From assembly GCA_004565275.1 (NCBI GenBank), contig SDOX01000007.1, positions 313,081-377,080 on the forward strand: a stretch of DNA of 64,000 bases, given 5' to 3'. Under the pieces are notes generated by a model. The model was not told where the DNA came from and did no database searches. It was given only the letters and a program-made list of their open reading frames with translations. Position numbers and translations under genes: made by a program. Positions 1 through 64,000 of this stretch are shown one piece after another; the first letter of the stretch is position 1; every line of letters begins with the position of its first letter. The DNA comes from Nannochloropsis salina CCMP1776 (taxonomy: Eukaryota > Sar > Eustigmatophyceae > Eustigmatales > Monodopsidaceae).

Positions 1-939
1 AGTGGCCCACACGGGTCCCGCGTGCCGACTCGGCGATGTTCCTCTATACAGGACGAGGTTGCCGTCACCCTGCAGCCACAGGAAATGGGGATTCTGGCAG
101 CCTCCCATGCTCGTCTCCGTACCGCCACTGGTCGTGAGCCACTGCGAGGTTCGGCAGCTGCTGATATACTCCCGCATGGCGAGGGAGGGTCCCCCGGGCC
201 GGAGGACAAGAAGAGCGCTTCGTCGACAGGTCGTCCAGAGAGGTGTGATGCCTTCCAGGGACACATCGAGCGAGGCTCCCGCTAAAACACCCATCGCCAA
301 GATTGCGACGCACGCGAGGGACAAGGTATATATTCGGGCCAGGCCCGTGCGCTTACTTGGGACCTCTCCTGTGGCAGTCGGCGCGCCCCTCGCCTCGCCC
401 ACCAGACCCCCATCCATGGCTTTCCCGACAGGCTCCCACAGCCCCCTTCCTTCTAGTTGCTCCAGTCGCGCCTGCGTCTCCCGAAGGCTCTCGGCGGTCG
501 CCTCCAGCATCTCGTCCGTCTCTGTCTTCTCCCGCCTGGCGCGCGAGAGGGCTACCTCCTGCTCATGCAGACGTTGCGCGCACCCCTCCAACATCGTGTC
601 CTTACATTTAGTCTCCTTCTCCCAGCGCCTAACTTCATCTGTAAGTTCCTGCACCTGTGTGGATAGGCTGGCCACTGTAAACTTCTTTCTTGCCAATTCG
701 TCGCGCATGCGCGCTCCCTGACGTTCAAGGAGGAATTTTTCTGTTGATGCTATCTCGGCTTGCGCTGCAAGCGTTTCCTTCTCAATGGCCGAGGCCCCTT
801 CCTTGTCGTGACTGCCCGTGTACCTTCTGGATGTCCTGGAAACATCGAGGTCCGGCTCATTCATTGATGGGTGATCGTCCGACGCGATGCTAGAAGCGGG
901 ACTTCCGCGGCGGCGACGTTTGAACAGGCGTGCCAGCAT
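1..939 (-). CDS. Coiled-coil, single-pass membrane protein with C-terminal bulb-lectin domain (paralogue A, 3' truncated)
   Basis: Reading right to left, an open frame of 313 codons runs from an ATG at 939 (MLARLFKRRRRGS) off the left edge of the window, so the C-terminus is missing. In order: a basic start; a charged coiled coil at about residues 70-160 (RMRDELARKKFTVASLS); one hydrophobic segment at about 200-222 (CVAILAMGVLAGASL); then a Cys-containing region leading to Q290-GDGNLVLY, a perfect match to the QxDxNxVxY mannose-binding motif of GNA/bulb-type lectins, followed by GPVWAT. Inferred topology is a cytosolic coil and a luminal or extracellular lectin-like domain. It shares domain order and RDELAR/RF, QxDxNLVLY and GPVW blocks with the gene at 9054-11393. 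In-frame stops lie just upstream, so ATG 939 is used, but a short 5' exon is possible. Function unknown. Confidence 0.75.
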   Translation of the reverse strand, partial: MLARLFKRRRRGSPASSIASDDHPSMNEPDLDVSRTSRRYTGSHDKEGASAIEKETLAAQAEIASTEKFLLERQGARMRDELARKKFTVASLSTQVQELTDEVRRWEKETKCKDTMLEGCAQRLHEQEVALSRARREKTETDEMLEATAESLRETQARLEQLEGRGLWEPVGKAMDGGLVGEARGAPTATGEVPSKRTGLARIYTLSLACVAILAMGVLAGASLDVSLEGITPLWTTCRRSALLVLRPGGPSLAMREYISSCRTSQWLTTSGGTETSMGGCQNPHFLWLQGDGNLVLYRGTSPSRHAGPVWAT

Positions 940-1728
940 CCTTGACGGAAGGGACAATTTCTAATTGATAACTCCCTCGAAAGGTGCCAGCCCCTGTGCC
1001 AGTGTATACAATGAGCATATATAACTCTTTAAATTGGCTCAGCGTACAAGGCGACGGCGCGCCCTTGCATGTGAAGCTGCCAGACATGGGTTCAGGGGCT
1101 TGGCGAGGCGGAGCAGTATGAACATCCAACATCCGGACAAGAAATATTAAGAATGACCTTATTAGATGCCCCGACCACGGTCCAACCTTCAAGGCAACTC
1201 CGTTGGAGCGTGCACACATCTGTCGGTCCCCGTCGCGCGCGACGGCCGGCGTGCGATTGCGTGTGAGGGGCATGGCCATCGCAGACAGAGTGCATGATAT
1301 CATCAGCGAGGGGAAAACCGAGCCCTCCACCGGGCACGTACTGCAAGCTTTCCAGGTTCGCACCGAGTGGGGGAGCGTCAATGCGTTGCACAAGCAATGT
1401 GAATGAATACATTTTTATGCTTCTATGAGAGAGCTTTTGGTGTGTAAGGCGGCAAACACGTGTAGGAATGCCTTCTTGGAGGCTTTTCGTATCCATCGCT
1501 GCATGACTTGCCAAAGCTAGAAAATGCACGTGCCTCGGCGGCCTGCACGGGCTTCACTGTGCCGATATTGCTTTTATGGATCTAAACTTGCCTCTATAGT
1601 TGTGCTTCGCGTACCCGTGCGGATTTGGGAGTGATCAGCTTCTTTATGAGCGTCCAATTCCCCTCCTGTTCTCAGCCCATCTCTTCATCAACTCTGCAGG
1701 GCCAAAGCGGTGATTGTCGCATTTTAAA
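940..1728. other. Intergenic spacer, divergent 5' regions
   Basis: This lies between the heads of two divergent genes, the lectin paralogue on the minus strand and the RBR ligase on the plus strand. It must hold both promoters and 5' untranslated regions. Short frames here show no family signal. I see no RNA gene or repeat. Confidence 0.5.
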
Positions 1729-3929
1729 ATGATGGAAGAGGCTTCCTGGTTACAAGAGCACTGTTATGACGCTGATGGAGAGAGCAATCGCGGCAGTGCC
1801 AACAGCAGCATTGGTAGCTCGGGCGGCCTTCGCAGCTTTGACGTTGAAGGAAGCGGAGGGGGAAACGCAGGAGAGCCTTCTCCACCTCAACGGGTTGTTA
1901 AGGTCAGTGTCCTTGCTCGACTGCTGTATCTGGGGGGCGTATGAAAGTATCACGTAGTCGGGAGATATGAGAGTGACGCTGCACCGGATATTTTCAGTGT
2001 AAGGCAAGCGCACACAGGTGCCTGAACTTAGGATTGTGCCCTCCCCTGGCTGCCCACAAAGGAGTTGCCGCAGTGCATGATGCGCGACTCATTTCCCCCC
2101 TGCCATGTACTTTGTGGGACACCTTGACCAGGGTGAGAGCGATCTGCGCGCTATCAAGGCCCTTGTGCAGCAGTGGGCGGGTCCGTCCCTGCCGTCGCTG
2201 TCCTCCTCCCCGCTTACGTCTGAGCCGCTGCCCGCCAGCAGCAGCCAGAGCAGCAGCCAGAGCAGCAGCCAGAGCAGCAGCCACAGCAGCAGCCTAGAGA
2301 GCCTGAGCGTGGACAATGACGGGGTGCACGGCCACCACGGCAGTCTGAGTGGCACCGACGGCGACTCGGAGAGGGCGGGGGCTCGGGCCGTGGGGGCGGG
2401 AGGCTTCTTTCAAGACGTGGATTTGGAGGCCGGGGAGTCCCAGAGGCGGTCTGAAGGGGGTCCAGGCAGGCAGAAGCAGGATGCGGATCGCACCCTTTGC
2501 CTTATCTGTTACGAGGATTTTCCTCTCGAGGAGAAGCCGCCCCGGCTGCCCCTTCCTGCCCTCCACGGCCCCCCTGATCCCCCCACCAGGCCAAACACCT
2601 CGCCCGCCGCGCCCGCTCTCCCACCGCGCCCCTCGCCCAGACCCGCGTGCCCGCATTCCTTCTGCCGAAAATGCGTGGTGGCCTACCTGGAGACTCGCAT
2701 GCGGGAGGGGCGAACCGACTTTCCCTGTCCCATGCGGGGGGACGCGGACTGCCGGCATGCCTTCAGGTAGGGAGGGGCGGAGGGGCCGGTAGCGGGTGAT
2801 ACCAGAGTAGAGAGGGGCAGGAAGGCTGTCGCGGTACCTCGCTTTGAATCCATCCTGTTGACATCACCCACACCCACCTTCCTCCCCGGGAAACACTTTC
2901 CCTCCAGCCGGCATGCTCATTCCCCCTTCTTGCCCCCCCCCCACCCCCTCCTTCCTTCAACCTATCCTCCATAGTGAGAACCATCTCCGCGCCCTTGTGG
3001 ACCCAGACCTCTTTCAAAAACACGAGCAGAGGCTCAAGCTCCGCGCGCAGCCCTCCCTTCGCGAGTGCCCCGCCTGCCAGGCGGTGTGCGAGGGCGGTTC
3101 CAAGCGCCGCCCTCTCCTCGTCTGCGCCGCCTGCGGCCTCTCCTTTTGCTTCTTGCACGCCACCGCCCACCCCATGGGGAGTGAGGGCGGTGCCGGCTGC
3201 CGCCGCTACCTCCGCCAGGTGAAAGCGACGGATCGCGCCTCCAAGACGACCGTCCGGCGCATCAGCAAGCCCTGTCCCAAGTGCAAGGCCCCCACGGAGA
3301 AGAACGGCGGCTGCAACCACATCTCCTGCGCCCAATGTCGGCACGAATGGTGCTGGCTCTGCGAGCAGCGCTACACCCCCTACCACTACTCTCCGACCAA
3401 CATCTTTCTTGGCTGCCCGGGCGCCCAGTTTGTCGACTTTGGAGGTGGCGCGCGAGGGTGCTGCTGCCGTCTCGGTGCCCCCCTCTGCCGCCTGCTCCGG
3501 CTGCTCTTGGCGGGCATTTTGCTGCCCTTACCCTTTGCCTTGGGCGTGGTCGTGGGTGTGCTCGGCACCGTGCTCTGGCTGCCTGTGGGGGTTCTGTGGG
3601 CCTGTCTAGGGAAGCTCCTGGCCACCTGCCCCTCGGGGATGCCCTGCTTTGCGGGGGAATGGAACGCGTGGGACCTACTGTTCCCCCTCGTGAGCGGATC
3701 GCACACATTTCGACAGGGGAACGGGGCCATGGGCTTAGTGTACGTCTTCGTCTTCCTGGGCGCGGCGCCGCTGGTGCTGGTGGCCTCCTTGTTCCTTCAG
3801 GTTCTCTGGATGCCTCTGGCCTTGCTGGTTTTGGTGATACGGGCCTCGCGCCGACGTCGATTGCGCCCGTCCTTCGTGCTCGCCCCTATGCTCCTTATTA
3901 CCCACTTCCTGGACCTCGACGGCGAGTAG
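1729..3929 (+). CDS. RING-IBR-RING (RBR) E3 ubiquitin ligase with C-terminal membrane segments
   Basis: Proposed model: exons 1729-1902, 2132-2766 and 2975-3929, giving 587 aa. The second intron (CAG|GTAGGG to CCATAG) is secure, because joining AG+T gives RHAFSENHLRAL, the usual RING1-to-IBR linker. The first intron (AAG|GTCAGT to GACCAG) is phase-consistent but less sure; translation could instead begin at ATG 2105. RING1 starts CLICYEDF and continues through CPHSFCRKC and CPMRGDADC after a proline-rich insert. The IBR is CPACQAVC...CAACGLSFCFLH. RING2/Rcat is CPKC...GGCNHISCAQCRHEWCWLC, where the Cys of GGCNH is the expected ubiquitin-thioester residue. Several hydrophobic segments follow (LLAGILLPLPFALGVVVGVL; VYVFVFLGAAPLVLVASLF), an arrangement like RNF19-type membrane RBR ligases. 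It probably ubiquitinates proteins at an internal membrane; the substrate cannot be seen. Confidence 0.85.
2237..2293 (+). repeat. AGC-rich 12-base tandem repeat inside the RBR ligase gene
   Basis: Four near-identical 12-base units of the form AGCAGCAGCCAG lie in the coding frame and encode a Ser/Gln tract (SSQSSSQSSSQSSSHSSS) upstream of RING1. The length stays a multiple of three, so unit gain or loss would keep the frame. Confidence 0.85.
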
Positions 3930-4566
3930 AGCCCCGGGCGTTTTCAACCTAGTGCTCTCTTTGAGCGGAGAGCGTGGGAAGCCTTGGATAGCACTGCCTA
4001 GGCACTGCACTTATTAGGGCCTGCGGTGTGTCGGCTAATCAATTTTGCGTTGTACAGTCAGCATTCATGTAGCGGATACCTTACGGCTAACGTGCGTCGC
4101 GGCGATCATGATTTTTTTGTTCCACGTTGGCCATGTTTACTCCAATCATACGTGTGATAAAAAATGTCACAGACACAACATTGTCATGTCAAAGAAGAGT
4201 CTGATCAAGCTGTGGGTCAGCTGCCATTTTGTAAATCGTGAAAAGTAAGAACAAGCTGGTGGAGGAACGACTTGTAGAAGTTGAAGGATAGCGTGCAGAG
4301 CCATGACGATATTTTTTCTAAAAACACAGAGAGGTGTTGGTTATCGTGCTCATGGACACATCCTTGCATGCTGATCGATTTATGCACGCCTGTGGAAATG
4401 CCTGCATTCTGCCATGGCTTTATCAATTCCCCTTCCTGTCTCATTCGCTGTCGCGAGCGAGGATTCCAACAAAACCCGCCAAGCTCTGTCATCACAACGC
4501 CGGCATCTCTCTCATCCGCGCGCGCAACCCTGGCTCAAAAGAATACACACAGGGAGAAGAGGCGAC
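3930..4566. other. Intergenic spacer
   Basis: This is A+T-richer DNA between two same-strand genes. It should contain the 3' end of the RBR ligase transcript and the promoter of the lipoyl-KGD4 gene. No open frame here has a recognisable product. Confidence 0.5.
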
Positions 4567-5479
4567 ATGATGAATGCGGCAACGATGGCGACGAGAAGAA
4601 GGTTGCTGGCATTTCCTCCCGTTGCACCCAAGGCGCTTGCGGGGGCTGTTGATAGTGCATTGAATACAGCGAGAAATTCCGGGAAGCTGAGCACCTTTCC
4701 TCGTCCCTCAAAACGTGTGCCAAGACAGCACTACAACGAGGCGTGTGCACGTGCATTCCACGGTTCGGTGTCTCTCCGCATGGCGGAGGTGGTGATGACG
4801 GTACCGAGGTCAGTCTTGAGGGATTGGGGGCTTGCGAGGTGAAGATGCATGTCTTGGGTCGACGCAAACCCTCACGGCACGAACCTTTCCCCGACCTGAC
4901 AGCATGGGCGACTCAATTACTGAAGGGACCATAAGGTCGTGGGAGAAAAAAGTCGGAGAAGCCGTGGCCTTAGACGACGTGGTGGTGGTAATCGAGACGG
5001 ACAAGGTCTCGGTGGACATTCGGGCTTCCAACTCGGGCGTTCTGGTCGAGCAATACGCGGCCGTCGACGATAACGTGGAGGTCGGTGCCAAACTCTTGAA
5101 GATCGATACGCAGGCCGCCGCTTCTGCTCCCAGCTCCGCTTCCGCCTCCAGCCCGCCGGCCCCTCCCACGCCCGGGAACCCCCCCCCGCCTTCTGATGAG
5201 GCAAACCCCGCCCCTCCCCCCACAGACGCCCCTCCCGCCCACCGCACCCCTCTCATCAAGTTTCTGGGCAAGCGCTCCTTGATGCGGAAGCAGGACAGCA
5301 GCGCACAGGCCGCCGCGCCTCCTCCGCCCGCCAGGTCCCCCTCTCTCCCCGCACGGCATGAGGACTCGAGGAGCACGCCGGGCGTCAAGACCTTCATAGA
5401 GCTCCCGCCCAGATTCGGGCACCCACCCGTGACCGAGGAGGAGATGGAGGCGGTGGAGAGTGGCGGGGCGACCCTGTGA
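4567..5479 (+). CDS. Mitochondrial lipoyl-domain/KGD4 fusion protein, putative E3-recruiting subunit of 2-oxoglutarate dehydrogenase
   Basis: Two exons, 4567-4808 and 4903-5479, encode 272 aa. The intron (CCGAG|GTCAGT to CTGACAG) restores AG+C = Ser and the family motif VPSMGDSITEG. Residues 1-70 are Arg/Ala/Ser-rich and acid-poor, typical of a mitochondrial presequence. Residues 77-150 are an E2o-type lipoyl domain with the lipoyl-lysine motif ETDKVSVDI (Lys115). An Ala/Pro linker follows. Residues 196-211 (TPLIKFLGKRSLMRKQ) and 245-269 (FIELPPRFGHPP, TEEEMEAVESGGA) match the two conserved blocks of KGD4/Ymr31/MRPS36, the small eukaryotic subunit that tethers E3 (dihydrolipoamide dehydrogenase) to the 2-oxoglutarate dehydrogenase core. 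No peripheral subunit-binding domain and no catalytic HxxxDG acyltransferase domain follow; the frame simply ends. Inference: a lipoylated E3-binding protein analogous to PDHX of pyruvate dehydrogenase. Its 3' end faces that of the Cwc2 gene, 203 bases away. Confidence 0.88.
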
Positions 5480-5682
5480 GCGTCGCTCGAGTAGGGGGGC
5501 GTGAGGGAGGGAGGGAGGACAGACGACTGGGCTTGGGAGGGTAGAGGCAAATGGGGAGCCTTGCGAAACACGGAGAGAAACGACGGTTTTCGAGCGGATC
5601 ATGCTACAAAGATTTCATAGATTTTGTTTCCGCAGTGGCTGCCCCCGTGCTGTCCCAAAGCGTTGTGCATTTATTCTCCTCT

Positions 5683-7789
5683 TTAGCCTCCGTCCTCTTC
5701 CACTTCAGTCGGCCCCCTCCTGGTCCTCCCCTTCCCTTCCCCTTTCCCCCGTCTCCCCCCCCCCCCCTCCAAGCGCCCCAAGAGCCACATTTCCCTCGCT
5801 GTCAGTGAGGGGGTCGCGGCCTTCCTCCACTGAAGGAGCCCCCCCTCCCCCCCTCCCTCACCGCCTCCACCGCCTCCCCCTCCTCCCCCTCCCCCGGGAC
5901 GGTCCCAGCTCGTCTTTCCCGTGCCCGCCTGGACGTAGTAGTATGCCTGATGCACGGGGTCGAACACGGCTGTCCACTCACCTCCCTCACGCGCCCCCTC
6001 CGCCTCTCTCTCGTACTGCTCGTCGGTGTCCGGGTAGCCCTCCGCCCCGTCCTCCCCCCCCTCGTCTCCTCCCTCCCCTCGCGCCCGCTTTTTCGGTGGC
6101 GGCAGCGCGTAGTTCTCTGGACACCGGAAGGCAGGGGCCTGCAACGCCACGCCCTGAGCCTGTAGTAAGACCATGGCGGCGTCAAGATTGGAGCGCGCCA
6201 CCGCCTCCTGGGCCGCCGGGTTCGGGTCGTCCATAGCCCACTTCACGTTCAGCGTTTCCTTCCCCGCCAGCGCCTGGTTGGCCATGGCCTCCTTCGCGAA
6301 CTCGCAGTTGCTGCGGAGACGGAACCTGGGGGGCGGGTCGAAGGCGAAGGGGGAGGACGGAGGGGAGGGAAATGTGAGGGTTTCCGAAGGAGGGCAGGCA
6401 GGAGGGTCGGGGTCTGGAGGCAATAGCCCCGACATGCCCCGCCCCCACAGAGCACCAGGATCCCCCTTAACGAGCCAAGATGCATGGCGCGAAAGCAAGG
6501 GCAGCGAGGACCAACATCGCGACACAACGCCAGTGCCACGCGCGCCCTCCTCCCTCCCGCCCTCCCGCCCTCCCTCCCTCCCTCCCGCCCTCCCTCCCTC
6601 TCCGACCTGACGAACGCCGCGGAGATCCGAGGGACGAAGTTCACGTGCTCTACCTCCCCCCACTCTCCGAACTGCTCCCGGACCACCGCTTCCACCTCCC
6701 GTTGGTCCGCATAAGCGGCCTTTAGGATGCCTCCCACGTAGAGGGTGCGGGAGGGGCGGGTGAAGGAGCCGACGCCGTCCATGTCGTCCCGGTGGCCCGC
6801 GTGCCGCTCGCGCCCGAAACAGTCGTGCAGCTCCCCCGCCGCCGCATCCTCCTTGACCGTGGGGATCCGGTGGAAGTAGAGGCAGTCCGCGCCGCGCGCA
6901 CACGCCCCTCGGGCGAAATGGATGCAGAAGAAGCGGCTGTTGGCGTCGACGGAGTCAGCACGGGTCCGCCCTGCGTCCAGAGTCAGCACGCAGCGGGTCT
7001 CCGCGGGCTCCCGGCCCCGGCCCTGGCGCCAGTGCTCCCCCGTGTACTTGCCGTACCAGATGTTGTATTCGTTTGCGCCCTCCAATACGGACCGTCCCGC
7101 CTCCAGACAAGCCTTCTGTTTCCGCGCCGGTCGCTGCAAATAGCGCTCGTTCGCCTCCAGGTACCTGGCTGCTCCTTGCCCGGCGGCCCCCCGGCCGTAC
7201 CAGCCAGAGGCCATGGGCGCCTCACCCATCTCAGCGGGCCTGTCCCATCGGGTCTCCCCCGTCTGTGTGTGGTAGTAGTAGAGCTGCTGCGTGCTCGCGT
7301 CGACCGTCTCGCGCCAGGCGTGCCAGGTGTCGGGGAGGGTCGAGGGGGAGGGTCCGTCCCAGGCCGAGGCGGAGGGGAGGCTGGAGGGGATGACGTGCTC
7401 GGTGCCTTCGGGCTTGCTCGCACGGCAGCGGCTGCACTTGGGCCGAGAGGCATAGTTGTCAAACTTGCACTTAGGGCAGGCCCAGTTTCGTTCGTAGACG
7501 GTGTAGGAGGCCCCGACCTCGCTGATGAGAGTGGAGGGAGGCAGATTGAGGGAGACGAGGAAGACGGAAAGCGTCACACTCAGAAAATAATGGTACGGAC
7601 AGCGTCAACGCATGGTCGAAGCCCGCGATCGGAAACGTGAAAATAAGCAGAGGTTTCAGTGGGTGACAGCGAGGGACAGCGGGCAGACTGGGAATCCTCT
7701 CCGATGGCACCACCGCCTACCTACCCTAAGGTGGCGATCCCGGTCACGTCCCTCCGCGTCACATTTCCAAAGCTTGAAGCATTTGCCAT
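5683..7789 (-). CDS. CWC2: Cwc2/RBM22-type pre-mRNA splicing factor with RanBP2 zinc finger and two WW domains
   Basis: Three exons, 7789-7725, 7521-6607 and 6325-5683, encode 540 aa. Both introns are phase 2. The first join gives ATLGEVGASY, which supplies an ATG start; the second gives RISAAFVRFRLRSNCEF, an intact RRM strand. In order: RanBP2-type finger WACPKCKFDNYASRPKCSRC (about 35-55); WW domain about 87-117 (LYYYHTQTGETRWDRP); Cwc2 Torus region with YNIWYGKYTGEHWRQ and ETRC (about 172-200); CCCH finger FFCIHFARGACARGADCLYFH (about 219-238); HDCFGRERHAGHRDDMDGVGSF; RRM starting RTLYVGGI (about 281-360); Gly/Glu linker; second WW near the C-terminus (YYYVQAGTGKTSWDRP). Cwc2 acts in the NineTeen-complex-related part of the spliceosome and contacts U6 and the pre-mRNA. 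The N-terminal finger and both WW domains are additions to the yeast or human layout. Confidence 0.9.
6545..6602. repeat. CCCT-rich simple repeat in intron 2 of the Cwc2 gene
   Basis: A pyrimidine-only stretch on the plus strand (units of CCCTC and CCCGC) lies just inside the donor side of the Cwc2 intron. Translated, it would give an REGG repeat, which is an artefact of reading through the intron. Confidence 0.7.
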
Positions 7790-9053
7790 AGGACACGACG
7801 AAACCGAAAGTGGCGGCAACGCCTGAAGGGATAGGGAGGGCCGGAGGTCGAGCTAGCGCCGACCCGCTGCTCCTTGACAAGCTGATGGACACACAACCCC
7901 TTCTGTGCAAAATTTGCGTGGATTGTGGAAAATTCGTATTAAGCATTACATATCAGAGATATCAATAGAGTTTCACGACATATTCCGGCCTTCCGAAGCA
8001 TTGATCACAGAGCAGGGCATGTCGAGAGGAAAGCTATATTGCGTTGAGCGAGAATACCAAGCAAGGTTATTTACACTTTTGGTGGCCCCCTCCCCCTTCT
8101 CTACAATAAAGGTGGCAGAATTAACCACAACAATTGTGCGCTCTCGTAGTACCGGGAGAGTTTTGTCGCGGTGATCACACCTACGAGACACTCGATAAGG
8201 AAGAAGTTCCCGACACACGCTTCTTGAAGGAAAAAGAGAATGAAAAAGTGTCGTGCTGGACTTTCGACGGATCAAAAAATGGTTCAAGAGATCCGATTTT
8301 GTACTCCCAGGACATGGGTACATTCCTATTTTCATTGCGTGAATTGAGTAGACGTGCACAGCTTCCATACCCCCGCTGATGCCCCTTTTACCTCGCTCCA
8401 ACGCGCGGGCGATAAAGCCTGCTACTGCCTGAGGGTTCCACGGCTAGCCATAAGCCAGCCTGTCGAGCGCCAAAACGGGCGTGGAAGATTAAAATGGCGT
8501 GGATCTGCCATTAGGGTGCCCTGCGCGCGCGGCAGCTTTCTCTCTTGAATTCCCTCCATGCGAATGCCTGCCTCCTCCGTCCTTGGTCTTTCGCTCTTTC
8601 TGGGAGAGTCTGTTGCTTGAGTGCAGAACTGCACATACGCGACGTCGCACGCATGGTAGGCTTTCGCATGCCGTCTATGCTGCATTTTACGTCTCGAGGC
8701 AGGGACAGAGTAGTGCCTGTCGATGCTCACGGGATGTAGATTGGATTGCATGAATTCTTAGCTCTTTTCCTCTTGCGTGTGCTGCATCTTCACCTCACCT
8801 TCCTCATCGTTGCCATTTAACGTTTCGACGTGTCGTGTCGTAACTTCCCTCATTTTTGCGACGCATGCTTTTCGCATTGCGTCAAGCGCCTCAAGGGCAT
8901 GGACGCAATTTGCTGCACCGAGAGTCCAGCATTTAAACACACCGAGAAGGAGCAAAGCGGGCGCGGCCCATGGCTCGGTGCAGCCCGTCCTACATGCCTC
9001 TCTGTGCAACACCCCCATGGCCCCGCTCTCACACCTCCTTGATACTCACAGGC
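7790..9053. other. Intergenic spacer, divergent 5' regions
   Basis: About 1.26 kb separates the start of the Cwc2 gene (minus) from the start of lectin paralogue B (plus). Open frames on both strands are short, lack family motifs and are broken by stops. A possible splice acceptor (CTCACAG) lies directly before ATG 9054, so a 5' exon of paralogue B may be hidden here. I see no RNA gene. Confidence 0.45.
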
Positions 9054-11393
9054 ATGCTGGCGTCGTCTCCCAGGAAATTGGGTAGTGGTGCCACGACGCG
9101 GTCAATCCGCTCCACCGAAGGTCCTTTAAATTCGGGGGTGCGGGCGCTCACCTTGCCGCAAGAATGGGAATTGGACCGCATTCGGCGCTTGATGTACGAG
9201 CAGGAGTGTATGCAACTCAAGAATGCGCTCGCCCTTAAATCGGAGGAACTGGATGAGGCTCGGCAAGAAAAGACCCGCATCACCAAGAGCTTCTGGGAGG
9301 GACGCAATAGGGCCATGAGTCTTCTGCAGGGTCTGAGCGTGGAGGTCCAGCGGGAGAAGCTCCGGCGCCGGCTCGGCTCAGACCGCAACGCGAGCACCGT
9401 CCCCGAGGCTGGTTGCTCTCTCTCCGGCGAGGGCGTGGCCTCGGTGGCAGCGAGGGTCTCGGGCCGGGGGGAGAGGACGGAGGGGAAGGGCAGGCTCTCG
9501 CCCTCGGCCGCCTCCGTCTCTCTGGCCTCCTCCGCCTCCACCATGGGCGCCGTGGCGGGGGGGCTCGATTCGGCCTCTGTGAGCAGCCTGACAAGCGGGA
9601 GCTCGGGCGGGGAGGATGTGGACATGCAGGCCCTGGCTGCGTTGCAAGAGCTCCTCGTCGGGTGGAGTCCCGCGGACCCTCTTGCTCCCTCGGCAGCCAG
9701 GGTCGCGCTTGAGAAGGGCGACGGGGAGGGAAGGAAGGCGGGGGCGAATGCGCAGGACCTGCTGAAGGACCAGGCGTCGCGTGGAGAGGACTTGGGGTCG
9801 CGCCTGGAGGGGAGGCGGCTGTGCTTTAACTGTGGTGAGGAAGGTGACGCTCCCCTCCCTTCGGAGACCTCCGCCTCCCCTCCTTCCCTCCAGTGCTCCT
9901 CTTCCTCCTCCGTTGACACAACACCTTTGTCCGAATCGGTGATAGAGGTCGCTGGGTTGCCAGCCATGGAGCCGGGCGAGGGCGAGAGCGAGGGGGGATC
10001 GAAGCACGCAGGGCCAAAAGAAGGGGAAGGGGAGGGGAGGGAGGGGGCGAAGGAGGGAGGGAAGGAGGGCGTGGATGTGGACCTGGGCGTGTTCAAGCTG
10101 AAGCGCCAGGCGTGCAAGCTGCGGGACGAGCTCGCCAGGCGACGGTTCGCGGAGCTAGCCGTGTCGGTCCGGCTGAGCGAGACCGAGGAGGAGGTGGGGC
10201 GGCTGAGGATGGAGGTGGAGGAGAAGGAGGCCCTGGTAGAGAGCCTGCTGGGAGAGGTGGAGGAGAAGAACGGGCGGCTGTTGGAGTGCATGAGACGGGT
10301 GCAGGCGTTCGAAGTGCGCCTGGACGCGGTGGTGCAAGAGAGGGACGAGATGCTCAAGCGGCCCGCGAAAGGTGATGGGCCGGGGGGGGAAGGAAATGGG
10401 TGGGAGGGGGCTGGAGGGAACGAGGGCGAGGGTGGGATGGAGGGCGGGGCGGAGGAAGGGGGCATCTTTGTGTCAGGCCAAAAGCCGGGGTATATGACGC
10501 CGACAGAGACCGAGACGTCGGCCGGGAGAATGCTGGAGGAGGCGATGCCACCAGTCTGGCCCTTGGAGGGAGAGGAGGAGGTGGGGGAGGTGGGGTGGGG
10601 TGCTGCCGTAGACGACGCGGAGGACCTGCAAAGGGAGGAGGAGGGGGGGCAGGGGCACGCTGAGGGCGAGGAGGGGAAGCAGGCCCTGGTGGACGACCTC
10701 TTGTCTCTGCTTGTGCGGGGCCGGGCCCTGAACGGGCGGGGGGAGGAGGTCATTTTCGAGACGGTGCGGCCCAGGGCGTTTCTTATCGCCCTGGCGCTGG
10801 CGCTCTTGGGGCTCCTCCTCTCCCTCTCCGTTTTCAATTCCTTTCTTCGCTACGGCATGGACAGGGCCGGGGCCGCCCCGCACCTGACCTCCTCGTCCCC
10901 CCCGACGAGTGGGACGCCCTCGGCCCCGCTTTCCGCCTCCCCCACCTTCTATACCGACGCGTGGACGCAGAGCCCCCTCTCGCGCCTCACCCCCGGGGGG
11001 GCGCCCCTTCAGTCGGGGGAAATCCTCTCCTCCTGCGGGTTCAACCTGACTCGAGGCGACGAGGCCTCCCTCCTCGCGCGCTGTCCCCGCCCTTTCTTCC
11101 TCTACATGCAGCCAGACGCGAACCTCGTCCTCTACCGAGGCCTCCACCCGTCCTTCCACCGAGGTCCAGTCTGGAGCACCCGCACCCTGGCCAAGTGGGT
11201 GGGGGGGGAGGGGCGGAGGGAGGCGTGGGGGGCGAACGTGAGCGCCGTCCTGACAGGCACCCGGTCACTGCGACTGGTGGAAGAGGCAGGGGAGGAGGGC
11301 GGGGGGGAGCGGGTGGTCTGGCAGCGGCGGGTGTGGCGGTTGCCGCAGGAATTGACGCCGTGGCCCTTTGGGCGGGGGGGCTTCTTTGGATGA
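9054..11393 (+). CDS. Coiled-coil, single-pass membrane protein with C-terminal bulb-lectin domain (paralogue B)
   Basis: A single frame of 779 codons starts at ATG 9054 (MLASSPRKLGSG), chosen because paralogue A also starts MLA. An earlier in-frame ATG at 8970 exists. There is coiled coil near the N-terminus (WELDRIRRLMYEQECMQLK), a Ser/Gly/Glu-rich middle, and a second coiled coil at about residues 345-440 (LRDELARRRFAELAVSVRL). One strong transmembrane segment lies at about 574-600 (FLIALALALLGLLLSLSVF). A C-terminal domain of about 150 residues carries Q686-PDANLVLY (the QxDxNxVxY lectin motif), then GPVWSTRT and a later VVWQRRVWRLP. Two candidate N-glycosylation sequons (NLT, NVS) fall on the lectin side. 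The layout suggests a golgin-like rod on one side of the membrane and a sugar-binding domain in the lumen. That reading is inference; no close named family is recognised. Confidence 0.8.
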   Translation: MLASSPRKLGSGATTRSIRSTEGPLNSGVRALTLPQEWELDRIRRLMYEQECMQLKNALALKSEELDEARQEKTRITKSFWEGRNRAMSLLQGLSVEVQREKLRRRLGSDRNASTVPEAGCSLSGEGVASVAARVSGRGERTEGKGRLSPSAASVSLASSASTMGAVAGGLDSASVSSLTSGSSGGEDVDMQALAALQELLVGWSPADPLAPSAARVALEKGDGEGRKAGANAQDLLKDQASRGEDLGSRLEGRRLCFNCGEEGDAPLPSETSASPPSLQCSSSSSVDTTPLSESVIEVAGLPAMEPGEGESEGGSKHAGPKEGEGEGREGAKEGGKEGVDVDLGVFKLKRQACKLRDELARRRFAELAVSVRLSETEEEVGRLRMEVEEKEALVESLLGEVEEKNGRLLECMRRVQAFEVRLDAVVQERDEMLKRPAKGDGPGGEGNGWEGAGGNEGEGGMEGGAEEGGIFVSGQKPGYMTPTETETSAGRMLEEAMPPVWPLEGEEEVGEVGWGAAVDDAEDLQREEEGGQGHAEGEEGKQALVDDLLSLLVRGRALNGRGEEVIFETVRPRAFLIALALALLGLLLSLSVFNSFLRYGMDRAGAAPHLTSSSPPTSGTPSAPLSASPTFYTDAWTQSPLSRLTPGGAPLQSGEILSSCGFNLTRGDEASLLARCPRPFFLYMQPDANLVLYRGLHPSFHRGPVWSTRTLAKWVGGEGRREAWGANVSAVLTGTRSLRLVEEAGEEGGGERVVWQRRVWRLPQELTPWPFGRGGFFG

Positions 11394-11842
11394 GCGGGGG
11401 GAGAAAGGTGGGAATATGTACAGTTTGCGGGACGCAAGGCGGAGGCATGTTATAGCGTGGTTTGTGTCCAGCGTGTACTCGTGCGGGAATGAATACCATT
11501 GAGGAACTGAAAGAAGAGAAGACATGTAGAAAGGCTGGGAAGGCGATATGGGCAGGCGCGTCTGGTTTTGAGGGAGCCCCGAGGGCACTGTCCCGCGGCG
11601 CGATGTCGCCCAGCCGGGAGTCCCCGGGAGGGAAAGGAGAGGTGCGGGGGCGCGTGAACGTGTCTGCAGCGCCTGGCACAAACGAAGATGTGGCCAGCGG
11701 GGAACTGGCGCGAGACGCGTGGGTCCGAAAGTAAAGCAAAGCGGTGATAAATCCAACCCGCACTATCTTTTCTCTCCCTACACACAGTGCATCCCCCCGC
11801 ACGATTGCCTTTTTTTTTTAAATTTTTCCTTCACGACCTTTC
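11394..11842. other. Convergent intergenic spacer
   Basis: This 449-base stretch between two gene 3' ends holds a short T/A run near 11810-11826 and no supportable gene. Terminal processing signals for both neighbours must lie here. Confidence 0.45.
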
Positions 11843-14800
11843 TCACCCTCGTCCAGGGCCCGTACTACCACCACGTCCCGCGCCCCCCCCGCGGGATTGG
11901 GATGTAAACGCGTCTCCCCGCCGTCGCTGCTCGATGACTGCCAGCACCTCCTCCACAGACAGGGTCGTCAAGCCCTTGGCTTCTAAGGCGTACTGGATCT
12001 GTGCCGCCGCGGCCGAGCCCTCCCCGGCCATTTCGTTTTTCCCCCACCCTCCCTCCTGTCCCTCCCGGTCCCCCGCAAGCTCGTGGAAGAAGACGTACAG
12101 GGACTCCAAGCTCCGACTGGGAGTGGCCAAAACCCCCAAGGTCTCCAGGAGCGGCGCTAGGTACTTCCCGACTCTCAGGCCGGCGGAAGGAACGGCGAGC
12201 CCGGCCGCAGAGGATCCGGGCAGGGAAGAGGGCGGCCGATCCAGCACCCTGGCGAGCGCATGCATGTCTATGACCATCTGCTCCGCCCCCGGCTGGGTGA
12301 CGAGGCGGCAGGACCGCAAGCTCCGCAGGAGGCGCCGGACGACATTGAAGACCACGCCTTGCCAGAGCCGAAGAAAGCCGCCCTGCTCCACGGACCGGCC
12401 TGCCACCTGAAGAGCCGAGTCCAGGAAGGCCAGGGCGGGCAGGAGGGAGGGCGAGGGCTCACGCGTGGGAAGGGAGGCGGAGGGGAGGCTATCCAGATAG
12501 TCGGCAGCCCGGTCGTGGAAGCCTGCGGCCACCGCAGTGATCGCGTCCTCCAGCATGCCGTCCTCGAAGGAGCGCAGATGCAAGAGCTCCGTGCCCAGCA
12601 CCGCGGCCCCACTGCCTCCTGCTTGTCCGCTTTCCCCCCGGTCCTCCCCCAACACCGACGCGACTGCCTCCAGCACCGAGGGCTCCTCCCTGGGCCCCAT
12701 CCCCCGCGTCGGCGTCCCAGGGGCCGACCCGCCCCTTCTCCCGCCGCCCCCCATCCCACGAGGCGGCGAGAGGGAGGCCAGCGGGGCCCGGGGGAGGGCC
12801 GAGGTCGGGAGCGGGGTCTGCCCTCCCCCCACCTCCGACACGAGCTGCTTGCTCGGCGAGGAGGCTCTGGCGCCTTCCCCTTTGGCGCCCCCTCGACCCC
12901 CTTGTGGCGTCCCCACCGCGCGTTGGATGGACCCCAGCGCCCTGGTCAGAAGACGCGTGGGGCCGATAATGGTGCCGGAGTCCTCCACCGCCTTGGTCAA
13001 CGTCTCCGTCGTCACCGTCGCGGTTCGAACCGCCGAGCCCATGCCCTCTTGCCCCGCCGCCAGCAGCGTTGAGGCCAGAGCTGAGGCCACCCCCGTGGCC
13101 TTGGCCACTGCCCTCGCGCCGACATCCCTCCCTCCTTCCCCTTCCCTCTCCTGGGCCCCCTCCAAACGCAGGATGATCTCCTCGTTCGCTGCGTCCTCCA
13201 CCGCCTCCCGTCCCAGGTGCGCGGCCGTCACCACCAGGCAATAGCGCCGCAGCACGTCCTCAAAATCCGGACGGAAGGCCGCCCGACTCAGCCTGCACGC
13301 CTTGGCGGCCGCATACAGGTAATCCAGGTAGGCGCGAACCAGGGCCTTCAAGGTCCGCTCCACTAGCACCCGCAGCGCCTCCCGGTGCCGGAGGGGCCCG
13401 TACCGCTCTGTCAGCGTGGACACCAGCCCTGCGAAGGCCTGCGCGGCCCGTGTCGGGGGAGCCGCCTGCTCCTCCAGGCCTGGCGCCGCGTCCCAGGCCC
13501 CGGGCGCTTCGCAGCCGCGGGAGAGCGATCCTAGGACCCAAGCCGCCTCCACCTCGGCCCATCGCTCCAGTCGCTGGCGGGAGGCAGCCAGGACGTCCGT
13601 AGCCCGTGGCCACCCCTGCCTTTGCACCATGCCGACCACGCCCACGCCTGCGGGGGAGGCGCACCTGTGGTAGCCCGTCTCCTCGTCTAGAGCCTTGTCG
13701 AAGGCCAGAGCCTCCTCCCCGAGGCGCGCCAGGGCCCGGTCCTCCGTGCTGCCTCCTAAGAGCATGGCACGCATCTTCCGCCGAGCGGCCAGCGCCAGGT
13801 CGCGCGCGAAGAAGGCGAGCAGGGGGTGGGGCATGCAGGCGCTGACTTCGGGCATGAATTTCCCGACACATTCCTCCGCGCGTGCGTCCGTTAAGGCAGA
13901 TTTACTCAACTGTAGGGCCCGCAGCAGGAACGCAAACACCCATTCAGGACGATCACGGATGTCCTTCACACCACGATCATCATCCACCGAGCGCGAGTTC
14001 TCCTCGAAATGGAAAGCGAAGCGTTCCAGGAGCGGTAGGGCGAGCTCCTCACTGACCCACAGCGCATTCCCGCTCTTGTCCCCCTCGGCTGCTACCCCGA
14101 AATCCACCGACGACGCCGTCTGCAGCGAGAACGCCGCCGCCTGCAGCCGAATCAGGCGCTCCAAGCCGTTGACAACCTCCTCGGAGAACGTAACCGCCTT
14201 CCCTGCGTCGTCGGAATCCTGGCGGCCCATGCTCGCTGGCCACCCGCAGGCCTTCAGAGCCCCCCGGAAGGCGCCCAGCCACGCCGAGCGCGCGGTCAGG
14301 ACAAGCTCTCGTCCCCTCTCGCTGATGTACCGGTCCAGCTCTGGGTATTCCTGCGGGCATCGCTTCAAAACCAAGGCCTCGAGCACCCCGAGCCACGTGT
14401 CGTCGGGGGTAGCAGGAAAGGGAGAAGGGAACGTGGCATGGACATCCAGGACGAAATGGAGATACCGCTCCTCCCGTTCAATGGCAAGAAGCTCCATGGC
14501 TCTTACACGCTCTTGTGCTGCTGCTGTGCGTGGCGAGGATTCCACGTCGCCTTCCCTGTTTCGCTTCCTTTGCGCCTTCTCCACTTCCAGGCGCTCTAGA
14601 ATGCTTTCCAAAGCCGCCTTTCGGGCCACACCTTCGCGTAACACTTTTTCTTCCTTGACTTTGAAATTCTCCTCCTCTTTGATTGCCTCAATCAGTCGTT
14701 TCTGCAGATCGGCAACCACTCGGGGCCCTCTGTTTCTGAGACAACTCAAAATGGATGCGTCAGAAGCGTCGCGAACGGCATGCACAGAAGCTTTGTACGC

Positions 14801-14929
14801 GCCCACTTCGATTGGTGCAGGCGTCGAGCGTGGAGTTGGACAAAATAGCTCGCTCAGCACAATTTTCCACGTGCTTGTGGACGTTGCCACCCCACTGCTT
14901 GAAAATGAATGGGTCGTGCAGGCGGACAT
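11843..14929 (-). CDS. RINT1/Tip20-family vesicle-tethering subunit (Dsl1/NRZ complex)
   Basis: One uninterrupted frame of 1,028 aa from ATG 14929. The N-terminal part contains a charged helical region (LQKRLIEAIKEEENFKVKEE; ALESILERLEVEKAQRKRN). The middle has the RINT1/Tip20 core: RPEWVFAFLLRALQL, HPLLAFFARDLALAARRKMR and LGEEALAFDKALDEETGY, then LERWAEVEAAWVLGSL. The C-terminal part has GGFLRLWQGVVFNVVRRLLR, followed by EQMVIDMHALARVL and a final LTTLSVEEVLAVIEQRR, in the order expected for the family. A low-complexity Gly/Pro/Ser segment (about residues 680-760) splits the core. RINT1/Tip20 works with ZW10/Dsl1 and NAG/Sec39 on the ER to capture COPI vesicles returning from the Golgi. Family assignment is from remembered pattern, not alignment. 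Human RINT1 is shorter, near 790 aa; the extra length is the insert and terminal tails. Confidence 0.8.
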   Translation of the reverse strand: MSACTTHSFSSSGVATSTSTWKIVLSELFCPTPRSTPAPIEVGAYKASVHAVRDASDASILSCLRNRGPRVVADLQKRLIEAIKEEENFKVKEEKVLREGVARKAALESILERLEVEKAQRKRNREGDVESSPRTAAAQERVRAMELLAIEREERYLHFVLDVHATFPSPFPATPDDTWLGVLEALVLKRCPQEYPELDRYISERGRELVLTARSAWLGAFRGALKACGWPASMGRQDSDDAGKAVTFSEEVVNGLERLIRLQAAAFSLQTASSVDFGVAAEGDKSGNALWVSEELALPLLERFAFHFEENSRSVDDDRGVKDIRDRPEWVFAFLLRALQLSKSALTDARAEECVGKFMPEVSACMPHPLLAFFARDLALAARRKMRAMLLGGSTEDRALARLGEEALAFDKALDEETGYHRCASPAGVGVVGMVQRQGWPRATDVLAASRQRLERWAEVEAAWVLGSLSRGCEAPGAWDAAPGLEEQAAPPTRAAQAFAGLVSTLTERYGPLRHREALRVLVERTLKALVRAYLDYLYAAAKACRLSRAAFRPDFEDVLRRYCLVVTAAHLGREAVEDAANEEIILRLEGAQEREGEGGRDVGARAVAKATGVASALASTLLAAGQEGMGSAVRTATVTTETLTKAVEDSGTIIGPTRLLTRALGSIQRAVGTPQGGRGGAKGEGARASSPSKQLVSEVGGGQTPLPTSALPRAPLASLSPPRGMGGGGRRGGSAPGTPTRGMGPREEPSVLEAVASVLGEDRGESGQAGGSGAAVLGTELLHLRSFEDGMLEDAITAVAAGFHDRAADYLDSLPSASLPTREPSPSLLPALAFLDSALQVAGRSVEQGGFLRLWQGVVFNVVRRLLRSLRSCRLVTQPGAEQMVIDMHALARVLDRPPSSLPGSSAAGLAVPSAGLRVGKYLAPLLETLGVLATPSRSLESLYVFFHELAGDREGQEGGWGKNEMAGEGSAAAAQIQYALEAKGLTTLSVEEVLAVIEQRRRGDAFTSQSRGGGAGRGGSTGPGRG

Positions 14930-15523
14930 GGGAGAAGCTTCACGGTTGTCGCTCAAGCCACTTCAAACAGGGCAAGCCATTTCGAAGGAAAATAGCAGGC
15001 ACAACGTGCCACCCAGGGGGATGAATCTGACAACATTGTGCAAGACCAGAAAGCGGAGGGTGCGAGAATGATGAGCACATCGTGGGGTTCGTTTCGGAGT
15101 AGCCGTCATGGACCAATCTGCCGTCATCGTGGAGTGACGCCACCCGGAATATAACCTCCTCTGTCGCCGCCATGTGACACAAGAAATAAGAAAGCAAAGC
15201 AATGAGCCATCGTGTATACGCTCTGGCCTCCTGATATGCCTTTCTTCATTGTTCGGAGAAAATTCACAACCCCAGCTGCCATGATCTGTTGTTGCTGCCT
15301 CTAAAACGTGATCAAAGGCGCGGCATCATCGGTCTATCAAACTAAGTGGTCATTGTAAAGGTTGATACTCCAAACATGATCTTCCGATGCAAATATCGAG
15401 CGTAAATCGCACGGGAATCAGAGCGAAAGACATTATTCCAACCTCGACAGCCTCGCACAGGTGACAACGCGCCTACAACATGTTAACATGAAAACGATGT
15501 TTTAGCAGTACCAGAATCCGCTT
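14930..15523. other. Intergenic spacer between two minus-strand genes
   Basis: It contains the promoter and 5' leader of the RINT1-like gene and the 3' end of the Rossmann-like gene. Nothing else can be supported. Confidence 0.45.
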
Positions 15524-17369
15524 TTACAACCCAGCGTACTGCTTTATGAAGCCGATGACCACCGCGTAGAAGGCTACCAGGACCAACATGCCCAACGGCG
15601 TTGTGAACAAATACAAAAACGCCGCGGGCTCCCCGATGGAGTCAATTTTGTATGCCATGCGCCAGATTCCCCCGTGCAGAGACCCGTAGGTGAAGAGTTC
15701 GAGGGGGTTCCGGATTTTGTTCTTAGGGTTCGAGGGAACGTTCGGATTGCGGATGTCGTGAATCAGCATGGCCGCCATGACAGCGTTGGAGGTCTCCTGT
15801 TGGAACACCTCCAGGGGTTTGAAGAAGTGGAAGCCCTTGTAGGCGAGAGCGAAGAGCTTGTTGCTCGTTACGGAGACCGTGGCCGTTGAGGGCGCGATGT
15901 TGGAAGACACGTTCACTTTGTCCACTTCCCGCGCCACCACGGCCCGCCAGTGCTGGATGCGCTTGGCCAGGGCGTAATTGGGACCCTGTCTGCCCACAAT
16001 GCCGTCCACGAAATAGATGTCCTCCCCGTCCTCCGCTCGCACGGGGGCCAGGGCATTCTTGACAAGGTACCCGGAGCCCGGAAGGTTGAAGAGGGAGAGC
16101 TTACAGACCAGATTCACCAGGGAAAGCTCACAGTGCTGGGCCTCGGCGGCGTCGTGCGCCTCTTTGGAGATGACGTGGACGTCTGTGGGCGTGCACAGAT
16201 AGGCGGGCGTGGCCTTCCGGAGCCTCGTCAGGTCCCGGATGATGGCGTCCATGGCCAGGGAGACCTTCACGTGCAGCTCCCCGTCCAGGTAGGCGTAGGC
16301 ACCCACTACCAAGTCCTTGCCCGTCTCCACCCCCATCAGCCAGGCGCGGAGCTCGGGCGTATCGGTGAAGAGGTTTCCGCCCGCATGGGCCGCCACCTCC
16401 GGGTCCGTCTTGAGCGTCGACTGTTTCTTCTTCAAGGGGAAGATCAGTGTGCCCGGCGATTTGCGCGTCTCCCGGATGAGCCGCTCCCAGATGCCCTGCC
16501 TGTCGAGGTCGATGGCGATGATGTTCGCGCCCAGGGCCAGCAGGGTCAGGAAGGGCCCCATGGCCGAGCCCGCCCCCAGCAAGACGAAGTACTTGTCCGA
16601 GAGGTCTAGGACCTTGGGATTGTCGATCAGGTAGCTGATGGCGTCCCGGGCCGAGGGCTCGACGGTCCCGTACCGCGCCCACTGCTCAAACTGGGCGCGC
16701 AGGGCCTCTCCCTCCAGCACCTTCTTCCCGTAGGGCACCTGGCAGACGGGCCCGAACTTGGGGAGCTTGCCCTCGCCCTTGATCACACCCGTCTCGTAGG
16801 AGTGGGAGCCCCCGAATTTCTCCATGGCCTCGCCCAGCTTGTAGGTCTTGCCATCACGGATGAACTCGAAGTTCTGGTAGCAGTAGTCCAGGCCACCCTG
16901 GGCAACGCTCACAGCATTTTTGGGAGACTTCAGCCCGACTTGAACTTGGCGCACGATGTACTTGGTGTATTTCTGTCGCCATTGTTTCTCCTTCTCGATT
17001 TTTAGTCCCTCTGCTTTGTCCACTGCCCCGACTGCCGCAGCCCAGGCGCCTTTGTTGCCGAACGTAGAGCCTCTAGAGGTAATGAAAGTGTCCTTTAAGA
17101 TGATGAATTTCGAAAAGGCGCCGACCTCTTCTTAATAGCGTCGGACTAGGGATAACCACCGCGCCAGACACACATAGTTGTGGCGGTTGATTATCAAATG
17201 TGCTTTCATTTTCGCAACCAATTTTCCGTGAAAAAGAATTGAGACCATCACACGGCGAATCCTCTTGACGAGCTCTGTTGCTGACTGGAGAGACTTACCG
17301 GCCGCCCTTTTTATCCGTAGGGAATACGAGGCCAACTTCTGGTCCCTTGGGACCCTTGGGTTTCCCCAT
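15524..17369 (-). CDS. Unrecognised Rossmann-like membrane-anchored protein
   Basis: Two exons, 17369-17299 and 17072-15524, encode 539 aa. The intron has a perfect GTAAGT donor and a pyrimidine-rich CTCTAG acceptor. Splicing gives an ATG start with MGKPKGPKGPEVGLVFPTDK; without it the large frame has no ATG. The N-terminal 110 residues contain KQWRQKYTKYIVRQVQ and NFEFIRDGKTYKLGEAM. At about residues 180-215 lies YFVLLGAGSAMGPFLTLLAL then ANIIAIDLDR, a glycine-rich loop followed by a hydrophobic strand ending in Asp, typical of NAD(P)- or SAM-binding Rossmann folds. The C-terminus ends with one clear hydrophobic helix (GMLVLVAFYAVVIGFI), so a membrane anchor is likely. I do not recognise the family. 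A dehydrogenase, epimerase or methyltransferase would be guesses. Codon use and composition match the neighbouring genes. Confidence 0.8.
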
Positions 17370-20050
17370 ATTAACGTGGACTTAGATGGCGATGGGAGGA
17401 AGGTTGGAAGGAAGAACCTGCTGGGCGGCTTCCTGTCAGGCAGGGAAGAAGAAGAAGAAAGAAAATGCATGAGCGATGACTTGGTGAATATCTGTGAGAA
17501 ATCTACGACGGGGAGCAATTCACAAACAACGCACAAGACCAAAGGAGCATCGCGCGGTCACAGGCCTCATGTTGTGGGAGTGCGCCGGGCGGGCATGGGA
17601 ATCACGTCAAGCTCGTGATCTTCTGTCTTGGGCTTCTGGTCCGCCTCGGACACAGACCTGTGCTTGGACCGACCGGGCGTGACGGCACGAGCCTGGACAA
17701 GCTAGTCTCAGGGAGACAAACAACTACCTCCTGGACAAATCACAGGTTCCGCGCCCGAAACCCAGATGGATGATCATTGTGAGGCATCAAAACTATCCGA
17801 TGGCTGATTGCCCATGTGGAAGTCGGAGTCGAATTTCTTTGTGCTGCGGAGTGTAAATCGTCGGGCACGCAACGGAATGGAAGCGGCTTGGGTAACACGA
17901 TAGACTAAGGATGCTAGGTCGTGCGTAGATGGTGTGCGTGCGCTCTGAAACGGCCCCTCTCGTTTTTGTCAGCAGATTGAAGGCTTAGGGTGGAATTAAT
18001 CGATTATGAGCAAATGTAGGATGTCAGAAGGCTACAAATTCGAAGCGAAAATATGCCTGCAGCTTACAAGTTGAAAAGCTATAAGTCAAGGTTGTGGCAT
18101 TTTATTGCCGATATTTCATTTCAAAGAATGTGTGACACGACAGTTGAAGCGTCGGAAATGAAGGGCAGTGAGAAACATCGTTCTCGCCACCGGAGGCCGT
18201 CAGAATCACGACACATATCATGCCTTCGACTGGAACCGAGAGCCTCCTTATTGGTGACTCCCATGGGACGCACGGGATATTTACACGGTACACTCATTTA
18301 TAAGGCTCCATATGTTTGTACCATCCCTTCCCATTTCCAGGACCTCAGCGAGAGGGGAAAAATTAAGATCAATTCGAGTCGTTGTGGATCTGTGCATGTG
18401 TTATGCTCACTTAAGTCATGAAACCATGTTGACCCCTGAGGGGCTTACGGCATTCGCTCTCCCCTTTTATCCTCTCTCCCCGTCGTCCCCCTCTTCCACG
18501 CACCGCATGGGCTAAGCTTCGCCAGTCCTCCACCTGCTGGAGGCAGTGGTCCTGGGGGGGGGCGAAGTCGTGGCGCCACAACGTCAGCTCTCGAAATTCG
18601 GATTCGATCGACCAGTACCTGATATTTGCGAGTACATTGAAATGTTAGCAAGATGAGGATAAAAGCTTACCAGCGAAGAGCGCCTGACCTGGTAACAACG
18701 CTTTTGTTGACCGTAATGGCTCTGGCGCTTGCCTCCTCCCTTCCCGTAAGGATCTAAACTGTCGATTTCATACCTATTCAAAGCTGCAGATGGAGCGACC
18801 TCCTTCAGCTCAAGGGGAAGGACGCGTTCGCGCACTACGAAACCTCGCATCCCCTGAGGACAGGCCGCCCCAATACCTGTAGGCCAGGAAGTGGGTTCAG
18901 TCCCGAAGTTTTGTGTCTCAGAAGGACGCCATATCGCCGCCAAGCCTCCTCCTAAATGACTCTGAGCTACCCTCTCCGTGAATTTTGTATATTATACAAA
19001 TCACCCGGCCTCCCTACCTCTCAAAAAGCGCCCTCGGAACTGGGCTTCGTACAGACGACCTTCCACACAAAGCAGCTCTTCTTTACCTAGCTTGGCACGT
19101 TTGCTTGACCCTGGTACATTGAAAGACAAGGCGTATGCCAAGATTCGTCAAGAATGACTTCTAACATCGGTAAGGTAAGCACATCTCAGATATTCCTTTT
19201 TCTCTCAAGTTTCAGTCACAGCTAGTGACCTCCTCACCTTCGGCACCCTCTTCTCCGTTCCTCGAAGTCGCCTTATTGTTCGCAGCGCTCATGCCTGTTT
19301 CGCACGCTGTGGCATCGCGAGGCATGAAGTAGGTATTGACTGCGGCTGGGCCGTCGTAGCTTATGGAGCATGGCATGGCGTGGATCCGAGCATTTGGCTG
19401 GGGGGCTCGGACGGAGGCCACCAGCACTGGGTCTCGCCTTTGAGGTCCAACAACGCCGCTGCCATTGCCGTACTCATTTGTCTCGTCCCTCATCCTACCG
19501 CGGATTTGGATATATTGAAAATGATAGTGCAGAGGAGGGAGAGGTTAAGGACCGAAAACGATGGTGATCCTATACGTTCGCTATGCCCATCGTTTTTGCA
19601 TTGTTTTCTAAATTTTACTACTCGTTTTGGGAGTAGCAGGCAATTTGCACCATGCTGCGCCAAGAAAAACATGCAAAACATTTGCAACGTGTTGAAATGG
19701 ACCTGTACAAGGGGTATAACCCCCAACGCCGACTCGTTTTCGTTGCCCTCGCCTGCCTTCGGCGAGCCTCCTTCTTGGTTATCTTTGTGAGGATGAGGTA
19801 TGAAGAGGTATTCTACACATAAGGTTGACTGCCTTTGCGCACGACGCAGTGTTTATAAACACTGTGCACTATCATCAGAGCATCTCGCAGGCTTTTTTGC
19901 AGACTGCGGTTCAGTGAAGCCGAGAAAATGGAGGATCAGAAAGAGTTCACTAGAAAATAATCAACCGGTGGGCCTTTTCACGCACTGTCCTAACGCATCC
20001 TTTCGTCTTGATGTACATACCAGCAGGACACCCTGGCACGTATTCAAGGG
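17370..20050. other. Long intergenic region without supportable genes
   Basis: Nearly 2.7 kb, clearly less GC-rich than the flanking coding DNA. Frames of up to about 135 codons occur on both strands but none carries a family motif, low-stop long run or convincing splice context. I looked for tRNA T-loops, spliceosomal RNA landmarks and terminal repeats and found none. It may hold untranslated exons of the RRM/RS gene, whose coding start at 20051 follows, or a non-coding RNA. Confidence 0.5.
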
Positions 20051-21655
20051 ATGAATGAGGACACGTCTGGTACAGGGGAGGCCTATGACCCTTTTGCCCA
20101 ACCCTACCTCCCCGCCCTTCCCCCCGCCCACGACGCGCCGGACTCCCAAGCACCCCCCGAGGCCCCCGCCTCCCTTGAGCCCACCCGAGGAGATTCGTCG
20201 AGCCCTCCACGAGCCAGTGGGGTGAGTGGCGCCACCATGGACCACAAAGGGAAGCGTCTCTACGTGGGACAGTTGTCTTTTGACACGACGGACCGCGAGA
20301 TTCGAGATATTTTTTCCAAGATCGGCTCTCTCCGCTACTGCAGGATCATGACAGACAAAGGAACGAACAAATCACGAGGCTTTGCCTTTGTGGGATTTTC
20401 CACGCGCGCAGCGGCGCAGAAGGCCATGCAGATGTGGGACAATAGAGAGCTGAATGGACGGCGGCTGAAAATCCGGCTTGCCGAGCCCCGCGCCGGAGAA
20501 GGCGAGGGCGGTGCCGATGAAGGGGGGGGTGGACGGGAGGATCGAACGGGGGGAGGTGTGAGAGGAGCTAATGGTGGTAGGAATGAGGAGGAATGGAAGC
20601 AAGAGAGGTGGCGAGAAGGGCAGGTAACGAGGGAGAGGGAGAGAGAGAAGGAAAGGGGAAGGGAGATGGGAAGGGAGGGCGGGGAGTTTTATGATCGCGA
20701 CTACAGGGAGCGAGAGCGGCTGCGCGAGAGGGAAAGGGATCGGGAGGCAGATCTGCGGAGGGATGTGCGTGCCAGGTACACGCGCGAGGAGGAAGAGTAT
20801 CGCCGGGTGGTGGACCGACCGACGAGGCCCGAGGTGGGGGCCTCGAAAGAGCGGAGGGAGTGGCGGGAGGGCTATCCTTCCCGTGCTGATGCTGCGTACG
20901 ATGACCGGCTGTACTATGCGGCCGCGCATCCAGGTCCTGGCCCGCTCCACCGCGGGGAGTGGGAGGAGCGCGGGCGGGGGGGAAGGCGAGAGGGGGATGG
21001 GTACGAGTACCCAGAGCGGCGGTCGAGGGAGCGCAGGCCTTACGAAGAGGAGTACTACCACCGTCTGACGAGCGCCCGCACGGGCCGCTCTCGCTCCCCC
21101 AGTGTCCGCCGGGAAGCGTATCCTCTCCGCGAGCCCGTCTACGTCGGAGGCTACCGGAGGTCCTCCTCTCCCCGAGTTCCCGCGCCTGCCTACAGGCCCT
21201 TTCCTCCGGGTGTGGAGGTGGAGTCCACGGCTTTTTATTCGATGCGGGAAGGGCGAAGGGGGCGGTCGAGGTCGAGGTCGAGATCGAGGTCGAGGGCGGG
21301 GCCCGTGTACGGGGGAGTACGGGGGGTGGGGATGGAGGAGGAGGGGCGCCGAGAGCAGCGTGTGCCGTTGCCGGCGTACGAGGCTTATGAGGATACGCGT
21401 AGGCGGGGCGACGGGGGAGGGAGGGAGCGCGAGGTGGTGGGAGTCCGCGGTGGGAACGGGGTCGGACTGGGGCGGGAGGACTTGGGGTACGTGCGGGGCG
21501 CCTTTTCCTCCTCCATGGCCCCGCGGCCGTCCGGGCCGCTGCCGCCGCTGCCTGCTCGCGGCGAGGGCAAGGAGTGGGGTAGGGCGGAAGGGAGGGGGCC
21601 TGGGAGTCTGCGGGTGGGGGAGGGGGAATACCGGGATGCGCGCCTCCGTCGATGA
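20051..21655 (+). CDS. RRM protein with Arg/Glu- and RS-rich tail (SR-like splicing regulator)
   Basis: Single exon of 534 aa from ATG 20051. A Pro/Ser-rich leader of about 65 residues precedes one RRM at about 70-148. RNP2 is RLYVGQLSF and RNP1 is RGFAFVGFS; GTNKSRGFAF and LNGRRLKIRLAEPR complete a canonical fold. The rest is strongly biased: a Gly/Arg/Glu tract with RERE repeats (about 175-250), Arg/Tyr/Gly patches, and an RS block (RSRSRSRSRSRAG) at about 405-418. Such proteins bind pre-mRNA through the RRM and recruit other splicing factors through the RS region, which is usually regulated by SR-protein kinases. The CIRP/RBMX class and true SR proteins both fit, so no symbol is given. A GTGAGT lies just before an internal ATG at about 20237 in a good context, so a shorter product is possible. 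Confidence 0.85.
   Translation: MNEDTSGTGEAYDPFAQPYLPALPPAHDAPDSQAPPEAPASLEPTRGDSSSPPRASGVSGATMDHKGKRLYVGQLSFDTTDREIRDIFSKIGSLRYCRIMTDKGTNKSRGFAFVGFSTRAAAQKAMQMWDNRELNGRRLKIRLAEPRAGEGEGGADEGGGGREDRTGGGVRGANGGRNEEEWKQERWREGQVTREREREKERGREMGREGGEFYDRDYRERERLRERERDREADLRRDVRARYTREEEEYRRVVDRPTRPEVGASKERREWREGYPSRADAAYDDRLYYAAAHPGPGPLHRGEWEERGRGGRREGDGYEYPERRSRERRPYEEEYYHRLTSARTGRSRSPSVRREAYPLREPVYVGGYRRSSSPRVPAPAYRPFPPGVEVESTAFYSMREGRRGRSRSRSRSRSRAGPVYGGVRGVGMEEEGRREQRVPLPAYEAYEDTRRRGDGGGREREVVGVRGGNGVGLGREDLGYVRGAFSSSMAPRPSGPLPPLPARGEGKEWGRAEGRGPGSLRVGEGEYRDARLRR
21263..21296 (+). repeat. GGTCGA hexanucleotide repeat encoding the RS block
   Basis: Five to six copies of a GGTCGA/GATCGA unit run in frame and encode alternating Arg-Ser in the tail of the RRM/RS protein. 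Confidence 0.75.
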
Positions 21656-22135
21656 GGCGGGGGCCTTGAAGGGGAGGTTTGCTGCTGTGGGCCGAGGACA
21701 ATAGAGAGAGTTGCTGGGATGGCAAGAGAGGAGAATTTGATTCTTAGCTGCAGAAGGGGAGACAGGGGAAGGGGGAGGGGGAAGGGGGTTTAAAGGAGGA
21801 GGGCAGGACGCATGGGAAGCACGGCCGGGAGGGCCCAAAAGTAGACTCGCATTATAAGCAACCGCCTTGCCCGTTGAGGATGGACCGGATAAATAATGTC
21901 GCGACAGTCCCTGCCTTGCACTTCAATGTGATGCGGGCCGGCTGGGCGCCTTCGAAGGTCGACAGATAGGGGGGGAGCGAGATCCGCTTCAGTAAGGTCA
22001 GCGCCCCAATGTGGAATAAATGGAAGGAGGCACGTAAAAACATGCATTGAAGGCGATGCTTAAATGGTTGTTTAATGTGAATTATGTGCGCCTTTACCTA
22101 CAGCCCCCCACCCCCGGTCGCCGCCTCGAAGCTAG
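21656..22135. other. Convergent intergenic spacer
   Basis: 480 bases between the 3' ends of the RRM/RS gene and the IMP1 gene. A purine-rich stretch (GGGGAAGGGGG-like) lies near 21755-21790. No gene is supported. Confidence 0.45.
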
Positions 22136-22735
22136 CTATTTTCTGATCCCCGTCTCCCTATCAAGCTTAGGATAGCGCGCCCCCGGCCTCCGGAATGTCC
22201 GTGGGAGAGGCCCAAACTCATGAAGCGGGTACAACTTGAAGGCGACGAGGCCTTTGACCAGGGCCATGGGCACGGGGCCGTAGGTGCGGGAGTCGGTGGA
22301 GTTGAAGGGGTTGTCGCCCTCGAGCCAGAGCATCCCCGGCGGGACTTGCAAGACATGTTCTTGCTGGTACCAATACTGTGGCTGTATCAGGATACGGTCG
22401 CCAGGGAGGCCGAGGACGCGCTTGCAGACCGTGTTCGACGGGTTCGAGGGCGAGCGGGCGATGACGATGTCGCCTTTTTGGAGGGGTCTTCCGAGCTTCA
22501 CGTGCAGGCAGTCGACCACGACGATGTCCCCCGCCTCATTGAAGGTGGGGAGCATGGACGGTCCAGCCAGGGCTGTCACGTCGGCCACATACTCGTGCAA
22601 GCAGTAGAGCGTGCAGCTGAACTTGACGAGGTCCACGACGTTGTAGCGCGTCTCGTCCAATAGCTCAGCTGAACTTCGCATATATCGAGCCCGGGCACGG
22701 CTAAAGAAGGACCGAAAAGCGCCTCGCCAGGCCAT
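22136..22735 (-). CDS. IMP1: Mitochondrial inner membrane signal peptidase, IMP1 type
   Basis: Single exon of 199 aa from ATG 22735. It is a member of the type I signal peptidase family (S26). Catalytic Ser60 lies in AGPSMLPTF and catalytic Lys105 in CKRVLGLPGD. Further conserved boxes are GDIVVVDC, QKGDIVIARSP, and LEGDNPFNSTDSRTYGPVPM. The first 30 residues are basic, and the moderately hydrophobic stretch VVDLVKFSCTLYCL is the probable membrane anchor facing the intermembrane space. IMP1 with IMP2 removes bipartite sorting signals from proteins delivered to the intermembrane space. The KRVLGLPGD signature and the GDNPxxSxDSR box favour IMP1/IMP2 over secretory or plastid peptidases. The choice of IMP1 over IMP2 is less certain. 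Confidence 0.9.
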   Translation of the reverse strand: MAWRGAFRSFFSRARARYMRSSAELLDETRYNVVDLVKFSCTLYCLHEYVADVTALAGPSMLPTFNEAGDIVVVDCLHVKLGRPLQKGDIVIARSPSNPSNTVCKRVLGLPGDRILIQPQYWYQQEHVLQVPPGMLWLEGDNPFNSTDSRTYGPVPMALVKGLVAFKLYPLHEFGPLPRTFRRPGARYPKLDRETGIRK

Positions 22736-23658
22736 GTCGCCGTTAAACTAGATAGCACGGCCAGGCTTCAGCAAGCTTGGGCGTTCAGAGGCGCGGGAGA
22801 CGTAGAGATTGGTGAGGGGCCGCTGGGGGGAAGCAGGAGGGAGGTTGACAGAGCGAAGAGATAGTGCATGTGCTTGCTACCAAGGGAAAAGTGCTTCGCC
22901 TGCAATAGAACGCGGAAGTCAGATTTGGCTGACATCGAGCTACATGCCATTGCAGTCGAGAAAGTGCGTTATACATCGGTTTGCAGTGTTGGTGAGACGC
23001 CGCCTTCGCTAGCGTCGAGTGGAGGGCTTCGGCCCCGACCTGCCGCGACTCTGGGTTTAGCATCAGCTTCACGTTCATTTGTTTGAAATCCGGATATTCA
23101 TCACGTCGCTCACTCAAACAGGAGACATGCCATCGACAATCCGAAGTACGTCGCCACCACGGAGCAATGAAAACAGGAATGGAACCAGTTTATGGCGTCT
23201 GGTACGTGACATTAACTATAACGGTCAGGGGGGCACGGCCAGGGGAAGGACAATGTGCACTGCGCATCCGCAGCGTCCGGCGCGATAACATGCAGACGCA
23301 CCGAATTGTGCCCGAAATGAGACGTCCGCTGGAATGCCGCTCATCCGCAGACGTGCAGAGTCGTCGGGACGGTGAAAAGCAGAGGAGCATGTGCTGGATT
23401 CCGAAATGCTTAGACGCCGCCACAATGCGTCCTTTTATTCGTTGTGGGGATGCTTCGATGCAAGTCAACTTGATCTAGAGTACACGAAATGATACAGAGG
23501 CATTGTTCGACACGGGATGGGTAGTGAAAGCTTACTTCGTGCTTGGGACCATATAGCGACAACGATGCCCTCTAGCACCCATGTCCTCACTCTTGGCATG
23601 ATTATACCTACGAACGCCCGAATGCAACCTGATTGCCTCCATTTAAACACAGAGTGGC
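22736..23658. other. Divergent intergenic spacer
   Basis: About 920 bases between the starts of the IMP1 gene and the VTT membrane-protein gene. It holds both promoters and, probably, an unresolved 5' exon of the latter. No other gene is supported. Confidence 0.45.
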
Positions 23659-25218
23659 GTGCTTCCAGCCGGTTCCCAACATTCGCCCTCGGACTACGCA
23701 CGCCTGGAGACAGGGCATGGCTGTGGCGCGGACCGAAACCACCAGGTGCTCAAGGCGCGGGGCGGGGCGGACGAGGAGGAAGACGAGGTAGAGATCCTCT
23801 TTGCCTCGCCAGCGACCCCCACGGACGACCAGGGTCGAGCCTCCGCGTTCCTGGTCTCTTCCTCTTCCCCCTCCAGCTCGCCCCCCGCCCCCCACGCCAC
23901 GGCCTTGCCCTCCTTGAGAACCCTCTTGCGGCCCCTGGGCGCCATCTTCACCCTCTCCTCGTCCTCTGCCTCCGGATGTAGGCATGGAGGCGCCAGGGGC
24001 GCGGGAGGAAGTCTCCATCTTCCCCCTTCCGGGGGCTCTCCCCCGAGCCGGTTCCTAAGGCGGATGCGGACGTCATCCAGCCACGAGCACGCCCAAGGGC
24101 AGGGACGCACCTCCTCCTCCTCCTCCTCCTTCTCCTCCTCCTCCTCCTCGCCGCAGCCCCCCACCGCCAGCGGGGCCTTCGTCTCTCCGCGCTTCCACAG
24201 CCACGCCCCCCCCTGGGTGCAGGTCACCTACTTCCTCCTCCTCGGCTGTCTCTTCCTCGCCGCCCTGGTCGACAGCTTCACGAGCAGGCACCTCTACCAT
24301 CTGCTCGAGCATCTCTTCGCCTGGGTGGAGGAGCACCAGATCCTGGGCCCCCTGGTCTTCTGGTCGGCTGTCGTTGTCTTCTCGGTCGTGTGCGTGCCGG
24401 AGAGCGCGCTCACCGTGGGCGGCGGCTACATCTTCGCCAAGGCCCATGGGGTCGGCTGGGGCATCCTCCTCTGCACCTTCCTCATGATGGCGGGGGGGGT
24501 GGTCGGCTCCGTCATCGCCTTTTTGGTCGCGCGCTACCTCGCATTCGACACGGTGCAGCGCTGGGCTCGCCGGCACCGCCTCCTCCGGGCACTGGACCTC
24601 TCTCTGGTGGAAAATGGCGCGAAAATGGTCTTCTTGCTCCGCCTCTCCCCCTTCCTCCCTGCGCCACCGCTCTCCTATTTGTTGGGCACCACCAGCGTCA
24701 AGCTCTCGGATTTCGTGCTGGGCAGCACCGGCATGCTCCCTTGGGTCGTGACTTGTTCGTATCTCGGGAGCGCCTTGAGGGGCGTGGCGGACGTGGCCGG
24801 GAAGGGGAGGAGGGGCCAAAGCAAGTGGGCGTACGCCCTGTACGCGCTGGGGGCGGTCGGGACGATGGGGGTGGTGGCGGCCATCGGTATCTACACGCGG
24901 AGGGCGATGGAGGAGATTTTGCGGGAGGAGCCCAGCGAGGGGGAGGAGAGGAAGGAAGCTGAGGACCGGGGGAGGAGGGAGGACGAAGTGCACACTGAGA
25001 TGAATGCGGTGTTGCGGGTGGAAGACAGTGGGGAAGAGGAACAAGGGATGGAAGGGCGGGAGGGGGGTGGGGGCCGGCAAACGGAGGAGGGAGAGGAGGG
25101 GAAGGAGGACGTGGCGACCGAGAAAAAAGCCGGGGGAGATGGTGGAGTGGAGGGAACCAGCTCCTTCGTGGGGCCATGCTCAGGAGGCAGAGGGTGCGGC
25201 GACGCCGCTGTGGTCTAG
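23659..25218 (+). CDS. VTT-domain (TVP38/TMEM64/DedA family) membrane protein; 5' end unresolved
   Basis: The open frame spans 23659-25218 but contains no ATG before about 24064, so an upstream exon is likely. An acceptor such as ACCACCAG near 23744 followed by VLKARGGADEEEDEVEILF would fit. A Ser-rich, low-complexity N-terminal region is followed by a core with five or so hydrophobic segments: VTYFLLLGCLFLAALVD, LVFWSAVVVFSVVCVPES, GGYIFAKAHG, GILLCTFLMMAGGVVGS and GAVGTMGVVAAIGIY. VTT signatures include the G-x-IFA re-entrant region, GSVIAFLVARYLA, and FLLRLSPFLPAPPLSYLLG. The tail is acidic and low complexity. Relatives (TMEM41B, VMP1, TMEM64, Tvp38) act in the ER, Golgi or endomembranes; some are lipid scramblases. 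The exact subgroup is not resolved. Confidence 0.85.
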   Translation: MLPAGSQHSPSDYARLETGHGCGADRNHQVLKARGGADEEEDEVEILFASPATPTDDQGRASAFLVSSSSPSSSPPAPHATALPSLRTLLRPLGAIFTLSSSSASGCRHGGARGAGGSLHLPPSGGSPPSRFLRRMRTSSSHEHAQGQGRTSSSSSSFSSSSSSPQPPTASGAFVSPRFHSHAPPWVQVTYFLLLGCLFLAALVDSFTSRHLYHLLEHLFAWVEEHQILGPLVFWSAVVVFSVVCVPESALTVGGGYIFAKAHGVGWGILLCTFLMMAGGVVGSVIAFLVARYLAFDTVQRWARRHRLLRALDLSLVENGAKMVFLLRLSPFLPAPPLSYLLGTTSVKLSDFVLGSTGMLPWVVTCSYLGSALRGVADVAGKGRRGQSKWAYALYALGAVGTMGVVAAIGIYTRRAMEEILREEPSEGEERKEAEDRGRREDEVHTEMNAVLRVEDSGEEEQGMEGREGGGGRQTEEGEEGKEDVATEKKAGGDGGVEGTSSFVGPCSGGRGCGDAAVV

Positions 25219-25788
25219 GGGGAAGGGGAATCGGACGGGGGAGGGGGTCGCTTCCTGGGGCTGGGCTGCGCTTTTGTGTAGGGACGAGATTTATAATGCG
25301 AAAAAGCGAGAATTGCCTCGTGTAGTGTTCAAAGAAATATACATATAATGTCTTCTGTTCGAATAGGAATGAAAAATCTGTTATGTTTGCGACTCGTTTC
25401 AAATCTTGGGGCGTCAGCACGTCGTTGTTATGTTCCCTGTATTTCGCCTAGGAGGAACCCGCCTCTATCCTCTCTTGGACTGGCCGGAGGGGATTCCACG
25501 CACGCCGGGGGGAACCGTGGGCCGCTGGACTGCACAAGGCATACCACGAGCCACTGCCCCTGCATGGAACTACAGAGTATTGTCGGGCGTCCAGGGCAAC
25601 AACGTTACAACGTCGACATGCACATCGGCAGGTGCAGCAAAAGAAAGCGAAGCGAGGGCTGAGAAGAACACGGGGGGTTCAAGAGAACCCTGGGCTGGTG
25701 GTCGAGATGTGGGTTTCGTTTGATATTTTTCGATTTTTGAAGTCTCTTTACTGGTCGAAACCCCACACCTCACGGAGAGAGCGTATAC
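25219..25788. other. Convergent intergenic spacer
   Basis: 570 bases between the 3' ends of the VTT gene and histone H3. Short frames only. No canonical metazoan-type histone 3' stem-loop is visible on the H3 side. Confidence 0.45.
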
Positions 25789-27361
<1,573 letters not shown>

Positions 27362-28874
27362 ATGTGCAGCCTTACGAATGGTACATCCGTTCAGGTCTGA
27401 CAATTTCAAAACTCAGAAAAAAAACAACCCGGGTTCCTTAGAACCCCTCTCATCACAAGTCGCTTACCCGTTTCACATTCATTTCTTTTTTCTTTGGTGG
27501 GATGCTGAATATAAGCTAAGACTCAACGAATTGAGAGGATCTTGAGGGACACTTCCTGGAGGCTCGGACATGCAAAGCAGGGCCCTGGTGCTTCTCGGGG
27601 ACTTGGTCAGCGCCACAAGTTGGCTTCTAAAAAATGTCCTACCTAATTGGTGGCAGTCCTTTCCTCTTGTGTAGGGCATACAGGGGTTGTCTTGATGTGT
27701 CGGGGTAGTAGATTAAATTAAGACTCAACACGCATGAGAAATCTAATTACTAACGGCCATGACAGGAACGTTTCTTGATTGGTTCTTTCGTGCCTTAAGT
27801 TCCAAGCCGGTGGCTATCCCTTTCATGATTGAGTCAGCCCCTTAATAGAGCGTTCATCAATCTTACGGCCGCCTTGGACCGGTAAGGGAGAGACGGTCCG
27901 AGGCCCTGAAACACACCCAAACAGAAGGCGCAACATTGCAGTCGTTTGGAAAATACGGCAGCAAGAGAGCTAGACTTTCCCGTCTTCTCTGTGGTGATCA
28001 CGCTCCAGTTTTCATCGCCGGGACCAGTGCTTTATGATTTATAGGGATTATTGGGACGGGTTTCCTTCCTGTGTTAGATTTCAATTGGCCTCTTTTCCAC
28101 AGTCTTCGTGTGGTAGTGTGGTTAAAGTAGGCCCCAACTATTATTGGTCCATTTAGTACTTCGAAAAGGGTCTTAGGCGCCAAAATTGATAAGCAAAGTG
28201 TACAAAAAATAAAATTTAATGTCTGAGTCTAGCGATCAGTCATTCCCATATCTGGTTACTTTGTGCCCTCTTTCAAAGTTGGAGTACGGCGATTTGCAAA
28301 AATTTTTCACGCATGTCTGCCTCCAGGAAATCATATATACACACAAGAGAGATGCAATAAGCAGTATGGGGGCCTCAGACAACTGTACGGATTGGAAGTC
28401 TCACTCGCGGTCGCCCTTGAACAGGATCAGTCCTGGTATTTTTCCTGGGTCCGAGTTGTCCGATTTTAAGCGAGAGAGAAAGACTCCTAAGAGCGGTTCT
28501 CGCCAACAGTGGAGCATTTAAACTGTCCTCGGATCGGAGGTCTGAACTCGGCGGAGAACACAGCCACCGACGTGTGGATGGGTTTTGCGTGGTGCATTTC
28601 CGGAGGGCATAGTTATCCAGCTTGCGAGTGTAACTCTTGCCTTCCGGCGCCATGCGCGGGATGGGCGATATTAATTGGCGTCGGACAGTCATTGGGGGGG
28701 TAGTATGGGCTATACTGAGGATGTGCGTGACACCGTTCCCATAGGCAGCGGGTATTAGAAAGAAACGCCTTGAAGTGCCAGTGTTCTGTAGCTTAATGCT
28801 CTAGCTTTTCTGTATCTCAATCCAAAGCCTCACAGCACAGCATAGTGGCCTAGGCGGTGCTTTGCGCAACCAGC
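27362..28874. other. Intergenic region downstream of H4
   Basis: About 1.5 kb, A+T-richer, with only short unconvincing frames. It includes the H4 3' region and the promoter of the SMCHD1-like gene. A possible acceptor (GGCCTAG at about 28853) lies 21 bases before the chosen SMCHD1-like ATG, so a 5' leader exon may be present. No RNA gene was recognised. Confidence 0.45.
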
Positions 28875-31800
28875 ATGCTATCAGTGCTGGGATGCAGGCC
28901 AAAGCTAGGAGCGGCAAAGGAGGTCCGAAAAAGGACTGACACTCACTTTCATGACGAGAACGACAGCAGGACTGCCAATGATGCAAGCGAGACGGAACAA
29001 CAATTTATCGACTACACCCCGCACTATGAGGTGTTGCTGAAGGAGGGGGCGACACACTTCGATTCAATTTCAGCGGCTATCTTCGAGCACATAGATAACT
29101 CTATCACCGCCTTCAAGGCCCTTCCCCCTCAGTATGAACGAAAGGTTGAGGTGCAGATACATACGCCATCCAAGGGTATGTACGACTCGGAGCCCGTTTA
29201 TCTGGCGATATGGGACAATGCGGTGGGCATGAATACCACGCAGCTCGAGGCTTATTTTACGGCAGCGCTGGGGAGAGAGACCCGGGGTCTCCGGCCCGAG
29301 GAGAGGAGCGAGGTCAATCCTTGCATGGCGCACATGGCAGGCAACCTGTCTAAATTTGGAGTTGGTGCTCTTCAGTCGTTCGCTTTTCTAGGCACGCAGC
29401 TCAAGGTGATCACCAAAGACAAGGCCGAGGGCAAGATACGGAGCTACGCCATCGACAATGACTATTTTCGTCAGAAAGAGGAGGTGCACGGGCGGAGTGG
29501 CGTCTTTAAAGGGAGGGTTCGCGTGGTGAGGGAGGCAGCAGAGGCCCTGGAGGATGGTGAGAGACGAACGGAGCTGGTGCACCACTTGCAGGCCTGGGAC
29601 CGGCTCCCTCACTTCACGCTCGTGCTCATCCGCCTGCAAGACGTGCACAAGCGGGAAGTGTTGGAGACGCAAGGCTCGAATATTATTCTTGACTTGGCGG
29701 ACGTCTTCTACTACTACTTGAAGCCGCAGGACTTGCCCTCCTTCGCCGAGCGGGCCGGGAAGCGGCCTGGGCCTATGGGGGGAGACAGCTCGTCGTCCGC
29801 GCCCGTCCCCAAGAAGGCGAAGACCCGGATGGGACGCTCGATGGAGATGGGGGGATCAAGAGAGCACCTGGCGCCTGCACAAGGGGATGGTTTTGTCGAG
29901 CGCGTCGGCGGCGGGGAGAGGGAGGAGACCAGGGGGGCGGGCTGCAAGATCAACATGAGCCTGGCCTACTTCAGAGAAAGTTCCTCCCGGGTCGTGCGGA
30001 CCCTTCTCAAAGACGAAGTGCTAAAACAATGCTTGGAAGGCCGGTACTGGGAAGAGTCCGCCCGAGAGGATGTCTTCAGCGCAAGTTTCCAGGTGGACGA
30101 TCCCCGGTTCGTGCCTGATGAGGACCACTGCTCGCTCCAACCCCAGCAGAAAGTGGACGTGGACATGCTCGCCCGCTACTTCCCGTACTCAGCCTACGCC
30201 GAACGTCGGCCCAAGTACGCGGATCGCTACAGCATGGCCGCGGACCTGGCGCCGGCGGAGCGGGGCATGGGGGGAGGGGAGCCTCTCGTTGACGTTCGGT
30301 GGATGGCCCGGAGGCTGCCCAATGCCCGCTACCAACGCCTTTATTTCTTCCCGGCGGAGCGACGTACGGCGGCGAACAAGGCGGAGCTGGAGTTGTGCGG
30401 AAAGCAGTGGCGCGAGCGTGTTCACGTGACTCTCTTCATCAAAAAGTGGGACTTCGCGGTCTCGAACAACAAACTGAACGTCCAGGGGGATTTTGGAGAC
30501 TTGCTCAAGAACCCTCGGCGGTGCATTTCCACGGAGCCTCGCGACTTGCCCGCCAAATTTTTGGAGTGGGTGCAGCACTGTCACAAAAAGTACGACCGCG
30601 AGAACGTGATGGAGGCTCCCTACGCGCCGGGTCAGCTACCTCCGGAGGCCTCGAAGCGGCCCGGGGTCCTGTACTTTCAACGCGTGCGGTTTGGGAGCAA
30701 TGAGAACAGCACTTGGCGCAAGGATGAAGTCGTTTGGATTCCTGTGGGCGAGAGTTCTCCGAGAAGTTCAGCGACGCGTGCAGGACGGGGAGGGGCCAAG
30801 CGGGGGAGGGGAAGAAACGGCCGCTCACCGTCCCTCGCCTTGACCAGAGGGGGGACGGCGGCGGCTCTAAAGGGGTACGTGGTGCGCATCAGTCACTTCG
30901 AGGTGGACGAAGGGGACGATTTGCACATGGCCACGACCGCCCGCGCCTACTACACGCGCTTGCCCCCGGACGTGTTCGGCGCCGCCTGCGCGGGATGGGA
31001 GAGCGTCTCCAGCCTGGACCCCCGGGCATGCAAGCTCCAGGCAGAGGAGGTGGCGGCGCTCGAAAAGGAAGTCCGCAGCCGACTGGCACACGGGATTGAC
31101 GTCTACTCCTGGGACGGTTCTAATTCCGAAAGCAAGCAAAAGATGCCTCAGTCGGTGGAGTGGGTGGCGGGGGACTCGGAGGGCGCACTCCAATACGGGA
31201 ATCTGCTTGTGATGGTGCGAGACCAACAGGGACTTGCCCTTTCGGAGCACATTGCGATAATCAAGGGCATGTACAGTGCCCGTTTGAAGATGACGCGGAA
31301 GGGGGAGGGTGGAAGTCATGCAGTGGAGGTCGTGGCAAGGACAGAGAGCAAAACCATTGATGTGGATGGCCCCTGCTACGCCTTCCAACTCCCCCGTCCC
31401 CTGTCCTCCGGGCGCTATCTGCTGGACTTTTCAGTGACGGGATCACTGCCATCCTGTGCCTCTGTGGAGGCGGATGCCTTCCATGTCTTGATAACCGAGG
31501 AACCACCTGGAGAGCCCACAGAGGCAGAGCTGACGGGATTACGCCCAGGCTCAAGGAGCGTCTGCCTTTCCTTCTCGGAGGAGATGCCATTACCAGCCTT
31601 CAGCGTCGTCTTCAAGGACCCTCGACAACGTCCCACCTGGGCCAGTCAAGTTATCCTTTCCTTGCGTTTGAAGAACGAGAATTTTGGTTTGGAGTACCGT
31701 GGGAAAGCAGGCGTGCTGGCGCAAGGGCGGGCATCTCCGGGGGCGGCCAGCTCCTCCTCTCCCTCGACAGACGATGCTGTCACCACCATCCAAAAGGATA

Positions 31801-34800
31801 CAGGTAAAACTGAAGCAATGGCACGAAATTCCTCCGCCTCCGTCACTGTGCAATTCACCATGGAGGCCGGCGCGGTCGAAAAAGGGGTTTGTTTTGAGAC
31901 TGGAGACTGGGTATTGATTCCCGACCTTGGCAGAAGTCCGCTGCTTGGAGCAGAATTTCCGGATACCTTGACGGAGGCCATAACCCTGACCGTGATCGAG
32001 GCGGGGAAAAAAATGGTAGACCAGCGCTTCGAAAGGGAGCTCGTGATTGAGCCAGGATTACCCGTGTCCCTACAATTGGTAGAGCCGGTGCTCGCGGGGA
32101 ATGCACGCGAGACCACTCCCGAGACCGCAATCAAGGTGGCAAGCGACGCGCAGGCCCTCCCAGCCCTGCGGTTCAAAGTACTGGATTTGGGGGGTAACGT
32201 GACGGCCCCGAACCGAGGGCAGCGCTGGACGGCGGTGGTGGAAATGGAGGAGGAAGGGGTGCGCCTCATCGAACCCTCCTCCCGCCGGGGGGACTCTGGC
32301 TGGAAGATCAGCCCCTCGGGGGAGCTCTTACTGGACCGGGTTTCTCTGGAAGTAGACTTCAGACCGCAAGACAAAGGCAAGCGCCTGATTATGCTGGAGG
32401 TGACAGGCATGGCGGGGGACGAAACCTTCGTGGCCTCTCCCGTCCATGTGCTGGTGGAAGCGCAGAGAGACGTCCCGAGGCGTGCCTGGCTAGAGCTGAG
32501 GGGGGAGGGGCTTGTGAAGGGCCCTGTCATGGACTCACCAATTGTGCAAGCGGGTGAGGAGGAAGAGGCGCAGGATGAGGACGAAAAGGAGGGCGGGAAT
32601 GTAGCCTCGAGAGGCGATGCAGTGGTCCGCGTGAAGCCGGAGCGCCGGACAAAGATGTCGATGCCAGCGGGTGAGTCCACTCTGAGCCCCAGGGTCGTGG
32701 TGGCAGACATTCTGGGCGAGGCCATCGACTCCGCCAAAGTACATCTTAGGCTTCTAGCCACCTGCTCGTCCTGGGCGCGCTCCGAAACGGTTCAGGACTC
32801 TGGCGAACTCCCTGGCATTCCCGGCCCCACCGATAAGGTCGTCAAGCTCCAAGTGCAGGTTTTCCACGCCAAGCAGAACGACGTCGGCGCATGCTCCGCC
32901 ACGCGGCCAGCGTACATTTTTGAGGCAGAGATTCATCCTCTTCCTGGAAAACCCGACCACATTAGCTTCAGTCGTGATTTGGCCAGCGACGTGCGCTGTG
33001 GAGAGGCTTTCAACAGACAAACTTCTTCCATTCAATGCCGAGACAGGTTCAAGAATTTTGTGCACATTACGCCCTCACAAGGCCTGCCATGCCCGACTGT
33101 GCAATGGCTTTCGAACGGCAGGAACTCGCCTTTAAAGCAAGAGCCTCAAGGGTGTTTGCGGACCGTGCTTGGCGAGGATGGGGCCTTCCATTTGCCCGCG
33201 ACTGTCACCTTGTGCGGGAAGGCCACGGACATCAAGCTGCGAGTGGTCGCCCCTGGGTTCACCCCCATGAAAAGTGTGCTTAAACTCCTGCCCGGCTCGG
33301 TGTGCACTTTGAAGCTAATGGCACCACAGCACGGCGTTAAGGAGCTGGCAGAGCAAGCGAGCATTAGTTTGTGCCGCGGGGAGAAGCTGGAGTCGCTGGC
33401 CGTGGCCTTCTTCGACCAGGGAGGCAACCGGGTCAACCCGCCTTCGGAGGCGATACTCAACCTCTTTTGGGCAAATGCAGTCCCTTCTGAGCATGCCTCA
33501 AGGCGCTTGTCGCGATCGTCTACTTTACATCTCAAGCCGGAGCACATGATATCAAGTGTGCGAATCAGCCGAGAGCATCAGACAGGCGACCCTGACAACT
33601 TCATCGATCCGCAGCCCTTGGCTTTACCAACGCTAGTATACGATGAATGCCGTGAGCGGACTCTGCGCGTCGAACTCAAAGCCACCTCTGAGAGCCGAAC
33701 AGGAGGAAAGGTGATTTGCGCTGGTGATATGTTTGTCAAGTCCTATCGGGTGAACCGAGTGGTCCGCCTGCGGGTGGTCACTGGCGAGGCCACACCCCTC
33801 GCACTCTCGGAGTCTGAGAAAGGATCCGACCCGTCGACGAGCCCCACGATAAGCAAACGTTTGTTGATGCTGAAGCTCAAGGAGCAGTGGGATGTGAACA
33901 CTGAACCCCCCGCTTTGGGGATTTTTTTGGAGACAGAGGACGGGGAAGCTGCTCAGGAGCTGAATTTTTCAGCGGATTCGGGGGCCTTCAAGGTTCAAGT
34001 GGTGAGACCAGGGACGGCACGGGTGCAGAGGCTAGGCTGGTACAGCGACATAAGAGTGGAGGAGGGCGTGCTTGAAAGGCAAAATGGAAAGCGCCTTTTT
34101 GTCTTGAGAAATTCGCCTGGCGTCTCGATGGATGAGCCGGGCGCCTTCCAGATTAAGGTTACATACGTCGAGCAGCGCAAGCACATTAAAGCTGTGACGC
34201 CGGATAAGGACTGGAAATTAGAGGAGTCGGTAAGAATAAGTGTTCGACACAATCGTGCCGTCAGTTTGCGCCCTGAGAGTGGAACACTGGAGGCGATGGC
34301 CTTGTCTGCGTCCAACGACCGCGACGACGCCTTGGCGCGAGTAGTTCTGGAACGTGCCTGTATTTATCCCGTTGATAATCGAGGGAAGAGTACTTGGCAT
34401 GGGGCCGCCATGACAGTAAGTCTTGTCCAGGCACCGCCCCGGCCCCCGGACTCTCCTCAAGATGGGGTGGGTCCCTCCTTGAGGGGGGGGCACATTATAA
34501 CGCAGCCTGAACAGGATGCTCAAACAGGCTTGACAAAGTATATGGTACCTGAAATCAGCTTGGAGAGCGACGTAGGGACGAGGAGCGGGAAATACCGCCT
34601 CAAGTTTGATGTTCCTGGCCTGAAACCTTATTTCAAGACGGTCAATTTTACCACTGACGTAGAGCGACAGCAGAAGGTGCAACGCTTAAACCAAGAGCTC
34701 AATCCGCTACGGCAAGAGATGTTAGCGTGGAGGCATAAAATAAGAGAGACGGAGGAAAAGCTGCACAAGTTGAATAAACGAATTCATGAAGAATTTCGGT

Positions 34801-35720
34801 ATTTGCAGGAGCAAGCGGGCCTCTTTCCTGAGACCGTGAAGAAGGCAATGCCAACTTCGCAGCAATTAGAGGAGGCGAAGGTTCGCCTAGAAATTGATCT
34901 TCGTGCTCTTCGTTCTCAAGAGGTCGCTCCACTGAGAAGGCGTGAAGGACACTTGGTACCTGCGGTACTTTCGCAAGGCTTCAAGGAGGTGGTTGCAGTG
35001 GGTTTTGTGGCGGATCGACGCTTGGCAGAGATGTTATCATGGTATGCAACGCCTCGCAACATGAAGGCAATCATATGTCAAACTAACGCGGACTACAAAC
35101 GAATCAGGCTGCTGCAGAGCGATGTGACCGTGTACTCCCTGCAGGATACGGAAGAATACTGGTCGAAATCCAGGACGAAAGAGCAGATCCTGAAAGACAA
35201 GTGCCTGCCCTTGCAGCCTGTGGACCCCAAGTTTAATTTTCGCTGCCATGCGGTCAATGCCATAATTTTACGAGACGAAGACGAGCATCTGCGAATGTCA
35301 GTTTTTTGGTCGATGTTCTCAAATACCATCATTTTGGAGACAGAAGATGACGCATTGGCCTATCGAGAGTATTGCAAACGTCGTGGCATTCGCAGGCCGA
35401 CAATTCTGTGCTACACGGACGGCCGACGGCTACGAGGGTCGGGTCCGTTGGATGGAAGCGATTGTTTTCGGCCGTCGGATGCGCAGCGACTGGAGTTTGT
35501 CTTTGGAGGACAGGACCCTTTAGAAACTGATGCCTTCAAGAAGCAAGTCATTGCAGTGGAGAAGGTGGAGCAGCTTCTTCAACTACTGACAGAGAAAAAT
35601 GTGTACCAAGATATTATACAAGAAGGGAGGCAAGACAATCGCGTGCAAAAAATTCAGGATAGGGTCGTTGATTTGGAAAATGAGCTCGAGAAGTTTGTTG
35701 GAAATCTAGCTGGGCATTAG
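28875..35720 (+). CDS. SMCHD1-like protein: GHKL ATPase plus C-terminal SMC-type hinge
   Basis: A single exon encodes 2,281 aa, close to animal SMCHD1 (about 2,000). At the N-terminus is a GHKL (Hsp90/MORC-like) ATPase: N-box IFEHIDNSITAF (about 68-79), DNAVGMN (about 114-120), and lid region NLSKFGVGALQSFAFLG. A bipartite basic/Ser linker and a transducer-like region (WDFAVSNNKLNVQGDFG) follow. The long middle (about 700-1,920) is mostly beta-rich, with repeating segments like those of the extended SMCHD1 body. A coiled coil lies at about 1,930-1,985 (RLNQELNPLRQEMLAWRHKI), then a hinge domain at about 2,030-2,210 (VAVGFVADRRLAEMLSWY; HAVNAIILRDEDEHL) and a closing short helix. In animals SMCHD1 silences chromatin; the plant relative GMI1 acts in DNA repair and DMS3 carries only a hinge. 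A chromatin or repair role is inferred. Confidence 0.88.
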   Translation: MLSVLGCRPKLGAAKEVRKRTDTHFHDENDSRTANDASETEQQFIDYTPHYEVLLKEGATHFDSISAAIFEHIDNSITAFKALPPQYERKVEVQIHTPSKGMYDSEPVYLAIWDNAVGMNTTQLEAYFTAALGRETRGLRPEERSEVNPCMAHMAGNLSKFGVGALQSFAFLGTQLKVITKDKAEGKIRSYAIDNDYFRQKEEVHGRSGVFKGRVRVVREAAEALEDGERRTELVHHLQAWDRLPHFTLVLIRLQDVHKREVLETQGSNIILDLADVFYYYLKPQDLPSFAERAGKRPGPMGGDSSSSAPVPKKAKTRMGRSMEMGGSREHLAPAQGDGFVERVGGGEREETRGAGCKINMSLAYFRESSSRVVRTLLKDEVLKQCLEGRYWEESAREDVFSASFQVDDPRFVPDEDHCSLQPQQKVDVDMLARYFPYSAYAERRPKYADRYSMAADLAPAERGMGGGEPLVDVRWMARRLPNARYQRLYFFPAERRTAANKAELELCGKQWRERVHVTLFIKKWDFAVSNNKLNVQGDFGDLLKNPRRCISTEPRDLPAKFLEWVQHCHKKYDRENVMEAPYAPGQLPPEASKRPGVLYFQRVRFGSNENSTWRKDEVVWIPVGESSPRSSATRAGRGGAKRGRGRNGRSPSLALTRGGTAAALKGYVVRISHFEVDEGDDLHMATTARAYYTRLPPDVFGAACAGWESVSSLDPRACKLQAEEVAALEKEVRSRLAHGIDVYSWDGSNSESKQKMPQSVEWVAGDSEGALQYGNLLVMVRDQQGLALSEHIAIIKGMYSARLKMTRKGEGGSHAVEVVARTESKTIDVDGPCYAFQLPRPLSSGRYLLDFSVTGSLPSCASVEADAFHVLITEEPPGEPTEAELTGLRPGSRSVCLSFSEEMPLPAFSVVFKDPRQRPTWASQVILSLRLKNENFGLEYRGKAGVLAQGRASPGAASSSSPSTDDAVTTIQKDTGKTEAMARNSSASVTVQFTMEAGAVEKGVCFETGDWVLIPDLGRSPLLGAEFPDTLTEAITLTVIEAGKKMVDQRFERELVIEPGLPVSLQLVEPVLAGNARETTPETAIKVASDAQALPALRFKVLDLGGNVTAPNRGQRWTAVVEMEEEGVRLIEPSSRRGDSGWKISPSGELLLDRVSLEVDFRPQDKGKRLIMLEVTGMAGDETFVASPVHVLVEAQRDVPRRAWLELRGEGLVKGPVMDSPIVQAGEEEEAQDEDEKEGGNVASRGDAVVRVKPERRTKMSMPAGESTLSPRVVVADILGEAIDSAKVHLRLLATCSSWARSETVQDSGELPGIPGPTDKVVKLQVQVFHAKQNDVGACSATRPAYIFEAEIHPLPGKPDHISFSRDLASDVRCGEAFNRQTSSIQCRDRFKNFVHITPSQGLPCPTVQWLSNGRNSPLKQEPQGCLRTVLGEDGAFHLPATVTLCGKATDIKLRVVAPGFTPMKSVLKLLPGSVCTLKLMAPQHGVKELAEQASISLCRGEKLESLAVAFFDQGGNRVNPPSEAILNLFWANAVPSEHASRRLSRSSTLHLKPEHMISSVRISREHQTGDPDNFIDPQPLALPTLVYDECRERTLRVELKATSESRTGGKVICAGDMFVKSYRVNRVVRLRVVTGEATPLALSESEKGSDPSTSPTISKRLLMLKLKEQWDVNTEPPALGIFLETEDGEAAQELNFSADSGAFKVQVVRPGTARVQRLGWYSDIRVEEGVLERQNGKRLFVLRNSPGVSMDEPGAFQIKVTYVEQRKHIKAVTPDKDWKLEESVRISVRHNRAVSLRPESGTLEAMALSASNDRDDALARVVLERACIYPVDNRGKSTWHGAAMTVSLVQAPPRPPDSPQDGVGPSLRGGHIITQPEQDAQTGLTKYMVPEISLESDVGTRSGKYRLKFDVPGLKPYFKTVNFTTDVERQQKVQRLNQELNPLRQEMLAWRHKIRETEEKLHKLNKRIHEEFRYLQEQAGLFPETVKKAMPTSQQLEEAKVRLEIDLRALRSQEVAPLRRREGHLVPAVLSQGFKEVVAVGFVADRRLAEMLSWYATPRNMKAIICQTNADYKRIRLLQSDVTVYSLQDTEEYWSKSRTKEQILKDKCLPLQPVDPKFNFRCHAVNAIILRDEDEHLRMSVFWSMFSNTIILETEDDALAYREYCKRRGIRRPTILCYTDGRRLRGSGPLDGSDCFRPSDAQRLEFVFGGQDPLETDAFKKQVIAVEKVEQLLQLLTEKNVYQDIIQEGRQDNRVQKIQDRVVDLENELEKFVGNLAGH

Positions 35721-36197
35721 CCTAGGTTGTGCGAAGCTTTTCAAAGAATGCAGCATCAAGGAATTATGTTTCTAAAAATTATCAACGAAAATGACCAACA
35801 TACACTGTAAAGCTTTCACGTCATACAGACACGTTGATTTCTTCTTTCCATGACGATGGAGTAGCGAACTTAAAAACGTCTTTTTAAGAGTTTAAATTTC
35901 ATTCAAAGTTGCGCCGCAGCCATCTTCATCGTTGCGCTGCCGTGAGGGTAGATGCGTGACCCTCCATGTAGGGATGGTCACAGCCCTACCCCCGCCCCAT
36001 CAAGTCATTCATGCCTTATATTTAATAAGAATTCCAAAACTCTTGCACCCGCTTCACAGGATCGACGGTGTCTGCCATCTGGGGCCCGCTGCACGGCTTC
36101 TTTGCTGTTATTTATGCCCGGTCTTCGCTTCAATTGTCCGACAGCGCTTGTCAATCAAAACGTGATCGAATAGCCATACTTTACTATTAATGGAAGA
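35721..36197. other. Intergenic spacer
   Basis: 477 A+T-rich bases between two same-strand genes, carrying the 3' end of the SMCHD1-like transcript and the promoter of the INPP4-like gene. Nothing else is supported. Confidence 0.45.
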
Positions 36198-39100
36198 ATG
36201 ACAGAAACATCGCACTCCTGGGGAGACGATGGGTGGGGCGCTTGCGCTGCGAATAAAATAGACGAGGATGACGAAGAAGACACGGCGGAGGGGCTGGGAC
36301 AAGTAGAGCCTTCCATTCGAGGAACAGCCTTAATCGATTTGAATGCGAAGGGGCGCATATTTTCAAAAGTATGGAACGCAGACCATTCTGAAAATGGTTT
36401 ACGAGTTATGGTTTTGGGAGGAAAATTAATTAACTGTACGGTCGATCGACATAAGCTAGCTGGAAATAAGGTTATGCGTTTTGTAACCAAGATTGCGAGC
36501 AACGCGCCCACAAAAGGCCGTGAAAAGCGACAGATGATAATAGCTATTTCAACGGAATCTGTGGGAGCTGAACAAGTCGCGACAGGAAGGGACGATGACT
36601 TAGTCGAGATCGGAAGAACAGACAAGTCTTACGATGACCCCGACTCTATATTTGCCATTCCCGTACGAGTTGCGTGCCGGAAGAATATGGATTGCAGAGT
36701 GCGTGTCCAAGTCACCTGCTCACAAAGCAACCTCGGAGTCGGAGGTGAAGCCGCTTTGCTGGGACAGTACATAGCAAAATTTTCTACTATTTGGAACGCT
36801 ACAAGCGGTGGTACACCTCTAGTCTTTCCGATGACATCGCCAGCATGTCCGAGAGGAAGTCGAGCAGTTTTATGGCGCCTGCCATTTTCAAGTCTTCGCC
36901 CACCTTGCTCTCCATTTATTGAATTAAAAGCGCGGCGGCATCTGTCTTACTCTGTGCCCTACCTTATCTGGCGACCGGAGAGAGGGGAATGTCCTGGGGT
37001 GGGGCCCCAAAAAGCGCAATATCACTTACGACCACACGCCCGTGAATATGCCGAGAGCGACTTGGAAGGGTCCGAATTCGTCAACCTGGTCATGGCACGC
37101 GAGACAACGCTGGAAAGTCGCTTTCCTTACCTCTTAGCGACCCTTATATGCCGCCCTTTTTTGGGGAGGATGGAACGTGCTGTCGAGGGATGGAGGCTAC
37201 GTTTGGAGCATGAACGCATCCGCCAGGGATTTTTTTCTTCGCATGCCGAGGCTTTGAAATCTGGACAAATGCTTGTCCGGCTTACGGTCGTTGCAGCCGA
37301 AGACTTGCCTTTGTCTACGGAGGGGAGCCCTGAGACGGACTACGCTGGCCTGAAGGTTCAACCTCTCAAGGGCGACGGCGTCAGGCTACCAAACATGTCG
37401 CAACGAACGCAAAAGCTTGTTGCCTTACGGGGAAATAAGCGAACACAAGCTGAAGATAGCCCAGTTCGATGCCATCCATTCGTCGCGATAACTTTGGAAA
37501 AGCCGCCCCCCCAGGTGGGTCTGTTGATCGGGCACACGAACACGGAGTACGCCACACGTCACCCCGCCTTTGGAACCAACACCAACAAGAGACTCTGCCC
37601 CCACAATGGCCGCCCCAGAGAGAGCTTCTCGCCCCGTGGTGCCGCCCGCATTCAACCAGCGCCTCCGTCCTCGGTCTCGGTACAAACACCGGCCTTCCTT
37701 TTCTACACGCACGCGGATGACCCGGAGCGGGGCGCCCTGCAACTTAAAGTTTTTCAAGAATCGGACAGATCTCCCGCCTGCGCCTCCTTTATAGCATCGA
37801 CAAGGCTCTCTCTTGAGTCCAACTTCAGAAGAGCAGACAAGGCGCTACCGATGGAAGAAGATGCGGAGGTGCGCTTGCTCCTGTCGGACAAGGCAGGGAG
37901 ACCCGCCGGAAGGCTTTTGGTGCGTATGGCAATATTTGCTGCCGGTGGTACAAATACTATGGCAGCAGCGACAAGTAAATCTACAGGGACACAAAAGGCC
38001 TTAGGAGTGTTTGAATCACCTCTTGAGCCTCGTACGGGTGAAACGTCAGGTTTTTCTGCTCAGATCTCACCCCTGGAAGCCGCCGAGGAGGCATGCTATT
38101 CCTGGATGTGGCATGTGGGATTCTCCGGGCTTGCCCCTCGAAAAGGTGACTTTTTGACGCAATTTGCCGAGCAGAAGGCCGCCAGCGCAGGCGGCACGAG
38201 TGTAGTGCGCCTCAGGTACCCCGTGGATTGGATCGAAGGTCATATTGCGTCTCTTACCCAGGATCTATCGATGTTGCAGGACTCATTGCTGCTGTGGCAA
38301 CGAGCCGTTGACGATGGGCGAGGATTTCGAAGCTCGGAGCACAAGATGACGAAGGATCTTCAAGGTGTGCCCACCAACGTGCACTCGCAGACTTTTGTAG
38401 TCGCGGATCTGAACCCTCAGACCTACGGCTCTTCTTCTTCTTCAGCTGTAGGGTGTGTGCCCTTTTCTACCTCTCCTTCGCTTTTTCGAGATCCAGCTCT
38501 TCAGGACTTATTTCCAAGTCTTTCCACTCATGATGTCCCCAACACGGCCCCTGCACCGCAAGCCGTTCCCCCCACGCGTTTCTATTATGACGTTGTCTCT
38601 ACGGGCGCGCCAACAGCCCACGCCCTGGGTTATCGGCGCGGTGGTCTCCTTTCCCACCACCTTGAGATGGACATTCTCCAGAAAGATATCAATGCCCTGG
38701 ACCAGTCTCTCAAACCATTTTATCCGTCTCTCCAACCCACCGGGGAGACGGGCCTGCTGTGTGACGAACTCCTCCTCAAGCTCCTCCGGTTCGAAGCTCT
38801 GGCGGCCAAGACAGCGATGCGTCGCATCCTGGTCCTGTCCCAAGCCCTGGGAATTGCTACAACGTCTATTGCTACTAAGCTGGACATAATGCTCGCGGAA
38901 GACGCTGATCTGACGCTGAGTGCGCGCACGGCTGAGAATATGTGCAGGGCGGGCTTCCTAATTTGCTTTCAGGGATTGATCTCCACGATCGGGAAGGAGC
39001 ACGGTATGCTCGAGGACGTGGCTATGGCAGTGGAGATGGCTTCTACCTTTAGCTTTGAAATCTGCCCTAAACCACGCTGTTCCCTCCCACCCACTGGCGC

Positions 39101-40256
39101 CCGACCTCAACCACCAGGCCCAACAACTGCTTCTCCACCCCCCAGCCCTTCACCCCACGAGAACCAGGATGTGCTGATTGATCTGGATATACCTTCTTTC
39201 CCTTCCTCTCCCACGTTGGCTTGCGCAGCGTATCCTTCCGTATCTCGCACGCCCATGGAGGACTTGCCGCAATCGCCGAAATCGTTCAGGGATGGTGGCA
39301 CAACTGCTTCTCAGAGCGGTCGGACACCGCCCGCTGCCATGGACGTAGAGTTCGATCATTCCCGAAGACACATCCGCCTTTTATTGCACAAAGATGCCTA
39401 TGAACGCCTTCCTAGTTGCCTTGGACGTGTTGGGCGAGAGCAGACAAACCAGTCGGGGCAACAACATCACCAGTCTGGGGTAGTGGTTCCGATCGTGGCG
39501 ACGCTTTTTACGCAAGGAATAGATGCAAAGCAATCTTTGGCAAATCTTTCTAGTCAACTTAAAAAGGAGGCGAAGGAGGATACTACCGCAGAGCAAGGAG
39601 GGGCACGCATCAAGAATAATTCTTCAAAGGCTGCTTCTGCCAAAGTCGGAGGCGATTCGACAATTCAGCCTCTGATCAATCGGCGTTCCGCGCGCATCCT
39701 GAACGATTATTGCCATCGATGCCACCCTGTGCTGCCTCCTGGAAAGTACAATGTCTTTGATCGCTTGACCGAGCGCATCGATGTGGGTCGCAGTAGCTTA
39801 GTTTTTGATCCTGCGGAGGAATTTGCCCGGTCCCTGAGCGATATTTCTGTACATCCGCTTTGCGAGGGTCTGATGGAGGCCTTAACGCGGGAAAACGGGA
39901 TGCACAAAAATGTTGACTTATTGAGAGAGCAGGAGCGGATGGTTTTGGAGGTTGGGGGCGGACAAGTTATTTTTTGCAAGTCGGGAAAAGACCGCACGGG
40001 TATGGCAATAACGCTCTTCCAAGCACGGCTCTTGGCGCGGCATGGATGCGAAGGACTCGGCACCGACGGCTTAATACGCAATGCGAACATGATGCGCATC
40101 CACGGCACGCGTCTACTGATATGCGATAAAAATGTAGGACGCCTGAAATTTGCCTTCAACGGTCTGCAACTTCAATTCATGCCTCTACTATATAAGCCCC
40201 CCCTGGAGACCGTGGAGCATTTGATAGATTCGATCATAAACAGAGATATAACTTGA
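36198..40256 (+). CDS. INPP4-like phosphatidylinositol 3,4-bisphosphate 4-phosphatase
   Basis: Single exon of 1,352 aa from ATG 36198. An acidic start leads to a C2-like region at about residues 355-440 (GQMLVRLTVVAAEDLPL; CHPFVAITLEKPPP) and a second beta-rich segment (GALQLKVFQESDRSPACASF). A helical middle follows. The catalytic domain is C-terminal: VVVPIVATLFTQGIDAKQSL resembles the INPP4 LFN-GINEQQTLA block, and the CX5R loop is C1260-KSGKDR-TGM, matching the INPP4 signature CKSAKDRT with Ala to Gly. After it comes TDGLIRNANMMRIHGTRLLICDKNVG, then LKFAFNGLQLQFMPLLYKPP. INPP4 enzymes remove the 4-phosphate from PI(3,4)P2 on endosomes and plasma membrane. The protein is about 400 residues longer than human INPP4A/B because of low-complexity inserts. 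Confidence 0.85.
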   Translation: MTETSHSWGDDGWGACAANKIDEDDEEDTAEGLGQVEPSIRGTALIDLNAKGRIFSKVWNADHSENGLRVMVLGGKLINCTVDRHKLAGNKVMRFVTKIASNAPTKGREKRQMIIAISTESVGAEQVATGRDDDLVEIGRTDKSYDDPDSIFAIPVRVACRKNMDCRVRVQVTCSQSNLGVGGEAALLGQYIAKFSTIWNATSGGTPLVFPMTSPACPRGSRAVLWRLPFSSLRPPCSPFIELKARRHLSYSVPYLIWRPERGECPGVGPQKAQYHLRPHAREYAESDLEGSEFVNLVMARETTLESRFPYLLATLICRPFLGRMERAVEGWRLRLEHERIRQGFFSSHAEALKSGQMLVRLTVVAAEDLPLSTEGSPETDYAGLKVQPLKGDGVRLPNMSQRTQKLVALRGNKRTQAEDSPVRCHPFVAITLEKPPPQVGLLIGHTNTEYATRHPAFGTNTNKRLCPHNGRPRESFSPRGAARIQPAPPSSVSVQTPAFLFYTHADDPERGALQLKVFQESDRSPACASFIASTRLSLESNFRRADKALPMEEDAEVRLLLSDKAGRPAGRLLVRMAIFAAGGTNTMAAATSKSTGTQKALGVFESPLEPRTGETSGFSAQISPLEAAEEACYSWMWHVGFSGLAPRKGDFLTQFAEQKAASAGGTSVVRLRYPVDWIEGHIASLTQDLSMLQDSLLLWQRAVDDGRGFRSSEHKMTKDLQGVPTNVHSQTFVVADLNPQTYGSSSSSAVGCVPFSTSPSLFRDPALQDLFPSLSTHDVPNTAPAPQAVPPTRFYYDVVSTGAPTAHALGYRRGGLLSHHLEMDILQKDINALDQSLKPFYPSLQPTGETGLLCDELLLKLLRFEALAAKTAMRRILVLSQALGIATTSIATKLDIMLAEDADLTLSARTAENMCRAGFLICFQGLISTIGKEHGMLEDVAMAVEMASTFSFEICPKPRCSLPPTGARPQPPGPTTASPPPSPSPHENQDVLIDLDIPSFPSSPTLACAAYPSVSRTPMEDLPQSPKSFRDGGTTASQSGRTPPAAMDVEFDHSRRHIRLLLHKDAYERLPSCLGRVGREQTNQSGQQHHQSGVVVPIVATLFTQGIDAKQSLANLSSQLKKEAKEDTTAEQGGARIKNNSSKAASAKVGGDSTIQPLINRRSARILNDYCHRCHPVLPPGKYNVFDRLTERIDVGRSSLVFDPAEEFARSLSDISVHPLCEGLMEALTRENGMHKNVDLLREQERMVLEVGGGQVIFCKSGKDRTGMAITLFQARLLARHGCEGLGTDGLIRNANMMRIHGTRLLICDKNVGRLKFAFNGLQLQFMPLLYKPPLETVEHLIDSIINRDIT

Positions 40257-40856
40257 TCATCTTGATAGTTAAAAATAAGGTGTTTGGGCATTTCGTTTTT
40301 GGAAAAATATCGACTGTACGTCTTTGATTTATATTATATTCTGAAATCCAGAGCGAAGTCCAAACAAATTCAGGGGACAATTCATGTACTCTTCCTTCTA
40401 CATTGGACGAGCGAGAACAAAAGTGCTACAAGTATTCACTCCAACAATGGAATCCTAGAAATACTCCTTTCGAGATTGGGTGGGCAAACAGGACAGCACA
40501 CCAATAGAGATTTCCGGCGGACAGGGCAAAGTGCCTGTGCAGGGCTCGGAGGTTTTTCCCGCCCCCGCCAAAAGCCCGAGACCGCTTGATTTGCGCGCCA
40601 TGGCCCTCGAGCCACGGGAAAGGAGTTTGTTTTCACGACATGAGCGTGGGTTTTGTCGGCAGGGGATGTGATCTTAGTCGTGTTATCGGAGTAGATGTAA
40701 TATAGTCGCCTTACGTGTATGCTATTCTGTTCATTGTCAGCGTCCCAGTCTTTTCTTTCTCAATTCCTACCTCCCGACTAATGAATAACAATCATGACTC
40801 CACACACTTTTATTTCTGGGTGTTCACGTTGACACAGTGTGCATCTGATCGCAGAC
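40257..40856. other. Intergenic spacer
   Basis: 600 bases between the INPP4-like and DONSON-like genes, on the same strand. It is A+T-rich at both ends. No frame or RNA gene is supported. Confidence 0.45.
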
Positions 40857-43217
40857 ATGGACTCACTACGAAGTAGGGCTGTTGTGGAGCTGCCAATTAC
40901 AGTCGGGGATGCTATTGTGGATGAAAGCAGCAAGCGCATCGCGGCCGTTCTTGACAAGGAGAACATCAGCCATGTCAACCAGGACGCGGGGCGAGTAATG
41001 GAGAGGAAACGAAAGCAACCTCTATCGACAATCGATTTAGCTTTAAACATCACGCTCGGTAAAGGTGGTGCCACAAGACCCACGGCGCCCGTTTTGCCAT
41101 CCAAGAAACGGGCGCTTGCCCGGTCGAGCAGCACCCCATCCCCATCGTCTGCCTCCTACAGAGGGTCGCTCGCGAATTCTTTCAAGGAGGCGGCGACGGC
41201 CGCTGCCGCGTCGGTTGTACACTTTGGCGGTAAACACAATCAAAATCCACGCGGGCTGCCAGGCCATCCAGAGAGCACGTCGGAGGAATGTGAGAGGATG
41301 GCGGTGCGCGCCACCAAGGTTGGCTTCTGTCCCGGGATCGGGATTGTATCCACTTGTTTGCCCCTAAGCACGAAATCAGATGGTATCGAAGATAGAAGCG
41401 TCAAAGTCGATTCCAGTGCGGGAGGCCTTGGTTTGGGAAGCGTCCTCTTCGGCGGGCACGGACCCTCGGGGCCTCTAGAGCGCAAGCCCTTCCCGGCGGC
41501 TGGAGCGGACACCGACTTGGTGCTGGCCCGCCTGGGAAGCCTCGGGGACATTCGTCTGCACAGCCCTGTGGCAAGTCCGAAGCACGCCCAGGACATGGAG
41601 GGAGAGGACGGCGAGACCATGGCCTTGTCGTCTCCTTTTAATGAGGGGTATGCCCTGTGTCGGGGCCTGCCCGAAGACGCCTCTCTCAAATCCGGTCTGT
41701 GCTTTGAGTCTGCGCGCCCTTTTGACTGGTGTCGTGCCATTTCTGGTGCCACTGAGGCAAATGGTATGCTTTGTCACCTCCGGGAAAGCCTGCTACCGAC
41801 GCCAAACCCCTCCCTGCCGCGAGAGGGCGGGGCGCTCGAGGCGGGGCTGGTCTCTGTGGAGGCCGCGCTGGAGACTTGGGTGGCTGCCTCATTCTTGTAT
41901 GTCTACCCGCTGGAGCCCCTAGACACTTCCCTGCACCTGCCCCTGCATGTGGTGCGAAAGCGGATGGAGAATGCCTTTGTCAGAGACCCGATCTCCGTGT
42001 CGGGCACAGAGATCGGGAGAAAGCAGGACCAGGCGCAAAACGAAGCCATCAGACTCTACAAGCGGCTGCGAGAGTGGGAGGAGGCGTTTAGACACTTGTA
42101 CACACTGTATCGGCACAACCCATCCCTCACATTCTACCTGCAGGCCCCTGACTTCACGGTTGTGTGGACGCGGGAGGAGGAGGGCGCCCGCGCTGAGGAA
42201 GGGAGGGACGGAGAGAGTGAGTGTCATCTGAAAGCAGTCGTGTCCCACTCGAAACGCTGGCTTCGATCTCGGCTAAGAGAGGCGGGTATTGCTTTTGATG
42301 TGCCCTTGGCCCCGGAGGCGGAGGTCCGCGATATGTGCGAAGCCTCTAGCTTTGCGGGATCTGACTCAGTGGGAAAGTACGGGAGGGAAAGCCAGGGTGC
42401 GACGACGAAAAGAGCGCAGGGTAAAGATGGTAGGCAAGACAATGCCAAGGGGGCGGAGGAAGAGTTGGAGTTGCTCTTGTCGTCCATGACGGGGCAGCTG
42501 GCCGGTGGGGCTGGAATGGTGGAGATGGAGAGCCGCCGCCGAGCCAAGCATCTAAAGGATCTGCCGCAGCGTCGCTCCCAGCTCGTCCTCCGGGGGCACC
42601 TGGCTGTCCATGGACTTTTCTCGTTGCTCTTGGATCTGGAGAACGGAATGGGCCCAACTCAGGTGGGAGACGTACCAAGGCTGTTAGCGGGGCGAGCTTT
42701 CATGCACGGGGCTATGCAGCGGTTGAAAGTGACTTTCAACGGCCAGGTCCAGCGTAGCCTCGGCATGGGGGCCCGGGGGGGCAGGGAGGTGGACACGCGT
42801 GGTATGGGCCTAGATGATACGGAGGAGGTGCAAGGGGGCTGGAGGGAGACTTATGCGGAGGGCGTGGGAATGGAGACTGTGTACCAGCTGAAGCTCCGTG
42901 GCCCAGTGCTTCCAGAGCAGTTGCGGCGGCTTGCGGGGGTCGTGCACTTCATGCAGCTACGTGATGCAAGAAAAGAGGTGGAGCAGAAGGAAAAGGGGGT
43001 ACAAGAAGGGATTGCACAGGCGAAGGCCGGAGAGAGGGACACTTCGCGTCGCGGAGACTGGAGCCTTATAATGGAATCCCTACATGGGACGGAGGCGTTC
43101 AATTACCGGGTCGGCGGAGATTGCACGAGAGGCCGAGTCAGTCACGACCACGTACGGTGCGTGAAGGAAGTGCGTTGGAGCGCAGAGAAGCAAATGTTTG
43201 CGGTCATAACATGTTAG
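40857..43217 (+). CDS. DONSON: DONSON-like replication factor
   Basis: Single exon of 786 aa from ATG 40857. A disordered N-terminal third (Lys/Ser/Gly-rich, with KRKQPLSTIDLALNITLGKGG) precedes the conserved core. Matches to animal DONSON run in order: ARPFDWCRAISGATEANG against the QPFTWADHLK-type block; WVAASFLYVYPLEP; WEEAFRHLYTLYRHNP followed by FYLQAPDFTVVW; VSHSKRWLRSRLREAGIAFDVPL; then LVLRGHLAVHGLFSLLLD, RLLAGRAFMHGAMQRLKVTF, and YQLKLRGPVLPEQLRRLAGV near the end. DONSON helps load GINS onto MCM to assemble the CMG helicase at origins, and stabilises forks. The order and spacing of blocks support orthology. Low-complexity Arg/Glu stretches interrupt the core. The upstream GTG at 40839 is in frame but ATG 40857 is preferred. 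Confidence 0.82.
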   Translation: MDSLRSRAVVELPITVGDAIVDESSKRIAAVLDKENISHVNQDAGRVMERKRKQPLSTIDLALNITLGKGGATRPTAPVLPSKKRALARSSSTPSPSSASYRGSLANSFKEAATAAAASVVHFGGKHNQNPRGLPGHPESTSEECERMAVRATKVGFCPGIGIVSTCLPLSTKSDGIEDRSVKVDSSAGGLGLGSVLFGGHGPSGPLERKPFPAAGADTDLVLARLGSLGDIRLHSPVASPKHAQDMEGEDGETMALSSPFNEGYALCRGLPEDASLKSGLCFESARPFDWCRAISGATEANGMLCHLRESLLPTPNPSLPREGGALEAGLVSVEAALETWVAASFLYVYPLEPLDTSLHLPLHVVRKRMENAFVRDPISVSGTEIGRKQDQAQNEAIRLYKRLREWEEAFRHLYTLYRHNPSLTFYLQAPDFTVVWTREEEGARAEEGRDGESECHLKAVVSHSKRWLRSRLREAGIAFDVPLAPEAEVRDMCEASSFAGSDSVGKYGRESQGATTKRAQGKDGRQDNAKGAEEELELLLSSMTGQLAGGAGMVEMESRRRAKHLKDLPQRRSQLVLRGHLAVHGLFSLLLDLENGMGPTQVGDVPRLLAGRAFMHGAMQRLKVTFNGQVQRSLGMGARGGREVDTRGMGLDDTEEVQGGWRETYAEGVGMETVYQLKLRGPVLPEQLRRLAGVVHFMQLRDARKEVEQKEKGVQEGIAQAKAGERDTSRRGDWSLIMESLHGTEAFNYRVGGDCTRGRVSHDHVRCVKEVRWSAEKQMFAVITC

Positions 43218-43711
43218 GTACTAAACAGACACTAAAGAAAGTATTTCTCTTATTAGCGCTAGCTGAGCTCGGGTCAGACTCGTGGCCTCATGCCCTCGTT
43301 GGACAAGGACACATCTTGTGTACGTGAGCACATAGGCTCTGCAGTGACTATATGATAAATATTCAACCTTACGGTAGCACTGCTAAATTGTAAGATCGGA
43401 GCGATTGTTCTCTGTCAGTTTTCTTGAAAAGACGGTCTTGCAGAAACCAGAGTTCAGCTAGCACCGTTATTATGTGTCCCTGCGTCCCTAAAGTCCTCGT
43501 TTCTTTTCCTTCGTGCTTCACTTTTGGCTATCTCCCACATTGGCTGCATTCTTCATCATAGGACGCTATACGAAGACAATTACACATTCGGTCTTCGCTT
43601 TATGCTGGCAAGAGTAGAATTTTTTTTTTCCAGCTTTCTCTCCCGTCCAATACGTTGTCCGAGTTTCCTCTCTCCCATACCTCTCTCGACGCCTTCCCGC
43701 CCACCAGCAGT
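43218..43711. other. Convergent intergenic spacer
   Basis: 494 bases between the 3' ends of the DONSON-like and TM9SF genes. It includes a T run at about 43620-43629. No gene is supported. Confidence 0.45.
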
Positions 43712-45708
43712 CTAATCCACCTTGATCGAGGAGTAAATCCGGTGATTGAACCAAAAGGCTGCATAAAACCCGATAGCGCCGGTCAAGAGGAAAAAGGTAA
43801 AGGTGAAGACAGTCATGTGCCCGAAGTAGAGCATCATTCCCACCTTCTCATCTATCTGCAGCTCCTTTGCCAGGTACCAGATTGAGTACAAGAAAATGTA
43901 CAGGGCACACGAGCCGGAGCAGAGGAAGGAGCGCCACCACCACCTGTAGTCTTCGTTGCAGATCTGGAAATAGGTCATGACAATGGTCATCTCGGCGCAG
44001 GTGGCCACCAGGATAAGCACAGCCAAGAAGAGGAACCCAAAGATATAGTAAAACTGGTGGAGCCATAGGGCGGTCATGATAAAAAATAGCTCAACGGATA
44101 CAGCACCGAAGGGGAGAATTCCGCTGAAAATAATCACCAGCGCCGGGTGCATGTACCAGGGCTGAGGAGGAACGCCCCGGGCGATGATATTGGTGCGGAC
44201 AGGGTGCTCAATCGCAGGTTTTTTGTATCCAAAGTAAGAGCCGACAAAGACAAGAGGCACAGAGATCCCGAACCACAGGAAGATGAGGAGGAAGAAGTAG
44301 CCCACGGGCAGAGCCAGGGTGGACCCCCGGGCAGCCACGGCGGCGTTGAGGGCGAGGAAGATAGAGAAGACGACTCCGGGAAAGAGGAAGGCTGTGACAA
44401 GGGTGTTGCGTTTGAAGTCCGTCCCGCGGAACATCTTGTAAATGCGCGAGGAGGCGTAGCCCGCGAAGGAGCTGAGGAAGACGAAGAGGAGGACGAAGGC
44501 CGTGACAAGAGAGCCCCGGTTGGCGGGGGAGAGGAAGCCCAACAAGGCAAAGACCAGCGTGACGAAGGTCATGACCAGCAGGTGGACGCCGGAGCCGACC
44601 ATGGCTGCAAACACCGTAGGCATGGTTTGCGGCGGGCGGAACACGTCGGCGTGCACGAGCTTCCACCCGTACTCCTCCTTGGCGTCCTCGGCCGCGGTCG
44701 ACTCGTTGTACCGGCTGATGTCACGGTGCAGCGCTCGCACCAGGATCATGGCCACCATGCCGGCGAGGAAAAAGACGATCATGGTGCTGTTGGTGATGGA
44801 GAACCAGTGGATCTTGTCGTCCGGATTGCCCTTCAGGTACAGATCCCAGCGGTGCGCCCAGGGCGTGGCCTTGTCCTCGATCCACTCCACGTCGTAGGTG
44901 AAGATCACCTCGTCGTTGTCTTCCAGGGTCATCAGAGAATCTTGCCTGTTCGTAACCGGAGCGGCTGTCGAGCACGTGCTGTACTTCATGTTCTTCACCT
45001 CCGCCTCCGCGGTCGGCCAGGTTCCCTCGTACTTGTGACGGACGCTGTAGGGCTCCACCAGGAAGCCCACGATGCGGGACGTGAGGCTGCGTCGAATTCC
45101 GCCCCCCCCTCCGTCGGTACGTCGTTTCGCTCCTCGTGATACTTGATCATTAGTCGGATGTGATTGAAGAGAAAGTGTTTCTTGTCTTGTATGCCACCCA
45201 CAGGAAAGCCACGAATGAAGAAGGCGTCGTCCGGTCGCAGGTCGTTGTGCGCCTTCACCGCCACGGGCAGGTTGTCCACGATCCAGTGTGCGCGGTATTC
45301 CTGATCGATTGCCTTAATAAATTTGTCTTTCTTTTGTTTGTCCAACAGAACCCGACACGCCGTCTGACAAGGCGCTTGCACTTTGAAATTCAGTTCGTAG
45401 AGCGTGTTCTTCTCGATGCGGTCCCCGACCAGTACCTCGCCCAGATTTTCGGATTCACCTTGGATCTTACTAGGGTGGCAAAACGGCAAGGAGTAGTAGT
45501 CATACGGAATTTGTGTCTTGGTAGATGTGAGCTTGTTCACAAAGAGCCGTACCGACTCCCCCTTCTCGTAGGAGCGGGGCGCGACACCAGGCAAGTAGAA
45601 AATACCTTTCGTCAAAGGAAGTACCGCCACCACCAGCATTGCGGTTGCTAATCCTTTTTGTATGACCACTGCCATCGTTCTCCACCTGTCTACGTAATTG
45701 TACAGCAT
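43712..45708 (-). CDS. TM9SF/nonaspanin family nine-span membrane protein (frame break in a homopolymer)
   Basis: A large N-terminal luminal part and nine transmembrane segments are encoded by one exon, but the frame changes once at the run of eight C at 45103-45110. Adding one base in that run would give EGGGGIRRSLTSRIVGFLVE and rejoin the two halves exactly; no intron of workable size fits. This is more likely a sequencing or assembly slip than a dead gene, because both sides are fully conserved. Family landmarks: FYLPGVAPRSYEKGE at the start, PYDYYSLPFC, HFLFNHIRLMIKYHEE, VEPYSVRHKYEG, the cluster of hydrophobic helices, and the C-terminal YSSIKVD. That last is the KxD signal by which TM9SF proteins bind COPI and stay in the Golgi. 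ATG 45708 is upstream-most; ATG 45675 (MAVVIQKG, signal peptide) is an alternative. Confidence 0.9.
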
Positions 45709-46210
45709 GAGTCGGCGTTGCACAGACTGATAGAATGAATACGTCCCCTCGCATGCTATCCCATTTGTTGATGGTCACAACGGGGGGAAATGACAGAAAT
45801 CAACGATCATAACCCGATATGCGAATGGTTTCAAAGCCAAGCAAGACACAAAATGCCGGCGCACAGAGTCCCAGAAGGTGTCGGGGGAGGCCTCAAGCCG
45901 CCTAAGCGGAGGGACGTGGGCATGGGCGTGACGGAAGGAAAGAAAGCGAGCGATGCTAGAGGGCGAGTCGGCAAAGCTGCCCCGACGCCCAGACACTGCC
46001 ACACGGGAGAGGGCCTCTGTGGCCGCGCTTGTGTCGACGACGCTGGGGTTCGACGTAAAAGGCTCGTGTGCTAACCCGCGTGTCGCAAGAGTCGTAGTTT
46101 CTTGTAATTATGGTCGGGCAGAGCCATAGGGTCACTCAGACCGAGAGGATCTTGCTGTCTACTTTGAGACCTACACACCATTCCTATGTTGATCTCTGCA
46201 GGCTCGTATC
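45709..46210. promoter_or_regulatory. Divergent promoter region, TM9SF / NDUFA6
   Basis: 502 bases between two head-to-head genes. No coding capacity is convincing. Promoter function is inferred from the layout. Confidence 0.4.
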
Positions 46211-47047
46211 ATGGCGTTCAAGGCTGTGGCCAGCTACATGGGCAAGGAAAAAACACCCAGGTTAGTGCTGCGATGTGGAAAGGTCCATTGTTTGGCGGGT
46301 CAGGACGTTTGTCGTACATGTCTTTTTCTCGATAACATCAAGCTTCACCGTACAAGACCCTTTAACTGACCATCCTATCCGTATGCTTTAATCCGTACTA
46401 ATAGGAATCCGGTGGTACAACTGTATCGTACGATCTCAAAGGAATTGCCACGAGTGCTTACCATTTACGACGCGGATTTGGCTCCTGCAGAGGTATGTGT
46501 ATTGCATGAAGCGGTCTTCAAGTTACCATGCCATTTTTGGTTGATCCGCAAAGTATTGCGCGAAATTGTATGAAGGCTTGTCTGTAGAGCGTATGCCTTA
46601 AGTAATAGCGCTCGACTATTACTACCGGGCCCCTTCGGGAACTGATGCGTTGTTCTACAAATGGCAGCGACGCCTGCGAGAACCCTACCTAAGTACAGAC
46701 CACAGCACTGGCGTCCACTCTTCCTCCCTCCATCCGACGATGTCTGTGTATCTGTAATCTGGCTAAAGATCACCCTTCTCCGACTCATATGTTTGCTCTT
46801 CCACTCACAGGCCCGCGCCCAAGTGCAAGTGTTGTTCCGGAAGAATGCGCATTTGCAGGACCCGGTGATAGTGGACATGTTGGTGAAGAAAGGATACATG
46901 GAGCTAGAGGAGACATTGATGCAATGGAAGCAAAAGACTCACCTACTCCGATTGTTGGCGGCGGATACGGAAGCGCCGCGGAAATATAGAGAAAAAAATA
47001 CTTTCACGGAAAAGTTTTTAAGCAATTCATTTGTCCGGGAAGAGTAA
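46211..47047 (+). CDS. NDUFA6: Mitochondrial complex I subunit NDUFA6 (LYR protein)
   Basis: Three exons, 46211-46260, 46405-46492 and 46811-47047, encode 124 aa. Introns: CCCAG|GTTAGT to ACTAATAG (phase 2) and GCAGAG|GTATGT to CTCACAG (phase 0). The joined protein begins MAFKAVASYMGKEK and carries the LYR-type start of a helix (NPVVQLYRTISKELPRVL), then RAQVQVLFRKNAHLQDP and VVDMLVKKGYMELEETLMQW-like sequence with KQKTHLLRLL, which is the NDUFA6/B14 signature. NDUFA6 sits on the matrix arm of NADH:ubiquinone oxidoreductase and binds the acyl carrier protein. Its small size and three exons contrast with the mostly intronless neighbours. The 3' end faces the carotenoid isomerase gene only 146 bases away. 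Confidence 0.93.
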
Positions 47048-47193
47048 TGGGAGAGCCATGACTTCAGCCAAGGGTAGTGGGAGAGCTTTCAACGGCTTTT
47101 AAAAAAAGAGCGTTTCATTTGAACGCAACGTGTACGTGTCGTGTGAACTGTCGCTCTCATTACTTTGCAAGGTGTAAGATTTTCTTTGATCGC

Positions 47194-49076
47194 CTACTCC
47201 AACCTGAGCTTGTCAAGCATCTTCCAGTGCTGTCGCACCGAGACCAGGTTATTGGCGGCAATGTTCCCCGACGCGGCCACGGCAGGCATACCTGTGACCA
47301 TAACGATGTTGAAGACAGGTTAGTGAGCGTGCATCTTCAAGCATATAGCGCCAAGGGCGCTTGTGAGATGAGTAAAGAAAGCCCCTTCGATCCGACGCGC
47401 GCAGCGACGCCTTTTCCCCACCTACCTATCCCGGGAAAGACGCTGTCCCCGCACAGGTGCAGGCCTGGGAGGGGATTAGCAGAGGGGTAGGAATCCTTTC
47501 CCGCCCTGATCGCGGGGCCGTAGGTGCCCCTGTCCCGTCGCAAGAAGCGGGCGTGCGTCAAGGGCGTCCCGGCCAAGGAGAGCTTGATGCGCGCACGGAC
47601 GTCGGGGATGACCTTCTCGATGGCCCGCCACAAAATCTCACTCCGCTCCTCTTTGAGCCGCTTGTAGTCAGGACCCTGGCGGTCCAGGCCCTCCCAGAGG
47701 GCGAAGGGCTCGTTTCCTGCGGTGTAGGCGTGAATGGTGTGCGAGCCGGTGGGCGCCAGAGAAGGATCTAGAAGGCTAGGGATGGAGATGATGACGACGT
47801 TCCCTGGGCTGTTGATGGGCTGAGAGAAGTCGTCGACCACGGCGTAATGGCACTGCAGGTCCCCGGGGAGGCCTTCGGCGGCGATTCCGAGGTGGAGGTG
47901 GAGGAAGCTCTCTGTCTGAGACACGCGCCCCACTTGCTCCTGGTATTCGGGCAAAAGGCCCGCAGGCAGGAGCCGGGCAGTGTTCCAGACCGAAGCATTG
48001 GACACCACGCCTCTGCGAGCCCGCAGGATCTTCCCAGACCTGAGACGCACCCCCACCGCGCGACCGCCCTCTATCAGAATCTCTTCCACGTGCGCGCTGG
48101 TGTAAACCTTCCCGCCTGTCTTCGTGACGCCCCGGACGAGGGCATCTATCACAGCGCCTGTACCCCCCCGCGGATAGTCGAGCAGCACGTTCGGACGGTA
48201 CCAATCGGCCAGCATGTAGGCCATGACCGCTGTCATGGTTCCTTCCTCAGTCATACCTTGCAGCAAGAAGCATAGCAAGCTGAGCCAGTCCCGGATGAAC
48301 GGGTCGGTCACGCCGGCTTCTGCAAGGACCGTCGAGAAAGGCTGTTGGAGCTGAGGGCCTTTAGGTATTGTGGTGGCGACCGCCTGCCAGAACCTGGCCA
48401 TGGTCAGCAAGACGCCCGGATCGTTCCGAAGCACCGAGGGGGGGAGGGCCATGGCTGCCTCTGAGAGAGGATTGATGAGAGCCATAAACCGCTCCCATTG
48501 CTCCTGAGCATCCTTACCCCCGTATGTTTTCAATATATCTCGAAACGGCTCGGGTCCAATAGTGGCGGCAAAATTCCCGTACGGTAGACAAACGCCCCAC
48601 GTATTATACGTTAGCCAATCCACTTTTTCGTCTATAGCTTGGAAGACATGTAACAAAGGATTGGGACTTGCATCTTGGGATAAACCACTAAAGAGTGAGG
48701 GTCCAGAATCAAAAATGAAGCCGTCGATTTCAAATGCGTGTGCGGCTCCACCACAATGGTAGTGGCTTTCAACCACGGCCACGTCCAGTCCGTAGGTCGC
48801 AGAGCACAACGAAGCACAACTTAGCCCTCCAATGCCGGATCCAATGACAACCACATCGTGTTCTTCAATCAAAGTGTCTTTCAATTTAGATGGCGCGGTG
48901 GTGGTGGCAAAGAGACTGGACTGATGTCGACTGATCGCCATGGGCAGTACGGCGGAACAGGGTAGGGCTTGTCTGATAGAAGGACGATGAGGGACGGTAA
49001 AAAAGATCGCTCCGGGTAAGGAGGCGATCAGTAGGCCGCTCAAAAGCTGTGGAGGTAGGAAATTTCGCCGATGCAT
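47194..49076 (-). CDS. Plastid carotenoid isomerase / phytoene desaturase-like FAD oxidoreductase (CRTISO/CrtI family)
   Basis: Two exons, 49076-47426 and 47291-47194, encode 582 aa. The intron (GATAG|GTAGGT to TCACAG) joins CGDSVFPGIG to MPAVAASG, the C-terminal FAD motif of the family; the protein then ends KMLDKLRLE. ATG 49076 begins MHRRNFLPPQLLSGLLIASL, a signal peptide, then PGAIFFTVPHRP, with aromatic residues right after the cleavage point as in bipartite plastid targeting of secondary algae. The dinucleotide fold is VVVIGSGIGGLSCASL (about 75-90) and substrate-side landmarks include FDSGPSLFSGLSQD and DYPRGGTGAVIDALVRG. CRTISO enzymes convert cis-carotene intermediates to all-trans lycopene. 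Assignment within the CRTISO/CrtI/CRTISO-like set is not settled, and stramenopiles often have several. Confidence 0.88.
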
Positions 49077-49339
49077 TGCGTTTTCGTGTCCTGTATCGTT
49101 GCAGGATTGAAATCGCGTCACTTGAGCAGGTCCTTCGAGAGAGAACCTCCTGGTCCGACCCCGCGACACACAGCGAGTCAAGCACGTACGCCCGGTCTCT
49201 GAGCCTCGCTCACTCCTGTCGCCGAGCCGTCCGTCCAATGTTCATGCGCGAAGACGTCTCGCTCTAAATTATTACATTCACAGGTGTAAGCTTAAAGAAG
49301 TCAGTGCCTTTTCTGTCCATTGAGTTAATCATTTCGGAT
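49077..49339. promoter_or_regulatory. Compact bidirectional promoter, carotenoid isomerase / COQ2
   Basis: Only 263 bases separate the two start codons of these divergent genes, so both promoters and leaders must fit or overlap here. Motifs are not diagnosable by eye. Confidence 0.5.
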
Positions 49340-50578
49340 ATGTGGATGGCATGGGGCGGGAGGCTGATCCGCGGGACAACAAGCAGAAAATACAGTACAA
49401 GCCGCCAGCGACTTGTACACCTGTCATCCCATCATTTAAGATGTCATCCACCTTGTGTGTATATGCATGCCCGTCATCTGTGTTGGCTGGGAAACCCCTC
49501 ATCTACAATGCGACGCGGCAGACAACGATTTCACAGCAAAGACCACCAGAAAATATTGGCATGCCATCCATGCCTCCGCCATGGGTCCTTTATGTCGATT
49601 TTTGGTCCTATTCCAAAGCTTACACGCCACTATTTAGCCTCCATATCCTCTTCACGACCATCGCCACCGCCACCTTCAACACCTCGTTCTTCTCGATTTG
49701 TTGAAAGCATGCCAAAGGCCGTTCAACCCTACATGCGACTTGCGCGTCTCGACAAGCCAATCGGAACCTACTTATTGCTGTGGCCAGGTTTTTGGAGCCT
49801 TGCCCTTGCAGCTGCTCCCGGTACGTTGCCGGATTGGAAGCTTCTGGCCGCTTTTGGGGTAGGAACCCTTGTCATGCGCTCAGCAGGGTGCACGGTCAAC
49901 GACCTGTGGGATCGGGACCTTGACAAAAACGTGGCGAGAACAAAAGACAGACCCATTACATCAGGAGAAATATCTGTCCAAAATGGCGTTGGATTCCTTG
50001 GGATTCAGCTTTTGGCGGGCCTGGGGGTATTAACGCAGCTCAACGAGTACACAATCTATCTTGGCATGGCTTCGGTGCCACTGGTTCTCGCGTACCCCCT
50101 CATGAAGCGCTGGACGGACTATCCTCAGTTTTTTCTGGGAATAACATTTAACTGGGGAGCACTCATGGGCTGGGCAGCCACGTACGGCTCATGCGACTGG
50201 CCCATCGTCCTTCCTTTGTATGCCTCGGCCGTGGCTTGGACGGTCGTTTACGACACGTTGTACGCGCACCAAGATAAGAGAGACGACTCTCGACTTGGCC
50301 TACGCTCCACTGCACTGACATTTGGTGACAGCGGCACTAAACCAGTCTTGACCGGGTTGTCGGCGGCCATGGTTGGAGGATTGCTTCTGGTAGGAATTGA
50401 GGCGGACTTGTCTTGGCCCTTTTATTTGGGCACAGGTTTGACGGCAAGCCACTTAGCTTGGCAGCTCATCACAGCTGATCTGAATTGTTCAAGCAATTTA
50501 TCTTCACGTTTCGAGTCCAATAAATGGATGGGGGGGCTGGTCTTCGGGAGTATCGTTGCGGGGAGGTACTTTACTTAG
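49340..50578 (+). CDS. COQ2: 4-hydroxybenzoate polyprenyltransferase (ubiquinone synthesis), mitochondrial
   Basis: Single exon of 412 aa from ATG 49340. The first 120 residues are rich in Arg, Ser and His without acids (MWMAWGGRLIRGTTSRKYST), as in a mitochondrial presequence, then YMRLARLDKPIGTYLLLWPG opens the catalytic domain. The first Asp-rich motif is N187-DLWDRDLDKNVARTKDRP and the second is DTLYAHQDKRDD, in the UbiA/COQ2 arrangement; both bind prenyl diphosphate through Mg2+. Seven to nine hydrophobic helices follow the family pattern (WPGFWSLALAAAPG; FFLGITFNWGALMGWAA). It attaches the polyprenyl tail to 4-hydroxybenzoate at the inner membrane. The family also contains homogentisate prenyltransferases, but KPIGTYLLLWP and the ITFNWG block are COQ2-specific. 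Confidence 0.93.
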   Translation: MWMAWGGRLIRGTTSRKYSTSRQRLVHLSSHHLRCHPPCVYMHARHLCWLGNPSSTMRRGRQRFHSKDHQKILACHPCLRHGSFMSIFGPIPKLTRHYLASISSSRPSPPPPSTPRSSRFVESMPKAVQPYMRLARLDKPIGTYLLLWPGFWSLALAAAPGTLPDWKLLAAFGVGTLVMRSAGCTVNDLWDRDLDKNVARTKDRPITSGEISVQNGVGFLGIQLLAGLGVLTQLNEYTIYLGMASVPLVLAYPLMKRWTDYPQFFLGITFNWGALMGWAATYGSCDWPIVLPLYASAVAWTVVYDTLYAHQDKRDDSRLGLRSTALTFGDSGTKPVLTGLSAAMVGGLLLVGIEADLSWPFYLGTGLTASHLAWQLITADLNCSSNLSSRFESNKWMGGLVFGSIVAGRYFT

Positions 50579-51238
50579 CGAGCTTCTCTTAAGATATACG
50601 CATGCACGTGAGCCGTCAGCGTGCAAAATTGCGCTTTAAAAGAAATATACAGGTGGTAACAATGGCATGTTGTTTCATTCTTCTTAAGGAAATGCGATTC
50701 GTTTGTCTTTTGTCGGGAAAGCAAGGACCAAGGCTCTCCCCTCTCGGCAACGGCGGGGAAACGGCGTTGTTGAAGTGCCGAAATGCTGCCCGGGCCTGAA
50801 ACCAATATATAGCCTGAGCCGAGGATGGCCCGCACGCCTACGATTGTATGCATTCCTTGTCGACCAAAAATGCTAATGCAGCACTTGCTGCTTGGTGTCT
50901 GGGGGCGGAGTGTCGGAAATGGAGTGGGAGACACATACATTCCCAGACACCAGCGTCCTTGAAGATGATGATGGTTGAAAGCGAGGAGGAAAAGAGTTGC
51001 CCCTGCATGTCACCAGAGGTCTTGCGAGCGCGATTTTCTTTCATGCGTACAAAAATTGCTTGTGAGTATTCGGACGCGTCGGAGGGTGTCAAAGTTGCCC
51101 CTGATTGGAAGTCCCAAAATTTTGTCCTGATCCTTCCATGGGCTCAGGTTTGAAATCTATCCATGTGCTCTGTCCATGTTTTCTTGACAGCCAAACCATA
51201 ATGCCCGTACACATTCAACAGGCACGATTTTGGATGAA
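50579..51238. other. Intergenic spacer
   Basis: 660 bases downstream of COQ2, with short non-conserved frames. A CAACAG acceptor-like site lies about 18 bases before the next start codon, so an upstream exon of the following gene is possible. Confidence 0.4.
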
Positions 51239-51937
51239 ATGGACGATCTGGAGGCTCCGCAGCCTTTACTGTCGCCCAATTTGCCTTTTTTCGCCCCGCT
51301 TTATTCTCAGTGGGCCAGCTCTCCACCCGTTCTTGAAGTTTCAGGCGTATCGTCATCCGCCAGCCGTACGCCCCCTCCCCTCTCCCCAGACTCTTCGTCA
51401 CTACATCTTGACGGTGCTTATTCATCGCATTCTACTCACCCAGCCGGCGCCCTCCACACACGGAACCTTTTTTCCTTGCCCTCCCTCGCCCCTTTACGTC
51501 CTGTATTCCTCTACCTATCTTTGGCTTTGATGCGGATCAAAGGTGTACTTATCTCGACCCGTAAGGTCCTGGCACCCCTGCTGGTATTCGGGGTTGTAGG
51601 ATGCTTCCATCTACTGGGGTGGGGCCTGCTCGTGTACAGCGCACTGACCCTCTGGAGGATTCCCGGCCAGCACGCCGGACCGCTTCCTCCCAGCGCTGCG
51701 CCTTCCAGATTGTCCTCCGCAGTAGCGCAGGGTCACGTGCTTCCCCTGAACCCTTCGCCGATTATAGGAGCAGTCAGGCTGGCGGATCTTGAAGGTTTGG
51801 GTTTGTTATCGTACATGGCCTCTATCCTGGGTTCGTTTTTGTGGTTACAGCAGTACGTGCGGACACGTCGGGAGGAGCGGACGGCGAGGGAGCGAGAGCG
51901 TTGGCGAGGAAGTGGAACAGGGCCACTCGGAGCTTAA
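51239..51937 (+). CDS. Small predicted membrane protein of unknown function
   Basis: Open frame of 232 aa from ATG 51239 (MDDLEAPQPLLSPNLPFF). The N-terminal 90 residues are Pro/Ser-rich and probably disordered. Two hydrophobic segments follow: APLLVFGVVGCFHLLGWGLL with VYSALTLW, and LGLLSYMASILGSFLWL. The C-terminus is strongly basic (RTRREERTARERERW). Two-pass topology with both ends in the cytosol is likely. No family recognised. GC content and codon choice resemble the neighbours, which supports coding, but there is no homology evidence. Confidence 0.5.
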   Translation: MDDLEAPQPLLSPNLPFFAPLYSQWASSPPVLEVSGVSSSASRTPPPLSPDSSSLHLDGAYSSHSTHPAGALHTRNLFSLPSLAPLRPVFLYLSLALMRIKGVLISTRKVLAPLLVFGVVGCFHLLGWGLLVYSALTLWRIPGQHAGPLPPSAAPSRLSSAVAQGHVLPLNPSPIIGAVRLADLEGLGLLSYMASILGSFLWLQQYVRTRREERTARERERWRGSGTGPLGA

Positions 51938-53346
51938 ACGGGGAAGGCGGCAGAGCGTGAAAAGGGTGAGGAGCGTAGATTGCAATGGCAGGAATGTGTT
52001 GAAGCTGCTCAGGAGCTGCATGTCTCGCCAAAGCGGGGCTGAGAAGGACTGGAAAAAGACGTTTGGCCTTCTATATAGCAACAATATGCCGTAGCGGTAT
52101 TTCGCTCGCCTGTGGTTGTGGTCTCCTCGCCGGGCCTTCATCTCAGCAGCGTTCCTATTTGATACATTCTCTGAAAGTCACCAATTCCGTTGGAAATCCC
52201 GGAATGGTCTGTAAATAGAGTATTACGTTGTTGATGTATGCCAGTAAATTAATGAAAGCAAAATTATTTACAAGGTAGTTTTGCAGTGTCCATTCCAGGT
52301 CGACGTTGCTTTCCAGGATATGACGTGGATCAAGTGAGACGGAGCTCGTCTGACGGGCTCCGTAGGGAGGTTTTGGCTGCGAAAGGCAGGTGTACGTGGG
52401 TGATCGAGCATGTATTTCAAACGTGCAAGTCATGAAGAGACCCAGTGCTTGCCACCCAACCTCTAATGGCGGTGATTTAGCGTTTTAATCGAGAGCGGTG
52501 GGAATGGGCCGTCTCGGCTCCTGGCATGCTCTCGGCTCCGTCCTACGGCACAACATGACCAGGACTGGAGCCTGACACCCGCTACTACAACTTTCTTTCG
52601 TGCTTGAAGTCATGCGGGCAATGTATGTCTACTTTGCCAATCAGGGATCTTTTCCTGTGCCCTCACTGCCTCCTGATGGTGCCGAAACCTCACATGTTAT
52701 GACGTGGACCCCGTGGGACGCTCGCCCCCGTCGCCCACGACCTTGACTTTGAAATGCTGTGCACTCCCGGCCCGCACGCAACCCGCTCCCTGCCCGAGAT
52801 TTTTCTCACATTCCACGACATTCCATTTCCAGGCGCTGCAATTGCTCCCTTTGAAGATGTACATGTGTCGTGCTTGGTGTTCTGCCTCTCCGGAAAGTGT
52901 CAAAAATTGATCTGTCCCAGCTTGTTCCGTGAGCAATATCGGCTTTCTGTACGAATCAAAGAAGCTCCTCTATCGGGCACATCAGGCTTTCACGCAGATG
53001 TCAATTCAACATGTGCGCAAAAGCATTCGCCTACTCTGAACCTAACAAAATATAAACCTTTTCATCAAGATAGGAGCCATTCAATCAATTTATTAGGTAG
53101 TCCAGGAGGAAAACGCACAGCTCCCGAGCACCTTGATTGCGTGCTCCTAGACCTGTCGGAAAATTGGCTTGGCTGCCTCCTTTGCGGTGCGTGTCGTCGC
53201 ACTCGACGGCAAACGACACTGTTCCTATCGATTGTGCGGAGGGATCACTCGATAGTGGAGGGAACCACGTCCCGTCGGCATCGGTATCATCGTCTTGCCT
53301 GCAGCCCCCCGCGCCAGGCATCTCTTCCTACCTGGAAACTCCCCGT
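51938..53346. other. Intergenic region, probable 5' part of the MAP kinase kinase gene
   Basis: About 1.4 kb. An open plus-strand frame of 250 codons (52754-53503) runs out of phase into the kinase gene, but has no motif and random composition. A strong acceptor (CGTCTTGCCTGCAG, ending 53304) in phase with the kinase frame suggests an upstream exon that I could not locate. Confidence 0.4.
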
Positions 53347-55140
53347 ATGGCGGCCTCAAACGCATGGGAAAAGTATGCAATCCCTCCTCCCCAATTGCCT
53401 GTGCGAGCTGCTAGTTTGTCGTCTGTTGCTCCAAACTCACGCCCAGGAAATCCTGCTGCCTCCAATCTCTCTGTGCGCCCGTCCTGCTTGTCTCTGTCGC
53501 TGAGTCTGACCGATGTCGAGACACCCGAGGCGAGCACCACCGTGGAAGAATCCTTCGACTTCAATGACGAACTTGACAACGTTTTCCTCCGCGGCGGGTG
53601 CAGGCAAAACCGCGTGGGGCTCGCCATCGGCGCCGGCGGTCTGGCCATGCGCGACCACCCCAAGACCTTCCGAGTTGCCTACGAGGACCTGGAGATAGGC
53701 AAAGTAATCGGTAAGGGCTCCACCGGAGCCGTGCTTGAGGCGGTACACAAGCCGACAGGCACGCGACTGGCTCTGAAAGTAATCAATGTGTTCGACAAGT
53801 CCCGGCGCTCTCAGCTGATCCGAGAGATCCGGACCCTGTATGACGCCGCCTGCCCGAGTCTTGTCGCCTTCTACGGCGCCTTCTATCGGGAGGGCTGCAT
53901 CACCCTCGCCCTTGAGATGATGGATGGCGGGGCCCTGGCGAACCTTGTCGCCCAACTCGGCCCCATTCCGGAGCGCGCGCTGGCCAATATGGTCTTCCAG
54001 ATCCTGTGGGCCTTGGCCTACCTGAAGCACGACAAGCGGGTGCACCGCGACATCAAGCCCTCCAACCTCCTCATCAACAGCCACGGTGAAGTCAAGGTCT
54101 CTGACTTCGGCTTGTCTGCCGAGCTGCAGAGCTCCCTGGCCATGTGCGGCACCTTTGTGGGCACGTTCAAGTACATGTCACCGGAGCGCATACGGAACGA
54201 TCCCTACGACTACGCCTCGGACGTGTGGAGCTTGGGGCTGACGCTGATCGAATGTGCCACCGGTCGCTATCCCTACTTGCAGGGCTTGGACGATGCTGGA
54301 ATGGAGGGAGAGGAGATGGAGGCGGTGGACGGAGCGGGTGGCGGGCCTGGGGGGAGAAGAGGGGCGGGGGTGGCCTCGGCTCCTTCGGCGTCGAAAGGAG
54401 GAAGGAGACGCAGGAGTCGCGCGCACAGCTGCATTGACATGATTCAAGCCATCACAGAAAGTGAGCCGCCCACACTCCCTCCCGGCACCGAATTCTCTCG
54501 GGACTTCCATGGCTTTCTGGACAACATGCTGCAGAAGGATCCCCGTCGGCGGCTCCCGCCCGAGATCCTCCTGGGAGCGCCCTGGTTGCGACAGTTTGGC
54601 GCTGTCTCTCTTGCGGCCGCTGTTCGCAATACTCAGTACTGGATTCACAACGAGGCGGTGCCGGGGAGGAATCGCGTGAAGGCGGGAGGACCGCTCAGCC
54701 GCCAGGATGAGAGGAGAGGAGGGCGGGCAGAGGATGAGAGGAGGGCAGGGAGAGGGCAACGAGGACGTGAAAGCAGCAGTGCCCCTTCTCGTACTCGGGG
54801 ACCTGTTAATTGCCTTAACAAGTCGGCCTGCGCAGGAAGCTTTCATGCGGCAGGCGCCCCCCTACCGGCCTCATCGGCCCCCCCAATGCCATCCATGGGC
54901 TCTCCTGCTTTGTCCAGCGCCAGCCTTTCTCCATTGGCACCCTCACCACTTTCCACCGACTCGAGTAAGAGCATGGACATGGGAGGGCGACAGACCGGCC
55001 TTGCTTTGCCATTGCCGCTCCTAGCCCGGTCCTCCTCCCTCGTCCCCCCATCGCCTTCTTCCAGCTCTTTCTCCACGTCCGCGCACTCTTACCACCCTCA
55101 GCGCAAGAACGGCCCTCCCATGCGGTCTTTTTCCACCTGA
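53347..55140 (+). CDS. MAP kinase kinase (STE7/MKK family)
   Basis: From ATG 53347 the frame encodes 597 aa; the open frame extends further upstream and a 5' exon may exist. The kinase domain runs from about residue 112 to 425: Gly loop IGKGSTGAVLEA, catalytic Lys in LALKVINVFDKS, HRDIKPSNLLINSHG (HRD at about 233-235), DFG at about 253-255, and activation segment GLSAELQSSLAMCGTFVGTF followed by KYMSPERI. The MPER-like YMSPERI and CGTFVGT are typical of MKKs, which phosphorylate both Thr and Tyr of MAP kinases. A low-complexity Gly/Glu/Ser insert of about 50 residues interrupts the C-lobe after YPYLQGLDDA. The C-terminal 150 residues are Ser/Pro-rich with repeated LSSAS-like patches. The MAP kinase partner cannot be told from here. 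Confidence 0.9.
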   Translation: MAASNAWEKYAIPPPQLPVRAASLSSVAPNSRPGNPAASNLSVRPSCLSLSLSLTDVETPEASTTVEESFDFNDELDNVFLRGGCRQNRVGLAIGAGGLAMRDHPKTFRVAYEDLEIGKVIGKGSTGAVLEAVHKPTGTRLALKVINVFDKSRRSQLIREIRTLYDAACPSLVAFYGAFYREGCITLALEMMDGGALANLVAQLGPIPERALANMVFQILWALAYLKHDKRVHRDIKPSNLLINSHGEVKVSDFGLSAELQSSLAMCGTFVGTFKYMSPERIRNDPYDYASDVWSLGLTLIECATGRYPYLQGLDDAGMEGEEMEAVDGAGGGPGGRRGAGVASAPSASKGGRRRRSRAHSCIDMIQAITESEPPTLPPGTEFSRDFHGFLDNMLQKDPRRRLPPEILLGAPWLRQFGAVSLAAAVRNTQYWIHNEAVPGRNRVKAGGPLSRQDERRGGRAEDERRAGRGQRGRESSSAPSRTRGPVNCLNKSACAGSFHAAGAPLPASSAPPMPSMGSPALSSASLSPLAPSPLSTDSSKSMDMGGRQTGLALPLPLLARSSSLVPPSPSSSSFSTSAHSYHPQRKNGPPMRSFST

Positions 55141-55761
55141 AGTGAAGCACCACTGGTCTGCCCTGGGGCAAAGAGAGCATAATTCCAATTAGCGAGAGCG
55201 GCAATCGCGGTGGAGAATGTTTGGACAGAAAACGCTCCGTAGCTTACAGATGAGCAGACAGGTGGTAGGAGTTCCCAACATGTCCGGTGCTCCTCCAGGG
55301 GAAATAGATTTCTCGCATATGAGGGTGCACACATGAACCTCTTGTCAATTCATGTAAAGAAATATCATCTTAAGTACCAGAGAAAAATAACCCATGCGGT
55401 CAGTGAGCTCTTCCTTTCCTCGCTTTTCGTTCCTGAAGCATCAACGCTCGTCTCCTACCACCCCTCGCCCACCCTCACCAGAGAACACACCTTGCCCGCA
55501 GCCTCCACAAAACTTACAATTCGCTCGTCTGAATTTACTAATGCTTTGTCTCCACACAGGAAAGTGTATGGGTCGCCTGTGGCAACACTTATCTCCCTCT
55601 CGCATGACAGTCGCAGCGCTAACTTTTCAAATGACTAGTCTAGTTCCTCTCCTGTCTAAGCCACCGCTATCCAAGGTCAGAAGAACCCCCTCCCTCATGT
55701 CCCTGATGGCCTCGAAGGGCCTGTCCTTCCCACGCCCCTCCTTTTCCCTACCCCCTCCATC
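55141..55761. other. Convergent intergenic spacer
   Basis: About 620 bases between the 3' end of the MAP kinase kinase gene and the 3' end of the acidic low-complexity gene. Frames are short; none is supported. Confidence 0.4.
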
Positions 55762-58700
55762 CTAGCGCTTTCTTCTCTTAGCCTTCCCCGCGCCACCCTT
55801 GTGCCTGTTCTCTCCGTCCTGAGCCGAGGCCCCACTGGCCTCCTCCGGGGCCGCAGCAGGCATCGAGGACACGCCCTCTGCGGCTCGCTTACTTCCTTGA
55901 GCACAACGCTCAGAGGTTAGCGACGAACCCTCGTCGCTCTCCCCCTCTCCCGCCCCCGCGCGGCCCAACGTCCGCTTCCGACCCCCTCCTAGGGGCGCAC
56001 CTCCCTCCCCGCGGGCGCCAGCTGCCGCCCCTTTCCTTGCCCTCGCGCCCGGCAAGCCGTTGTCCGGAAGGGGCCTGGAGGCGAGTCCCCCCCGAGCCCT
56101 GGCCCCTCGCATGGAGGCCCCCTCTGTGCCCGGCCCTCCGTCCCCCTCGTCCTGAGACGCACTCCTCTGCGACTGCTCCTCCCCACCAAAGTCATCTTCC
56201 GGCTCGGCCTTCGCTGTCGTCGGCGGCCCCGGGCCCCGGACACTCGCCAAAAGCGCCTCCGCGGCCTCCATGTAGGCGTCACCCTCCTCCTCCTCTCTCC
56301 TCCTCTCTCCTCCTCTCTCNNNNNNNNNNNNNNNNNNNNNNNNNNNNNNNNNNNNNNNNNNNNNNNNNNNNNNNNNNNNNNNNNNNNNNNNNNNNNNNNN
56401 NNNNNNNNNNNNNNNNNNNTCCTTCTTGTTCTTCTTCTTCTTCCTCCTCCTCCTCTTCCTCCTCCTCTAATCCCTCCTCCTCGTCCTCCTCCTCCTCGTC
56501 CTCCTCCTCCTCCATTCCCCCCCCCGTCACAGGATCCGCCCCTCGCCCCCCCCCTGCCTGCCCCCACTGCTGCCCATGGTGCCCCGCGAGCGTCTGGGTC
56601 GCGCGATGTTTGCCCCACTGCTGGCCAGAAGCGCGTCCACTGCCTGCGCCTCGTCCTCATCCACGTCCCCCTCTCCTCCCCCCGGACCCCCCCCCGCCCA
56701 TGATGCCCGCCACTCGACCGCGCAGGCTGGAGGATCGGGAGCGCATCCCGTAGGAAGATGCGCCTGTTCCTCCCTCCCTCCGCCCCCTCCCTCCTCCTCC
56801 TCCTTCTGCTCGGCTGCCAGCATCTCCGCCTCCTCCTCCGCCTCCTCTTCGGCCAGGCGCCGCCGCTTCTCCTCCTCCTCCTGCTCTTCCTCGTCCTCCT
56901 CGCCAGAGCCCACCGCCAGCTCCCCGGCCTCGTGGAGCATGGCGGGTAGATCCAGAGCCTTCAAAGCCCCCGCCGGCAGCAGCAAGTCCTCTCCCTCCGG
57001 GAGCGCAATGTTGGCAATTTTGCACTCGACGCGATGGCGCAGGCGGAGCTGATGCATGTCGCCCTCGACCGAGGCCAGCTGCCCCCTCAACTTGCCGAGC
57101 ACGGAGCTCGCGGCGTCCTGGGCCACCCAACGCGAGATCTCCTCCGTCTGCAGCCGCTGCCGCCGCGCCCGTGTCTCCAGCCTCGCCACCTCCGCCTTCA
57201 GCCGGCCCCACTCGAGCCGCCGCCCCTCCCAGGACCGCAGCCCTTCCGAGAAGACACGCTCCCGCAAGTCCTGCACTCGCTCGGCCACCGAGGGCCCCTC
57301 GACGGTTTTTGGCGCCCCGCCTAGGAAGCAGAGGGCAAGGGCATGGTCGGGCAGGTCGACGATGGGGGAGAGGAGGAGAGGGATCTCGGGTGGCACCGCC
57401 CCTCGCGGCGCTGTCGTGAAGAGAAAGGGTCGGATCGGGGCGTTGGCCTCCGCGCGCCGTTTCTGCCGGTGGCTCCCCCCCAGCCCCAGAACGCCCCCGT
57501 ACAGGCTCGGCTCCGCGTCCTCCTCCTCACGGCCGTCCCGGCGGAGGAGCTGGTCCAGTCCCGAGACCTGGTAGAGCGTCTCCAGCGTCTCCCGCGTCTC
57601 CCGCGCCGCAGCCCTCTCCGCCTCGCCCATGCGCTCCTCCAGAGCCTCCCAGGCCCTCAACAGGTCCCTGTCCACGATCGCCGCCCCCCTCCCTTCCTTT
57701 CCCCCCTCCCGCGGGGCCGGCTTCACGTAGCCGGGCGGGGCCACGTGCTTCCTCCTCACCTCCTCCAGCTTGAAGGTCTCCAAACCCGTCTCCGACTTGA
57801 CCACCACGTTGCCGCGCCGTATGCCCTCTACCACGCCCTCCGCTCCCTCTGGCGTCACCACCACCTCGCTTGCCTCCAGTGGCTCGTCCTTAAATTTCAA
57901 GACCGGTTCTTCCTCCTCCTCCTCTTCCCTCCTCCTCCTCCTCCTCCTCCTCCTCCTCCTCCTCCAAACCCTCCTCCAAACCCTCCTCCTCCTCCACCAC
58001 CTCCTTCCCCCGCCCCTCCGCCTCCATCTTGGCCTTCAAGGCGGCTCTTCTCCGCTCTAATTCCCTCTTCACCTCCCCAGCCACCTGCTCCATCCTCCCG
58101 CCCACCGCCCGCCGCCTCCGAAAGGCCAGCACCACGTCTCGCAGCACCTTGATCCGGCGCCGGCCCGAGGCCAGAAGGAGTGCCTCCTTCCCGCTCACGG
58201 AGACCACGGCCTTAAGGGCCTGCCTCCTGAGCCGCCCCGCCCCCTCCGCCTCCCGCAGCACCCTCAGCATGGACGCCCGCACCCCCCGGTATTGGGCGTC
58301 CAGGCGCTGTCGCTCCGACTCCGCCACCACGAACTCCACCGGCAGGGGCTGGATCACCGCATCCTTCTCCTCCCCCTCCGCAGGTTGCGGCCCTTCCTCC
58401 TCCTCCTCCTCTTCCCCGCTTTCCCAGCTCTCCTCGTCGTACGCCCCCACCCTCCGCGGGCGGACTAATCCTCCCCCCCGGCCGCGCCGCCGTTGCCCGT
58501 ACTGCCCCCTCACATACCGCCCCCGCATGCTTGGGGAGGGAAGGACGAGCACCTCCTCCTCCTTCTCCATGGGTCCCGCGTCGCTCAGGTACTCGGAGGA
58601 CGCCGTGGTCGAGGAATCATACCCGGTGGGCCTGCGGGTAGTCACCCGCGCCATCTCCTGCCGATCCCTCGCGAACTCCTCGGGCGCCACTCCCTCCACA

Positions 58701-59820
58701 CCCCGCAGGCCTGGGGGCAGCGAGCGGATCGACTTGAAGCGACGGAGCTGGGCCAGAAAGTGTCGCTGCTTCCGCAGGTGTTGCTCGGAGGGGGGGGGGG
58801 GCCCTACCTCAGGCTTGCACGCTGCCTCCCACTCCGCCTCCTCCTCCGGCCCCAGCAGCCGGGCTGGCCCTCCCAGCGCCGCGACCGCGTGGCCAGCCTC
58901 GTCCGCACGGGCGCCAAGGCAGCTCTCGACGAGCACGGCGACCGTCTTGGGCTTCCCAGGCGTCGCACCCTTCGATGACGACGTGGGGGGGGGGCGGGAG
59001 CCGAGGGCCCTCCGTGCTGAGGCCTTGGCAGCGAGGCTGGCGGCCCACCAGTCTGACTCCGCTCCGGCAGCCGCGTGTGCGAGCACGGCGTCTCCAGATC
59101 CATGGCATGGCCCGCGGAGTCGGAGGGTGCGGGGTTTGTAGGCGCGGGCTGGCGCGAGGTGGGCCCATCCGGGTATGGTTCCTGGAGGGGCGCGAGCGGC
59201 TGGGTGGGAGGGAGGGATAGGGAGGAGGTTGGAGGGGGAGGCGCGGTCGAAAACGGGGGCGGCGGGGGGGAATGCGGGAGAGGAGGAGTCGCGGTGCCGG
59301 TGCCGATGGCGGTGGAGACCTCTCCTTGCAGGCGAGCGGCGGGGCCCCTCCCGGGCGCCTGGATTGGGATGGGCTCCCACACCCCGCTGCTCTTCCCGGC
59401 CCTGGTGGCAGCAGCTTCGTCCACCGTGGGCAAGGGCGCCGCGCCAGTGCCATTTCGCGCGACTGGCGCTTCCAAGGTTATGCCGCTACTCCCAGATATG
59501 GCCACAGGCACCCCACCCGGTGGCTCCAAGGAGGGGGCGCTGTAGGGCGCCACCGGCAGGTCGAGAAGCACGGCCTGCCCGCCCTCTCTCCCTTCCCCGG
59601 CGTACACGCCCTTCTCACATCTGCCAAGGGCCGCGTTACCTTTATCACCCTCTCCACCACCCGTGAAATCCGCGGGGTCGATGTCGGCCATGTCATTTAT
59701 AGACATTTCTCCTATTTCCATATCGGGCTCCTCATGCAGAGATCTCGACGGCCGTGCCTGCTCCCCTCCCGCTTCTGGGAATGACGGAGGTCGCTCGAAG
59801 TGGGAATTTGGATCGTCCAT
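55762..59820 (-). CDS. Large low-complexity acidic protein of unknown function, interrupted by an assembly gap
   Basis: Coding signal on the minus strand runs from ATG 59820 (MDDPNSHFERPPSFPEAGG) to a stop at 55762. The start segment is Pro/Ala/Gly-rich and acidic (MEIGEMSINDMADIDPADF). The next segment (about 59090-57900) includes ESDWWAASLAAKASARRAL and LRKQRHFLAQLRRFKSIRSL. The third (57900-56527) contains a Tudor-like stretch, GVVEGIRRGNVVVKSETGLE, then a long helical region (WGRLKAEVARLETRARRQRL). The last part, beyond the N gap, is basic and ends GKAKRRKR, a likely nuclear signal. The frame changes between segments near 59000-59100 and in the GGA repeat near 57910-57960; introns, homopolymer slips or both could explain this, so exon limits are not given. 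No family recognised; a nuclear chromatin-associated protein is a guess from composition. Confidence 0.55.
56320..56419. other. Assembly gap (100 N)
   Basis: A run of exactly 100 N, the usual stand-in for a gap of unknown size. It is flanked on both sides by CCTCCT/CTCTCC simple sequence, which explains why assembly failed. It interrupts the coding region of the acidic low-complexity gene. Confidence 0.98.
57909..57999. repeat. CCT trinucleotide repeat with CCTCCAAAC units
   Basis: A (CCT)n tract on the plus strand, encoding poly-Glu on the minus strand, followed by two CCTCCAAACC units. It lies at one of the two frame transitions of the host gene. Confidence 0.8.
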
Positions 59821-60969
59821 TACGTGATGCTGCAGAGCAACCAAATGTCACGCACCGGAATTGTTCGGTGGACTCTAGGGACAGGAGCTCGGCGTGCCCG
59901 GGATGGCAAGCTGTGGCTTGCCTCGTCCGAGCAGATTTCTTGTCCTTCTCACGTGCCCAGCGCGCCAGCCCAAGCCGGGTAAGATATGACAGGCAAGCTT
60001 CACGCCCAACCACAGTTATATGAACCGTGATGAGGTGTTGTGGAGGAGAACCGTCGCACTGAAGGGGCTCCTATCTCGACCAAAACAAGAAGCCTACGAG
60101 TCCCTGCTGTGGGAGGACAAAGAGGACGCCAGAAAGTTTAGTCAGCGACTGTGTCACCATCTCAGCTCTATTGGGATTCTCGACCTAAGAGTAGTGTCAA
60201 AATTACGTCACATCGGAGACTTGCGACTTTCGGGTCGCCGGTAATGCCCGTGAAAGACTGCGTCGTGAGGCGCAAAGGATTCTGCTTTTTCTCGATCGGC
60301 TTGCAGGATGGAGACCACAAGTGGCAAAAATTTTCGACGCCGCATGCTGCGAACGAGACAATCACGCCAATTTTAACATAGCTGCGAGTATTGGCTGGAA
60401 ATTGGGGACATCAAGTGCCTCTAGTTCCCTTGTATGCGACACCACAAACAGCACTGTCATGGAGTGTTCTCTGCCTGCTTAACCCTTTCTTGACTCGGAC
60501 CTCGAATGGACTCGAGTTTATGCATCGCGGCTTCGCGCTCACTTGCAATAAGGTAGCTAGATCAAGTGCCCCACGCGTACGCGTTAAAGAAAATGCATGC
60601 ACGCCTGCGTCGACCAGGCGCTCGATTTGTCTGGTTTGTAGGGCGTTCGTCAACTGATGTGCGTGTTGCCGTGAGCTTTCCCCTTCCGGGGAGCGGATCG
60701 GAACGGGACGGGGCCTAGGCAGGCGCCAGCGTAATGGCGATCTCATAAAAGTAAGAAGTGCGTTGTCATCCTTTCTTTCATACAAGTGTCAAATAATACT
60801 TCGTACTGTGCATTTCTTCCAGAACTTTTCCAAACCCCCTTTAAAAAAATACCGATCTGATCCTCTTCCAATCTTTACCCCCTCATCAGAACTTCTCAGG
60901 AGGATTCTTCTTCTTCCCTCTGACTTCTTAAACTTCCATAGTTCCTATTCACATTTCATTGCTTTTAAA
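59821..60969. other. Intergenic region
   Basis: About 1.15 kb between the start of the acidic gene and the 3' end of the fibrillin gene. Open frames are under 125 codons, without motifs. No RNA gene was recognised. Confidence 0.45.
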
Positions 60970-61920
60970 CTAGCCAGCGCCAGGACTTGTGTCATCGTCC
61001 GTTGCGGAAGGAACTCCGGTATTGCTCAGAAATGCTTTGTCTTTGCGAATTAGAATATCGGGGGCTCCGAAACTGTCCCGAACGACGAGCAAATCGTCAT
61101 CGAGGTAGGAAACAAACAGTGGCCGCTTGAAGATCTGTTCTTGATCAGGAAATGGGACGCGAAGATTGCCCATGCTTGCCTCCGTGTAGGTCTCCTCCAA
61201 TCGCAATCCCGAGGCCGGCTCTAGTCGAGTGCGGATATTTATTCGATTTTCCCTTCCAAAAACTTTGAGGGAGGTCTGGACCTCGACACGAGGTTGAGCA
61301 CGGCTTATTGTGAGGACTGTCTCTCCAACCTCCACTGCTCCGCTGGCGTAGCTTGAGAGTCGCGACGCCAACTGCAATCCCAGGATGCCGGGCGAGATTC
61401 CACCAGTCCACAGAAATTCCCAAGCCCCATTCAAAAGGGATGAATAAGCAGGCATGGGTGTAGGATTTAAAGCCTCGAGTCGCAACAAAAGCTCGTTGAC
61501 AGATGCTCGTTTCGTGGGAGAGGAAAAATCCAGCATGCCTTCCGAAACAAGGCTTATCAGCTCAACCTTGGCGCCACGTCCGACGTCTTCCAAGGCAGCA
61601 GCACCGACATTTACAGCATTTCCTATCGTATCGGATTCTTTCATGCCAGTTCTCTTGCTTACCACGGTCGACTCAACGTCCGACTCCCCGTCGGCCGTGG
61701 ATGTTGTTGAGGACAGGGAGGTGGAGCCGCGGCTGCAGCGACCGTTGGACGACGACGTTCCACCTCGACTGTCCACCCATCTGCTACAGCCAACATCCTT
61801 CATATTTTGAGCTGTATGAGGGCAGCAGTTGACTTGCTTGCTGGGCCGTGGCATGAAACTTTGGACAGGTATAAAGCAGCAGGCAACGAGAAGCCAAAAC
61901 CCGAAACATCTAGCTTCCAT
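60970..61920 (-). CDS. Plastid lipid-associated protein (PAP/fibrillin family)
   Basis: Single exon of 316 aa from ATG 61920. The first residues, MEARCFGFWLLVACCFIPVQSF, form a signal peptide ending before SFMPRP, a Phe-containing junction typical of bipartite plastid targeting in secondary algae. A Ser/Thr-rich transit region follows. The PAP/fibrillin domain begins at about residue 125: RASVNELLLRLEALNPTPMP, LLNGAWEFLWTGG, then several beta strands (VEVQTSLKVFGRENRINIRT), and ends with FVSYLDDDLLVVRDSFGAPDI, matching the family's closing YLDxDLRIxR block. Fibrillins coat plastoglobules or bind lipids at thylakoids and help with quinone and carotenoid storage. The subgroup is not assigned. 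Confidence 0.9.
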   Translation of the reverse strand: MEARCFGFWLLVACCFIPVQSFMPRPSKQVNCCPHTAQNMKDVGCSRWVDSRGGTSSSNGRCSRGSTSLSSTTSTADGESDVESTVVSKRTGMKESDTIGNAVNVGAAALEDVGRGAKVELISLVSEGMLDFSSPTKRASVNELLLRLEALNPTPMPAYSSLLNGAWEFLWTGGISPGILGLQLASRLSSYASGAVEVGETVLTISRAQPRVEVQTSLKVFGRENRINIRTRLEPASGLRLEETYTEASMGNLRVPFPDQEQIFKRPLFVSYLDDDLLVVRDSFGAPDILIRKDKAFLSNTGVPSATDDDTSPGAG

Positions 61921-62136
61921 ATTACGTTCCGCACGCGAATAGTTAATGCTACCCAGCGGGCGACTGTAGGTTAAGTAACACGGGTGTAAACTTTATACAC
62001 GGATATATGATGGGTCTGTGAGACTGAGTGGAACATCTGAGTAAGCGCAACGAGTTGAGCCGGTCTTTGTTGCCGGAAAAGGATCCGGGTAGCCTTGCGC
62101 TTTATCAACCTGGAGTTAATCAGGGTTAACACTCGA

Positions 62137-62171
62137 GATGTCGAGTCGACATCAAGTCTGTCGTGTCGACA
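62137..62171. repeat. GTCGAC inverted-repeat cluster, left
   Basis: Positions 62137-62153 form a perfect inverted repeat of two 8-base arms around one base (GATGTCGA G TCGACATC). Positions 62164-62171 are the palindrome TGTCGACA. A further CCGACATTT follows at about 62176. Confidence 0.8.
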
Positions 62172-62811
62172 TTCACCGACATTTCAATTAACTACGAATA
62201 GTAGCACGATCTGAGGTCAGGGAAAGAGAACTAGTGGTCACAACAATGTCTGTTTGTTGGCCCTGGTCCCTTTTTCGCCCAAAATTCGATCGAAAGAGTA
62301 AGAGCGCTACTTGGCTTCTTCGCGCGAGATTTTCTTTGTTCTTTTCGCATTCTTGCTGCTTATCTAAATATTATCAGAGCTTTCAATATCAAGGCGCAGG
62401 AAAACCGGAATATGGTCAGTTTCTGGAAAACGTATATGAAAGTGACGACACCTTTTTTGCGCTGGGTCTCCTCTCTTCAGTGGCAGCGGGCCAGGCGGCG
62501 GCTGAGACCGTGAGTGGCGAGATAAAGGACACCTGACCAGATTAATAAGTTTATTTAAAGGGGAATGAGCTTTCAAAACGTAAAATGTGGGTGGTATATT
62601 TGGTCGAGTTGTTTTTGGGAATGAAAAAGTAATCATGAAGTCGAGAAAGTATAAAGGAAGGCGCTCAGGGTATGTCCCATACGGCTCATCCCTCGCGCCG
62701 TTTTCGAGGTCCCTCCCGCGCCATTTTTGCTCGGCTTCATCTCCTCTACTTTTTTTCCTGCCTTGTCTATGTGTGTGCGCATACTTCAACGCAAGAACCA
62801 CCGTACATCCC

Positions 62812-62905
62812 CAATGTCGAATGCTCGAAAAGTCGCGACAAATGTCGACATTGGAAAAGGGGCGACAACGACAGGTCGACATCAGGATCCCAATGTCGTG
62901 ACAAC
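62812..62905. repeat. GTCGAC inverted-repeat cluster, right
   Basis: It contains a perfect 12-base palindrome, AATGTCGACATT (62841-62852), plus AATGTCGA, GTCGACATC and AATGTCGTGAC copies on either side. In reverse complement, the order of motifs loosely resembles the left cluster at 62137-62171. Confidence 0.75.
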
Positions 62906-64000
62906 CCAGGAGCTGATACTTCTTGACAATGGAAATGCATGTTTTATCTTCGCTCTTTGCTTGCATGTGCATCATGTCATCACGATCCCATTCGAGTGGT
63001 TAGTTGCCAAGAATATGTACCTTCTAAGTGAAGTGAGGATACATAAGCCACGACAGGGGATTACAGTGTAGTCATGGTTGTTGTCACTGGTACTCTACAT
63101 GTGGGAAGGACCTAGCATAACAGAGATCTGGCACACAATTAGTAAATAGATACATAGCTCTTAAACGATTGTTTGAGAGAAGGAGCTCATTAATTCAGCA
63201 CGACTAGTGATCGCGCACCACTCATCACAATCCAGGCTGTGTACGTCTAACATTCTACATCATAAAGTAATTTAATCAAGTAAAATGTCCCTTTAAGGCA
63301 GAAAAAGACATTCACATTGCAACCTGGGGAGTAGAACTTACAGACCAGTCAGTCAGATTCTCACGAGTAATTTGTCACCGGAAAACAATGTCGTATTTTG
63401 TTTCCTTGCTGTGACTATCGTGCAAGCCGTTCGACCTGATCGAATGAGTTTCGAATCCCTCTTTCATTTTTAGAATTCTCACATTTATATACCGATTGCT
63501 CGCCATGTTCCGCGTGGAAATTAGGATAGAGAAGTTGACGCGCTGACACTGAATCCCAGACGACATGCTGAGAAAGTATACCTTATCACGCTAGACATTT
63601 TTCACCATTCAGGTTCATGATACTTAGTACCAGTAGTCGGAGTGAGATAATATAATCAGCTGGGTAGGTAAAGAAGGTAAGACACGGTAAAATATGGAAT
63701 TGTCACCGTGATCCCGCAACAAATTATTACTCGCAGTTGTTGCAGTCTGCTTACTGAGATAATGTTAATGCGATAGCGCATCTTTGATAAATTACTTGCC
63801 TGACAAAGTGCTTGTTCACTTGAATTTCAAAAGAAGGAAATCAAGGATGACACGAGTAACGCTCGGAGGTCCACTTTCAAGCTACAACATGCAAATCGAG
63901 CCGTCCAATCGGATTTCGAGCCGCTCAGGGCGATGCTTCGTGTTCCCCATTACCAAAATTTGTGCCTTCTCACTCTACACATTTGTCCTCAGCCTAAACA

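What the first reader, a model, noticed from the sequence alone, without database searches (positions are those of the whole stretch)
4567..5479. Natural fusion of a 2-oxoglutarate dehydrogenase lipoyl domain with the E3-tethering subunit KGD4
The spliced 272-residue protein has a mitochondrial presequence, an E2o-type lipoyl domain (ETDKVSVDI) and both conserved KGD4/MRPS36 blocks (PLIKFLGKR and ELPPRFGHPP with EEEMEAVESGGA), but no acyltransferase domain. In described eukaryotes KGD4 is a separate small protein without a lipoyl arm. The fusion would deliver E3 and an extra swinging arm in one chain, like PDHX in pyruvate dehydrogenase. It is also independent fusion evidence that KGD4 belongs to the 2-oxoglutarate complex. 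I cannot say from this window whether a separate full E2o exists.
Basis: partly seen in the sequence, partly recalled or inferred. Interest (0 to 1): 0.87.

Follow-up and report, generated by a model that had tools for sequence, protein, structure and literature searches.

The report
KGD4 subunit carrying a lipoyl arm
An algal gene joins the small protein that holds the last enzyme of the 2-oxoglutarate dehydrogenase machine to a swinging lipoyl arm, and the same joined protein turns up in other protists, so it looks like an overlooked part of this respiratory machine.

Summary
Exons 4567-4808 and 4903-5479 (+) encode 272 residues: presequence-like N-terminus, E2o-type lipoyl domain (LD) with Lys115, Pro/Ala linker and both KGD4/MRPS36 blocks; no acyltransferase domain was found. 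Nearly all of the LD and both KGD4 blocks share one uninterrupted exon. The genome has a separate E2o without a detectable E3-binding domain and a mitochondrial-type E3; the window gene was the only KGD4 found. It is not a one-off: of 136 proteins held, 52 (the window's own included) carry lipoyl motif plus KGD4, among them a pelagophyte, an MMETSP transcript ORF and one chytrid. An oomycete and a brown alga gave proteins that start inside an LD-like tail. Best reading: an E3-tethering subunit of mitochondrial 2-oxoglutarate dehydrogenase with its own arm, laid out like PDHX (arm, E3 anchor, core anchor) but with non-homologous anchors. Lipoylation, E3 binding and complex membership are inferred. 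Ten paper searches showed me no description. The LD tree hints at a second, independent fusion in the chytrid, unproven. E1o was not found; that search is inconclusive.

The parts
4567..4808 (+). Exon 1: start ATG, Arg-rich mitochondrial-type presequence (..RAFHGS..) and the first residues of the lipoyl domain (VVMTVP)
   Evidence: R+K 11 and D+E 2 in the first 66 residues; no targeting predictor was run
4809..4902 (+). Phase-2 intron, GTCAGT...CTGACAG, 94 bases
   Evidence: same protein join in P0009
4903..5479 (+). Exon 2: most of the lipoyl domain, linker and the whole KGD4 part in one open frame, stop TGA 5477-5479
4792..5104 (+). E2o-type lipoyl domain, residues 76-148 (interrupted by the intron 4809-4902)
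   Evidence: Pfam PF00364 56.5 bits; 58.5% identical to own E2o LD; modelled as a strand-rich domain with pLDDT about 87-92 over most of it (P0001)
5003..5005 (+). Codon of Lys115, predicted lipoylation site in ETDKVSVDI
   Evidence: ETDK in 49 of 49 listed relatives that the protein search labels PF00364; lies in the turn between two strands of the model
5105..5239 (+). Linker, 45 residues, 16 Pro and 11 Ala (residues 149-193)
   Evidence: mostly low confidence and no regular structure in the model
5240..5278 (+). KGD4 block 1, HRTPLIKFLGKRS (residues 194-206); taken to correspond to the N-terminal part of MRPS36 that cross-links to E3
   Evidence: cross-linking from PMC9974300
5279..5398 (+). 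Variable linker between the KGD4 blocks (residues 207-246)
5399..5476 (+). KGD4 block 2, ELPPRFGHPPVTEEEMEAVESGGATL (residues 247-272); taken to correspond to the C-terminal part of MRPS36 that cross-links to E2o; short helix predicted over its EEEMEAVE part
   Evidence: Pfam PF10937 best stretch 247-270; PMC9974300; helix 178-185 of P0001

Best explanation
The gene encodes the KGD4 (E3-tethering) subunit of the mitochondrial 2-oxoglutarate dehydrogenase complex, in a form that carries its own lipoyl arm. KGD4 block 2 would dock on the E2o core. Block 1 would hold the E3 dimer, which E2o probably cannot do itself because no E3-binding domain is detectable in it. The N-terminal LD, on a 45-residue Pro/Ala linker, would be lipoylated at Lys115 and swing between E1o, E2o and the E3 held next to it. 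Shown: the fused gene, its domains, a separate E2o without detectable E3-binding domain, a mitochondrial-type E3, no second KGD4 found, and recurrence of the arrangement and of the DK site in other eukaryotes. Inferred: mitochondrial import, lipoylation, binding to E3 and E2o, and catalytic use of the arm.
For: Pfam hits for both halves above the curated cut-offs. hhalign of fusion-type KGD4 against fungal KGD4 99.2%, aligned over the KGD4 part (one of the 14 rows is the chytrid protein). LD nearest the own E2o LD among the own LDs compared. Own E2o has LD and catalytic domain but no E3_binding hit at E<=1, whereas both E2p-type proteins and E2b have one, and so has E. coli SucB. Mitochondrial-type E3 present (TIGR01350 553.3 bits, cut-off 408.8). 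Single KGD4 gene found. 52 of 136 proteins held are LD + KGD4, the window's own P0001 included. ETDK is in 49 of 49 of those that labels PF00364. Pfam at E<=0.01 in 45 aligned fusions: lipoyl 45, Kgd4 41. Mean column conservation LD 0.68, block 1 0.84, block 2 0.70, against 0.32 and 0.36 for the linkers. AlphaFold model of P0001: confident LD, mostly uncertain remainder, short C-terminal helix. Cross-linking in bovine and mouse mitochondria: MRPS36 N-terminus to E3, C-terminus to E2o (PMC9974300).
Against: E1o was not found by four searches; mitochondrial E1p-beta and E1b-beta were not seen either, so search or assembly is leaky, but the enzyme that would load the arm is not shown here. Some relatives are below the Pfam Kgd4 cut-off of 22 bits: P0028 20.7, P0057 19.5, P0033 15.4. 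The adaptor role of MRPS36 is disputed: PMC8146983 (passages) cites a transfection study without an activity gain, and PMC9681731 (passages) describes E3 binding to the E1o N-terminus. No proteomics or lipoylation data. The model's KGD4 part is of middling confidence and pTM is 0.37.
Confidence: 0.76

Rival explanations
1. The protein is the KGD4 adaptor, but the LD is mainly a docking device: it binds E1o or E3 as an unloaded anchor and adds nothing to turnover, whether or not it is lipoylated.
For: An anchoring role for unloaded LDs has been proposed for the Chaetomium complex, where 24 E2o arms and about 4 E3BPo were estimated (PMC10203282, passages).
Against: ETDK is in 49 of 49 listed relatives labelled PF00364, as expected if lipoylation matters.
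Confidence: 0.13
2. The protein works in another lipoyl-dependent complex (pyruvate, branched-chain or 2-oxoadipate), or is a lipoyl relay like the glycine-cleavage H protein, and KGD4 homology is only a docking tag.
For: E1o not detected in this assembly; weak GCV_H similarity (12.5 bits, below its cut-off of 22.2).
Against: LD is E2o-type, 58.5% identical to own E2o LD against 26.8-29.6% for the five other own LDs compared; the E2p-type and E2b proteins read already have E3-binding domains.
Confidence: 0.06
3. The fusion is an artefact: a mis-assembly, a wrong gene model, or two neighbouring genes read together.
Against: Nearly all of the LD and both KGD4 blocks share one open exon; the same arrangement is in 52 of 136 proteins held, including one labelled as a complete MMETSP transcript ORF (P0057) and close relatives P0004-P0009.
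Confidence: 0.02
4. It is a decaying truncated copy of E2o that has run into a KGD4 gene and has no function of its own.
For: The LD is closest to the E2o LD among own LDs compared.
Against: LD and blocks are conserved while linkers are not, it is the only KGD4 found in the genome, and the arrangement recurs in many other proteins.
Confidence: 0.02

Closest known systems
KGD4 / Ymr31 / MRPS36 (Pfam PF10937), E3 adaptor of mitochondrial 2-oxoglutarate dehydrogenase
   Same: Both conserved blocks in the same order; presequence-like N-terminus; organism with an E2o without detectable E3-binding domain.
   Different: Described members are small proteins without a lipoyl domain (MRPS36 about 11 kDa, PMC9974300); this one has an N-terminal LD and linker.
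E3-binding protein of pyruvate dehydrogenase (E3BP, PDHX)
   Same: Order lipoyl arm, E3 anchor, core anchor; no acyltransferase activity expected.
   Different: E3BP uses a PSBD as E3 anchor and an inactive E2-like fold as core anchor (PMC10156792, passages). Here no PSBD and no acyltransferase domain is detected; both anchors would be KGD4 blocks. The same alga also has an E2p-type protein without the DHRxxDG motif (C42), a possible PDHX.
E2o (DLST, SucB)
   Same: E2o-type LD and Pro/Ala-rich linker.
   Different: No catalytic domain; E2o is a separate gene here (C47).
E3BPo of Chaetomium thermophilum, annotated as fused to holocytochrome c synthase
   Same: KGD4 blocks inside a longer annotated protein, in native 2-oxoglutarate dehydrogenase (PMC10203282, passages).
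   Different: The other half is not a lipoyl domain, and the paper reports that UniProt now holds two separate proteins, so it looks like a misannotation.
Actinobacterial OdhA (E2o catalytic domain fused to E1o)
   Same: A domain-shuffled subunit of the same complex (start of an abstract; passage).
   Different: It joins E1o and E2o catalytic parts; no KGD4.

Membership tests
KGD4/MRPS36 (PF10937) | Score above the curated Pfam cut-off, covering both conserved blocks | tested here: met
   37 bits against 22, two stretches; profile-profile 99.2% with nine fungal KGD4
KGD4/MRPS36 (PF10937) | Mitochondrial protein | tested here: inconclusive
   Arg-rich, acid-poor N-terminus with RAFHGS; no predictor or proteomics
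KGD4/MRPS36 (PF10937) | Binds E3 and the E2o core | not testable with these tools
   Only transferred from PMC9974300
KGD4/MRPS36 (PF10937) | Small, without other domains | tested here: not met
   N-terminal lipoyl domain, 272 aa; the feature describes known members and is not a condition of the Pfam family
E2o-type lipoyl domain | Lipoyl domain family and DK site | tested here: met
   PF00364 56.5 bits; ETDK with Lys115
E2o-type lipoyl domain | Lipoylated lysine | not testable with these tools
   Needs mass spectrometry
E3BP / PDHX | PSBD (E3_binding, PF02817) | tested here: not met
   No hit at E<=10
E3BP / PDHX | Inactive E2-like core-binding domain | tested here: not met
   No PF00198 hit at E<=10
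E3BP / PDHX | N-terminal lipoyl domain on a flexible linker before the E3 anchor | tested here: met
   working like E3BP is therefore possible, membership is not
E2o (succinyltransferase) | 2-oxoacid_dh catalytic domain with HxxxDG | tested here: not met
   Absent here; present in the separate gene at C47

The most novel reading that the evidence does not exclude
Many eukaryotes, stramenopiles above all, build 2-oxoglutarate dehydrogenase with an E3-binding protein that has its own swinging arm. It was made from non-homologous parts into the same layout as PDHX, and was invented at least twice (once in an ancestor of the stramenopile-type proteins, once in chytrid fungi), each time from the lineage's own E2o lipoyl domain. 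The armless KGD4 of yeast and mammals would then be one of several solutions and not the general eukaryotic form.
Probability: 0.35. Interest if true: 0.82.

Novelty: new variant of a known kind. Interest (0 to 1): 0.7.

Why it matters
How eukaryotic 2-oxoglutarate dehydrogenase holds its E3 is still argued over, because its E2o has lost the E3-binding domain. A conserved one-chain link between an E2o-type arm and KGD4 is independent evolutionary evidence that KGD4 belongs at the E2o-E3 junction. It also gives a protein in which arm and anchor can be separated by mutation. It further suggests that models of the complex based on yeast and mammals miss a subunit form that recurs in stramenopiles and in many unnamed eukaryotes from metagenomes.

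Tried and rejected
Pfam Kgd4 and the fungal KGD4 P0003 as queries against the own genome returned nothing, not even the window gene, so their silence was not used; the window's own KGD4 piece and a degenerate DNA pattern for IKFxGKR were used instead. Two weak hits (C37, C52; E 0.09 and 0.22) and one pattern hit (C2) do not look like KGD4 when their frames are read.

E1o was sought with PF16078, PF16870, TIGR00239 and E. coli SucA. The first two gave nothing; the last two gave one place, an E1p-alpha-like frame (read by eye). A Transket_pyr search gave two transketolases, a DXS and a partial plastid-type E1-beta (named by eye), so other beta subunits were missed too and I draw no conclusion.

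Origin of the fusion: the first LD tree put the chytrid LD apart from the other fusions, with weak support. In the second (43 fusion rows, after dropping six near copies or broken ones and the own E2p, E2b and plastid LDs) E2o rows fell among the fusion rows and 17 of 45 inner branches were open. Holding all fusions together costs 13.8 log units (p-AU 0.121, not rejected); leaving the chytrid out costs 0.87 (p-AU 0.451); chytrid with Chaetomium E2o has support 100/98.5. Two origins are favoured, not shown. A fusion ancestral to all eukaryotes was considered; I found nothing that supports it.

PDB by sequence: no hit for the fungal KGD4 P0003; the 272-aa query matched E2, E3BP and other lipoyl or biotinyl proteins and a few weak unrelated chains, none named KGD4 or MRPS36.

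Full report
WHAT IS THERE. The window lies in a 26.5 Mb genome held in 103 contigs (G000, contig C78). The gene at 4567-5479 (+) has two exons, 4567-4808 and 4903-5479; of three donor-acceptor pairs in the stretches scanned, one gave a product in frame, 272 residues long. Pfam finds Biotin_lipoyl at 76-148 (56.5 bits, cut-off 22.1) and Kgd4-YMR31 (37 bits, cut-off 22, two stretches, best 247-270); no catalytic acyltransferase domain and no E3-binding domain is listed at E<=10. Exon 2 runs from the end of codon 81 through MGDSITEG to the stop without interruption, so nearly all of the LD and all of KGD4 are in one exon and the fusion does not rest on the splice. The splice, which adds the presequence and the first LD strand, is supported by P0009, a 286-residue relative with the same join in one chain. 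The first 66 residues have 11 Arg/Lys and 2 Asp/Glu and contain RAFHGS, typical of a mitochondrial presequence (recalled; no predictor run).

STRUCTURE MODEL. AlphaFold on P0001, the 191-residue form that lacks exon 1, with 45 fusion proteins gives mean pLDDT 69.8 and pTM 0.37. Residues 11-70 are confident (block means 87-92) and rich in strands; the lipoyl lysine (Lys34 of P0001, Lys115 here) lies in the turn between strands 26-31 and 36-40, as in lipoyl domains (recalled). The linkers are mostly low in confidence. The KGD4 blocks reach block means of 71 to 79 over parts of their length, with one short helix, 178-185.

WHAT THE GENOME HAS BESIDES. Six places match 2-oxoacid_dh; five are full genes and one, at C55, is weak (24.7 bits) and was not followed. 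The five were read. One at C47 is E2o: TIGR01347 490.5 bits, cut-off 378.65, LD plus catalytic domain with DHRLIDG, no E3_binding hit at E<=1. Two E2p-type proteins (C42, C72) and E2b (C93) do have E3_binding hits, as has E. coli SucB. The fifth, at C35, has three lipoyl domains and a plastid-type leader (my reading). A mitochondrial-type E3 is at C57 (TIGR01350 553.3 bits, cut-off 408.8). This fits the picture that eukaryotic E2o lacks the PSBD and needs an adaptor (PMC9974300, sections read). The KGD4 part of the window protein finds only the window gene and two weak unrelated frames (frames read). A DNA pattern for IKFxGKR finds the window gene and one site with a 14-residue frame. E1o was not found in four searches; this is inconclusive because other E1 subunits that should be there were missed too.

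IT IS WIDESPREAD. A search with the KGD4 part gave three proteins at E<=10 among 150 candidates: the window's own, a fungal KGD4, and P0002 (E 0.011), a second LD + KGD4 protein, from EukProt. A search with the KGD4 parts of both found 32 proteins at E<=10 among 559 candidates. These include six close relatives (P0004-P0009, E 2.9e-16 to 1.7e-13) and Terramyces sp. JEL0728 P0024, a chytrid (E 0.019), with Kgd4 31.3 and lipoyl 62.6 bits. Two named stramenopile proteins were weak in that search: Pelagophyceae sp. CCMP2097 P0028 (E 1.4) and Pythium insidiosum P0033 (E 7.3). P0028 has lipoyl 50.3 and Kgd4 20.7 bits, just under the cut-off, and is 46% identical over 189 alignment columns to P0018, an unnamed LD + KGD4 protein (22 bits for Kgd4, at the cut-off). 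P0033 has Kgd4 15.4 bits, below the cut-off, and no Pfam lipoyl hit, but aligns to the window protein from the LD tail through block 1 (39% over 84 columns), so its LD is a reading of an incomplete protein.

A profile of 14 KGD4 pieces (A2) then gave 803 proteins at E<=10 among 5898 candidates; the best 120 were listed, and 49 of the 120 carry PF00364 in the tool's own domain column. That ratio is not a frequency: the first row of A2 includes half an LD, which favours LD-bearing proteins, several listed proteins were rows of A2, and 683 hits were not seen. One listed fusion (P0057) is labelled as a complete MMETSP transcript ORF, RNA-level evidence in another protist (lipoyl 48.6 bits; Kgd4 19.5, below the cut-off). 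A Laminaria digitata protein (P0135) has Kgd4 24.4 bits and begins with what looks like an LD tail (read). Of the 136 proteins held in all, 52 have the lipoyl motif plus KGD4, the window's own P0001 among them, 20 have an LD-like tail plus KGD4, and 64 have KGD4 without a recognised LD in the called protein. The 64 include dikaryan fungi and many metagenome gene calls that may be cut by introns, so they cannot be split into true stand-alone and cut fusions.

CONSERVATION. My count of 52 required ETDK, so its presence there says nothing; but 49 of 49 listed proteins with the tool's PF00364 label also have it. The alignment A5 uses 45 of the 52; dropped were a near copy (P0005), the chytrid (P0024), three with a cut LD (P0017, P0051, P0093) and two with a broken LD end (P0064, P0079). 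Mean column conservation is 0.68 (LD), 0.84 (block 1) and 0.70 (block 2) against 0.32 and 0.36 in the two linkers. Pfam hits at E<=0.01: lipoyl 45 of 45, Kgd4 41 of 45, not all above the curated cut-off. Profile-profile comparison of A2 with nine fungal KGD4 gives 99.2% over the KGD4 part; A2 includes the chytrid row.

HOW IT MOST LIKELY WORKS. In bovine and mouse mitochondria MRPS36 cross-links through its N-terminus to E3 and through its C-terminus to E2o (PMC9974300). Transferred to this protein, block 1 holds E3 and block 2 sits on the E2o core, and the LD is tethered by a 45-residue Pro/Ala linker directly before the E3 anchor. Lipoylated at Lys115, it could take a succinyl group from E1o to E2o and be reoxidised by the E3 beside it. 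The order arm, E3 anchor, core anchor equals that of E3BP/PDHX (domain order from PMC10156792, passages), although the anchors are unrelated in sequence. It may work like PDHX; it is not a member of that family because PSBD and E2-like core were tested and not found. Import, lipoylation, binding and turnover are inferred.

ORIGIN. The window LD is 58.5% identical to the own E2o LD and 26.8-29.6% to five other own LDs; one of the three plastid LDs was lost in cutting. The chytrid LD is 61.4% identical to Chaetomium E2o and 48.6% to the window LD and pairs with the former at 100/98.5. Keeping all fusions together is worse by 13.8 log units but not rejected (p-AU 0.121); keeping all but the chytrid together costs 0.87 (p-AU 0.451). 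This favours one origin for the stramenopile-type proteins and a second in chytrids, each from its own E2o. It rests on 84 columns, five E2o sequences and one chytrid gene model.

IN PRINT. Ten paper searches (open-licence PMC papers only; the listings were partial) showed me none describing an LD + KGD4 protein. In PMC9974300 (304 MRPS36 homologues, hits required over 50% query coverage; sections 4, 6, 7, 8 and 16 read) a search for 'fused', 'protist' and 'stramenopil' gave zero. The Chaetomium KGD4 was annotated in fusion with holocytochrome c synthase, since split (PMC10203282, passages). In the protein database several of these fusions are labelled as an E2 component of 2-oxoglutarate or pyruvate/2-oxoglutarate dehydrogenase, which may be why they were overlooked. 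Evidence against a universal adaptor role exists: PMC8146983 (passages) and PMC9681731 (passages).

VERDICT. Observation confirmed, interpretation supported in structure and layout, function inferred. New variant of a known kind; interest 0.70 because the arrangement is conserved, undescribed in what I could search and bears on how eukaryotic 2-oxoglutarate dehydrogenase holds its E3.

Noticed in passing
G000:C42:449106-449807 (L002 1501-3255, minus): One of the two E2p-type proteins has SFDRRVLDEALA where the other (C72) has SCDHRVIDGAVG, and a weaker E3_binding hit (32.4 bits against 51.8). It may be the PDHX/E3BP of this alga.
   Followed up: partly
G000 as a whole: No E1o was found with two Pfam families, TIGR00239 or E. 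coli SucA although E2o, E3 and KGD4 are present; mitochondrial E1-beta subunits were missed as well, so assembly gaps or intron splitting may explain it.
   Followed up: partly
P0024, Terramyces sp. JEL0728: A chytrid LD + KGD4 protein whose LD is closest to a fungal E2o LD: either an independent second fusion or a chimeric gene model.
   Followed up: partly
window 2862-3929 (+): Upstream open frame with IBR domains, an RBR-type ubiquitin ligase-like gene, followed by hydrophobic segments.
   Followed up: no
window 6249-7604 and 5683-6954 (-): Downstream frames on the other strand with RanBP-type zinc finger, WW and Torus domains (Torus 102.1 bits), resembling a Cwc2-type splicing factor (name recalled), probably one gene split by an intron with ccctccctccc repeats.
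   Followed up: no
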